Assembly: GCF_030253575.1 (NCBI RefSeq)
Contig: NC_080564.1
Coordinates: 2,214,501-2,278,500, forward strand
Direction: 5' to 3'
Origin: Rhododendron vialii
Taxonomy: Eukaryota > Streptophyta > Magnoliopsida > Ericales > Ericaceae
DNA: 64,000 bases
The notes below the pieces were generated by a model. That model was not told the DNA's origin. It saw only the letters and a program-made list of their open reading frames with translations, and ran no database searches. Of this stretch, positions 1 through 64,000 are shown piece by piece. Both the position numbers and the translations under genes were made by a program. The first letter of the stretch is position 1; the number at the start of each line of letters is the position of its first letter.

Positions 1-180
1 GTATATGTAGTTCGAATATTTCATATTACATACTTCACTGTTTCTGTAGTTCACATGGGTGGACATTCCTCTGGCTCCATCTTGCTCACTGAGGTAAATG
101 TTGCAATGGAGTTTAAGCTAGGTGGTTCTTATAACTCTTAAACCGCTTTGTTGTACGGTAATTAGTGTTGTGCATATTTA

Positions 181-369
181 GGCTTTGTTTGGTTTTTAGG
201 GAAAGTGAGGGAAAGAAAATGAGAGGGAAATTGGGAGAGAAATTTTACTATTCACAACACTTGAATTCTTTTATTTTCTCTCCTCTTTCTCTCCAATCCA
301 AACAATTGGAGGGAAAATTTTTAACTTTCCTTTCTTTTCTCTCACTTCCCCTAAGTTCCAAACAAAGCC
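181..369. mobile_element. PIF/Harbinger (Tourist-like) MITE
   Basis: A 189-bp element starts GGCTTTGTTTGG and ends CCAAACAAAGCC. It is flanked on both sides by TTA (178-180 and 370-372), the TWA target duplication of PIF/Harbinger elements. The terminal inverted repeats extend imperfectly for about 50 bp. It lies in a PRAF intron, upstream of the first exon seen. Confidence 0.8.
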
Positions 370-828
370 TTAGGGACGTTAGTAAGTGATATTTGGATTC
401 CTGTAGTTGGCATGTTACGAACAAGCTATGTCTGGTACAAAATGAGAGTTTCTAGTGGAGTGCGCTTGTTATTACAAGTTGTTCCATTATGCACAGAGCA
501 ATACACTTGAATTATGTTGGTGTACTTGTATTATGTCAGTACTATTGTAGTTGGAATGCTACGAACAAGCTATGTTCCACTTGCTTCTTCGCGTACAAAA
601 TGAGACAGTATACATCATAAAGGTGTACTTTTGTACTCTATTTTGCATGTACACCAGAAACGTGCACACATTTGTTGATGTTTTGATAGAGCCACAATTT
701 TTATTCCTTTTGAGATGAGATCATTATCTTCTGATCTGAATGGATTTGTGTAATCATGTATGTCCCACTGTCATTTGCGTCCAAATGAAAATGGATTTTT
801 ATCTCTGAGTCTCATTCATTCTTAATAG

Positions 829-3280
829 GTTGAGAGTCTTGAAAAGCTATGTGAGACAAGGAACGAGGAAATAAAAGAATGTAAACAGAAAATTGAAGAA
901 GCGTGGTCTGTGGCGAAGGAGGAAGCTGCCAAGTCTAAAGCAGCGAAGGAGTTTATAAATGTTTTGAAATTGAAGGTAACGACTCTGCTCTCTTTGTTTT
1001 GTTAAATGCTGCATGTCCCATGATCTCGATTTGGCTTTTCAAAAGCAGAATATACCTGAAAGAGCTTCTTCAACAGTAAGTTGTATAGGTTGCTAACTTG
1101 TTATAGCTATATTGTAGCATGAAGTTCCTAGTTGTCCTCTCTGGGAATGTAAAATACATGATATGTCAGCCTACAGCAGAACTTTGTGCCAAATTTGGCA
1201 CTAGGTGTAGCTTTCGCTAAAAATGCAAGAACTCCATTTGTTTCTACCTCTCTCATGACGGGAGCCACATATAGCAATTCCATTTAGCATGTTTTTTAGA
1301 GAAAAACAGAAGAAAGATACTAACGAGATTGGAGCAACACTGATAAAACGTAGCATTTTGAAAAATATGTATTGCTCGAATATAGAATAGCTGGTCATTC
1401 AGCTACTGAACCATGGGAGATGCTCCAAGTGGAGCTGAAGTCATACTTGTATCATCAAACTATGCTTCCAAGTGTTGATAAAAAAAAAAAAAACTGTACG
1501 TGCTTCCAAGTTCTTCAGTGTCGATTTTAATTGTCACTTGTGTGACAAAACCAAAAAAAACGATCAACTCCACCAGTAAAATATCTTTGCATAGGTTGAG
1601 AAATGAAGTATCTGTAATTTGTCGCAGCTCCATACTACTTCAGAGGAACTTAAAGCGGAAAAGGAGTTCAAAGATCGAGTTAGTGCTCATCTCCCTCAAA
1701 TCACATCCGTACCTATAGATACCCCATCACTGAAGGATGCGAACACAATGTTAATTCCTACGCGTTTGCCGACCAAAGTTGGATCTCTGGAAGGGCAAAA
1801 AGTTGACAGTATATGTGGTCCTCAGATCTTTTTCTCCAATACTCTACAATCTATTTCTGATGGAGACTTCTACCGTGGCGGCCCTATGTTAGCAGAGGAA
1901 TCAATTGTCGAAAAAACTGCTTCTGTAGAAAATGGATTAAACCCCTTGAAGTATGAATGGGTTGAGAAGTGTGAACCCGGCGTTTATATCACGTTCATTA
2001 CCCTGCCAAGCGGGCAGAAGGGCGTCAAGCGAGTGAGATTCAGGTAATTCTATTTATCCATAACGACTCTTTTATGTCTATGGGAGTTTATTACTAGGGC
2101 AAATTTTCGTAGTCGCCCCTCTAGTTTTACGGTTGTCTCAATTTCGTCCTTGTAGTTTGTTTTACGTTCCAAATTGGTTAAATTGTTAACACCATTAATG
2201 AAACTAACGGAAAAAAATATGATTAAAAAATTAAGTGCTCCAATTTTCAATTTGGTTAAACCAGTGCGAAAATCTTATTTTTCTGATCATTTTATTTTAA
2301 ATGGTCATAATGAATTTTTGGCTTTAAGGCCTTCCAATGAGCACCCTTAGAGAGCCCTGAAACTAAATAACGAGTCTTCGGGTGCTTGTTGAAAGACCTT
2401 AGAGCAAAAAATTCATTACGACCATCTAGGATAAAATGATCAAAAAAATAAGATCTTCGCACCGGTTCAACCGGATTGAAAATTGGAACACTTAATTTTT
2501 TAATCATATTTTTTCCGTTAGTTTCATTAACGGTGTTAACGATTTTACCAATTTGGAACATAAAACAAACTACAAGGACGAAATTGAGACAATTGAAACT
2601 AGAGGGACGAAATTGAGACAATCGTAAAACTAGAGGGACGACTACGAAAATTTGCTCTTATAACTATGATGTTCCGTTTATTACCGGCCATGTATGGAAA
2701 AAGTTTTTTTTTAAGTGACTGAAAATAGAAAAAAAAGAAGAAAATGCTTTATTCTGTAGTTGGCAAACTATTATTTACTAAGAAGCACAAACACTATCAC
2801 ACACGCTTGGACGCCTGAAACACATACTTGACGAAAATATGAAGAAAACAAAAGAACGAGTATTTAAGCATGAATTCAGAGAATTGAGTTCAACGACTAG
2901 ATCAAAACAACGCGAATTTACTCCTAGAAATCCCTGCTCTAGTCTTTTTAATGTTAGAACCCTAAAGCGTTAAAATCAGATTCCTTTGGGATGGAGCTTT
3001 TAAATAGGTATCAGGAATTCCTGATAAAACCTAAGAAAATAAACTGTTATTTCACCAACAGGCATGGTTAGTTTTGATGTGTTTGTGTTAGTTCCATCGG
3101 TGTTCATATGATTTGACATTATTGTAAGCCAAACTCTTTGGAGCTCTAAATCTACTTGGAATGACTATTTGGGCCTTGGAATTGTGTAATTGCAGCCGGA
3201 AGAAATTCACCGCGAAGGAAGCAGAGAGATGGTGGGAAGAGAATGAACTAGCAGTATACCAGAAGTATGGGATTGAGTAA
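829..3280 (+). CDS. PRAF-like PH/RCC1/FYVE protein, C-terminal coiled coil and BRX domain (3' partial)
   Basis: Only the last three exons are inside the window: 829-975, 1628-2043 and 3196-3280 (TAA at 3278-3280). All junctions are GT-AG and the phases join (0, then 2+1). The first exon encodes a charged coiled-coil stretch beginning VESLEKLCETRNEEIKE. The second ends in EWVEKCEPGVYITFITLP and KRVRF, and the third supplies RKKF, ERWWEEN and VYQKYGIE. This is the C-terminal BRX (BREVIS RADIX) domain seen at the end of plant PH-RCC1-FYVE (PRAF) proteins. The family binds phosphoinositides through PH/FYVE and carries RCC1 repeats. Those N-terminal domains would lie left of position 1, so the family assignment rests on coiled coil plus BRX. 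A BRX-only protein is a less likely alternative. Both introns seen are larger than usual for transposon reasons. Confidence 0.85.
2095..2660. mobile_element. Large foldback element in PRAF-like intron
   Basis: The left arm (about 2095-2340) and right arm (about 2395-2660) are near-perfect inverted copies over roughly 240 bp around a short centre. The outer ends read GGGCAAATTTTCGTAGTCG and the reverse complement of CGACTACGAAAATTTGCTC. The right arm also carries a direct duplication of GACGAAATTGAGACAAT (about 2578 and 2607). It has no coding capacity. A terminal TTA may be the target duplication, but this is not certain. Confidence 0.7.
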
Positions 3281-4285
3281 AACATAAGCTCAAACTAATA
3301 TCATGGGAGACCAGTGGCTGATTTGGCTTTTTACCTCCACACTATAAAATCATTCACTTCTTGGGGCCAAAGCAGATATGGGTTCATATGGTGGAGTCTT
3401 GCTAAATCCACATGGTGGAAGTGTGGATGGTGAAGTAAGAAGGAAGATGGTGATTCAAAGTTAGTTACTGTTGCCTAGTAATGCTATTAACACAATATTT
3501 TGCATAACGATGTGCACGACATGCTCGTGTGGCACGGTTTGTTGGCGGTTGTATGAGATGGTATTTTTCAACACTAACGAGACAGTGCCACGTGAACATG
3601 TTCTGTAGATTATTGTGTGAAATATTGCGTTGACTGTTAATAGGCTTTTACGATGTGGGTGGAGAGGAAAGAGTGATTGGAGAGGGGATGAGAGTGATTT
3701 TTGGTGTAAAAAAAAAAAAAAAAAACCTGGCCCTCATCTTGTTCATAGGGAGCATATCTTGCCTACTTCATCGAACTGTATAGTTTTACACTTTTCATAG
3801 ATATCTCTCTCTCTTCCGGTAATATAGTACTTGATCCCTACCAAATCCATGTCTAGCAAAGATGAAACACATTCCGGAACAGAAGCATAAAAATGTAGAC
3901 CCTCAAGATCAACCGTTGCGTACTTCGCCAGTGTGTCGGCGCAGTGGCGTTGCAGCAGGCATGTCCTGCAGAGACCTGATGTTCAAGCATGGATGTGAAT
4001 TGACATATGGGCTGGAATTAATGCTGAACTTTGGCTTTGTGGTAACCAAATATTGCCTGTTCTCCATTTGACTTATATTCCCTCTGTTTTACAACTAATC
4101 CCTACCTTTGGCTGGGGATAATTGAATTCGTGGATAATAAGGCAGATAAAGATTACAAAAGTAAATTTAGTAATGACTTTTACTTCGAACGATCTACTGT
4201 TTGTGTCACGTCTCATGTAGACCACTGTCTAGTAACTTGTTGGAGACTCACAACATGACCTAAAATGCTCAAGTCCAAATTTGTA

Positions 4286-4429
4286 CTCCCTCCGTCCTAT
4301 AGAAATAATTGAGATCTATCATATAAGATCTATATTTGAAATGAAATTCATTACGGATTTATTAAGATATAACTAATTTTTTAGCCGATTAGAATGAAAC
4401 GAGGGACAATTAAATTGGGATGGAGGAAG
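4286..4429. mobile_element. Stowaway MITE
   Basis: It begins CTCCCTCCGTCC and ends GGATGGAGGAAG, with TA on each side (4284-4285, 4430-4431). These are the termini and TA duplication of Tc1/mariner-type Stowaway MITEs. Confidence 0.8.
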
Positions 4430-4674
4430 TATTAGTAATTTACATGACTTGTTGTATATCCAAGATTATCCATATAAATTCCGGATGGAGCTTCCGACGT
4501 GGGACGAAGTGCACCTTAACTTGTTTATACAGTTTGTTTATCAACTTTACAAATAAGTAATGGAAACCAAAGGATCCATCCACACACCTGAGCCTGACAG
4601 AAGTTATGCGAATTGTGAGATCAATGAATTTAAAGTTTTAAACAAGTATTATACTCCATAGGTATACGTGAACG

Positions 4675-4860
4675 GGTTTGGTCAAGTGAGTAAGAGAAAA
4701 CAACTAAAAGACTTCTTCTAAATGCCTCAAGTTCGAATACCATGGAAATCAAACATTTCAGATCTTAAAAGGTCACAGGAGGTTTGCCCGACCTTTAACT
4801 TCAGGATTCTGAAATTCGTCGAGATATGCGTAAACTGACCCGAACATCCGGTTAGAGAAA
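4675..4860 (+). mobile_element. SINE-like, tRNA-derived segment
   Basis: A box-A-like TTTGGTCAAGTGAGTAAG (about 4678) is followed about 50 bp later by a box-B-like GTTCGAATAC (4731-4740). The segment ends in an A-rich stretch near 4858-4870. The match to pol III boxes is partial. Confidence 0.4.
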
Positions 4861-5994
4861 ACAAAAAACAATACTGAATTATATTAAGAATGAATAAGAA
4901 ACGTAAACCCTAGAAAAGGGGAAAAGCACAAAAAGATGGATTGATGAAAAGGAAAAGTGTGAGAGGGAGAGAGGAATATAAAGACCACACAAGGGATCCT
5001 GCCGTGCCACGTCGAAACTTTTTAACTCACGTGGCAAAAGCTGGCCCCCAGCATCACAAGTTCTGGAGCACCTTATCAACCTTTCAGTTGAACAAACAAA
5101 AAACACACTTAGAACACATTTATGTTCATTTTTATCTGCTGCTTTAGTTGTAAGTGATTGTAAAAGTGCTTGAGTTGAGAATTTTTTCCAAGTGAGAATG
5201 GAGTTAATTACTATCTCATGCCCTTTTTAAAGGGAGATCCCAAGCGATCCCATTACCCTACTTTTGCTAAGTTAAAACTCAATAAAGGATACTAGCATGT
5301 CATTAAGTAACTTTTTCTTTTTGGGTTCGGCGGGTATCCGGATCAGTTTACATGCATCTCGACTAATTCTCTCTCTAGTTTGGTCAGAGACTAGCCATTA
5401 TTCATGCCGAGACTAAGGAATATTCACAAGAAATTTTTCATTGCGGCCTGACCCTAAACATTGAGTGAGGAAGGATCCCCCGGCCCATGTGTGCCCATAC
5501 CAATAGCAATACGTGGTGAGGAAGGTTTGTGGAATACTATGTGACAGTGTTCCAGGATCAATTTGTAATCACTAGTGATAAAACAATATTCGTGCATTAT
5601 GGGTGCGCGATCATTATGAAATATTAAATCTTGTCATACAATGGAAAAGCCCATTTTTCTTAGACGACTAAACGATCAAATTGCGATGCCAACTATGTTG
5701 ATCTTTTTCTCTCTCCGTCTAACATTTGGACTGTCTAAATCACGTTTAGATGGCTGGATCGCCGACGGAGTACCATGTGTGTGGTACCGCTCGACACCCA
5801 AAAACTTCTTGTGAAAAAGAGATGCCCCGCAGAAAAGGGAGAGTTTTTGTCGGTGGACCGGCAGTTGAATTGGCTACCAGTCAATTGATTATGTGAAAGG
5901 AACATTCTCTAGATTGGGGGTGATCCAAAGAACTGAAAAGAGAGAAGGGAGAGAGAGACAGAGGAACATTCTTTAGTAATTTGATGAAATGATC

Positions 5995-5996
5995 AT

Positions 5997-6024
<28 letters not shown>
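5995..6024. repeat. (GA)n microsatellite
   Basis: Uninterrupted GA dinucleotide run. Confidence 0.9.
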
Positions 6025-6027
<3 letters not shown>

Positions 6028-6304
6028 AAAGGCCCAGCCGCCAATTCGTTGTCTACACAACGGTTTCTCGTTAACGTAAGATCCTTGTCTCAACAGAAAT
6101 ACCTGTCGGTAATGCAACGAATCAGGTGTGACCACCTGGAGCTCGGATTCCAAGAAAGGACGATTAAGAAGCATAGCATAATCGGAGACAGAAGAAACAT
6201 AAAACATTCTGCGAAATAATCATTAATTAATAAAATGCAAAAAAAGTATTAAAGCTGGAAAAGTGCATGGGGTGAAATACACAAGTACTGGTACAAAAAT
6301 ACAC

Positions 6305-6400
6305 CGAGGTTAGCTCGGTTGGTTAATCAGTTTGCTCTCCACACAATTGACCAGTATTTGATTCTTGGGACCAAGCCGCAATAAATTAATTTCTTCTCGC
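6305..6400 (+). mobile_element. SINE-like, tRNA-derived segment
   Basis: GGTTAGCTCGGTTGG (6308-6322) resembles a tRNA/SINE A box. A degenerate B-box-like GATTCTTGGGACC follows near 6360. No cloverleaf can be drawn, so it is not a functional tRNA gene. Confidence 0.45.
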
Positions 6401-6901
6401 TTTCCAAGTTCCAGACGTGGATGGCTTTTCTTTGATCGGATTGGAGAGATGATTTGTCTAAATCGCGTAAAATCGTAGATAGACTCAGACACCCCGCGCG
6501 ACCATCGAAAGAATAAAAATCACCCACATTATTTTGTTTGTGTTGAGAATATTTGTCATTCAACCAGGGAATTCTACATGACGATGTTACAAGATACTTC
6601 AGGAATACTACATAACAATATTGCTGGGGATTTTAGTGAATACTCCGTATTCTACAGAGCTTGGAATGAAAGACAACAAGCATCATAAAAAGTATAAATA
6701 TTTTATATATCTGCTATGTGGGGGCAAAAAGCAATTTCAAAGTTATAAAAGGCAAGGGGGGCCGGGGGTGGCAGCCTCCCCCTCGTTTGCTTTTCTCTCC
6801 TCCCTCCTTTCTCTTTTTGTTCTCTTTTCAGTCCTTATCAATCCCCCTCAACCCCCCCCCACTTCTCCCTCCCTCTCTCTCCTCTTTGCATCTTCTCTCC
6901 A

Positions 6902-6905
<4 letters not shown>

Positions 6906-6945
<40 letters not shown>
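6906..6945. repeat. (CT)n microsatellite in NAC leader
   Basis: A CT run about 250 bp upstream of the NAC start codon, in a pyrimidine-rich tract (6780-6945) likely to be promoter or 5' leader. Confidence 0.85.
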
Positions 6946-6949
<4 letters not shown>

Positions 6950-7196
6950 GTTCCAATGATTAGATCATATATATGCCAAGAGTAATAACTGTCTAAATTT
7001 TTTGTGTCTTTTATTGTGCAGTTTGTACATATAGCTTCTTGATTTTAATTTCAAAGGCTGGTCTAGCTCTTTGTTTTTTGGATAAGAGGCTGGTCCCACC
7101 TTTTCGTTAGAGTTCAATTGACTAGACAAAGATTGATCAGAATTTTTAAGTTAGGAGAAGAAGGAGGAGGAAGGAGAGAATATATATACTCCGTAT

Positions 7197-10100
7197 ATGG
7201 CACCTGTTTCATTGCCTCCGGGATTCCGGTTCCATCCGACGGACGAGGAACTGGTGGGTTACTACCTCAGGAGAAAGATTAACGGCCATGAAATCGAGCT
7301 TGAGATCATACCCGAAGTTGATCTCTACAAGTGCGAGCCGTGGGACTTACCAGGTATATCTCGTGTTTGGTCCTGTACAATTCTAAATATTCTAGCGAAT
7401 TGTATTAATTTTCAGGTTAAATAAGACATTTTCTTTGGGATTATTGGCCCTACAAGTTAATTCCTTGAGTGGAAAATTTTCTTAAAATTTCGATATGTGT
7501 GGGTAAAAATTCCAAAAAATTCAAGTTATCAATCATTTTATAGGTTATTGAATGTATAAAATTAAATAGCGGCTATACACGTACATGTGATATCATCTTT
7601 TCTTCGGACCTTGCAAGTAGTAATATATACATATAAATATATTATTTATTACGAATTTGAAAATACAAGTTATTCGGGCCCTTGCTAGACACAAATCCTT
7701 CGTCCACCACCCGTATGTTAACCTTGTATGGTTGGCACAATGAGAGCTAGTTGGCAATTAGCTAGGAACTCCAGAAATAGAGCTTTCAACCACATTTCTA
7801 TCAACGCGGATCCTTGAGGGTCAGCAATCAGCATGTGTGTTGTTTTCCCATCTAGATAGTCCAAAAGTATTTTAAATGGTTTACATTTTAAAAAAAAAAA
7901 CTCTTCCAGGGATTTTTTTTTTTTTAAATCTGGACCATAAATTGTCGAGATGGACGGTCCAGATTGGAGACAACACACATGCTAACCTTTGAGGTCAGCA
8001 GGATCCCGGGTTTTCTACATTAGATCATTTCATGCGTGGTTTAGCTTATGCTTTGATTGAGCCCTGATTACTTGGTTCATTGAGCCAGATACTGCGATAT
8101 ATAAGAAACTGTACATAAGTCCACATATGAATCGGGTTATATATATTGATTATAGACGTGATGTACATCTATATATCTGCAAATAAATACTATATGATAT
8201 ATTAATGAAGAAACCTATAACACAAAAGATTAAAAAGTGAGTACGAAGAAAGGTATAATTCATGACCATACATAACTTAATGGATGCATTAATTTCCTTT
8301 TCCCAATTTGGTAAGAGCTGCATAAACATATTTTAAAACCCTAATGAAAAGTCTTAACTATTCTCGAGCCGATCCGGTATAATGTTTCAAAACATAATGG
8401 TACAATGTGTATTCAAAGTGTTTATGGCCCTGACCAATTAATCGAGATGCACATAAGTTGGCCACAACACATGTTTATGGCCCTAGCACTGTATTATAAG
8501 CCAATATCGTGGCTTACAATTTGAAAATTGTGACTGTCGTGTAATTCTGATATATTAACATCCGTATGATGAAACTTTCCGATTACTACACAATTTTTTC
8601 GTATGAATTCATTTAACGAGATTCGAAACTGGTGCAGGAAAAGCATTATTGCCAAGCAAGGATCTGGAGTGGTATTTCTTTAGTCCCCGAGACCGGAAAT
8701 ACCCGAACGGGTCGAGGACTAACCGCGCAACGAAAGCCGGTTACTGGAAAGCCACGGGGAAGGATCGGAAAGTGAACTCGGAGAGGAGGGCAGTGGGGAT
8801 GAAGAAAACCCTAGTTTACTACAGAGGGAGAGCACCTCATGGGGCACGTACGGGTTGGGTTATGCATGAATATAGGCTTGATGAGAGAGAGTGCGAGTCT
8901 CAAACTGCGTCAGGCTTGCAGGTAATACCTCTCTCTCTCTCTCTCATGCACTCTCTTCTATATAGAGATTTTTCTGGTTACTCTAGTCGTGGCAATTGAA
9001 AAAGTCCTTTGCAAACGTGTACAACCCAATATGGATAGTACATATTGACAATTAATAGTTTAGATTTGTTAAATATTTCTTAAATTTACTAAGTAATATC
9101 TAACATTGGACCTATCCAAAGGATGGATGAGGCTTTCGGGCATGCATAACGGGTTGGCTTCCCACATCGGAAAGTTTGAGTTTTTTGTGTGTATTTTAGC
9201 TGACGTACATGAGGAGAATGACTTGTCTAGAAATCCGTGAAACGTGAATTTTAATCTCTTTAGTTCATTTAACTTAGCGGAAACACACCGAATTATCCTT
9301 TTCGAATTTTTGAGTTGAATTTTTTAACTTGAAACGAAAGAACCACAGCATGAATCCTCCCTCTCAACGAATTAAAGTTCTTTAGAAAAAAACATTACTA
9401 CTAAAATTTCAAGGCACTGATCATATAGTAATCTCCTTTGATTATGGATTGGCTGCAGGATGCCTATGCACTATGCCGTATATTCAAGAAGACAATAACT
9501 GCACCAAAGACTGGAGGAGAGCAATACTATGGTGCCTCATCTTCTAACCAGATATCCAGCAACCACTCCTCAAGTGTAGACCTGTATTCCGAGGGAAGAT
9601 CGTGTGATGATCTGGAGAATTATGATCACCATCAATTCCCAATGGACAGATGCTCAGTACCCAACATTAACATCCATGGATCTACCGGTAACGCCGGCGG
9701 CGGCGGTGCTAGTACTGATGGGAATTGGATGCGCTACTTATCAGAGGATGCATTTGGCTTCTCAAATCCATCTTTTCCAAGTTATGGGATGGTTCCAAAT
9801 TCTCCATCCAAGGTAATATAACTGGTATAATATTTTTCCTAATAATAGTTTGGACACAAATGTATTCAAAACCGTCCGATGCACATGAGTCTTATGAATG
9901 TACCGACGACACGCATTGAATGGCTCCCAATACAATGCTAGCTTGGCCGCAAGTTTTTGTTTACCAGGTCGCAAACTATTGCACCTGGCTACAAACTTTT
10001 GCACATGGCCGTAAATTTTTGTGTACCATGCTGGCAGGCCACAAACTATTGCACTTGGCCGTAAATTTTGTGTACCAGGCCACAAACTTTTGCAAAGATC

Positions 10101-12076
10101 TTTCGAGGGGCTTCCCTTTCATTACTTCTTTCGAGGGAAGAATGAACTATTACTCTTGGTCGCAAACTATTGCACTTGGCCACAAACTTTTGCACATGGC
10201 AGTAAATTTTTGTGTACTAGGCTAGTTGTAGCGTGCTAGCGCCCTGATGACCACCCGGGCGGAAATGGGTTTCTTTCGGGACGGAAATTACTGAGATCGC
10301 CACTGCTCATCCTGGCACGGGCCACCCGGGCGGGATTTTCAGCGACGTCAGCGAGAACAGTTTTCACAGCTCAACAGTAATTTGCTTCCAAATAAAAAGA
10401 GAACAACTTCATTGTTATCAAATACTATTGTGTACTGAAAATCTGTTTGTGTAGAATTGTTAGCGTACTGAATCTGATAAATGTTCTGCTGTTATTTTTT
10501 TTCAGGTCGACATAGCATTGGAGTGTGTAAGGTTGCAGCACCAGCTCTCCCTACCACCGCTGCAAGTACACGACTTCCCCACCGGCGGCTTCCCGGACCC
10601 GAGGATGCTGCAATACTCCAGTTCTACCCCTGCCAGTGGTCACGGTGACGTTTTGCAGGAAATTCTATCAGTGGCTCAGGCCTCTCGGCAACTGATTAAT
10701 CAAGACACATGGGGTGGAAGCTATGCCCCTAGTGATGATTTTTCGTTCCAACCTTATTCTGAACACCAAATTGGTGATCATCATGGCCTGGGTACTAATT
10801 TTCCAAGATTGATGGAGAGGTCAGGGGACCAAGATCAGAATACCACGAGTATAGAGATTGGAGGGTTGGATGAGGGATTCAGGACTGAAAGAATGGCGGA
10901 GAACTTGCGATGGGTTGGAATGTCTAGCAGAGATCTCGACAAGGTACTAATTACTTGCACGCGATCATGTTATCTCCCAAAAGAACTTACAAAAAAATGA
11001 TATGTTTTCCCGGATAGCTGATTATTGGATGGTCCTTGGGCGCGAACATGTGGCCCACCCTAGGACTATCCAAAAAAAAAAAAATAGTGTGTGGCACTCC
11101 TAGTTAATATAGTCGCTTAACATATAGTATCACCAGAATGTAAATAGAAAGGAGAGATTTTGCTTATTGGGATCAGGTAATTTGCTGGAGTACTAAATAG
11201 GAGAAAACATTGGTGATATGTTCAATTTAGAATGCTAATGTGAATTTCTGTTCTGTTTTTCAGAGCTTCTCGGATGAATTCAAGAGTGTTCTGATAGAAA
11301 ACATTTCGTGTTTTCAGACAACAGAAGGCCATGAGAATCAAGGTACCAAAATTCCACATGTTTCATATTTCCTTTTCATTTTTATACCATAAGGTCCATA
11401 AATACGGACACAGAGGGATACATATTACATACACATATATTGTCGACGTTTTTGTTTCGTTCTCTAACATAACAGATTGGTTGCAGGGGCAATGGATCAT
11501 CGTAACAACTTCGACGAATCCAACGATAGAGATGAAAATGACTTCCCATTCGGATTCACTGACGATAACCCGGATGAGAACTTTCTAGTTGATGACTTAT
11601 CCAGCTCGCCGGACTTTGAATTTGATGAGAAAATCGAAGTGAATCACGGGATGTTGGTTTCAACTCGACAAGTATCCGAGACATTCTTCCACCAAACAGT
11701 GCCTTCTGAAACTGTCAAAGTGTATCTAAACCCATCGGCGAAAACAGACTCACCAACAAAGCACAAGAATGGAAATTCATCGGAAAATTCGAAGAGAAGC
11801 AAAGGAATCATGAAGCTATGGGGGAAAACAATGAGCCCTGCCATCGGCGTCGTTGCATTCCTTTGGACTTATTTCTTGTGCTTCGGGGAATGTTTGGATG
11901 ATGAAAAATCAAGAGACAGAGCTCCGGCCGCCGAAGGAGGTTCGGCGAAAACTCGGTTTGTTGGAAGGATAGGAGGGAGAATTTCTAGTGGTGTTTTGAA
12001 CAAGATATGGGCATGCATTACCATAGCTTTGGCTATTTGTAGCATTTGGGTGCAAAATATTGCACCTTCCCCTTAA
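7197..12076 (+). CDS. NAC-domain transcription factor with hydrophobic, likely membrane-anchored C-terminus
   Basis: Six exons join in frame: 7197-7353, 8638-8921, 9459-9812, 10506-10943, 11264-11342 and 11487-12076, giving 633 residues. The N-terminus has the NAC subdomains in order: [19 protein letters not shown], then [68 protein letters not shown] and [11 protein letters not shown]. This region binds DNA and dimerises. The rest is acidic and low complexity, as in NAC activation regions. Two hydrophobic stretches lie near the end, about residues 556-570 ([14 protein letters not shown]) and 611-625 ([15 protein letters not shown]), as in membrane-tethered NACs (NTLs) released by proteolysis. 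Domain sequence and length resemble the Arabidopsis NAC028/045/086 group, but I cannot fix the orthologue. Start: the first ATG, immediately before the conserved NAC A block. Confidence 0.93.
7800..8012. mobile_element. Foldback element in NAC intron 1
   Basis: Left GGATCCTTGAGGGTCAGC...CAGCATGTGTGTTGT is matched by the inverted right arm ACAACACACATGCTAAC...GAGGTCAGCAGGATCC. The arms are about 45 bp, with A- and T-tracts in the centre. The rest of this intron (7354-8637) shows nothing else recognisable. Confidence 0.6.
9926..10340. repeat. Degenerate tandem repeats in NAC intron 3
   Basis: A unit close to GGYCRCAAACTWTTGCACNTGG recurs at least five times between about 9940 and 10200. It alternates with GTAAATTTTTGTGTACCA and is interrupted by an unrelated piece at 10100-10150. 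A GC-rich block follows, with CCACCCGGGCGG twice (about 10251 and 10323). The origin is unknown. Confidence 0.6.
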
Positions 12077-13130
12077 CTTTATGACCTCATTATTATTTCC
12101 AAAAAAAAAAAAAATGACCACATTATTTGACTCCTAACCATAGCTGTTGTAGAGGGTAATGCATAATTCAGTCTTACCCTAGAATAATGGAGAATTTGTA
12201 TCTTTGGTGTAATTGTATTTTTTTCTGTATATTAACATTGTAATTTAAGCAGATTATTGAAACGTATATTTTTCTTAGTTGTCATGCTATTATCTGCATC
12301 GGAGATTGACTATGGTGGTGTTAAGACTGAATAAGTTACGCTAGTTATGCTGTGATGATATAATCTGTAATTCCCTTCATTCATTGAAACTCTGAATAGG
12401 TAGGTGACGATGTGTTATCAAATGTTTAACCTAATAAAACAGACTCAGAGTCTAAAAATTCTTGAAACATAATTTCTTATGCATAAGTTCCACGAAATAG
12501 ATTATGGCCAAAAAAATTTGAATGTTTCAGCCAATATCTAAACCATAGAATACGAATTCGAGAAATTGTAGAGTTCAACCCAATATTTTCTTTGGACGCT
12601 CCATTATTAATCTTGTACTAAAAACCTAACCAAACCCCATGGAAATAGGAAAATGGAGAGAAATCAATCAACAATATTTAACCAAATTTTATCCTGGGTT
12701 AACGACCCGCGCCAACTGATCTGCTAACCCCTTAGGCTAACCACATGGCTCAAAAGGTTAATTTTAAGTTATACAGTAGCTACTTGCAAAGCCTTGTATA
12801 TCATTCTACATTTTCCAAATTTTCCGATGTGAGACTTTTTTGGGGTCTCAAATTGGCCCAATGGTTGCATAATGCTCCTTTGGGGCATCAGGTCTAGGGG
12901 TTCGACTCCTGTAAACAGGAGGTTGACCCTTGTAGTAATTTAACTTGTACTAACAACTACTCCTAAAATCCTATTGTCCCGAAAAATGAGAGAACAAAAA
13001 AACATGTGTTATCTTACAAAATGGATTTTACTGGACTATATAGATGGTAAATATACTCCTACCAAATAGACCGAAGAAAGCCCAATCCATACAAAACGGA
13101 TCCGAATGTTAAATAGGAGTAGAACCGAAG
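12077..13130. other. Intergenic: NAC 3' flank
   Basis: The NAC 3' untranslated region is presumably in the first few hundred bases (AT-rich, AATAAA-like motifs). A SINE-like segment sits near 12840-12960. I see no gene. Confidence 0.5.
12840..12965 (+). mobile_element. SINE-like, tRNA-derived segment
   Basis: Box A-like GGCCCAATGGTTGC (12855-12868) and box B-like GGGTTCGACTCC (12898-12909) have pol III spacing. The region between them does not fold as a tRNA cloverleaf. Confidence 0.5.
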
Positions 13131-13132
13131 AA

Positions 13133-13263
13133 GGCCCAGGCCCATATATTTTTACTAATTGAATCTCTTCCGTACACGTGGCAAAGCAGTCAACCTCCAG
13201 CCACCGATTCCCCGATCCAACGGAACTAGGGTTTCCAAGCCCTACTCCTTGCACTATATAATC
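13133..13263 (+). promoter_or_regulatory. Promoter: two Site II elements, telo-box, TATA
   Basis: Two abutting GGCCCA motifs (13133-13138 and 13139-13144) are Site II elements in reverse orientation. TAGGGTTT (13227-13234) is a reverse telo-box. CTATATAATC (13254-13263) is a well-placed TATA box. Site II plus telo-box is the known signature of plant promoters for ribosomal-protein and snoRNA genes, which fits the snoRNAs downstream. The pyrimidine-rich stretch near 13290-13310 is the likely transcript start (inferred). Confidence 0.7.
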
Positions 13264-13641
13264 ACCGCCCCAACTCTGTCTTCCCAATCCCCCCTTCGTC
13301 TTCTTCTTCAGCTGCGCTCCAATGTCTCGTAACTAGGGTTTCTGTTCAACTTCCTCTTTACGTCAATTTTTTTGGGTTGGCTGTGTAGATGTAGTTATTA
13401 TCTGATTTAGGAATAGGGTTTGCGTCGAATACTGATTACCAGCGCTTTTAAAAAAAAATTGGCGTTGAGTATGAGCCGACGCCATATTTTTCGCCACTCC
13501 GTTTCTGACCTAGATTTAGGGCCTCTTTGATAGAGTCCTTTCGAACCAGAATCGGAGAAATTCCACGTTGTTTCTGTTTCAATATTATTTTTTTTGATTT
13601 AAAGTTTGTGGTGTTGGTTTTGCGATTTCAAAAAGGAAAGA

Positions 13642-13745
13642 GAGATGGATGTGATGAGTATTTCCCCAGATGATCGACAATGAAATCACTGAGCGCTCTT
13701 CTCTTTTTAGAGAAATTCCAAGCCAGGATACTCTGATCCTTCTGC
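13642..13745 (+). ncRNA. Box C/D snoRNA, copy 1
   Basis: C box GTGATGA at 13651-13657, internal CTGA (D'-like) at 13689-13692 and D box CTGA at 13733-13736. Between D' and D is a hairpin, TTCTCT-TTTT-AGAGAA. The candidate guide just upstream of D reads CCAAGCCAGGATA. The terminal stem is weaker than in the other two copies. The target rRNA site was not identified. Confidence 0.65.
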
Positions 13746-13940
13746 CTCTCCATTTATTTACTCTTCTGTTTTTGAATTACTGTTTATGTTTAAAACCCTA
13801 AACCCTGCAACCCCTAATACGTGTATGTATCTCCGTAGCCCAGTTAGGGTTCTGGGTTTACTGTTATTTGGGTCTATTATCTGTTCTATGTGTAGTTTAT
13901 AAACTTCACTGGTAATTAGTGTGGTAGTTTCAATTCAATG

Positions 13941-14042
13941 AAAGATGGAGGTGATGACTATTTCCCCAGATGATCGACAATGAAATTACTGAGCGCTATT
14001 CTCAATTTGAGAAATCCAAGCCAGGATATCTGATCCATCTTT
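13941..14042 (+). ncRNA. Box C/D snoRNA, copy 2
   Basis: A perfect 9-bp terminal stem, AAAGATGGA (13941-13949) with TCCATCTTT (14034-14042), closes the molecule. C box GTGATGA is at 13951-13957, internal CTGA at 13989-13992 and D box CTGA at 14030-14033. The internal hairpin TTCTCA-ATT-TGAGAA is conserved. Nearly identical in the box regions to copies 1 and 3. No rRNA target was identified by eye. Confidence 0.78.
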
Positions 14043-14710
14043 GTCATAAATTTTCGGTCTTTTGTATTTCAATGATGATTGTGTTAGTTTGTGTTTGGAT
14101 TTTACATTTATACTTTTATTATAGGCATGAATTTTGAAACAGATCTTGTATTTTGTTTTTAGTATTCGTGTACTTGTAAAACTATGGGTTTTATTCTCAA
14201 GTACTGATTCAAGGTTTTGCGAGAGTAGTCTTTGTTCCATAACATATTTGCTGCTTAACTATGAAAGGGAAAATACCTGGGTTTTAAAAGGCTCTATGCT
14301 CTAAATTGGTGTTGGAATTTGACCCGAGTATGCTTCATTCGATGATTTCCAAAGCTGGTTTTGATTCACTCTTAATTGGGTGTCTGCTTATCTGGTTCGT
14401 GGTTTTGCCCAATAAACCTTGTAATGGTTCGTGGATTTTGACCCTTTTCAGATCTAAGATGGTTTTCTGTGTATGTTATTGAAAGTTTGTTGCGAAATAT
14501 GGTGAATGTGAACCTGATATGGTTCTGTGATAACTTTGTTATGGATGGAAGTTTGGATGTTATCTAAGATGGTTTATTGAAAGTTTGTATATCATTGAAA
14601 GTTTGTTGGAAATATGGATGTGACCTTTGAGCATGAGTTGGGAAGTTAGATAAATTTTCTATGGAAAGCTTGGATGTTGGCTACTGGATGCTGGTAGATG
14701 ATTAATTAAA

Positions 14711-14888
14711 CTCGGTTTGGATAAGGTGTTTCTTTGAATGAGACTGCTGGATTTTTATGAACTGAAATAGAATTCCTTCAATGATGGATGATGATAATGC
14801 TCGGTTTGGATAAGGTGTTTCTTTGAATGAGACTGCTGGTTTTTTATGAACTGAAATAGAATTCCTTCAATGATGGATGATGATAATG
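14711..14888. repeat. 89-bp tandem duplication
   Basis: Two nearly identical blocks start CTCGGTTTGGATAAGG at 14711 and 14800. Confidence 0.9.
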
Positions 14889-15260
14889 TTTTGTATAGGT
14901 TGAACAATGAGAAATAATCCCAGGATACGGATTTTGTTTAGTCCTTGTCTTGGAATTTATTTGAGAAGCTTGTGTTGGTACACATTCTAGGGTATTGACT
15001 AATTTTCCAGCATTAATTAATGAACTAGATCAAAAATTGAGAAATCAATGAAAGATGGATGTGATGATTGGATGATGATAATGTTCTGTATAGATTGAAC
15101 AATGAGAAATAATCCCAGGATACGGATTTTGTTTAGCTCGTCTTGGAATTTATTTGGGAAGCTTGTGTTGGTACACATTCTAGGGTATTGACTGATTTTC
15201 CAGCATTAATTAATGAACTAGATCAAAAATTGAGAAATCAATGAAAGATGGACGTGATGA
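14875..15260. repeat. About 193-bp direct duplication carrying snoRNA 5' ends
   Basis: Block A (14875-15067) and block B (15070-15260) both run from GGATGATGATAATG through CAGGATACGGATTTTG to AAAGATGGA/GTGATGA. Block A stops inside the snoRNA, while block B continues into complete copy 3. Confidence 0.85.
15051..15067 (+). pseudogene. Truncated snoRNA 5' end (fourth copy)
   Basis: AAAGATGGATGTGATGA matches the terminal stem and C box of the three snoRNAs, then the sequence switches to the GGATGATGATAATG block. There is no D box, so it cannot be a functional C/D RNA. It arose with the about 193-bp direct duplication around it. Confidence 0.7.
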
Positions 15261-15346
15261 TTATTTCCCCAGATGATCAACAATGAAATTACTGAGCGCT
15301 ATTCTCAATTTTGAGAAATCCAAGCCAGGACATCTGATTCATCTTT
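15244..15346 (+). ncRNA. Box C/D snoRNA, copy 3
   Basis: Terminal stem AAAGATGGA (15244-15252) with TTCATCTTT (15338-15346), one G-U wobble. C box GTGATGA 15254-15260, internal CTGA 15292-15295, D box CTGA 15334-15337. The hairpin TTCTCA-ATTT-TGAGAA is retained. It differs from copy 2 by a few substitutions, mostly outside the boxes. Confidence 0.76.
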
Positions 15347-15349
15347 TTT

Positions 15350-16884
15350 ATAAATTTGTTCTTTTTTTCTTATGGTTATTGTGTTCCATATTCTTGGATT
15401 TTATAGTAACTTTTGTCTTGCGCATTCATTTTGATTTTTTTGCATTTAATGTTTTTACTGCGAATGGAAACCTCAACGTAAATTGGGAACTTTGTTAAAC
15501 TTTGCTATGGTTTCTTGGTTTGTTGTACACTTGCCACTGAATCCGTTCGAATATGGATGTTATTCTTGTCTGTTTGAATATGACTTCAAAGTTTTGTTCC
15601 AATTCCACACTGAAGCCCATTCAATAAGAATGATAATTGTGTCCCTGGTCAATCTTTTGTTTATGTATTCTAAATCCTTTATTTAGGATGCTCAAGGTAC
15701 GTGGATCTTTGTTTTGTCATTCAATATATGTGCACTAATATCAAATGTCGGCTCAATAAACTCACAAACTGGAGCTGTGGAAGATGATAACATTTAACAA
15801 ATTTGGGGCTAAATGCAGACGGTAAAACTTGCATGTTCTCTTTGAAAATGTATTGTGCAATTGCATCCTTGGAAAGAAAGTTTGAAGGATTTTACTTTCA
15901 TTTATCGAAGAGTTGTTTGCAAGCAGTCTGTTTGCTGTGTTGGCCAAAAATATTGTACCCTGTACTGGAATGTTCGTAAGCAATGTTCAGCAATGATAAG
16001 ATGAGATGTTCTTGCGAGTATGTGATTGCTAAGTTGTCTGGTTTTAAATATGTCAAATGCCAACTCAAGCATTTGGTTACTGGGTTTTTCTAACTATGGT
16101 TGTTTGTTTTGCCTGTTGTAAGTTCTGGACATTGCTTATGTACATTAGCATATGGTTGTGTGTAGCTTTCTCTCTGCTGCTGGATGATGGTTTCTCATCA
16201 AGTTCTAGTGGAAATCAATGATACTTTCTGCAGTTTAAAACCCATAGATTGAGTATTATCAAACCAAATTGGTGTGAAAATGTGCCATGAAAATAAATGT
16301 ACTCAATTCAACACCGTGAATCTGCCAAAGTAGTTGGCTCCTGTTGTTGGATCTCTTTCTGTTGCTGTTATTTTGTAGGTTCGGCGGCCGCAAGTTTTGA
16401 AACAACTTTTTACTGGATTCTCAGTTATCAGAGTTCATGTGTGTGTCCAAGAGTCATTGCTTCAACAATTAGCCTGCTACAACTGAACACAATAGCCTGT
16501 GTAACTTTCTATCTTCCCCCAGTTTATCCTTGCACTAGAAGGTGGAAACCTGAACCGGGGCTGAGGTTAACTTCACCATAAGCAATGGTGATGATTGAAA
16601 TCTGCCCTCTATAGTAGTTTCAATTGCTCTGCATAGGGGCGGAGGTACGTAGTAGGGGGTGTGGCACGTGCTACTCCCGCTCCAAGAAATACCCCCAAAA
16701 AAGAAAAAAACGTAGAGAGGTTATAAATAAAATCAGTGAAGAATTCCCAACTAATGTAAAGGTTTGGTTTACTGGTCAAGAATCATGCCTTGTGGCTGAT
16801 CTCTTCTTCTTTCTTTCTTTCTTTTTGCATAAATTTTCACGAGAGTTGATCTTTTCCACTAATTGGGAGAGGAACACCCTTCCC
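15350..16884. other. No gene recognised
   Basis: T-rich sequence with only short unsupported ORFs. It could include the 3' part of the snoRNA host transcript. A GGGGCGGAGG-containing segment at about 16635 looks like a degraded mobile-element end. Confidence 0.4.
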
Positions 16885-17024
16885 GATATCGGATTGAGCT
16901 GATTTTTTATGGAGACCCAAAACGAAGTATTTTGAACAAAATGAGCGGCTCCGATCATCTTTGCGGAGCCCGAGACGGGCGCAAAAGCGGTCTGTGCGCG
17001 GCTGCTGTACACAACCTGCTGTAT
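16885..17024. mobile_element. Half-copy of GATCGGAGCCGCTC foldback family
   Basis: It contains ATTTTGAACAAAATGAGCGG, CTCCGATCATCTTTGCGG and CGATATCGGATTGAG. The same motifs recur at 40432-40611 and in both arms of 63340-63655. Only one arm is present here. Confidence 0.6.
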
Positions 17025-17211
17025 CTCTAGCTTTACTGATAAAACACAATGGTGTGGACCCCATTATAAGATAAGTTATTGGAATGGGTTAAGATTCATT
17101 TGATCTAAGGGTTGATGTATGCTTTTCAACAAGTGTCTACACTCTGTCAAATATTTTACAAAAATGACATTAATTCTTTTTACCCACTGGTCATCAACTT
17201 TTGTCGTTAGA

Positions 17212-18167
17212 GCATCTCTAATCCTTATCCTTTTTTTCCACCCAAATTTGGGTAAAAATTTGATGTAGAACACGTGGAAGCCCAATTCCATGATCAGCTG
17301 GACCGAGCCAAACCCCGAAAGCCCAAACGGTGTTTAATTTCAGATTTGATGGGTTGACCGAGCCAAGCCCCGAAAGCCCAAAAGCCCAAAAAATTTGGCA
17401 AAATTTGGACGGGCTCGGAATAGGCCCAAATTTGGTCGGTTGATTTATTTTCGCGCTCCGGTCAATACTCATGAACCTTAAGTTGATGATTGATGGTGCT
17501 TTTCGGCCTAATTCCTTCATTTAGGCTTTCAATTGCGTAATTTTGCCGCTTTAGGAAAGATTTGTTTCGTTAACATCTCTTAGACTGTAATTCCTTTTAA
17601 GTTTATTCTTTTTGAGAAAGTATTTTTTTTTTTTTTCCGTTTTCAGTTTTAGGAAAAAACCCAAATTCTGCGACTTTTTATTGTCCAAGTTTATTTTTAG
17701 TATTTCTAGGGTTTCGGCATATATAAGGGTTTGTAACCTAAAATTTATGCAGTTTTTTTATCAATAATAGTGTAGCGTTTCTCTATTCCTTTCTTGTACG
17801 CAAGGTTTGCTCGTTGTGACGAATTGTTTATCTTGTTTGAACTAGTACGCTAACTAGTCTCTCGTGAATTTCGCTGTGTCAAAATTTAAGTCAAAAGCTT
17901 GATTTGGGTAAAGTATCTCCAATGCTAAACCCATATTTGTACCCAAATCTAGTCTTGAATGACATACTTGTAATTAATGAGTGACACACTTATAATTAAT
18001 GAGAGTAAAAATAGGCTTTAAAAAAATGGGTATGGATTTGAGTCTCCTCAAACTTGGGTGAGAAAATGGGTAAACGAATGGGTATAATATTGGAGATAGT
18101 TTTAAGTTTTTTACTTAAATTTTGGGCATGGGTAATAGAATAGGCAAGGATTTGAGATGCTCTTAGG
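17212..18167. mobile_element. AGAGCATCTC MITE, split by a solo LTR
   Basis: Left end TTAGAGCATCTCTAATCC and right end GGATTTGAGATGCTCTTA are inverted. Without the LTR the element is about 330 bp. It matches a second copy at about 47295-47625, including CACCCAAATTTGGGTAAA and GATTTGGGTAA. Confidence 0.75.
17261..17881. mobile_element. Solo LTR of a retrotransposon
   Basis: A 621-bp segment starts TGATGTAGAACACGTGG, ends CGCTGTGTCA and is flanked by the 5-bp direct repeat AAATT (17256-17260, 17882-17886). It contains a TATA-like CATATATAAGG at about 17717 and polyadenylation-like AATAATAG downstream. There are no internal retrotransposon genes. The host element is uninterrupted in the copy at 47.3 kb. 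Confidence 0.85.
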
Positions 18168-18179
18168 ATCACCAAAAAA

Positions 18180-18424
18180 AAAAACCAGCACTGGCTTTTG
18201 GGTCTCTCTCTCTATTTTGTGCATCCCCCTACTTCTAGAGCATTCCCACCACCGTCCGCCGTCATAAACTCAACTCATTCCCCATTACGACAGCGTTTTC
18301 TGCTCGCCGCATATCTCCTCCCAGTAAGTTTGCACCCACAACCAAGTTCTCTCTCTCGATCATAGCTTCATTTTTCGAATCTCCACCTATTGTCTACTGC
18401 CCAACGCTTCCAATGGCTGATGTA
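18180..18424 (+). other. Orphan 5'-leader-like segment
   Basis: Pyrimidine-rich leader-like sequence leads to CTTCCAATGGCTGAT followed by GTATGT and a long T tract, as in a first exon (M-A-D) with a donor site. No matching downstream exon is convincing. It may be a gene fragment or the start of an unrecognised small gene. Confidence 0.3.
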
Positions 18425-19689
18425 TGTTTTTTTTTTTTTCCGAATCTCCCCCCTTTTTGTTCTAATCCATTACAGTAATATTTTCGATCATGAAGATAAA
18501 ATAAAAAATGAGATTTTTGGACAGTGGAGTTTGTGAAAGAAATGTGAGAGAAGAAAAGAAAGTAATAAGAGCAAATGGACAAAATATAATACCATGTTGG
18601 TGCGTAATCAGTTCTTTTAAAAGAAGGAAAAAAACAAACAAAAGGGGGAGACTACGGGGGGAAAAGAAAACCTAAGACAACGTGTTGATAGTAAGTTGGG
18701 GAAGGTTTTTGTTAATTTACTTGTTAAGATTGGGTGAGATGATAAGATTGGGTGAGACGTCGCGTAGTCGTTGATATTTTTATTTTGTGGTATTTGAGAA
18801 TCCGGATCATTACATTTTTCGGAGGAAGAAATTGCGGGAAATGAATGTGCAGAGAGGCCTAAAATCTTTGGATTCTTGGACAATACAACTCCATACAAAC
18901 TCTGTTAGTTATAATATGCTCAAAGTGTGGTCAAGTTTTAACTGTGTTCATGTGAGGAATGTGTATGTATAAAAAAGAACAATCGGTTGAAATTCTTGAG
19001 GTTGTATTAACACTTCAGTTTCTGCATTGTTTTTGAAAACTGATTTTGGGAGCTAAAGAAAAAATATAACTGTTGCAATTTAATTAGTACTACTATGATA
19101 TCTTCAAGCCCTCTAGTATATGCATTCCTATCTCCATCAATCTGAGCATGCAGGTTAGACTCGCATCGACAGTAAAAAACTCTTGAAAGTACCAGTGGTT
19201 TGCTTTGATAACTTGAGGACTTCTGGATTAATTGATGTGCGTGTATAAGTTGAGGACTTCTCGATTAATTCCAATCGAGAAGAGTAGTGCCGTAGGCACG
19301 GATAAGCCCTCGTATGCAATAGTTCTCCATGCCCAACACCATATGGTCCATATCAACCAAACATGCACCTCACAGCAATGGCAGCCAATTCTGGGGGCAC
19401 CTCGGAGTCCAAAGTTTTGCATGACCAAAAAAAAAAAAAAAACCCTTTAGATCAAACACTCATCGATTTTCGCTTTATCTAATTTTTGTACGGTCTCTTA
19501 ACAAATAGATCTTGATAAAGGACCTAATTTGAATCATCAAAACAAAATTTATAATGAGCGCACTTTTACCGAATATGAACACAGTAAACCGTCCATCTCA
19601 TCGAGCTCTACAAATTGACGGTCCGCTTCATATTTTTTTCAGTATATTATTTTTGTTTGGGTTGCATCGAAAAATTCTAACGCGCTCTG
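18425..19689. other. No gene recognised
   Basis: AT-rich with short random ORFs. A poly-A run at about 19427-19441 may be the 3' end of an old retroposed element. Confidence 0.4.
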
Positions 19690-20572
19690 TATTGAATTGA
19701 ATGGCTCTTGTCTTGGGCTCTCGACACTGATGTCACAGCTACACGCTTTAGCAAGGTCGTTAAGCCAAAAAGTTTACCGGGAAACTGTCTTCCTCTCCCT
19801 CCCTCTACAATATCACGCCATTCTCTCTTCATCTGATCGGAAGCTCGCAACCCAAAGACTCCACTCCTTTGTAATCTGATGCTAATTCAAGCTCACACTT
19901 GATAAACAGGTACGGATCTATCGCTCTCTCAAATCTTTACCCCTTCCTCGTGTTTCGAGCCTTACCTGTACAATTACAACTCCCAATCGGCCGAAAATAC
20001 CCAATTGTGCATTCTCCCACAACCTCAAAACCCTATGCCCGACCGAATCCCTGTGCCGACCCCACCTGCAATTGGGATTTTTATCCTGCTGTTTGAGAAT
20101 ACTGCGAATTTCTTTTGTCTTTTCTGGGATTGCTTTACTTTACTTATATTGGTTTTAGATTTATGGGAATTGCTTATGTTCATTCAATTGGCTAGTGGAA
20201 ATGAAAAGCAGGTGTCAATTTGATTTCTCGTATCAGGTAAGTTTACTTGATTTTGAAGTAAAAATTTGAAAATGTGTTATTATCTGTGGTTAGAATTGGA
20301 ATCTTGTATGGAGTTGAGAATACCATGGCAAAAACTAGCCGAATTCTCTATTCACATAGTTGAAGTTTGATGATACCCCAGGTCCCCAACCTATCTGGAA
20401 ATGTGTCTATCATATGTTGAAGTGAAATTGCAAGGACGAGGGATGCATTATCTTTTCAGGCCATATTTGGTGTTTCTTGTGCAGGTGTTAACAAAAGTTT
20501 TCTCTTCCAATCTCTGAGAGGTCTCTTCTTTAGAAGGTATACGTCTGGCTACATATATAACAAAATCAAGAA
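19690..20572 (+). promoter_or_regulatory. SEC5 5' region and probable 5'-UTR intron
   Basis: A C/T-rich leader-like stretch (about 19740-19908) ends at CAG|GTACGG. A possible acceptor TTGTGCAG at about 20484 precedes GTGTTAAC and the run-up to the SEC5 ATG. I infer a spliced 5' untranslated region, which is not proven. Confidence 0.4.
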
Positions 20573-23500
20573 ATGTCGAGCGACAGTGGCGACCTAGACG
20601 AAGATGAGCTCCTTCAGATGGCACTGCAGGAGCAATCTCAGCGAGATGTGAATTATCAACAACCATCCTCAAAGCCATCGAGGCCGGTTTCCAACTTCGT
20701 GCAGCCACCGCCACAACGGGCGGCAAATCAGAGGGTTTCGGCACCGCCAAAGAACCATAACACAAACGCCCAACCTGCACAGAGGGCTCAGCAGCGGCGC
20801 GGTTCGATAGATGATGATGATGATTCGGAGGTCGAGATGCTGAGTATTTCATCGGGAGATGAGGAATCGTCCAAGGACCGGGGTTCCGAGTCGCGGAATC
20901 GGGCCAGGAGTGGTGGGAGGAGGGCTGGGAAGGATGATGATGGTGACTGGGATGGCGGAGAGCCTGATAGCTGGAAGCGAGTCGATGAGGCCGAGGTACG
21001 AATATAGGTTTACATGCATCTCCTACTTACGAACGTGAGCCAGAAGTTGAATTTTTTGCATTTACTTGCTATCTTTTGGTTATTGATGAGATTTTGTGGT
21101 GTCTGGGAGTGTAAATTGGGCTCTGCCAAGATGACTCAATTCATATCAATTTGAGGAAGTCTTATATCACATAGCCATACTAACAACTGCTCAACGAGTG
21201 AAGTTTATGCGCAAATATTGCCAAATTTAACAGTTTAACACTTAAAACTGTATGCACGTTTCACACATTACAATAAATATCAAATTTTTTGACTTACTTT
21301 TGCCATATATTCCAACACATTTCTTCCCGAGGCTGAAGTTATTGCGTCATACTTCATTCAAGTTAGCAACAGTAAAATCCCCAACGTGCAATAATGGTAT
21401 GTGATAGTTCAATTACAAAGGACTTTTACTAGAATTACATGCTAGAAAAACTACCAATTCCTGTTTTAGTGTCTTTATGATAAGGAGTTGGAATGCACTG
21501 ACTATGTTGTGTATTGCTTTACCTTAAGATGTCAGGGATTGACATATCAAAGATGTGACCATGAAGGTCCATTTTAGCTGCCTGTGATGGCAACCTTCAT
21601 TCAATGATGCAATGGAACCCAACAAAAGCAAAGATTTACCGATAATAAAAAGAAAAAGAAAAAGCAAAGACTTGGCAGCAACTGAGTTTATTAATTCAAG
21701 AGCAAGAGCAAGTCTTTGAGTTTGTTATGATGTGAAGTGGTTTTGAGTATATTATGTAGCTGCGCTGTGGAAGCGTTTTCGAGTTTATCATGTAGTATTG
21801 AGAGAATAATTTGTTAATTTTTATTGCTTCGTGAGGTTGCTAGGGAGCATGGACATGGCATAATTGAGGGGTTCACCAAATTATGTCTAGTTCTATTATG
21901 GAGCTGGCTGGATGCGTATATCGGTATATGAGTTTTCCTCAGCATGGGTGTGGGAAGAGAATGCCAAGTGTACATTGTCGGGGAGGTTGATGCCCTGGCC
22001 CTTGCTTTTAAGTAGCTCTTGTGGAGAACCTTTTTAGGCGAGGAAAATTCCTGGAGTCATAACTATGTTATGTTGATCTAACAATAGATATGTCCTTGAA
22101 AATGGAGCTTAGTTTGGGTAGATTTCCTATAATTTGTCTAGACATGTCTTTTGACCGTGCTTGTCCCGTTTTAATAGAAAAAATTCAGATAAGGGAACAA
22201 AATTTAAGAGTAGAAGACAATATTAATAAAAGGGTGGTACACCAATTTATAGACTCATAGGCATTCTAGCCATGGTGGAATTAATCTTACAATTCTCAAA
22301 GAGTGTGAATAGCAGAGATATATCTTCACTTTGGTGGTGTTTTTTTTTTTTTTTTTTTTTCTAATTTTGTTTCGAGTTGTTTATGGACTGCATCACCATG
22401 TTTTGATATTAAAGGTCATTGATTGCTGGGCAAGGGCAAATAATGGGTTTGAAATATGTAAAAACTACGTGTCTTTAATTTAGAACTATTTCGTCTTCGG
22501 AAGATTGCATGCACCTTATTGCGCCAGTCACCATTATTTTCATAATTTTTGATAGGTAACTACCGTAACTTGGGGAGACTTGAATTATAGATATTTAATT
22601 GGTGGAATGCAGTCTAAGTATCTGGGACTATTTTTTCTTGAATTTTTATGTGTTTTTGATGCAAAATTTCCAGACAACATTATCTTAAGGTTGTATTATT
22701 GTGGTAGCTTGCTCGTAGGGTTCGTGAGATGCGGGAGACCCGAACAGTTGTGGTTGCTCCAAAAATTGAGCAGAAGCCAGCAACGGCTAGACCGGGTCTT
22801 AACAGTTTACAGTCCTTTCCACGTGGTTTGGAATGTGTAGATCCACTAGGGCTCGGGTGAGCTCTTCAATCTATTTTGCATGTTACTCATTCCATAGTAA
22901 TCAAGTAACCTGGGTCAACTGGTCTTCTTATTGTTCACCATGTTGATCCTAGTATCTTACAAACTGGTCATTGACTCTTTCAGGGATTATATTGTCTTTT
23001 TGAAGTTACTTATTTTATAGTTAGTTTATGTATTGATTAAAACTTGAAAAAAAATTATGATAGTTTCCTTACTAACGCCGGTAATCCGATGATTGGGTGT
23101 ACTGGGGACCCCAATGTTCATGTAATGATTTGGTCATTGAATTACGGTCGTTGAAAAGTATGGGTATTAAATTTGTTTTCTTGAAATTCGTGTTTATATT
23201 TCTCCTTTTATGCTAAAAGATTTCAATTTCTTTCATGGTACACAGCTTTGTACTTAATACCATGAAAGGGCTTTGGGCTTTGTTTCCAATTGGTGTTTTT
23301 TCCCATCCAACCTTTGGTTGTATTCCCCTCCCTTACCTCCAACTTGATGTACCCTTTATCAAGTTTTCTTAATATGATGTTACTTTTGCCGATTAAAAAA
23401 GAGAGGCTTTAACTGTGGAAGAGTTATTTTACTATCTCAGACTGGTCGCTGAAGTTAATAACCATCACTAGGCTTGTTTGTATATTTTTAAATTATCTTC

Positions 23501-26500
23501 TTGCCATTTATGCTGAAATAAAGTTATCATGTGACAGAATAATAGACAATAAGACCCTAAAGTTGATTACTGAGCATTCAGAAAGCTCTCCTGCGAAGTC
23601 TGACAAAGATTATCTAGATTCGAACATTCGCGGTATGATTCTCTCTTTTTTTATTGACTAGTCTGATTCATAGTGAAGCTTTCTTAATCAAGTTTTAAAG
23701 CTCCCTTGTCTACATGTTAATTCCTTTTTCCCAATACTAGTGAACATTGATTTTGGGGTGGGGCAAATTTTCTATCATGGTCATATTGTTCGTGGGCAGG
23801 ATTATTTTCGTTTTCACTTATCTACTACTTGAAGATTAGATGTGTGTGAATAGATTTGGCAGCTTCCCTGAGGTAGGTTTGTTTTCTTTAGTTTTCGGAG
23901 GACTGTAGTTCATGGTAACATTCTTCTTACCATAGATATGATCCAGAGAAGACAACTAATCGTGTTTGATTTGTGGCCACAAATCAAACTAGATAGTGCT
24001 GGGGAAATGTTCTAAGACGGGTGGGTGGCTTATCGACTGCCAGCTTGCCATGGTGGACCCCATGATTTTTTGATGGATTGGTCTCTTGAGCACACTTGTT
24101 GGAGGTTCCTGCTTTATTTCTGAAACTATTAGAAGATTGGTGTTTATCCTGTAGTTGTGGATGATTGGTTTTTAGGATATTTGAAACTCCATTCTGATTA
24201 GGTTACTGGTTGCTAGTTGTTATATACTGTGTTTTAGATGTGTGACTATAAGATAAGCACTGTGGTTGCTGTTATTCTCTTATTCTGTTCTTTTGTTCTG
24301 GTTGGGGTGGAGGGAGGCTGTGCGGGTTGGTCTTTGGCTGGCATATTCTTCCGTTAACATTATTGCTTAAATGTTTTTCTGTGAATTTACATGATATGTG
24401 ACTGCTGTATATGGATATTGTTGGCATCCTCATTGGTGAGATATTAGGATTTCTGACTTGGGAGTTTGTAGCACTACCAGTGGAGGTAATTCTTGGGTGC
24501 TTGTTTTGCTGACAACATTTTAAACATGAATACTTGCAGAGAAGTTGCTGTATTTCTCTGAAAGTTTTGATGCGAAATTGTTCCTTTCTCGTATACACCA
24601 AGAAACAAGCGGAGCAGACTTGGAGGCTGGTGGTCTTGCTTTAAAAACTGATCTTAAAGGACGGACGCAACAGAAAAAACAGCTGGTCAAAGAAAATTTT
24701 GACTGCTTTGTCTCTTGCAAAACTACGATTGATGGTAAGCTACCATCTCATAAGATGAGGGAAGTGACATTATCTTTTGTGATGGCTTGTTAGCCAGTGC
24801 CTTCCGAGTCAATCTTACTATTTACTATCTCTCCGTCCCTGTTTTCCTTCTCCTTCTTCTTCTCATGCATATAAAACTTTATTTTTTGGGTGGTAAAATG
24901 AGGATCCTTGGTTGATTATTGTACAGACATTGAGTCAAAATTGAAGCGGATTGAAGAAGACCCTGAAGGTTCTGGAACCTCTCACTTATTTAATTGTATT
25001 CAAGGAGTCAGTTCACAGGCTAATCGTGCTTTTGGGCCTTTATTTGAGAGACAGGTTAGTAGGTTTGAGATTTGCAATATATCTGGAGTTCTTTCTTGTA
25101 GGTGTAATAAGGTTGGGATAAATTTTATTAATTTTAAAATTATTTTATGTAGGCTCAAGCTGAGAAGATCAGGTCTGTTCAAGGAATGCTTCAGAGGTTC
25201 CGAACACTATTCAATTTGCCTAGTTCAATCCGTGGGAGCATTAGCAAGGGTGAATATGATTTGGCAGTTAGGGAGTACAGGAAAGCCAAGTCAATCGTGC
25301 TGCCATCCCATGTACAGAAAATCTAGTCTCACTTAATGATGTTTGGTTGCCAAAGATCATATCCACTTTTGATTTTAGGCACACCATGCATGTGTTTGTA
25401 GCTGGGTTGTCTTCTTGCCAGTACTGCACATTTGTCTAGATTGAATTCTATACCTGTTGTTTCTAAATGGAAGAGCATGGTTGAAAGGGTTTATGCAGCA
25501 TTTGGCTAGCCCGTCAATTAAAATTCTTCTAACTTGTTCTGGTTACTTTGCTTTGATTATTAGAAAGTCTGCTGGTAGGAATTCCTCAGGCAGGTAATGA
25601 TTCATGCAACGAGCTACCAATTTGTGAGGATGATGTGTTGCTTTTCCACTACATTTTTGAGGATCATTTTGATAAAAACAATAGGACACTATAATGATTT
25701 GTGATTAGCCTCAAATAATTACTTGGTTCCCACACTAGCATTCATGTTAATATTTGTGAGGTATCTCTATTAGGCCTTTTTAGCTTTGGAACTAGTTACC
25801 ATCATGGTAACGCAATGAGCAACCATTTTATTACCATCATGGTAAAGCAATGAGCAACCATTTTATGAGGAGGATCTAGTGTTGGTGCATATTCTTACCT
25901 GAGCTCTTAGAGGGGTATGATACTCCGACAATAGTTTGGAGGCATTTATCCTGGACTATGCATTTTTGTTATGAAAATTCGACGGGTTTTGCTTTTATTC
26001 ATTTTGTAGCATGTTTGTTTTTGTCATGTATCATTGCTTAAAGTTTTCTAGTTTGATTATGTTCTCCTTTTTCCTGCCCCAACAAATGTGTACTTATGCT
26101 ATAACTCCTTTTCAGGTGGGTATTCTGAAACGTGTTCTTGAGGAGGTTGAAAAAATTATGTATGAGTTTAAAGGCATGCTTTACAAATCCTTGGAAGATC
26201 CAAATATAGAGTTTAGAAATGTATGTTCTTCATACACCTACATGTTATATAGTTAAGTATTGTCCTATCATGCCGAAAGGATATCAAATGTATTGATTTG
26301 TTTGCTTTCCCTATCAAATAAATACAACATAAGAATGTGCTTGCTGCTTAATTTTTCTTTCAAAACAATGCGAGTTTGATCTAACAGCTATTTTGAGCAA
26401 TCCCATGGTTTGGGGTTCATGTCTTTGTTTCTAGTTGATGCCGTAGACGATATAAATAATGATACTGTACCATGACGAGAACTTACCTAACCCTTACCAG

Positions 26501-29500
26501 TGACCAAGTGCCAGTTCCCCCTCTCCTTCCCCTGCCTGTTTTCATAAATGAATGGAAGAGATATGTTGTCTGTTGCGGCTACATTTTCTCTGCGCCTAGT
26601 CAAATCCTTTTTTGCCCCTGAGTTCCATTGGCCATAATTTGAACCATATGCACAACTGTGGTAACAGGATTTTGGATGATTACAAATGTGCCTTTTCAAA
26701 CACAAAATGTATTGTATGCATTCACCCCAAACAACCCTTCCTATGATGGCATTAAAGTCCATGTGTACCCAAAATGATGGTTAAGGTCACCATATTAGGT
26801 TTGGGTGCCTTCATGGTGGGACCATTTGACAGTTGACTCACAAGCCTGGCCCCAAGGGACTCCTCTCTCCTCTTTTGATTTTTTCGCCTTGCCTTAGAGC
26901 ACATTTAACATATTCACTCAAGGCAACATGTTGAAACGTATGAAAGGGGCTATAATATGAACTTAGAGCGAGTCTACCCTTGTGCCAAAATTTCATGTCA
27001 GAGCCAAAATTTTGCCTCCAAGAGTGGCGAAACCCTCTCCACCCTTGTGCCAAATTCAATGCCGAACTTTGGCAATGCCATTCTTTGTGCCCAATTTGGC
27101 AATTGCTAAACCTGCCACATCATCCAAGCCATTTGATTTTCAGAAAAAATGAGGTGTGTAATCCAATCTTCTGGTTTTGAGATTGTGCCAAAATAACGCC
27201 AAACTGGTGTAGTAACATTGCTGTTTTTGACACCGCAGCGAGCTAAAAAATGGCTTTGGCATTCTTTTTTTGTGTGTTAATTATGGCAATGTCATTTTGA
27301 CATCAACGGGTGAACTTGCTATTAGAGCATGTTTGTTTCGCTGGGTATGAGTATCAGAATGGACTATACATTGAAGGGGACCTCACATATCTAGTGTTTG
27401 GTTAAAATTGTTACTGTCTGGATGAAATATCCATCGGATTTTGTATCCCAAAAAAGATGGGATATAGTATGTACACTACCATGGGGTGTGGTATATTATT
27501 GGTCCCTCGCTATTTGTCTAATGTGATTTTATATCCTCTGTGGTGATATATTCAAACAAATGGGCGCTTGATGGTCATAAGGCTTGTGGTTGACCGATTT
27601 TAAGAAAAAGAAGGTGAAATTATGGGAGTGACTGCTTAAGTTTGATGCCTTTTCTTACAATTGGCATCACAAGATAAGTGTAAGTGGTACTGATTATTGG
27701 CCTAGTGGGTCATATTGGCAATATGGTTTGCTCTCTCACGTTTTCAATTGTCATTTATAAGTTTGTTTCCTCGATTCAGTTTTCTAACTTGTGAACAGAT
27801 TGTTTCTGTAAATTAAAAAAGTGTACCGCTTGCGACAATTTCTGTTGCCTGGATGTCTTTTATGCATTGCATAGCTACCATTACCACCTCGTATGTAGTT
27901 CTTGGGGGATGGGAGGTTTAGCTAGCCAAGGCAATCCCTCTGGAGTTGCATTGGCAACACCTTGACAACTGTGCCACCTTGATGTAGCTCATCTATGCGC
28001 ATATATTACTTTTGATGGCGGTTACTGAGTGCCATTGTTATGTGTATGTTTGTTATTCGGTTTAATTTCAAAACTCTAGCAGTTAATATTTATCTTATGC
28101 TTCATGTAGCTTGAAAACATCGTTAGAATTTTGTTGGAGCTGGAACCTGACTCAGATCCTGTGTGGCATTATTTAAATATCCAGGTGAGCGTAAATATGA
28201 AATGTACTACAGTATTGACTTGTTCGCGAGGAATATTCAGGTGGCTAACTGAAATGGATAATTATCTAAGTTACCCTGTTTGTTTGATCTCGAAAGATGC
28301 CTTTAGCCTTGCTGGTAAAGGTGACTTAGGTCATTGGAGTTCATTCTGTAGACTTGGATCATCAATTTCCATTCTTACTATGTTTTCTCTCTCTAGTCTT
28401 AACAGACCAGTGTCCAAAATCTTGCTGTTCCATTTAAATTCTTGTTGGCATTCCCCCCTCACCCCCCCTTCCTTCTGATTCGTTCACCACATTGTTACTA
28501 GTTCTAATTTGATATGTTGCTTTTTCTACTGACAGAACCACAGAATTCGAGGTTTGCTTGAAAAATGCACCTTAGACCATGAAGCACGGATGGAACTTTT
28601 GCAGAATGAGATATGTGAAAAGGCATTATCTGATGCAAAGTGGAAACAAATTCAGCAAGATTTGAATCAGACTGTAAGTGCAACAACTAAAGGACAACCT
28701 TCTGCTAGTATAAAATCTGACCTGATTAGTACTCTATCAAGAGCGATGATTTTCCTGTGTACTCTTAGCAGGAAGATGTTGACTATTCTCTCTCTCTGAA
28801 GAACAGCCATCTTCTGGGATATTCAGAGCCTGTAGACTTTAATGGTGCAGAAATTGACGCTCTTAGGGGAAAGTATATCCGCAGGCTAACTGCTGTACTT
28901 ATCCATCATATACCTGCCTTCTGGAAAGTAGCACTTTCTGTTTCCAGCGGCAAATTCGCAAAGGTATCTTGGAGATTCTATTAATCTAAGGTCCTAACAT
29001 GTTGTCTAATATGTACCTTAAACATTGTCTGTTTTTCTGTAAGGTCAAACATCTATAAGATGTACCTTGTACTTTGTACTTTTTCCCCCTTCTTTAAGTA
29101 ACTAAGATTTTCCAGGAAATTTAGTGTCTTTATTGAATTTGGAACTAAAGCGAGTGCTGTTATCATAAGCAACAAATTGGTCACTTCACTTTGTATTGTA
29201 TTGTATCCTGATGCATATATTTTATCCAAGGTTGATGGTTCACTATTTGAGGTTCTGGTTTACTAGAGTCATTCTAACCATACTTAGTGCTGTTTATTGA
29301 TTGGGAAGAAAATGGCTAATTTGCTACTTGCAAATTTTTTTGTTTCAAGAAGAAATAGCTAGTGAACTGGTGAAGGGTTAAGGACGGGTGGGGGACAATT
29401 AGTTCCATTGTGCATGGAGATAGGGGAAATCAGCATAAAACTGTACTACTGACTGCTGTATAAGCTCCCAACTAAAGGCTGTATCCACTGCACATGAGAA

Positions 29501-32500
29501 CTAACAGGCAAGCAGCCTTACACGTGCTTTTCTTTTTAGAGGCTGATTCTGTGACTCACAGCCACACTGCAGCCAGGGCTGATGTGCACTTGGCATTGTG
29601 CCCTCCAAAAAAACCACCACCACCACCCTACCCAATCATCCGAACCCCCATCCTCTCTCTTCTTCTTTCGAATGCAAAGTGGTGTGCTGTGGCGGATGTT
29701 CCTTATTCCATTATCTGTTGCAAGTTGTATTGGTGGCAAATTCACTAATTTTATGCTTTTTTTTCAATATTCAATTGCTATTTCAGTATTCAAGAAAAAA
29801 CTAGGGTTTGTCAAGCTGGGAACAGCCATCAGTGAGAGAACAAGTGTGTCCAAGCATCACTTGAAGCAGTAACGAATTAAATCTAGGGGGGCTCTGGAGA
29901 ACTTTGGAAATACCAAAGTTCATTTTGTGGTGGGCTAGTATTGCAGAGCTTGCAGTTCACTTCTTAAAAGTAAGGAACACAGTTATAGGAGTTGGATAGA
30001 GCAGTTCAAAATTGGCTCTGTTTCTAAAGTGGCTGGTCGCTGGAGTTACAGAAGAGCAGTTGTTGCTAGAAATTCTGGACAGAAACCTACAAAGGCTTTG
30101 GTTTTTAAAAACAAGGCCAAAATTGGGTGGAAAGGTGTTAGAAAGAGGAAGATAAGATGAATCTGGGAGTTTCACCTAAATTCAAAAGAATCGCTTCCTG
30201 TGATATGGTGGCATCACCCATTAAACGTCCAATGTGAGTCCCATGTGGATTGGGGTCGTCTCAATCCCTTTTCCCCTACACGAGGGGCCCCAATTCAATC
30301 CTAATACCACGATGAGCACTTGGTCCTCCCAGAATAGTGACCCATTGTACTGCCCCTCCAGCCAAACAAACACTGAAGCTCGCTCAAAAAGGCTATCCAA
30401 AGGGATGCCATTTGGGTATGTTGCTCCTAGTTATGTACATAAGATCTCCTGTGCAAATTTCCAGTGTGGGACAATACATGCCATCATGGCGAATTGGATT
30501 TGTTTCATTTTTCAATTGCTGCTTGCAATTGTTTTATAATCCACTGATCTGCATTTTCTCCTTTAAGAAAATGGCCTTGCTCGGGCTTTGAGGCTGGGAA
30601 AATTTACCGGAAACCAGAAGCGAAATGTATTCTTTCATCCTTTAATGAGGACAATTGGAAATTTCTTGCAAAGTTTAAAGTTTAATGGGGCATGAATTAT
30701 TTCCTTTCTTTGGCTTTAGCTCAGTTAATCTGTTCTGTGTTCATCTAAAAGTATTCATCATTCTTGTTCAGTCTTCCCAAGTTTCTGCTGATTCCAATGT
30801 TAATAATTCTGCAAATAAAAGCGAGGAAAAAGTTGGAGATGGAAAGTACTCAAGTCATTCTCTTGATGAAGTTTCTGGAATGATACGGATTACTATATCC
30901 GTGTATGAATCAAAGGTAAATATGCTCTCTATTGTTACAGGCACTATGGAATACCATTTTGTTATGGTACTTCTGAAAATGAACCTTAGTAAGATGCTTT
31001 AGGATTGGTGATTGTAATGATGTATTTTACCAGCTGGAGCATGTTGGTTGCACATGCCAATGTTATAACTTGAGCATTGTATAGATAATCACACATTCAT
31101 GCAAACTCTTTTTTGCTTGGCAACTATGTCCAATGGTGTATTGTCTAGCATTGAAACAATATTTTATTCTAGAAGCATATGTCTGAGTGTTTGAATCTTT
31201 AAGTATGGGTTGTCAATGCTGTTGCATCCCAAAAAATAGTTACTCTTAATCTGATTGTTGACCTAAGTAGAATACACCCGTTGGCGTACTATGATCATCA
31301 ACAGATTGATGTGATTGTGGCTCTTCACATGGAAAGGATAGTGATTCATTTATGCAGCCCAATCAGGCAACTAAAGCTAGGGTCTTTATTTTGGGGAAAG
31401 ATGGATAAGAGATTTCTCTTTTTCTTTTTCTTTTTCTTTTTTGCTTTACTTTTCTTTTCTAAAACACGGGATTGACAGGGTATGCCAAATACTCGACCAT
31501 CTATAATGCATCTTCTGGGTGAACTAATGCTTAGCATCTATTATTTATGGCCTTGTGTGATCTTCAATCTGGCTACTGTTGTTCCCAGCCTTTGAGTTGA
31601 GCTCGGTAATTTTATGTCTGAAGTCTATTATGAGATTCCCAGTTTGCTCTTCAGATGAGAAAATTGAATCACTCTGGCAACTTTGTCAGTTTTGTACATT
31701 GCACGTGGTGTTAATGTAAAGTCACCTACTATTGGAAACTCTCGACTATAGCTGTTATTTTGACGGCGCATTGTTGATTGTGACATATTATTCTTAACCT
31801 TTTGGTTTTTAGCTATATGGCATCTGGGCTTATATGTAATCTAAGATTTTTTGTTTTGTTTTTTACATTATCTTTTTTTTTGGATTGATTCAGTTAGTTA
31901 TCATTTTGCTTTTTCTTGTTTCCGTTCTAAAATCTTGTTCTCTCTTTCTTTTTCTGCTTTTGTTTTCCATTTGTTCTTCTTCAAATCCTTTCTTAACATG
32001 CCTTCCTGTCTTCACTTTTTTCTTCTTTTTTTAACCGATTTTGGATGCATTTAGCTGATCAATGGTTACAAATACTTAAACATGATTTTTCATATCAAGT
32101 AATGTTTGTCCTCACACCTCAGGCATGGACCTCCTTAAAATTTCTCCTGTATAATTGGTATGCAATGCTTTCCTCGCACTTCAGGCATGATCCTCCTTAG
32201 AATTTTCGCGCTTAAGTAGTAATGAATGCTTTTCCTCACACTTCAGGGATGATTGAGGTTAGTATTTCAGGCCTTGTAAGTAATATGCGTATCTTCTTAC
32301 ATGGACAGAATTGGAGTTAGTTGTTAAACATAAGTACGGTGGATAAGAAATTGCTTTAGCCTCAATGATTTTACTACAAGCGGCAATCAAGCAACTAGTC
32401 TTCTGCCTAAACCAATTCTTAACAGATATGACGCATGCATCATACATGAGGTGTGGCAGAGAAATTTCTACATTCTTCATTTAGTCCAGAAACCTCCCTA

Positions 32501-35500
32501 TTTCATGTACATCAACGTTTGAAGATGTCTGGTGGTTTTGACTGTGAGAACCTGGCATGCGTAGGGAGAAGCAACAATTATGAAGTTTCCTGTTTAATTT
32601 AGTTGATCATGTTTGGCCTTGGTCGCATTTTTTTCTCAGCAATAATGTTTCCATCTTCAAATACTGATTTGGAAAACGAGAGTGGATCTAAATGTTTGTA
32701 CTGTTACTGCTGCAGGTCCACAACACATTCCGTGATCTTGAAGAGTCAAATATTCTTCAGCCATTTATGAGAGATGCCATAAAGGAAATATCTAAAGCAT
32801 GCCAAGCTTTTGAAGCAAAAGAATCAGCTCCTCCAATTGCTGGTATCCGTATTTCGCTCCTGTTGTTATTTATTGTCCTCTAAAATTGTTTTGACTGTTA
32901 GTTTCTGTGACCAACAGTTGCAGCACTGTGGACGCTGCAGTCTGAGATAACGAAGATTTACATACTAAGGCTTTGTTCATGGATGCGGGCTTCAACAGAA
33001 GAAGTATCTAAAGAGGAATCATGGGTCCCAGTTTCTATCCTTGAAAGGAACAAGTCTCCGTACACAATCTCTTCATTGCCCTTGGTGTTCCGTTCAGTTA
33101 TGGCTTCAGCAATGGAACAAATAAATATGTAAGCCTTCAGAGCCTAGTTAACTGCTTTGCATTAAAAGAGATAGGAGAAAAATGATACCTATTTTTCTAT
33201 TTCTGTAAAGAAAGTAACACAAAATGGAGTTGGGTGGATAGTTTGCTGGAAGTTCATTGTCTATCTTTAACAAGTAGTGATGACAATGCTATTTTTACGC
33301 TTGAACACACGGGTGTAAATGATCTTTTCCGGGCCTGTGCTCTGTTACCCTTATTTCCTGTGATTAGCTAGCTAAATGAACTGCCCATGCTGCTCAGCTA
33401 GCCTATCTTTGGTGTCAAAGACTCTAGTCCGTAATTATTTGCTTCATTTTGTTTTTGCAAATTCGGAAAACGTAAATTTTAATTTATTCTAACTTACTGC
33501 AAATTACTCCTTATAGTTGCTACGTGTCATGGATAGGAAGACGGTCATCCTCGTATTTTCACGGACAAGGATCTACATGTGCCATCCTCAAAAGGAAACA
33601 TATGTACATCCATGAGTTTGGTTCCTATCCAAACCCTAAGGACTTAAGGTTACTATAGATTCTCCTAAATTCCATGCTCTCGATTACAACAGATACTGTC
33701 TACCCAACTCTGCCCCAGACAAAAGTATAGGCCGTGTCTTTGGGACAGTACTTTGATTTCATGTCCTCTACTGCAGGAATCAAAACTGAACCTGATGATG
33801 ATTTTGTGGATCGTAGGCTAGTTATAAGAGGTGGCCCGTTGGTACAATTGCCCTGGTCATTCCTACTATGTTACTTGGATCCCCAATTTTGGGGGAAGTG
33901 CTCCTGTCGACACGACACGGGTACGGTGTGGGATACGCACTGAATTACCAATTAAAGGATGGTAGGCGGCGGGGAGTTAAAGGATGTAGAACTGGGACAA
34001 AGGGCCAATGCATCTATATTGCATATCATAACTAATGCCTTAGCATTTATCATGCGAGGAATGTGGAATTCATAACTAGAGGGATACCAGTAGCTGAAGC
34101 AAATTACATATCAAGGTGATCAATGAGAGGCTCAAAGGATATGCCAGTTATCATGCGAAGAATGTGGAATCACCATCTCCTATGGTTTAACAAAAGGCTT
34201 AGCTATAACTCTTATGTTGAAGAGCTTCCTCCAAATTCAAAGCAGTCCAGAGCCACATCATGGTAGCATGATTCCAATGAACAATCTTAGGTCTACAAAT
34301 AATTTCCGAGGAGTTTTGTAAAGAATTGCAATCCTAGGTCTACAAGTTATTTCCGAGACGTTTTGTAAAGAATTGTTTTGTACTAGACTGTAGAAATGTT
34401 CTCAGAATCGTTCAGTGTGACGGCATCCAGATTTTGGGAGAATAAAGTGCATACTCCAATATAGTTGGATGGTGAACGGCACATCTTTAATGAGCTCCAC
34501 TTGCCAGCATATGACGGGTTTAGTAGACCAGTGTTTAACCTTTGCAGTTAGTTAATCCGCCAAAGGAGATCAATGTGCTGCTGTAGTTTTAGAGGATATA
34601 AAGAGGAACACCAAGATATCTAACAGGTAATGTCCTATCAAGATTCTAACAGTTAGGCGGGCAACGCCTAAACATTAGGCGGATTTTCCATTTTTTCCAT
34701 TTTTGAATATTCTCCTACCCCCTCCCAAGTTTTGAGATTTTTGATCGTGTAAGAGAACTATATATATCGTAGTAAAACTACACCAAAGCCCCTTGTATTA
34801 TATTACCACGACACTAAAGCCCTTAATTTTTTGAAATCACATCACCTACCCACCTAGCGCGTAATCCCGCCTAATCTGCCTAGCCGCCTAGCCCGCCTAG
34901 CCAATTAATTGCTGATTAATCCCGCCTCGCGGTCGGTTAATCGGCCCGGCGCCTAGACAAACGCCTAGGCCCCAAGGCGTGGCGGCGGGGTACCGCCTAG
35001 CGCCTAGCCTAGGCTGACTTGTAGAACACCAAGATATTACATAGGATATAAAGATGACTGAAGTTGTGGAACATCCCAAATTGGAATAGTGGACCAAAAT
35101 TAAAGGACAAAGGGAGCAGTTGTTTACAAACTACTCTGGTAACAAAATTTATTATCACTCATCAATAATTAGATAGTGATAATGATAGTCTTAGATGATT
35201 TAGCAATCTGAACCCCGCCAATGGATTCAAATGTTACGAATGTCTTGGCTAATTCTTAATTATGACGGCGGGCAGACAAGTTCGAAACTGCCACCCTTCG
35301 TATTCGTTTGTCAAAGGTCATCATATTAGCATGGAATTGATACAAAAAGTTAATGTTTGGTTAGAGCAGCATTTCTGAGCAGAACTTAGAACTTTGTGGC
35401 TTGTAGATCCATGTGAGCTGTTTGATACACTATTCAACTCTTTTGTTGGATGCACAAATTTGATTCCCTTAAGTGCACTCTCAAGGTTTGTACTTTTCAG

Positions 35501-38500
35501 GATGATTCAGTCTTTAAGGAGCGAGGCTACAAAAACAGAAGATACTTTTGCGCAGCTTCAAGAAATTCAAGAATCTGTTAGACTTGCTTTTTTGAACTGT
35601 TTGCTGGATTTTGCTGGTATGATGGATGTATTATTGTCTTGACTCTGTTTTCCACAGTAAGAAAAAACTTGTGACTTCCATTTACTGCACATTAATAATT
35701 AGGTCATCTGGAGCGTAGTGGTGGCGATCTTGCCCAGAATGGATCCAGTAAAGGAAACCTGCATTTGCAAAATGGATATCCTCACGAGTTACAAGAAAAC
35801 TATTCTGATCCTGTCCCTGGAAGTGTGGTTGATCCGCACCAACAACTTTTGATGGTTTTGAGCAACATTGGATATTGCAAAGATGAACTTTCTCGTGAAT
35901 TGTACTACAAATACAGACATATCTGGCTACAATCCGGGTATGTAGTCAGCACTTCAGCTGCTTCTTGAAGTGGAAGCATATTAAATCTGTTGTGGAGGGT
36001 CAATAGCTTTGGTTTTAGTGTCAATGAGTTGGTAGCAATTTGAGACATCTGGCTGTAATATGGTATGTGGACTACTTTACTGATTTGTGTTTCCACGTCC
36101 ACCTCTGCACACATCACATTTGCTCCTTTTCTGTCCCATGCGTGGGCATGTGGCTACAGCCTACACTGTTCTACAAATTTAGTTGTAATATTTGGCATTC
36201 CATGAGGTTACTGGTACAAAACAGGTTGTCCTTTGATTGTGGGTTATGGGTATTTTGTCGTTTGTCATTTTATTCTATTGTTGAATGCCAATTCAAGCCG
36301 CATATTATCTTTTCTACTGCAGAGGAAGGGATGAAGAGGATAGTGATATGCAAGATTTGGTTATGTCCTTCTCTGGACTTGAAGAGAAGGTCCTTGAACA
36401 GTACACTTTTGTGAAGGTATATCTAAGCATTTGATTTCGTTCGAATAGATTATTGTTGCTCCACATCTTCACACATCATGTGACTCCTATCTCTTTCTTT
36501 TTCTATTGCCATCTATTAAATAGGCTTTGCACTAAACTAATTCCCATTTGGGTGAAACCTTAAGTTGTGAATCTCTGCCTTCTAGATGACATTCCTTACA
36601 GCTGCAAGTATTAAATCCTTGTGTAACAGAAGCTAGTGTACTAATCAGGTTAAGTCATTGACATTACCGCGAAAAACTGAGAGGAAAAACTACGAGGAGA
36701 GCTTCATTAACATTAGTCAGCATGAGTTGCAGCCTGCAGAACTTGGCATGGACTTCAATAACCGAAATGATACTTGAGCATTAAAGGGCAGCATGATGAA
36801 TCGTTTTGGTAGCTCCCTCATTTTGCTATGACAAGAAAACTCCTGCCTTACACTTTTTACAGAATTTGCAAAAGCTGATGACAACTGAAATTATTCTTTG
36901 GGTAGAAATTACTTTTGCTCCTCTGCTTGATTACTTGAATTATGAAAGACCAGAAGGAAAGTTTTGAAAGAAAATGAGATTACCAATGAAATGGATAATA
37001 AAGGGAGTGCACTGAAGGATACAGCAATTTTCCATGAAAACGGAAGAATAACCTAACCTGATTACAAACTTTTTAGACATCTTCATCATCTTCTTTTGCA
37101 AGTAAACTGTGTCAATTTCCACATTGTGATTACAAACATTTGTGAAATTTTTATTGCTCTGACATTCTGGCTGCAATGTTGGGTTAGAATTCAATACCTG
37201 GCTATCTTTTGTCTTGTCTATTTCAGTTTTCTTGATAAGCTGGTCGAGGTATCTTTGATGTTTATATCGTCGAGTCAAATAGCAACAGACTTTCCTATAT
37301 TGTTTGTGTGTTGATAAAATTATTCAGTAACCTTGAGTAAAGTTAATTGGGATGGGTTTGTGATGTGGAAAGTTGCTTTTTTACAGAATGCACACATAGC
37401 TACCACTCAATTGTTTGATGAAACCAAAGACAAACTCTCTTACTGTGGTCTCCCTAAATATTGGCCCTTCTAAATCAGCATCCTTGTCTTTTTGTTAGGC
37501 AAGTTTGATCAGAACAGCTGCCACGAACTATTTACTGGATTCTGGAGTTCAATGGGGGGGAGCACCTGCAGTCAAGGTGAGGAATTAGAGAAATCAATTA
37601 TTGGTTCTTTTCTCCTTCTAAGTTCAATCTCTCAACAATTCCTATAAAATGGTACTGCACTTTTGTAGGGTGTGCGAGATGCTGCTGTAGAGTTATTGCA
37701 TACTCTGGTAGCTGTGCATGCAGAGGTACTTGAATGCATGCTTTGCGTGGTTCATGTTTCACATTTTCTTGTTTGCTAATAAGTTTTTACTACTGTCTTT
37801 TCCTTTACCTGCATTTGTTGCACTGCATTTATGATTTCTTTACTAAGGCCAATCTTTAAGCCCAACTAAGCCATCAACTGGTCACCATTTTTTGTTTAGT
37901 TGCTTAATTAATCTTATGAGATGAAATAATTCCCTCGACTCAGGTTTTTGCTGCTTGTAAGCCCCTACTGGACAAGACGCTTGGTATACTTGTGGAAGGT
38001 CTAATTGATACTTTCCTCAGTCTCTTCCATGAAAATAAAACCAAAGATCTTAGGTCATTTGATGCAAATGGTTTCTGCCAGCTCATGCTCGAGGTAAATA
38101 ATGGTGTTCCACTTTGCTTGGTTGTATTGTCTTAAATTTGGTACTTTGTTTTCTGGCGGAGGTATTTATATCCTGCAGCTGCTAAAGTTTAGCAATTACT
38201 TGATTAACTTGGTGCATCTATCTATATGTTTAGAGCATCCGCAATGGGAATAATCAAAATCGATAACCAAAATGTGCCACGTCAGCATTTGATTATCTAT
38301 TTAGTTCATAATCAAACTTAACAAACTTGACCTCCACATTGGTTATTTTTGTATCCCTATAAAAAAAACCCCCACAATACGCAATGCACCTATGTCCAAT
38401 TGCAAACGAGTTTCAATCACGCACCCGACCACACCAAATTATTCGTCTCGATGAAACAATTCTAATGTGAGGTTTTTTAATTTTTTAGTTTTGAATTTGG

Positions 38501-40121
38501 TTATTGGGTTTGGTTATTGAGTTTTGGTTATTGGTAAAAGTTGTTAAGTTTGGTTATGGAATGAGTGGAATTTGGTTATTTGCTAAAAGACTTGTAACTT
38601 TGCTTATTACAATGTGAGGTATTTTTTTACCAATTTGCTTATTACAATGTGGATGCTCTTAGCACCTTGTTACAACAAATATATATCCTTATAATGATAC
38701 GCTGGAGTCTTGTGCCAACCATAGTTGGGAATTTTGTTTACTAGCCCTCCTTGCATTTGGATGGATGTGAAACAATAATTTTTTTCATAAGAAAAAACGT
38801 GAAGGCCAAGGGCCTGGTTAGTATTTTTTTTAGGGGGTCTATTTTGGTCTTCAAATTTTTTGGAAACGGAAAATGAATATTGTGACATGGCTGCGTTGGG
38901 ACTGTTCCATTTCTTAGTGTACTCAAGAATTTAGAAAGTCAGTAAACTGTTTTGAGAACTATTGTGTGTGTTTTATTGCCTTTTTATCTGTTCTGAAAAC
39001 AGAACAGTTCCTGAAGATGCTTCGATAATAGTGAAACTGTGAAAGGGTATTTTCAATTTTTTCTTGCCTAAAAGATGTGTTAAATGCCCGGACACGATCT
39101 TATGGTTTCTTTCAGCTATTCTTGAAAAACCTACATGGTTTCTCACTCAAAATGCTTACAATTGGAATTTATCTTCTGCAGCTTGAATATTTCGAGACCA
39201 TATTGAATCCACATTTTACATCTGATGCAAGGGAGTCTCTCAAGTCTTTACAAGGGGTGCTTTTGGAGAAAGCGACCGAGAGTGTGACAGAGGCTATAGA
39301 GACTCCAAGTCATCACCGGCGGCCCACCCGTGGGAGTGAGGATGCTCTTTCGGATGATAGGCAGCAAGGGATGACTGTATCACCTGATGACCTCATTGTA
39401 AGGATCCCCTTTATTTAATCTATAGCTCTGATATGTCCTTAGTACTGAGGATATTCGGGTTGACTAGAAGTTGATGTGTTTATGTTGGTTTTAATTTGTT
39501 TAATAATTTCAGTAGCTAGGTTCTCGGTTTGGATCATGCATATATGGAGGGATTTTATGAAGCAATTTTTTCCCCTTTCTTATCCCTTTTTTTCTTTCCT
39601 TATGGCAAATCCCTCAAAAAATTCAGGATCCGAAAAGAGTCTTAACGATATTAACTACAATATGCTGAAGAATTTGGACAAAGATATATGGAGTCATACA
39701 GAGTTTTATGACATTAAATACTGCAAAAAATGAAAATATCCGGAAGATCTGTAAATCTACGTCTAGTGATATTCTATGATGAAAACTACTTAAACCTAAT
39801 TCATTATGGCTTTCATTTATTAGACAAGTTCAATCTTTTAATATTTGGTTAGATGATATCTCTCATTTTGCTCCATGCATGTTTGTATATTCTTAGGCCC
39901 TGGCCCAGCAGTATAGCTCTGAACTACTTCAAGGGGAGCTTGAGCGAACTCGGATTAACACTGCGTGCTTTGTGGAGTCAATTGTGCTCGACTCAGTTCC
40001 AGAATCAGCCAGAGCCGCTTATGCTTCTTTCAGAGGATCAATGGATTCCCCCAGCAGGAACTTCAGAGGCAACTTGCAGCCTGTAGGATCCCCAGGTTTC
40101 TCCCGCCAAAGACGTAGATGA
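20573..40121 (+). CDS. SEC5: Exocyst complex component SEC5
   Basis: 21 exons with consistent GT-AG phases: 20573-20995, 22708-22856, 23538-23632, 24540-24734, 24927-25054, 25153-25311, 26116-26220, 28110-28184, 28536-28673, 28772-28963, 30772-30915, 32716-32842, 32918-33128, 35501-35616, 35703-35937, 36323-36416, 37499-37576, 37669-37725, 37944-38093, 39182-39397 and 39897-40121. The product is 1103 residues, the usual plant SEC5 length. It opens MSSDSGDLDEDELLQMAL with an acidic, low-complexity N-terminus. Family-typical blocks are KLLYFSESFDAKLFLSRIH, NFDCFVSCKTTID, AEKIRSVQGMLQRFRTLFN, FLNCLLDFAG, VLSNIGYCKDELS, GVRDAAVELLHTLVAVHAE, ANGFCQLMLELEYFET and FRGSMDSPSRNFRG near the end. SEC5 is one of eight exocyst subunits that tether secretory vesicles to the plasma membrane. 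No break or stop was seen. Introns are long and MITE-laden, and the gene converges on the SDG40-like gene. Confidence 0.95.
26963..27322. mobile_element. MITE in SEC5 intron 7
   Basis: TTAGAGCGAGTCTACCCTTG at the left is mirrored by ACGGGTGAACTTGCTAT at the right. Internal segments repeat TTGTGCCAAAAT. It is non-coding. Confidence 0.5.
27325..27570. mobile_element. Harbinger-like MITE in SEC5 intron 7
   Basis: GAGCATGTTTGTTTCGCTGG opens it and CAAACAAATGGGCGCT closes it as an imperfect inverted repeat. It directly abuts the preceding element. Confidence 0.45.
28964..30771. other. SEC5 intron 10 contents
   Basis: A 1.8-kb intron. Apart from CCACCACCACC-type low complexity near 29610 and an unplaced ORF-poor segment at 29880-30180, nothing is recognised. 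Confidence 0.4.
34284..34375. repeat. Short tandem duplication in SEC5 intron 13
   Basis: TAGGTCTACAA...TTTCCGAG...GTTTTGTAAAGAATTG occurs twice, offset by about 49 bp. Confidence 0.7.
34650..35010. repeat. GCCTAG-rich block in SEC5 intron 13
   Basis: Many GCCTAG/CTAGGC and CCGCCTAG motifs at both ends of about 360 bp (for example GGCGGGCAACGCCTAAAC at the left and CCGCCTAGCGCCTAGCC at the right). This suggests a degraded inverted-repeat element. It is much more GC-rich than the surrounding intron. Confidence 0.55.
38231..38661. mobile_element. AGAGCATCCGCAAT MITE in SEC5 intron 19
   Basis: Left TTAGAGCATCCGCAATGGG and right ACAATGTGGATGCTCTTAG are inverted. Internal TTTGGTTATTG motifs recur. 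An evidently related element lies at 62650-63268. Confidence 0.65.
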
Positions 40122-40431
40122 CTTTGTTCATACCCTTGTTCAAGTTTTGTTGTTTCTTTTGTTTTTCGATTTTCTCCATTTTTGTTTGTGGTGTGGTGTT
40201 GTATTGTATTAATTCATTTATTTTAGTGTTGAAAGTAATACACGTTGTCCATGATGAATTCATGTGCCTGCCGCTCTCATAATTTGGGTACCGAGCTTGT
40301 GAATTACACTCTCCAGCAGTTATCGAAAACAATGTATAGTTTTCAACTTAATCAACTGATGTAGTAGTGCTCTGAAATACGATTCCAGTTAACACGTATA
40401 CTTTTTTTACAAAAATGATTCGTGCACAGCA

Positions 40432-40611
40432 AGCTGTGCACAGCAGCCTTTTTCTCCCGCCTCGGGTCGCACAAAGATGATCGGAGCCGCTCATTTTGTT
40501 CAAAACATATCGTTTAAGGTCTCTGTAAAAAATGAGCTTCGTTCGATATCGTTTGAGGCGTTAACAAAACACCCAAAATCACTTCAGAATTTAAGCCTGC
40601 TGTGCACAGCT
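40432..40611. mobile_element. GATCGGAGCCGCTC-family element between SEC5 and SDG40-like
   Basis: Inverted ends AGCTGTGCACAGCAGCC (40432-40448) and GCCTGCTGTGCACAGC (to 40610) enclose GATGATCGGAGCCGCTC and CGATATCG. The rest of the 40122-41113 interval holds the two convergent genes' 3' ends and no other gene. Confidence 0.6.
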
Positions 40612-41113
40612 CCTTTTTTTATTCGGATTCTAAGTCAAATTCTTTATAAATCTAAGAGAGGAAAAAACAGAGGATTGCCGGGGTTTGAACAGGATTTAGA
40701 ACATAGAGAAAGGATAGCCTTGGGAGTTCCCTTTTACCCATTTTCCCTCCTAGAAGAGGGAAACCTGATGGTAATGGTTAGATGTCTTTTTCATGATTTT
40801 TCTTTTTAGGAGAAACAGACGCATATAGACATATTTTCCCAGGTTCGTGGTGGTGGTAAAATCATTACTTTTAGAAACTAGTCTAAATTTCCAAAGACAA
40901 TATCCAAGCTTCTATGGAGGATGAGAAATAGGTAGTACTTCTTTTGTCCCTTCAGGGACATCCGATACAATTGGAACGAAACAAAGAAATAGGTGCTTTT
41001 CCTTTTCTGTTCAAGAGAAGTGGATAGATGGAACATTGCTACTCCTAAGCATCTACATAAAAAAAAAAAAAGGGATCTACTGTAATGAAGAAATTGAAAT
41101 GTTTCACATCCAA

Positions 41114-44100
41114 TTATGGGTGCTTAGTTCTCATGGCTGAACGATCGTCAGAAACGATTCTGTTGATTACATCAGTACAATGAGTAATGCAGTCAGCTAG
41201 AATCCTCTTGTACCTGAGTCTCCACTGAACTGCCAATTTCCATCTCTCCATATATCTCCTTATCACCCTAAATTCACGCAGCTTCACACCACTTTCTTCA
41301 TTAATCAAACACCTATTTTCTAGGAAAGCACGGGCCTCACCTTCAAATGTCGACAGGACATTCTCAAGCTTCCCCGACCTTCCAAAATCTTCCATTCTGT
41401 CAATTTTGCGGATAAGTAATTTGTCGTCCTCAACTGATGTTGCAAAATTCATCAGAACAGCTTTGCAACTTTTTACCATCCATCCCATGACAATTTTCTC
41501 GTTCTCAGCTGATAGTTGGGATCCGGAATAAATGAGATGTCCAACAGAGCGCCTCTGGTTCTGAGGGGTTAGCCATAACCGTAGAGCTGAGAGTAGGGCA
41601 AAGGATGGTTTACCATTCTGGTGGATGTATAGTGAGTCCCTGGGCCATGAACAAGAGGAATAAACTTCCGGTTCTAAGGGAATAAAAGCCTTGTCATTTG
41701 GGTTTTCATCTAGGAGAAACCCATAGTGTTCAAGAAGCTCCAAATTTGTGTACGTCCCATAGCTTAGAAGCACCTGTAATCAACAAGCCACAGTAAGTAT
41801 AGCAGTCATGTCCAGAACAGTGTCACGAAAGAAAACGCAAACTGTTGTGCAAACGTCACATTCTACAAAAGCAACACAACACTTCAAGGCTATATGGAAA
41901 ACAACATTCCAGCATATCATCGAGCAAATGGCAACCAACAACTGGCATGTGGTCCACTTTTTCCCTAAAACATTTTGTTTGTAGTATTTGCTTCATCTGG
42001 TTTATGTTCTACTTTGTTTTGACTTCACGTAGTGAAGAGTTAGATTTCCAATTTCCTGTGAATTGAGGTTATTGTATATTTTCATCAGAGAATGAGGAGA
42101 AGCCTCTATGCTTGAAAGTGGTAAATACGGTTGTTCGTTATGCATCTGCACTGTGTGGGTGGATCCATGATCCATCCACCTCCTTTTACGGAAGTATCAC
42201 CAATTGACAATAAGCTGAACGAAGGGGCAATCGGTAAGAGCGCTATGGACATTATGTCCGAAAATTGTATTTTAAAAGGGCATCTAATCTTAACGAAGCG
42301 GAACGGAAAATGAATACATATAGCAGACCCAATTAACTTGGACACATGGCTTTGGTTTGGCTCCGTTTGGTTTGCATATACAAACACATCTGTATCCTAT
42401 AGCAAAAGCAATACTACAAGACCACAAATCAGCGCTAATGAAGTGGATTATTAAAGGACCAAGAAAGCTTCCCCTAGCACCTAAGTGACGTAAAAATGCA
42501 ATGAGCTAAATGAAAACAAGAACGATTACAGATACCTGCCCTCCTTTTTGGTAGTTTTTTCTAGCGTAGAAGCAATATGCTGAGACATCTTTCTCGTAGC
42601 CCCCATCCGTTAACCTTAGCAAATTTACATCAAGCTGCTCAACATCATATTGTTTTGTGGTTTCTCCATTCCATAAAGAAGAAGAGGCATTTCTCCAACT
42701 ACTTCGGCCATCAGTGACAAAGGAATCTTCAGAATCCAAGGCATCCTCCCCAGGTGCTGCGTAATTGAACAAGTCCCCCACGGGGCATAAACAGCCGGCA
42801 TCATCCCATGGTATGTGCAATGTACGGGAGGATATCTTCATTCATATGCCCAAAGTATCACATTATTACAACTGGGAAGCGAATGCAGAGGACTAAGATT
42901 CACAATATGGCAAGACTTCAAGCTAGTAACATAACCAAATTGATCAATAAGAGTTTTGGCTTTGGCCTAATGGATAATTTGAGCATCAGCTCAGTCAATG
43001 GCTAGATAAGTTTTTCTGACGTGACTGATCGATTCAGGAATTAGGATCAACACACTTATGGGGTACATTTTTATGCTGTGAAGTTGAACATCAAATCCAC
43101 TTACAGTTGCAGAAGCCCAAACCCAAGCCCTAAAAGTAAGGGTACGACTCTTCAAGTTAAGTTCTTTCATGAGGGAAATAGCTTCTATCCAGCTGAATTC
43201 AGCCTTCGATGTAGCCTTTTCTGCAGCCCAAATGGCAACATCGACCTAAAATCATATCAAATACTTCAGGATCTTTTTTGTTCCTTCATTTTTACTAAAA
43301 CAAAATCTGAATTTGTGACAAAAGTACAAAAAAATCGAAAGTTGGAAAACAAACTTGTAAAGCTTCTGTCTCAAAATGACCCCAACATGCTAGGGTGTCA
43401 TAACTGCGGGGCAACTCCATCAGGTAAGGGTACCACCAAGAACTCTTTCTCTTGTTCATTTCATACAACAAACAAACAGTAAATATCTGCATTTCAGAAA
43501 CTGTTTAGAAAGTGTTCAAAGATCAGACTGACTCAACCACATGACCAATTGTAAATCAATTAAAATTCCATTGAATTGCCGAGAAAAAATTGAAATGGCC
43601 TGATACAATCCCATAAATGGGAAGTTTCATTCTTCTAGCAGATAGATCTTGGTCTTGCTGAGTATTTTGGTTTCCCTTTACTCCTATAATTATCTGCCTA
43701 GACTCAGATTTATGGTGCCCTTTTGCCTAAACTTCACAAGAAGTCCCAAAATGCAATGTGGCAGCAATGCATCCCTTCTTGATATTTTCTGGTCTGTATA
43801 CAGTAACCCCTCTTTCCATGGGTCTCGCAATAACAATAGGTTTGAATTGAGATAAGGTCAAAATACAATTCCTTACATATCTAACCACCTTCAAAGTAGC
43901 GAATTCTTTTCTTCTTTTATAGGCACTTCCGACTGTGAGAAAGGAAGAGAAAAGAAAGGGTCGTCGTTTCTCACCAATTCCCACCAAAAGTGATGAGATT
44001 TTATGAGAAACAAAACGACCCAATAAAGATTCATCTTTCTTGTTTATTTTTCATTTTTTCTAACAATTTCTCGTCTCTTCTAGCGATCCAAAACGACTCA

Positions 44101-44843
44101 TCTCTTCAAAGCGAAAGACCTCTCCTTTATTTACTTTCCTCACCAACCAAAGGAGTTGTCAGCTTCTATATACTTCTTTAACTATGCTAATAATAATAAT
44201 TCAATTCTTCAAATTGTAAATCCTAGTACTTTTTGATATATCACGTTCAGCTTACACACACCTCGACTAATCTTGGGACCAATCTCAATGTCTACAAGCA
44301 GGGGCCTGTACATCCTAGTACTTAAACAATAAACACTACATATATGCAACTCACGACAGGCTACTCAAATTTCCTCACCAATTAAGTAAAGATTAGCCAA
44401 TACAAACCTGAGTGGAGGAGAGAGAAGGGTATTTATTAACAGCAACGGAAAGTTTCTCGTCTCTCATCAGACTCTCCCTCATCATTAGGGCAGATTTTGG
44501 AACCCTAAGAATTAACTCCCCCTTTCTAAGATCACGGGCAGCTACTAAGCCTCTCCTGCATCATACATAAAAAATTTCCATTTTTCTTTCCGGGTATATA
44601 AGTTGATTTAATCAAGAATATATCTTGATTTCCATATCTAATTACAAACGTACATACATATATTTCCACATAAATATGCGTTTAATAGATTTGGGAAATC
44701 ATTACCCGCCGGCATCAGGGAAAAATGAGACGCAGAGAGATTGACCGAGACAGGATGAGGATTCGGGTGGCTGGTTAGAATCAGAAATTCCAAGCTCAGA
44801 TGCCCATTTCAGGAAGCTTTCCAGGTTTTCTCGTTCTTCTTCT

Positions 44844-44848
<5 letters not shown>
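41114..44848 (-). CDS. SDG40: SET-domain protein lysine methyltransferase, SDG40-like (Rubisco LSMT family)
   Basis: On the - strand six exons join in phase: 44848-44706, 44555-44408, 43486-43355, 43245-43105, 42835-42536 and 41773-41114, giving 507 residues. The start MEEEERENLESFLKWASELG follows a GA-rich leader. The SET domain opens with GGRGLVAARDLRKGELILRV, continues VCLLYEMNKRKSSWWYPYL and ELPRSYDTLACW, and closes with CPVGDLFNYAAPGE and SYGTYTNLELLEHYGF. The C-terminal half is helical, as in the Rubisco-LSMT substrate-binding domain. The D-x-x-N-H motif of active LSMT-type enzymes reads DLFNY here; I believe this is shared with other SDG40 proteins but cannot check it. Substrate unknown. 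It is convergent with SEC5, with 3' ends about 1 kb apart. No frameshift seen. Confidence 0.9.

Positions 44849-44880
<32 letters not shown>
44849..44880. repeat. (CT)n microsatellite abutting SDG40-like start
   Basis: On the coding (-) strand this is a GA run immediately before the ATG, so probably in the 5' leader. Confidence 0.9.
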
Positions 44881-44883
<3 letters not shown>

Positions 44884-45184
44884 TTTTTTGCTCTCATGAA
44901 TTTGCACTGCAGTGGCTAGACGAAAGACTAGCCTTCGGAATGATAAATAAATACTTATTTTTTTTTAAAAAGATAATTTTAAGTTTAAAAATTATATGTT
45001 TACATAAATAATTTTTCTATTAATATGGATCTTATTTGATAGATCTCATTGAGATCTTTAATATGGTGCAAAAAAAATTAAAAAATTATTTTTCATTTAC
45101 ATTATTTTTGAGTTTGAAAATACAGTATGAAATAAATACTTACGGAGTATTTTTTAAGAAGGTGTTCTGGAACGGGGCCTTAGT

Positions 45185-45560
45185 TTCAAAACCAGTTTTG
45201 ACAGTTTTCCCAAAAAGCCACTTGGTTTTTTTTGAACATTTTTTGTTTTTTTTTTTCTCTTTATTCAATTTTTTGTTGGTGTTGGTTAGTTTTGTGTCAA
45301 TTTTTTTGTGAATTAATGATTCGCCTCATAACAAAAACTGGAAAAATTCGAAAAGATGGACTTTTTAAGTTCTTTTATGATATTTTCATAATTCCCAAAA
45401 AAAAGAGAGGGTAAAAGTCATAATTTTAACTTTTCAAATTTTTCTTGTTGAGATAAATCAATAATCTACAAAAAGTTGACGCAAAATTAACAAATGCCAA
45501 AAAAATTTGAATGAGGACAAAACAAAAAAGCAAAGTTGGATTTTTTTGGAAAACTATTCC
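45185..45560. mobile_element. AT-rich foldback, TTGACGCAAAAYTAACAAAYGC family
   Basis: The right half has GTTGACGCAAAATTAACAAA. The left half has the inverse pattern (TTTTGTGTCAATTTTTTTG). Relatives lie at 56215-56400, 56811-57162 and 62030-62400. Confidence 0.55.
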
Positions 45561-45837
45561 TAAGACCAACTGAGGCTAGTTCAAATGGTCAAGACTCTTA
45601 CACCTCACTATAAAGTTAGGAGTTCGAATCTTCCCACTTGCATGTGTGAGTGTTCTTTTCTTAGAGAGCTTTTCTTTCTTTTTTTTGTTTCTACCCTATA
45701 ATGCGCTTATTTGTTGTATGGGAAGTTGTTGGGCTTGGTTGTCTCTTAGATTCTCACAATTGATACAGTGTCTTGAATTTGTACTTTGTATTTTCATAAA
45801 TGATGTAAAAGGATCTTATCGATTGAAAAAAAAAAAT
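45560..45837 (+). mobile_element. tRNA-derived SINE
   Basis: Box A-like GGCTAGTTCAAATGG (45574-45588), box B GAGTTCGAATC (45620-45630) and a terminal A tract (45827-45837) give a SINE layout of about 278 bp. Confidence 0.6.
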
Positions 45838-45850
45838 AGAAGGGAAATAA

Positions 45851-46614
45851 AGCTCCGTTCCGAAAACCTTCTTAAAAAATAAGTACTTATTTTGCCACTT
45901 CTCATTCAAAAATAAGAAGGGTTATTCCACAAAACCCAAATAAAAAGTTTCTTTCACATTTTCAAATTCAAAAATAATGTAAATGAAAAAAAAAATTCAA
46001 TTTTTTTGCACCGTATTAAAGATCTCAATGAGATCTATCAAATAAGATCTATAGTAGTAGGAAAATTATTTGCATAAACACATAATTTTTGAGCTTGAAG
46101 TTGCCTTATACAAAAAACAAGACTATTGCTATGATAATGGGCGTCGGAAGAGGGAAATCGTACCAGCGGCCGCGCCGGGCCGTCTCCGGCCACCGGACGG
46201 CCGATCCGAGCGGTCCAAAAATTCTAAAAAAAAAAAACAAGGGGTGAGCACGGGAATCAACGGCATCCGAGGTGTGTAGGGTACTTGATCCGAGCATCCC
46301 TTTTTCATGTATATATGATCAAGCATACTACACAGAAAAGGGATGCTCGGATCAAGCACCCTACACACCTCGGATGTCGTTGATTCTCACGTAGGCTCCC
46401 TCGGTTTTTTTTTTTTTGAATTTTTGGACGGCTCGGATCGGCCGTCCGGTGGCCGGAGAAGGCTCGGCGCGGCCGTCAGTACGATTTCCCTCCTCGGCGC
46501 CCATTGGTACCTATGTAAATTCTCAAAAAATAAGTACTACCTTCTTATTTTTTTGGAACAACTTTTATTATTGGACAAAAAATAAGTTCTTATTTATTTT
46601 CTGGAACGGGCTCT
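45851..46614. mobile_element. Outer MITE with nested palindrome
   Basis: GCTCCGTTCCGAAAACC and TTAAAAAATAAGTACTTATT at the left are inverted at the right (AATAAGTTCTTATTTATTTT and CTGGAACGGGCTC). A partial relative ends at about 45182 (TTCTGGAACGGGGCC). Confidence 0.6.
46136..46505. mobile_element. GC-rich palindromic element nested inside
   Basis: The left arm (46136-46310) starts TGGGCGTCGGAAGAGGGAAA and the right arm (about 46330-46505) is its near-perfect inverse, ending GATTTCCCTCCTCGGCGCCC. The arms include GGCCACCGGACGGCCGATCC. It is GC-rich in an AT-rich setting. Confidence 0.75.
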
Positions 46615-47294
46615 AAGCCTCTCTGCTCCATCTAGCGCGAAGGGAAACTCGGCTGAAGTCTTTTTTTGGGGGGTCCTGGACTTTTTGACCCATTTTGTTG
46701 ACAGATTGCCTCGAAAAGAGGAGAGGAGAGGAGCTGGACTGGGCTATTGACCGGCCCAATAAAATCCTAGGTTTCTACAATTAACTTTGGGAAAATTACG
46801 GCAAAGACATGGTTTTGATAATTAATATTCGTTAAGGACATTTTCAGAATTAACAAATATTCTCAGCATATTCTTGATGGATATTAATTATCAAAACACG
46901 TCCTGAACCATCATTTTCCCATTAACTTTCTCTACCTTCTAGTTTGAGTTTGTATTGAAAGCGGCCCAATAATACTTGCATGATTTTGGATCAAACTTAC
47001 ACATTATTGCACACCTCAAGAGTAACATACTCTACCATACGAACTATACTATACCATACGAACTGATACAAGTATTGGTGCACCTAAAATATATTCGCAT
47101 TTGTTCGTAATTTTTTTTAAATGAGCGGATGTCCAGACCAGCTTGCATGTATCTCGATTAATTTCAAGGTCCTAAAGTCAACGACCGTACAAACCCTCTA
47201 GGGGTCCACTTATTTGCTTTCTCATGCTCACTTGACGAAACCCCTTTGGTGCATTTAATATACATTTATTTTTGTTAGTTCCCAATACGCCACT

Positions 47295-47625
47295 AAGAGC
47301 ATCTCCAATTCTTACTCTTTTTTCACCCAAATTTGGGTAAAGATTTTGGTGAGAAGTTTGATTTGGGTAAGGCATCTCCAATACTAAATCCATATTTTTA
47401 CCCAAATGAATGACACATATGTAATTGAGTGGCACGCTTGTAATTAATGAGAGTGAAAAGAGGGTTTTAAAGAAATGGATATAGGTTTAAGTTTCCCAAA
47501 ATTTGGGTGATAAAATGGATAGTACTCGAAAAAGAGTTGGCAAATGGGTATGACATTGAAGATAAATTTTTAAGTTTTTCACTCAAATTTTGAATATGAA
47601 TAATAAAATGGAAAAGAATTGAAGA
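47295..47625. mobile_element. AGAGCATCTC MITE, uninterrupted copy
   Basis: It begins AAGAGCATCTCCAATTCTTA and shares CACCCAAATTTGGGTAAA and the downstream layout with the 17212-18167 element, without the LTR insert. Its right end is degenerate. Confidence 0.65.
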
Positions 47626-47664
47626 TACGCATTGCACTTTATATCCTGGGTCTCTAGCAACTAA

Positions 47665-48750
47665 TGTAACGCCCCAAGCAGACCACTAGCCCAGTACCTT
47701 GATTTTGATCCACAGGCCACACCACATGGCCCAAAAGCTTAAGCACAAGGTACTAGTAGTAGCCCACAAGGTTTGTTATATACCCAAGATCATCCATGTA
47801 GACTTCCGATGTGGGACGGGGTGTTACAATCTCTCCAACTTTATAGCCTCGCGCCCTTGCGAGGGGTTGAGCACTATAATCACCATTATAAATCAAACCA
47901 ACAACCAAATCAAACCAAACTCCAAGGGCCCACACGGTCGTGTACATGGATTGCTTTGATACCACCTGTAACGTCCCAAGCAAACCACTGGCCCAGTACC
48001 CTGATTTTGATCCACAGGCCACACCACATGGCCCAAAAGCTTAAGTACAAGGTACTAGTAGTAGCCCACAAAGTTTGTTATATGCCCAAAATCATCCATG
48101 TAGACTTCCGATGTGGGACGGGGTGTTACAATCTCCCCAACTTTATAGCCTCGCGCCCTCGCGAGGGGTTGAGCACTATAATCACCATTATAAACCAAAC
48201 CAACAACCAAATCAAACCAAACTCCAAGGGCCCACACGGTCGTGTACATGGATGGCTCTGATACCACCTGTAACGGTCCAAGCAGACCACTGGCCCAGTA
48301 CCCCGATTTTGATCCACAAGCCACACCACATGGCCCAAAAGCTTAAGCACAAGGTACTAGTAGTAGCCCACAAGATTTGTTATATGCCCAAGATCATCCA
48401 TGTAAACTTCCGATGTGGGACGGGGTGTTACAATCTCCCCAACTTTATAGCCTCGTGCCCTCGCGAGGGGTTGAGCACCATAATCACCATTATAAATCAA
48501 ACCAAACTCCAAGGGCCCACACGGTCGTGTACATGGATGGCTCTGATACTACTTGTAACGCCCCGAGCAGACCACTGACCCAGTACCTTGATTTTGATCC
48601 ACAAGTCACACCACATGGCCCAAAAGCTTAAGCACAAAGTACTAGTAGTAGCCCACAAGATTTGTTATATGCCCAAGATCATCCATGTAAACTTTCGATG
48701 TGAGACGGGGTGTTACAATTTCTCCAACTTTATAGCCTCGTGCGGGATGT
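47665..48750. repeat. Tandem array, about 302-bp unit, 3.6 copies
   Basis: Units start TGTAACGCCCCAAGC-like at 47665, 47967, 48269 and 48554. The first two periods are exactly 302 bp, the third is 285 (a 17-bp loss). Each unit carries TGTAACRYCC at one side and GGGGTGTTACA about 150 bp later, so each contains an inverted-ended sub-block. ORFs inside are artefacts of repeat conservation. Confidence 0.9.
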
Positions 48751-48988
48751 TACAACTAATGCCATCAAGAACGTATACTTTGACAAATGACAGGTGGAAA
48801 GCCAAGCCTAATAGTTCCCTGATAGGGTTTGATGGTTGACGGTGTGAGGTAAGGGATGGGGACACATGGTTGGAGGATGTACCTACACTAGATAACGAAC
48901 GAAATGGTGATGATGTGGGTGTCACGTGTTCACTTATAATTACTTGGAAGCTTTGAAAAGTACATATTTAATGCTTTCCACAACCACG

Positions 48989-49975
48989 GATGTGAAAGTG
49001 CCATCAACCTACTTTTCGCTAGCTATAGAAGAGGCGATTCACATTTCGCCTTTTTACCTCAAACGCCTCTTCGCCCTAAGTTTTCTGTAACAGTAAAATA
49101 ACTACTCCCTCCGTCCAAATTTACTTGTCTCAGTTCTATTCTAACTGGATTAAAAAATTAGTTATATCTTTAAATTGGTAATGAATTTTATATCCAATAT
49201 GGATCTTGTTTGATAGATCTCGATTTGTTCTATAATACAATGTTTTCGAAATCATCTAAAACATTATAAATTACAAGATATAATCAATTGAAAAGTGGCA
49301 CGAACTCCAAAAAGTGACAACTAAATTGGGACGGAGGGAGTATCATTTTTACAAAGAAAATTTACGTATATCCAAGGGAAATTGATAATGCTAAAATCCT
49401 TTTTGTTTCTGTTAATTTTTTTTTTATTTCTATCAAAACTCAAGGTTTGTTTTTCATTGCATGACTTAATTGTCATCCAACACGCCTTATGATATGGGGT
49501 TTCAAGGGGCATTTTCGTAAAGGAGATGGTGTAATGGAGGACAATTAAGTCATGCAATGAAAGACACACCTTGAGTTTTGGTAGGAACAAGATGTGAAAG
49601 TGCCATCAACCTACTTTTTGCTAGCTGTAGAAGAGACGATTCACATTTCGCCTTTTTCCTTCAAACGCCTCTTCACCCTAAGTTTTTAGTAACAGTATAA
49701 CTCTATCTTTTTTACAAAGAAAATTAATGTATATTCAAAGGGAATTGATAATGCCAAAACCCTTTTTGTTTCTGTCAAAACTCTTTTTGTTTCTACCAAA
49801 ACTCAAGGTGTGTTTTTCATTGCATAACTTAATTATCATCCAACACACCTTATGATATGGGATTTCAAGGGGCATTTTCATAAATCAGGTGGTATAGTGG
49901 AGGGCAATTAAGTTAAGCAATGAAAAGCACACCTTGAGTTTTGGTAGAAACAAAAGGGATTTTGGCATTATTAGC
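48989..49975. repeat. Segmental direct duplication with foldback elements
   Basis: Unit A (48989-49590) and unit B (49591-49975) both begin GATGTGAAAGTGCCATCAAC, pass through CTCAAGGTTTG/CTCAAGGTGTG and contain a palindromic element (about 49381-49590 and 49735-49975). A Stowaway sits only in unit A. A third copy of the palindrome is at 61441-61613. Confidence 0.8.
49105..49340. mobile_element. Stowaway MITE with paralogous empty site
   Basis: It starts CTCCCTCCGTCC and ends GGACGGAGGGAG, with TA on both sides (49103-49104, 49341-49342). The corresponding position in unit B of the surrounding duplication has a single TA and no element. Confidence 0.88.
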
Positions 49976-50545
49976 TCCCTATCCAAATAGTTACTAGAAT
50001 ATAAATAAGCAATTAATATTAGTTCTAACAGTACTATAACTATAATTAGGTTGTTCTCCGATTCAAATAATCTTATACTTTGATCTGAAAACAATTTCTT
50101 CTAACTAGTAGTATTTCATAAAACAATAACCAAATGTAAACCAACCCCGTTCCACTAATAACTAAAATAAGTAGTACAGAGTATTTATTTTAGAATTAAA
50201 AGTGATGTATTGAAAGAGAATGATCTGTCTCGTAAAATGAAAAATAAGTATTTAAAAAATAAGAATCTTAGTATAACGGAGCCTGAATACATGGGTGTTG
50301 TAGTTACAAATAAAAATAAAAATTAGAAATTACAGAACCATTTACATAATGTATTGTGCATATATAGAAGAAAAGAATACATAATACTACTATTATATTT
50401 ATAAAGAAAGTTTATACTTTTTCTTGAAAAAAAATATATCGTGAGATATACTCTTCATCCCATAAAATTATGGTGGCGGGCGGCGACTTAATTCTCTCAT
50501 TTTCACCCACCACCAGCTTTTGGTTTCGATTAACCATAAACAAAC
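49976..50545. other. No gene recognised
   Basis: AT-rich. The segment at 50160-50285 resembles an end of the AAGTACTTATT / GGAACGG element family. Nothing else is seen. Confidence 0.4.
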
Positions 50546-50723
50546 TAATCACGTGGCAACCCCCAAAAGCTACCATGTAGTACCCCCCAAACAAAAAAAA
50601 CCCAAACAAAAAACCAAATTAACCAACGATTCAAAGCAGAGGAGAAACGAAAAACAGAAAAACCTTTCTTCGAGGGGACTTCTCACATGGCAACCCCCAC
50701 TGAATTAATTTGTCCGGACTACA

Positions 50724-50800
<77 letters not shown>

Positions 50801-50989
50801 CCGACTCTCTCTCACTCTCCAAAAACCAACCTCTGCTTAGTTGTGTATATATATACATGCATACATTCCTATTGGAAATCATTCACACATGCCCATGCAT
50901 TTCATCAGACTCTTTTAATTAATATTTTCTAGCTAGCTTAATACAGAAAGTGAGGTTTTTTTTTTTTTGAAGGGGGGAGAGAATTGAAG
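50546..50989 (+). promoter_or_regulatory. GST promoter region
   Basis: A G-box-like CACGTGGCAACCCCC at about 50550 and a second TCACATGGCAACCCCC at about 50684 lie upstream. A TATA-like GTATATATATACATG is at about 50845, about 140 bp before the ATG. Both GGCAACCCCC blocks recur in the same order in front of the damaged copy (57222-57365). Confidence 0.5.
50725..50796. repeat. (GA)n microsatellite
   Basis: About 36 GA repeats between the promoter blocks and the TATA-like element. Confidence 0.95.
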
Positions 50990-51229
50990 ATGGTTGTTAA
51001 AGTGTATGGTCCAATTAGGGCAGCATGCCCACAGAGGGTGATTGTTTGTCTTTTGGAAATGGGGGTGGATTTTGAGGTTGTTCCCGTGGACCTTGAATCT
51101 GGAGAGCATAAAAAACCCGAGTTCCTTCTTCGTCAGGTGAGAGTTACTTCGGTAATCAAATCCCATTTTCAACGCAGCAACCAAATCTACAAGAAAACAT
51201 TCCATAATCCTCCACCGCTTAACATGACA

Positions 51230-51301
<72 letters not shown>

Positions 51302-53308
51302 GTGATACCTCCAATTAGAATGATTATTTAATTCCAGGCAAAAAAATAATGTTATTATTCTTTAAAGAAATTACAAAGATAAAAAGGAGATCGAAGAAGC
51401 AAAGAGCAACCTCGTTGGGACTATCGATATGGTTTTCTTGATTAGGAAATAATTAACCAATTAGTACTACTATATATTGTTTCCAAAAATGACAAGTGGT
51501 GCATGCACGGTAGCTAGAAAAGCTCTCATTCTCGCAATCTCCTTACAAATCAAGCAGAGTTCATGAGAAAGGCGATCGAGTTCTTGACATGGAGTATTAA
51601 CTGTTTTGCCCTAGCAGAGCCAGCAGAATAAATTCTTGCTTCCCGTTGAGTTTAATTTTTTTGCAAACTATTTCCTCTTGTGCAGCCCTTTGGACAAGTT
51701 CCTGCCATAGAAGATGGCGATTTCAGGCTTTTTGGTAAGACCACCTTCCCTTCCTTCTCTATCTCTCATTTCCTTCAATTCCTTGTTGCTGCCTGAATTT
51801 GTATTATTTTCTCTCTTTGGTCACACGTGATAAATTCTCCCTTTTAATGGGTCATGCATCAACCCCCTGACCCGACATTACGACCGGTGCGGTGCAGGTG
51901 CACCCAACAATTAATCCTTCTAGTTAAGGTTGTTTGAAACTTATTTCGCTATTTTTTATTTTTTCATGACTTTTTATTTAGTTTTTCGTCATAATTTTTG
52001 GGGTTTCAGAAAAGTGTAAATATGTGGATAGATATTGAAAAAATAAAAATAAGACAATATTTTAGACAAATAAGACAAATATTTGATGCTTTTTTCGTCT
52101 TTAGTGAACTTTTTTTTTTGTTTTCTGTCATAATTTTATACTTATTAGATTTCTCTTGTCAAGATGGATGAATAATCCAAAAACTATCACTCGAAAATCT
52201 AACAAAAATTTAGAAAAAAACAAACAAAACACACAAAATGAAGAAAATAATTAAGTTTAAACTTTTAACCCACTTGTTGGCTAGTAGACTCAAGCCTGCC
52301 TAGTACTGTACTATTATCTCTGTTCCAAATTGCTAGTTTTTTTTTGGCAGTCGTGTCACTCTAAAAATTATCTATATCTCAAAATTTATAATGTTTTATA
52401 TAATTTTAAAAACATCATATTATAAAATTAATTGAAATCTATCAAACAAGATTCATATTGAATATAAAAGTACTCTCTGTCCCTATTCTTTTGTCCTTCG
52501 TCCTATTCTAACCGGATAAAAAACTAATCATAACTTGTAATTAGTACTGTAATACTGTTTATATGCAATATTTTGTTTTATAGATCTCAAATGAGATTTT
52601 TTAAACAATGTTTTTCAAAATCACTTAAAAGATTATAGATTGCAAGATATAATCAATTGAAAAGTGACACGAACAGGGACTAAAGAATTTGGATAGAGGG
52701 AGTATTACAAATTAAAAGATATACTCCATCCGTCCCTTTTTAAGTGTCCTGCTTCGTAACTCCAACTTATTAAAAAGACATCATCATTACACTTTTTACA
52801 TCAACTTTTTTCTCTATTTTCCCTACTTACCCATCATCATTACACTTTTACTCATTAACTTTTCAAAATGAAATATACTTTTAGGGGCAAAATAGACAAT
52901 GTACCAACTTTTACCCCCCTAACTTTACAAAATGGACACTTATTAAGGAACAGCCCAAAATGAAATACTGGATACAAAAAAAGGGACGGAGGGAGTAGAT
53001 AATTTGTTGAAAGGTTCCAAATGGTAAAAAAAGAACAAACAATTTGGAACGGACGAAGGAAGATTTTTTTTTTTGAATAAATTAACTTAAAATTAAAAAA
53101 GATTAACCGAAGGAAAATTTTAGTAGCAAGTTTTGAGTGTTATTAGAGGTTGTACACGTACAGTATATATACTCCATTTAGGGAATCATTTATAGGGTCC
53201 ACCAACCAAGCACAGCACACCCGAACTCTACCGACAGATGCGATACGACACGAATGAATGAACGATAGGGAAAGTTGCTTTAATTGATCTATAATGGAGT
53301 ATATATTT

Positions 53309-53345
<37 letters not shown>

Positions 53346-55621
53346 GATATCTTTGTTTTTCCACCCATGTAAAATTGCCTTGAAAATACGGAAGTGGAGA
53401 CTATACTGTGCATCATCTGGACCATTCGTCTCAGTAATTATTTGTTCAGATTAAAATAAAATTTTTTCGGGAAAGAGTTTAAAACTTTTCCTCATAAAAG
53501 TTTTTAAAAATCTGTACTATTCATAACACTTTTGGACAACTGAGATTGCACAGCATCGTGTTGTGCACTAGGTGCGCAACACGCCCCCCATCTTGAAAGT
53601 ACTCTCTCCGTCAAACTCTTTCCCGGAATTTTTTTATAAAATTTTAATCCTTTATAGCATTTTTAGACGGTTGAGATCGCTAGTATCATGTTGTACGCTA
53701 GTGCGCAACACGCCCTCCTTCCCGAAAGCACTATCTCCATCCCGAATGTTTCGTTCCAGTTAGTACTTCAATTTTAGCCCTTAAAAAGATTGTCCATGTT
53801 GAAAGATTATTTGGTGGTGTCGAGTCATTGTCACGTGGTGTTTCAACATTCTTATCTATCGTGGGTCCAATACAAAGTGTACGAGTATGCTCTTGGGAAG
53901 AACACTCATTAATTACGCCATCATGACCGATACTGTTTAGTAGTACTCCTTATATCACAGGTTGTACTTGTACCCTGTTCCAATACTGTTTAGTACTTTC
54001 TCCGTCCCAAATTAGATGACAATTTTTGAAATTTGTGCCATTTTTTATTGCTTATATCTTTCAATCTATAATGTTTTTCACGAATTTGAAAACTTTGTAT
54101 AATAGAACTAATCGAGAACTATCAAACAAGATCCATATTGCATATTTTTTGAGATTCATATTGAAAGATATAAGGAATTGAAATTGACACAGATTTCAAA
54201 AATTGTCATCCAATTTGGGACGGAGGGAGCATTACAATACAATATAAAATGTTTGGAATCACTGTAACTATGTACAGTAGAATGGTCCTCCATCCGTTAT
54301 CATTCTTTTGTTTCTCGTCCTATTTCAATTAGATAAAAAATTAAATATAACTTTTAATTGGTAATACTATTTATATGTAATATAGATTTTATTTGATAAA
54401 TCTCGATGAGCTCTTTTAAATGATATTTTCAAAATCACTTAAAAAATTATAAGTTGTAAGATATAATCAATTAAAAAGTGACACGGATTCCTAAAAGGGA
54501 CTAAAGTATTGGGACGGAGGGAGTACAATTTGCTACCATTTACGGCTTATTTGCGCGGATAGTTTCCAAAATATTTTCGAAATATCAATTTGGTTCCCAA
54601 TATATAAATTGTGTATATTGCATCCTCAACGTTTACAAAGTGCATTTAAAGGGTTCCCGAGACTAACTCCGTCTATATTCACATTCAAGTGCAGCAGTAT
54701 TTATGAAATTTCGTCAGTAAACTTCGGCTAATTTCTACTGATGGTCCCCAAAGTATTAGTAAGATGTCAATTTGATCCCCCAACATACAAATCGCGTCTC
54801 ACTTTTTGATGACAAAAAAAATCACCCAGAGTACTGAACAGAATGGGTTGCGGCAAGAACACTTTGTGGGAAAATAATCTTGTTCCTACCCATGCACAAC
54901 CTTAACAACTGCCGCACATCCACCTCGACCGCCATACCTCATCTTTCCTGTCACCTCCCAACCGGTAAATGCGGACAGAGTTAGTTCCAGTGACCATTTA
55001 AATGTGCATTTGTTAACATTCAGAATGCAATAGACGCAATTTGTATATTGGGGATAAAATTGACATTTCAAAAATATTTTGGGACCATCCGTACAAAAAA
55101 AAAACCCTACCTTCGACATCATTACTTGTATGTGATAATGCACAATTTGATCACTATTTTTACCCTCTACTCCAGAGTCGAGGGCAATCATAAGGTACTA
55201 CGCAGCAAAGAAAGCGGACTACGGGCCAAACCTACTCGGAACCACTCTGGAGGAGAGAGCCCTTGTCGACCAGTGGCTCGAGGTGGAAGCCCACAACTTC
55301 AACGACTTGGTCTACAACTTGGTCCTCCAGCTGGTGATCCTCCCTCGAATGGGCGAGCGAAGCGACATGGCGCTGGTCCACAACTGCGAGAACAAGCTGG
55401 AGAAAGTGCTCGATATCTACGAGCAGAGGCTGTCGAAGAGCAACTACCTCGCCGGAGATTCCTTCACGCTGGCGGACCTCAGCCACCTCCCGGCCCTCAG
55501 GTACCTAATGGACGAGGCCGGGCTGGGGCATATGGTGAGGAACAGGAAGAATGTGAATTCATGGTGGATGGTAATTTCTAGCAGGCCTGCTTGGAAGAAA
55601 GTCATGAAGCTTATGGATTAG
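50990..55621 (+). CDS. Phi-class glutathione S-transferase, AN9/TT19-like
   Basis: Three exons, 50990-51136, 51686-51734 and 55176-55621, encode 213 residues, the normal GSTF length and intron layout. The thioredoxin-like N-terminus has MVVKVYGPIRAACPQRV, GEHKKPEFLLRQ and the glutathione-site block PFGQVPAIEDGDFRLFESRA (cis-Pro and ESRA). The helical C-terminal domain has DQWLEVEAHNFNDLVYNLVL, KVLDIYEQRLSKSNYLAGD, FTLADLSHLPALRYL and SSRPAWKKVMKLMD. The AACPQRV motif replaces the usual catalytic-Ser region. With the NDLVYN/VLQL and YEQRLSKS segments it points to the clade of anthocyanin-carrier GSTs (petunia AN9, Arabidopsis TT19), which act as cytosolic flavonoid ligandins. The start is the in-frame ATG before VVKVYG. 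Intron 2 is 3.4 kb and full of MITEs. Orthology to AN9/TT19 is inferred, not tested. Confidence 0.9.
51234..51297. repeat. (TC)n microsatellite in GST intron 1
   Basis: About 30 TC repeats, absent from the duplicate gene's intron 1. Confidence 0.95.
52473..52702. mobile_element. Stowaway-type MITE (GST intron 2)
   Basis: CTCTCTGTCCC at the left and GGATAGAGGGAG at the right, TA on both sides. A half-copy lies just upstream (about 52316-52470). Confidence 0.7.
52724..52995. mobile_element. Stowaway-type MITE (GST intron 2)
   Basis: CTCCATCCGTCCC...GGGACGGAGGGAG with TA flanks (52722-52723, 52996-52997). Confidence 0.8.
53285..53341. repeat. (GA)n microsatellite
   Basis: GA run at about 53313-53341 in GST intron 2. 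Confidence 0.85.
53497..53745. repeat. Direct duplication, about 124-bp unit
   Basis: Both units contain a CACTTTTGGAC / CATTTTTAGAC segment, GAGAT, a TCGTGTTGTGCAC / TCATGTTGTACGC segment, GTGCGCAACACGCCC and GAAAG-ACT/C-TATCTCC-like ends. They are about 80% alike by eye. Confidence 0.7.
53996..54230. mobile_element. Stowaway-type MITE (GST intron 2)
   Basis: CTTTCTCCGTCCCAAATT at the left mirrors AATTTGGGACGGAGGGAG at the right. Confidence 0.8.
54296..54523. mobile_element. Stowaway-type MITE (GST intron 2)
   Basis: TCCTCCATCCGT at the left and TATTGGGACGGAGGGAG at the right. The interior resembles other Stowaways here (TTGATAAATCTCGATGAG). Confidence 0.75.
54548..55103. mobile_element. 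Foldback element just before GST exon 3
   Basis: Left arm ATAGTTTCCAAAATATTTTC and CAATATATAAATTGTG; the right arm has the inverse CAATTTGTATATTGGGG and AAAAATATTTTGGGACCATC. It ends about 70 bp from the exon 3 acceptor. Confidence 0.65.
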
Positions 55622-56810
55622 GGGCCCTTTAATACTATTGAATTATTGGAAGGCCTAGCTGGCTGGCTGGCTCTTCTTTAATTTATTATTTCTATGTAAA
55701 ATAATGGGTGAACTTAATAAGTTATTTTCATGATCTTTTCGATGTAAAATAATGGGTAAACTTGGTTACTATTGTGTGGGATAAAAAATGAAGATCTCCA
55801 CTTAGTATTTGTTATTGTAAGTTTTTAAAAGAACTATATAAACAAACGTCTCCAATAATTTTTTTCTATTTATCTCTCTTTATTCATTAAACTTTAAAGC
55901 TTCTGTCAAAATCCAAACTGAATGAGCTCGGGGGATTGAGCCAGACATTTTACTAACACGTTAACCATGAACTGAGAGACTAACCATGAACTAGGAGAAA
56001 AAAGATGAAGAAGAAGAAGCAGCAGCAGCTAAGGCCGCCATTCTGTTCTGCCAAGAGCTTTTCCACCATTGCAGATATCTCCCATTGGCATGCATTGATA
56101 ATTCTCGCGCTTTAATCAATTGATCGATCACCACACTGCAATCAAATTCAAACACCTGCCTCTGAAATACCCATATCAACAACCATACCGCACGCTAGGG
56201 ATGGATCTAGGATTTATCACACTGAATTTTTTTTTGCTTAAAAGTGATTATTTTTTGGGTAAAAGTATTTTTTTATTTTACTTTTTCAATCCGTTTCGTC
56301 GAGACGAATATGTAATTCACAAAAATTTGACGCAAAACTAACAAACGCAGAAAAAATAAAAAATAAAAATAAAACGTGCACTTATTATTATAGTAAAAAA
56401 AAGTGTTGGTGGAACAATATAGCCTACCTACATTTGCTTAGTATATAGTACAAATGTTGTTGGCAAAATTACCCGAAAAAGAGATCTGACTGGTTAGAAA
56501 AGTTACCATAAAGACATGGGCAAGTATATTCCACGATACATTTTTAGTTGTGAAAAGACAAAAAAAAAAGTCCCATAAAGCTAACAAAAATGGTGCCACA
56601 ACACCCATTTACACACATTGCACACATCTAGGTGTGGGAGCCCACAATATTGTGTATGTAACTAAGTAGATGTAGTATAGCACATTTGTGAAGCTAAAGG
56701 TGCATTTTTGGTTCTCAAATTGGAAAGTGTTGTGAATCTAAACCGTTCATTTTTATATCAAGGAGATTTTTATGTTTTCATGTCAGGGACTCTATCAAGC
56801 CCCTGAGGCC
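55622..56810. other. GST 3' flank; no gene recognised
   Basis: AT-rich. It contains a partial TTTGACGCAAAACTAACAAA-family element (about 56215-56400) and a (GAA/GCA)n stretch near 56005-56030. Confidence 0.5.
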
Positions 56811-57162
56811 CCGTTCCACTTAACTTTTTCTAAAAGTTCACATATTTGTTTTTATTTAATTTTTTTTTTGCATTTGTTCGTTTTGCGCCAATCGAAAAAG
56901 TAAATTTTTTCTACTTTTACCCAAATATTTTTATCAATGACCACTTTTAAACTTAAAAAGTCGACTTTTTTTTGACTTTTTTAGTTTAAAAGTGGTCCTT
57001 ATTCAAAATATTTAGGTAAAAATAACTTTTTTTTACTTTTTCGATTTGTCTCGACGAGATGAGACAAATCAAAAAGTAAAAAAAAATTGACGCAAAACTA
57101 AAAATTTAAAAAAAAATATAAATACGAACAAAAACAAGAAAAAGCTCAAACGGGACCTCAAA
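56811..57162. mobile_element. Palindromic foldback MITE
   Basis: GAGGCCCCGTTCCACTTAAC at the left is matched by inverted CTCAAACGGGACCTC at the right. The halves mirror around AAAGTCGACTTTT, with TTGACGCAAAACTAA in the right arm. Confidence 0.75.
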
Positions 57163-57221
57163 GTTGGGTGGGCCGCGACTTCTCCTACTCACCCATGCAT
57201 AGCATTTATTTTCTGATTGAT

Positions 57222-57365
57222 TAATCACGTGGCAACCCCCAAAAGCTACCATGTACAAGGAAAAAAAAAACATCCCAACCGAAAAACCAGAACAATTTAC
57301 TCCGTAAATCATAGGAGAAACACAAACAGTTTCACGTGGCAACCCCCGCTTTGTCCGGACTCCAG
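57222..57365 (+). promoter_or_regulatory. Duplicated GST promoter block
   Basis: CACGTGGCAACCCCCAAAAG, GCTACCATGTA, GGAGAAAC and CACGTGGCAACCCCCGC, then TTTGTCCGGACT, follow the same order as 50546-50715. In this copy 1.2 kb of inserted sequence separates it from exon 1. Confidence 0.7.
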
Positions 57366-57389
57366 AGAATTCAAACTCAAAAAATACTA

Positions 57390-57604
57390 TTCCCTCCGTC
57401 TCTAAATAAGTATTCGACGCGCAAACTTAGGCTTTCAAAAAGATGCATTTGTTTCGTTAAAAAAATCAAATTTTTTTCACAAATCAATAGATAGCAATGA
57501 GTTCTATTAGATTGTGAAAAAAAATTAAATTTTTTAATGAAAAATATGCATATTTTGTAAGGCCTAGTTTTGCGCGCCGGACACTTATTTAGGGACGGAG
57601 GAAG
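57390..57604. mobile_element. Stowaway-like MITE
   Basis: TTCCCTCCGTCTCTAAATAAG at the left and CTTATTTAGGGACGGAGGAAG at the right. Confidence 0.7.
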
Positions 57605-57852
57605 CATTCAAAAAACGCGAACAGAACAACTTTCCCTTTCCGGCGACCACCACGTACACCTACATTTCAACGAAAGCATGAATTCCCAACTGAAAAAAAG
57701 GCATTCATTTTCATGTATGCATATGAACAAACGCAAGATAATCATTTATAAACAACCACACGCAGAATGACAGAAATTTCCTCCATCATCAAAGCCCATG
57801 ATTAGCAAAAAACCAAAATCCTAATTTTTGAATTAGGGGTTTTTTTTCTTCA

Positions 57853-57969
57853 AGAAACTCAATTTATGTTGGAGCAACTCAGCAATCAGTTCAAGGAGAG
57901 AGAGAGAGAGACCTAAACTCAATTTATGGTGGAGCAACTCAGCAATCAGTTCAAGGAGAGAGAGAGACC
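57853..57969. repeat. About 62-bp tandem duplication
   Basis: AAACTCAATTTATG and GGAGCAACTCAGCAATCAG occur twice, each followed by a GA tract. A 102-codon - strand ORF (57833-58141) crosses it but has no recognised domain. Confidence 0.75.
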
Positions 57970-58649
57970 TTCGTGGTGGGATTAACAACATCGAACTGCC
58001 CAGAAGCTGGTGGTGGTGGCAGTCGCCGGCGGTTGGGAGCACTGGGGTTGGGTTTTGGTGGTGGAGGTGGGAAGCGTGGAGCGTCGTCGCTGGTGGTGAC
58101 TGTGGTGGTAGCCCCTCTCTCGCTATCTGTATTTCGATCATGAAAAGGGGAAGGGAAAGTTGTTCTGTTTGCTACCTGTTTTTTTTATTTATTTATACCA
58201 AAACGACGTTGTTTTGTGCTGACATCAGCGGTTGTGTGAATAGCATTTTTGTTCAGATTCAGGATCGAGATGCTTTGTGCCGAAAAATGATGTGCAGAGT
58301 GCATTTGGGTCATTGAGTTGTGTGAGCTTTCTTTATGTCTTAAAATTTTTGTATGGTCCAACAGCTGAAAATGCACTTGATGCAGGGGTAAAGTACTATT
58401 TTTCTGCACAGAGGATCTCGGGCCACTCAGGCCCGCTCCTCAAAAGAATTTCTGTTTAATTGTGAGGACAGATCCCTCATGGCCCCAACTATATACGTAT
58501 TATATATACACACTCCATCCTGTAGTGTTTTTTTTTAACCGTCTCCATCCTATTAATTAGTTCATACACATTTCAGACTCTTAATTTCTAGCTTAAAAAG
58601 TAATGTGATGAGTGATATTCTTAATAAGTGAGCTTTTTGGGGAGAGAAG

Positions 58650-59608
58650 ATGGTTGTTAAAGTATATGGCTCAATTAGGGCAGCATGCCCACAGAGGGTG
58701 ATGGTTTGTCTTTTGAAATGGGAGTGGATTTTGAGCTTATTCCAGTGGATCTTGAATCTGGAGAGCATAAAAAACCCGAGTTCCTTCTTTGTCAGGTGAG
58801 AGTTAATTCTTCGGTACGTATAAGTTTTCGTGTCTCCGTGCCGAGATTAATTATTTCAGAAATAGTTTTTTAGGCTGGCTAGCTAGCTAGGATCATTTGA
58901 TAATCGAAAGGATGAAACAAAGATGTCGTCCCAATGTCTCTCTTCTACTTTTACGTGCCTTCATTAGTTAAAACTAAGCGCGTATATGCTACATATGCTT
59001 CGGGACTATTCCAAAAAGGCCAAAAAAAAAAAAGGATTTTATTATTCTTTAAAGAAATTATAAGATCGAAGGAAAAGGAGCAAAGCGCATGATTACAACA
59101 AATAGAAGCATCCTATGATCCCAACTAAGTTGGCACCCAACCAACCTCGTTGGGACTACGGATAGGGTTTCCTTAATTAGGCCATAACCAAGTACTATTA
59201 TTGTTCCATATTGTCTGTACTAAAGTACTGTACAAAGCTCTCATTTTCTTAGTCTCCTTACAAATTATGATTCCTCTTTTTAACTTTTTTTTCAAGTAAG
59301 GATTTTCCTGCTCGAGAGAAGAGAGAAATTCTTGTTGCATTGCATAATACCTCTCGTATACTATATTTTTCGATCTCTAGGGAAAAGTTTTTTCGTTCGA
59401 AACGAATGGCAAACTACTCTTCATAGAATTAAGCAGTTTAGAAAGGTGAGTTCATGATATATTGTTTTGCCCTAGTAGAGCCAGCTGAATTCTTGCTTCC
59501 CGTTGAGTTTAATTTACTTATAGTACTAATTTGGAAACTATTTCCTCTTGTGTAGCCCTTTGGACAAGTTCCTGCATGCCATAGAAGATGGCGATTTCAG
59601 GCTTTTTG
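58650..59608 (+). pseudogene. Damaged tandem copy of the GST gene (exons 1 and 2)
   Basis: Exon 1 (58650-58795) and exon 2 (59556-59608) are close copies of the intact GST's first two exons, with conserved splice sites and recognisable intron 1 and promoter homology. Exon 1 has lost one G (CTTTTG-AAATGG against CTTTTGGAAATGG, about 58714). Exon 2 has a 4-bp ATGC insertion after CCTGC. The two shifts sum to +3, so the frame stays open but the residues between them, including most of the glutathione-site region, are changed. No exon 3 is visible up to the window end. Most likely a pseudogene. Confidence 0.8.
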
Positions 59609-60436
59609 GTAAGATCACATTCATTCTATATTTGTCTTTTTGTTGTTGCTGAATGTGGAGAAATCATGAAAAACACTATAGATTACTAAAAGATATACGC
59701 AATAGATATAGAAGAGAAAAGAAATATCTCAACTAATCCTGAGGACCTAACGATCAAACAAACTTTTAGTGGCTCCTAAATTTCCTGCAAACCCTTTATT
59801 TGCTGTGTCATGCCCATCCAGCCAAATCCTTAGGGTTATTGAAGGCAATTAGTTTTATTTTGAACAGAGTTGCAAGGGTTTACTACCATTATCATTTCAG
59901 CAATTTCTTTTCTACAGCCTAAGAGTTTGCCAGCTTGTGCTCATCTTAACGAGTCGGTAGTATAGTAATCTCAGGGTCCATGAAGTTAATAATGACCATG
60001 CAAAACCTTCAATATCCTTGGCGGTGAGAGTCGAACAATTTGGAAACATTAAAACTCTTACTTGCAGTTATGCTCCTACTCAACCAACCTTTTCGATTCA
60101 TGATCTTTTTTAGTATTAGGAATGCTTTCTAACAACCAATAAACCTGCTTAAAACTCTAATCCAAAATTCGATAGAATCAAACAAGCTGATAGATAGGCA
60201 ACAACATATATACCACTCATCATACGAGTGATTCACAGGATATACAACAAGAGAAGCGTCTTCTTCTTTGCATTTCCACCCTCTTCTTCATTGTTTTTTA
60301 ACCCCATAGTAAATCGTTTCCAAAGTCGTACTGTAAAATTGAGCAATTTCATGAATTTGGGACCTGGACAAGATTCGGTACGTAGCAGCAGATTATTTTG
60401 GTACGAAGACGGACGTGGCGAGTTCTGAACCTTCAA
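59609..60436. other. No gene recognised
   Basis: The first about 100 bp still resemble GST intron 2. No copy of GST exon 3 was found. ORFs at 60228-60436 look non-coding. Confidence 0.5.
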
Positions 60437-60563
60437 TCAAGGAGATCGACGGACGGACCTGATGTAATCTTCCAGCCCTTCGATTTGCTCCTTGGACGTC
60501 GGCGTTTCGTTGTTCTTGATGGATCTGTGCACGTCGTACGTCGTTGATGCCAAGAACAGAACC
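60437..60563 (-). pseudogene. Orphan last-exon-like segment, unknown protein
   Basis: On the - strand an acceptor-like TGATACAG precedes 41 codons and a TGA. The peptide begins VLFLASTTYDVHRSIKNNET and ends LEDYIRSVRRSP. Composition and codon use look coding (more GC than the flanks). No upstream exon could be identified in the remaining 3.4 kb. It is either a gene fragment or the last exon of a gene beyond the window. The family was not recognised. Confidence 0.4.
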
Positions 60564-60717
60564 CTGTATCATCAATTTATTTTTGCGTATATATAGATAC
60601 AAGTAGTAAGATATGGAATCCAGGATACCCTATCAGAATTCAGAGAGACAGGATAAATACCCCGAACCAAAGAGTATAATTTGCCGCGGGAATATGTATT
60701 TGCCAAATATCTTCATG

Positions 60718-60718
<1 letters not shown>

Positions 60719-60760
<42 letters not shown>
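60719..60760. repeat. (TC)n plus (GT)n microsatellite
   Basis: TC run followed by GTGTGTGTGTG to about 60772. Confidence 0.9.
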
Positions 60761-60762
<2 letters not shown>

Positions 60763-60939
60763 GTGTGTGTGTGGTGCCAGAAAATAGTGAGAGATTTTTT
60801 ATAGCGAACGGTTTAGAATTTGAGCGGGCTCGAATTCGATTCTTGTGTCAGGAAATCTATCATTAGATAGATGAGGCCCATGGATATTTTGGGCCTTCAT
60901 GTCATTAAACCGGGAAATTACTAGGGGTGAGAATGTTGC

Positions 60940-61310
60940 ATTTTGGTGTGTGAAATGTGTACAAGAGAAGTTTAAGTGGTGTGAATTATCAATTATATAT
61001 GGTGTGAATTGTTATTTAAGGGTGAATTGTGTATAACAGAGGTCTGAATTGTTTGAATATGAGCGAATTGTGTGCAACATGAGTTTAGGGAAGAGTTGAG
61101 AATTATCTATTATATAGGGTGTGAATTACCTACTATAGGGGATGTGAAATCTGCATTTTGGATTGTTAATTGTGTATTTTGGAGAGTGAGTTGTGTAGAA
61201 GATGTGTGAATTCTACATTTAAGATGTGTAAATTTTTTCATTTTTGACGATGTGAATTATTTAGAAATGGGGTGTGAATTATTGATCAAAGGTATAAATT
61301 TTTTACGTGT
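60940..61310. repeat. Degenerate GTGTGAATT minisatellite-like block
   Basis: GTGTGAATT(G/A)T and close variants (GGTGAATTGTGTA, GCGAATTGTGTGC, GTGTGAATTACC) recur at least ten times at irregular 20-40 bp spacing. No ORF. Confidence 0.6.
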
Positions 61311-61440
61311 ACACAATTTCATATTCAAAATGGATCTTATTTGAAAGATCTCATCGAATAGGTTGGACAAATATTTTTTTCCCAAAATTGGATATGCACA
61401 ACAAAAGTTATTAGTGCTTAAATTTTTAGGGAGCTAGATA

Positions 61441-61613
61441 TTGCCAAAACCCTTTTTGTTTCTGCCAAAACTCAAGGTGTACCTTTTATTGTATGGCTTA
61501 ATTGTCCTCAACTACACCACCTGCTTTGCAAAATAAACGGAATGATTTCAAGGGGCATTTTCGTAAAGCAAGTGGTGTAGTAGAGGACAATTAAGTCATG
61601 CGTGCGGGACAAT
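61441..61613. mobile_element. Third copy of the CCAAAACTCAAGGTGT foldback
   Basis: GCCAAAACCCTTTTTGTTTC, CCAAAACTCAAGGTGT and GTGGTGTAGTAGAGGACAAT match the elements at 49381-49590 and 49735-49975. Here the right terminal part is missing. Confidence 0.7.
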
Positions 61614-62029
61614 AAGAAATCTGAATAGCTGGGATATTTTCGATAATTTACTTAAAACAGGGCTCATTCAAGATAGACTTGATATGCTGTGGACTTGGAC
61701 ATATAAAATGTGACAAAATAGAGCTGGCTAGTCAGAACCCCTCATTAAACATGAATGCCCGAAATATTGCGGGCTAGAGATTTGGGCCTAATGTACCAAA
61801 ATAGGCGTAGAAGAAAAGAGAGATTTGGGCCTCAAATGTCTATCTTGAAAGGGTTTCTTTGTTGTTTTGCGTAAGAGATACCACCCCACCCTCCCTCTCT
61901 TCAACTTCTCCTTAACTCTTCTACTTAACCCCTAATTACTCAACTGAACATTTATGCACTATTTACCGAAAAAAGAACTGAACACATGCATTATCCAGTT
62001 AAAACTTTGATAAACCGTAGAGAAACAAA

Positions 62030-62400
62030 CTGCGGCTAAGTTCGGCTAAAGATTTTTTTGGGTTTTTTCTTGTTTGGTTTTAATTCAATTTTTTTTTTCG
62101 TGTTTGTTATTTTTGCGCCTATCTTTTCTGAATTATTGATTCGTCTTGTCAGAACGAATCGGAAAAGAAAAAAAAAAATAATTTTATGCAAATAATTTTT
62201 AAAAATATCCAAGATGAAGCCCAAAAAACTAGCATTTTAGATTCGAATCGTCATGACGAAGCAATAATCCTCCAAAAATTGACGCAAAATTAACAAATGC
62301 GAAAAATTGAATAAGAATCCTCAAAAAATTGACACAAAATTAACAAATACTAAAAAAATTAATAAGGACAAAATAATCTATTTGGATTCTTAGGCCAAAA
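62030..62400. mobile_element. AT-rich foldback, TTGACGCAAAATTAACAAATGC copy
   Basis: The motif ATTGACGCAAAATTAACAAA occurs at about 62279 and, as ATTGACACAAAATTAACAAA, at about 62329. TTCGGCTAAG / CTTAGGCC-like ends and a T-rich left half suggest a decayed palindrome. Confidence 0.5.
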
Positions 62401-62649
62401 TAGGCCTTAGCCTAAGACTTTTGTCTCCAAAAATTTTCGTACACATTCACACTCCCTTTTTTGATTTTCACTCTCTTTTTTATTTTTTAGTGTCAAAGTG
62501 TATATATATATTTGCTAAAAGAACAAAAAAAAAAGTGTAGAAATAAAAAAGGGGTGTGAAAATCATTTTCAAAAAAAAAAATGTGAAAGGGAAATTTCGT
62601 CATATGTATAGTAATATGATATATAAGGGAACTAAAAGGGAATAGAGTT

Positions 62650-63268
62650 AGGGTATTCACAATGCTATAATAAAAAATTGATAATCAAAAATTGTCACAT
62701 CAGCTTTTGATTATTCATTTAAGATATTGCTAAGGTTAGCAATGTATATGTTTACAATGGCATAATCAAAATTGGATAACTAAAACTTGTCACATCATCT
62801 TTTTAAACTATAAAAACCAAAAACTGTGAACAATAGAAAATAATTTTTTTTTAAAATAATTTTGAAACTAATAAAAACTATTTACTAGAAATATGGAAAA
62901 TAGTTTTTGAAACTTTTTTTTGGAAAAAAACTATTTTTAAAAAACTGTTTTCTAAAAAAAATATTTTTTCATAAAATATTTTTTTTCCGAAAATATTGTT
63001 CGAAGAGAGAGAGAGAGAGAGAGAGAGAGGGAAGAGAGATAGAACATTTTTGTATAATGATTAATTGGTATATTTGATTGAGAATACGTATGGTTTATTA
63101 AATTTGGTTATTGTCAAAATGTTGTTAGTTTTGATTATTCAAAACCAAAATTTTGATTATTTCTAAGGAGGTTATTAAGTTTAATTATAGCATTGTGAGT
63201 CATATTTTATACAAACATTGATAACTTTAAAAAAAATTTATTTTTTATTATAGTATTGTGGATACTCT
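62650..63268. mobile_element. MITE related to the SEC5 intron 19 element
   Basis: GGGTATTCACAATGCTATAA at the left and TTATAGTATTGTGGATACTC at the right are inverted. The interior has CACATCAGCTTTTGATTAT, as in the 38231-38661 copy, and a GA microsatellite at about 63003-63029. Confidence 0.6.
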
Positions 63269-63339
63269 TTTGGGTTAACTTGGAGAGTTAAGGGGAAGTT
63301 AAACAGTAAAGATAGGAGTACAACAACTGCGTACAGATC

Positions 63340-63655
63340 TCTATTGCGTTCGTTTTGGGTCTCACAAAGATGATTGGAACTGCTCATTTTGTTCAAAATA
63401 TTTTGTTTAGGTTCCTGTAAAAAATCATCTCAGTCCGATATCGGTAAGCGCAATTACTAATCATCCAACTTTGGTTTAAAATTTAGCCTAAATTCTGAAG
63501 CAAAGTTAGATGATTCGTAAGCGTCATTTCCGATATCGAATTGAGATAATTTTTTACGGGAATCCTAAAAAAAATATTTTGAACAAAATTAGCGGCTCCG
63601 ATCATCTGTGCAGGACCCACGACTGGCACAAAAGAAATCTATACACGACTGTTGT
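63340..63655. mobile_element. Full palindromic copy of GATCGGAGCCGCTC family
   Basis: Left arm: CTCACAAAGATGATTGGAAC, TCATTTTGTTCAAAATATTT and CCGATATCGG. The right arm is inverted: CCGATATCG, ATATTTTGAACAAAATTAGC and GGCTCCGATCATCTGTG. Both arms are present, unlike the copy at 16885. Confidence 0.75.
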
Positions 63656-63679
63656 ACAGCCTTTGTTGTACTTGTAGCA

Positions 63680-63815
63680 GAACTCGAAGTGAAAAGAGAG
63701 GGAGAGTGGAAAACGTGGCAGGTTTTGTAGAGTGGGGCAGAGTACATTCGAAGTTACGTAAAAGAGAGCGAGAGTGGGTAACGTGGCAGGTTTTGGAGGA
63801 TGGGGCAGAGAGAGT
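63680..63815. repeat. Imperfect tandem duplication, about 76-bp unit
   Basis: GGGAGAGTGGAAAACGTGGC and GCGAGAGTGGGTAACGTGGC, each followed by AGGTTTTG-AG and TGGGGCAGAG. Confidence 0.75.
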
Positions 63816-63861
63816 TGCATAGAGGATCTGCGTCAGAAATTGACGCACAATTATTGAATAC

Positions 63862-64000
63862 TACTCATTTCGTCCTGTTTGTCTCCTTTTCAACTTTTTT
63901 AGAACTTTTGACTTTTAAAAAAATTATCTATAATTTTAAATTCATAATATTTTTAATGTGCAATATAAATTTTATTTGGTAGATCTCAATTAATTTTATT
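63862..64000. mobile_element. Probable Stowaway MITE cut by window end
   Basis: TACTCATTTCGTCCTGTTTG and the interior (TTATTTGGTAGATCTCAATT) resemble the left arm of the Stowaways in GST intron 2. Confidence 0.5.

Follow-up and report, generated by a model that had tools for sequence, protein, structure and literature searches.

Three paralogous snoZ103 box C/D snoRNA genes at one Rhododendron vialii locus, likely plant counterparts of SNORD12, snR107, and snR190

We analyzed a 64-kb stretch of Rhododendron vialii DNA (the window) and found that an Rfam search places three of its sequences in the plant family snoZ103 (RF00149). All three matches lie on the plus strand, extend over the whole length of the family model, and score 83.0 to 84.7 bits against a gathering score of 44 bits (E values, 5.9e-16 to 1.7e-15; Table 1), a homology far beyond chance. 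The first-pass annotation had called a three-copy box C/D snoRNA locus from the letters alone and had suggested looking it up in Rfam; the locus is confirmed and belongs to a known family. No other Rfam family reaches its cut-off in the window, and a scan with the bacterial code found no tRNA there. The locus lies downstream of a NAC gene (Pfam NAM) and upstream of a SEC5 gene (Pfam Sec5, 24.3 bits; cut-off, 22.7). A promoter-like stretch precedes copy 1 and contains three TAGGGTTT octamers, which we take to be telo-boxes and which are presumably associated with snoRNA promoters; a further octamer at 13793-13800 brings to four the number near the locus, of 14 in the window. Two tandem duplications are found between copies 2 and 3, one of 89 bp x 2 (14711-14888; 98% matches) and one of 193 bp x 2 (14870-15262; 95% matches). 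The longer one carries a stray snoRNA 5′ end, consisting of a terminal stem arm and a C box (15050-15069), which is followed by no complete snoRNA. Across the 532.6-Mb genome the RF00149 search returned four matches, namely, the three copies and one on contig C9 (14888757-14888837) that, at 43.3 bits, falls slightly below the cut-off. This decayed fourth copy is closest to copy 1, with about 60 bp of upstream flank in common, and has lost antisense element 2, the hairpin, and any clear D box.

The three copies possess the C box, D box, and terminal stem of a box C/D snoRNA, and on re-reading the letters we recovered each feature that had been described as common to them, including the internal CTGA and the perfect 9-bp terminal stem of copy 2 (AAAGATGGA/TCCATCTTT). 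Three of the nine stem pairs are broken in copy 1 and one is G-U in copy 3; 88.9% of the stem cells are paired across the copies, and the 3 unpaired cells are all in copy 1. The genes are presumably expressed, and their RNAs are predicted to assemble into box C/D snoRNPs (fibrillarin, NOP56/58, 15.5K). The k-loop reads UCGACA in copies 1 and 2 and UCAACA in copy 3, while the snoZ103 and SNORD12 consensus sequences both read UCGAC(A/U). This substitution, together with the decayed copy on contig C9, raises the question of whether one or more of the copies are nonfunctional relics, as an S. pombe snR107 mutant in the motif at that place lost its methyl mark according to the available text of PMC11971394. 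However, all three copies retain the boxes, both antisense elements, and the hairpin, with scores of at least 83 bits, and we consider relics unlikely.

Table 1. Positions of the snoZ103 genes, their sequence elements, and the promoter-like stretch in the window
Feature	Copy 1	Copy 2	Copy 3	Strand	Basis or remark
snoZ103 copy 1, box C/D snoRNA	13645-13741			+	RF00149, 84.1 bits
snoZ103 copy 2		13945-14038		+	RF00149, 84.7 bits; 9-bp terminal stem extends to 13941-14042
snoZ103 copy 3			15248-15342	+	RF00149, 83.0 bits; k-loop TCAACA, not TCGACA (alignment)
C box GTGATGA	13651-13657	13951-13957	15254-15260	+	Letters re-read
Antisense element 1 TTTCCCC	13661-13667	13961-13967	15264-15270	+	Pairs with 25S GGGGAAA
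Proposed D′ box ATGA	13670-13673	13970-13973	15273-15276	+	D+5 falls on 25S G2396, 3/3 copies
k-loop motif TCGACA, between D′ and C′	13674-13679	13974-13979	15277-15282 (TCAACA)	+	Block GAUCGACAAUG in SNORD12 consensus
Proposed C′ box ATGAAAT, degenerate	13680-13686	13980-13986	15283-15289	+	Suggested by position
Internal CTGA	13689-13692	13989-13992	15292-15295	+	Predicted pairing with CAG right after element 2
Internal hairpin	13699-13714	13999-14013	15302-15317	+	Letters, fold
Antisense element 2 CCAAGCC	13718-13724	14016-14022	15320-15326	+	Pairs with 25S GGCUUGG
D box CTGA	13733-13736	14030-14033	15334-15337	+	Letters re-read
Promoter-like stretch upstream of copy 1	13227-13421			+	Telo-box octamers at 13227-13234, 13334-13341, and 13414-13421

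Which tetranucleotide serves as the D′ box determines the predicted target. The first-pass annotation had put D′ at the internal CTGA, a choice that is less well supported than the AUGA directly after UUUCCCCAG. With AUGA as D′, UUUCCCC falls at guide positions 3-9 in every copy, and the D+5 rule selects the third G of 25S GGGGAAA, G2396. Of the published Arabidopsis Nm sites tested, 50 in 25S from position 1847 on and 35 in 18S, no other is matched (24 published 25S sites before 1847 were left out of the D+5 test). With the internal CTGA as D′, none of these 50 25S and 35 18S sites is matched. The anticipated rRNA complement 5 nt from the CTGA does exist in all three copies, with 18S U893 (7 bp throughout) and U1534 (8 bp, but 7 bp in copy 1) as D+5 partners, but neither nucleotide appears in the published methylation list. 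The D′ box is therefore probably AUGA, and the internal CTGA probably is not. In Arabidopsis, 25S G2396 is methylated, and the available text of PMC8053127 assigns the mark to SnoR28. In all three copies, element 2 (CCAAGCC/GGCUUGG) forms 7 bp with the stretch 13-19 nt upstream of the target G (-19 to -13). This is not the only such pairing nearby, since every copy has one other run of at least 7 pairs (at least 7 Watson-Crick) within 100 nt of the site.

A 7-bp fit alone is not specific, since UUUCCCC with AUGA as D′ also forms 7 bp at about 1494-1497 in 25S and at G1204 in 18S, both unlisted. Among 4,000 shuffled snoRNAs per copy, a 7-bp D+5 match to one of the 50 sites occurred in 340, 309, and 281 (copies 1, 2, and 3), and 48, 55, and 53 also had an extra pair. 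The chance of a target match by pairing alone is thus not small, and because shuffles reach the 7-bp match so often, the target claim depends on homology and the published site besides pairing. The pairing tests used working versions of the 18S and 25S sequences. The working 18S agrees with 35/35 published letters at zero offset. For the working 25S, an offset of 6 gives agreement at 49/50 letters from 1847 on, whereas no single offset does better than 18/24 (offset 3) before that position, and that part is therefore less sure. The genome's own rDNA could not take its place: two short, diverged 25S rDNA fragments on contig C2 lie over the target and agree with the working 25S at 55/58 and 57/63 letters; they are dispersed in the genome and have several differences from the working sequence in common.

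Between the proposed C′ box and element 2, each copy can form a hairpin in which the first-pass annotation had seen a compensatory change, evidence of selection, and an element foreign to standard C/D RNAs. Its letters are as claimed (copy 1, TTCTCT-TTTT-AGAGAA; copy 2, TTCTCA-ATT-TGAGAA; copy 3, TTCTCA-ATTT-TGAGAA), all 18/18 cells are paired across the copies, and the exchange of U-A for A-U at the sixth pair is real. The argument for selection is weak, as the double change affects one pair in one of three paralogous sequences, a single event, and its covariation count is reached in 174/500 shuffles. A direct estimate comes to about 0.02: among sets of three random changes, about 2% leave a fully Watson-Crick stem of six pairs, or 7% if G-U is allowed. 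When the spacer was shuffled by mononucleotides, perfect stems of at least 6 bp arose in 0.4%, 1.9%, and 2.6% of cases (copies 1, 2, and 3). In dinucleotide shuffles, 29, 12, and 10 of 200 folded at least as stably as the 41- to 42-nt region, and 81, 25, and 18 of 200 did so for the whole RNA. The hairpin exceeds chance by a modest margin only, and neither its region nor the whole RNA has an unusual folding energy. The corresponding stretch of the Rfam snoZ103 consensus forms a 6-bp hairpin when folded alone, which is absent when the whole consensus is folded. A further predicted pairing joins CUGAGC to GCCAG at element 2; its five pairs are invariant in all copies and so carry no information on selection. 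We regard the double change in the hairpin as a hint of selection, not proof; the hairpin in itself adds little unless many homologues show covariation.

Nor does a hairpin at this place lack a precedent. Downstream of C′, S. pombe snR107 contains 21 nt that are predicted to form a stem-loop, the deletion of which had little effect, with methylation only marginally impaired and a wild-type polysome profile (PMC11971394, available text), and the available text of PMC8536666 mentions a potential internal stem in snR190. The first-pass reading as a whole, in which D′ is at the internal CTGA, the RNA is perhaps directed to 18S, and the extra hairpin is selected, draws on the observed pair exchange, the small share of random change sets that preserve the stem, the hairpin of the consensus stretch, and the U893 and U1534 partners. 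Against it stand the shuffles that reach the same covariation, the absence of any match between the internal CTGA and the published sites tested, and the mild outcome of the snR107 deletion, and we find it quite improbable.

We judge it likely that the locus comprises three paralogous snoZ103 genes that guide methylation of 25S G2396 with element 2 as an extra pair, and that they are the likely plant counterpart of SNORD12/snR107/snR190. Each snoZ103 RNA would associate with fibrillarin in a snoRNP, and element 1, with AUGA as D′, would direct one methyl mark to G2396, near the catalytic center of the ribosome. The CCAAGCC upstream of the D box would form the extra pair upstream of the target G and aid binding, and perhaps could also aid early pre-60S folding, as has been reported for the second element of the two yeast RNAs. 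The hairpin may mainly span the gap between the two antisense elements. That snoZ103 RNA is instead chiefly a pre-60S chaperone that does not methylate, like S. cerevisiae snR190, which carries an antisense box directed to that region and has a chaperone role yet no detectable G2395 methylation (PMC8536666, available text), would accord with the degenerate C′ box and with D boxes that have no 25S D+5 partner of at least 7 bp in copies 1 and 2 and only one, at an unlisted place, in copy 3, but it is very unlikely given that G2396 is methylated in Arabidopsis and that SnoR28.1 knockout appears, in the available part of a review, to affect methylation of the predicted site.

A bolder extension of the G2396 guide reading, to which we likewise give very little credence, would make snoZ103 the plant branch of a pan-eukaryotic SNORD12/snR190/snR107 line with a double role, methylation and chaperoning, at the domain V root helix. 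The conserved CUGAGC/GCCAG stem and the hairpin would then shut element 2 until the pre-rRNA is met, acting as a regulatory switch and not a spacer. If the G2396 guide reading that we judge likely is right, snoZ103, for which Rfam's line gives no target, would be linked to a guide and chaperone of the early large ribosomal subunit that has been studied well, and a single tandem locus would be available whose deletion could probe both roles.

An arrangement of this kind has reportedly been described before: Cao et al. (2022, Plant Cell) are said to have found three SnoR28.1 genes at one Arabidopsis locus, with an antisense box of 7 bp and an extra box of 8 bp. If so, the window probably holds the counterpart of SnoR28.1 and is already explained. 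As characterized in the available text of PMC8053127, Arabidopsis SnoR28 resembles the snoZ103 copies in its 25S G2396 target and in having a 7-bp major pair and a nearby extra pair; all three copies make the D+5 pairing with G2396 on the working 25S, although their extra pair is 7 bp as opposed to 8 bp in SnoR28. Membership of the Rfam family snoR28 (RF00355) was considered and rejected, as copy 2 scores only 15.1 bits against a cut-off of 45 and copies 1 and 3 give no match at E values up to 1. That RF00355 is a separate family and that snoR28 is given an 18S cytosine target in the available text of PMC5122169 count against equating snoZ103 with SnoR28.

According to the available text of PMC11971394, human SNORD12/B/C and the yeast RNAs snR107 (S. 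pombe) and snR190 (S. cerevisiae) are orthologues that have two antisense elements and a conserved 6-nt k-loop motif. Against the Rfam SNORD12/SNORD106 model (RF00581), copy 2 reaches 26.3 bits, aligning UUUCCCCA and GAUCGACAAUG (E value, 0.0011 in a 131-base search and 0.07 in an 8.6-kb search), and copies 1 and 3 have no match at E values up to 1; with a gathering score of 43 bits, we do not assign the copies to that Rfam family. There are differences of arrangement as well. The snR107 and snR190 genes lie upstream of U14 in both yeasts, according to PMC11971394, whereas the 64-kb window has no U14 at or above the Rfam cut-off. In the class, element 2 would pair with 25S domain I; element 2 of snoZ103 pairs near the target, with no domain I match among the best 12 listed per copy. 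One SNORD12 guide domain is treated as nonfunctional in the available text of PMC8522698. The internal hairpin goes unannotated in Rfam, where the RF00149 structure line contains the terminal stem only, but it follows C′ as does the predicted stem-loop of snR107. What snoZ103 has in common with SNORD12, snR107, and snR190 is element 1, the block represented by GAUCGACAAUG in the SNORD12 consensus, and, presumably, the target. Arabidopsis G2396 would correspond to yeast G2395, and the three RNAs would then aim at the same G as snoZ103. Element 1 of the copies is directed to this domain V root-helix G and is accompanied by the k-loop block, as in the SNORD12/snR190/snR107 class, and, taking the G to be equivalent across species, snoZ103 appears to belong with that class.
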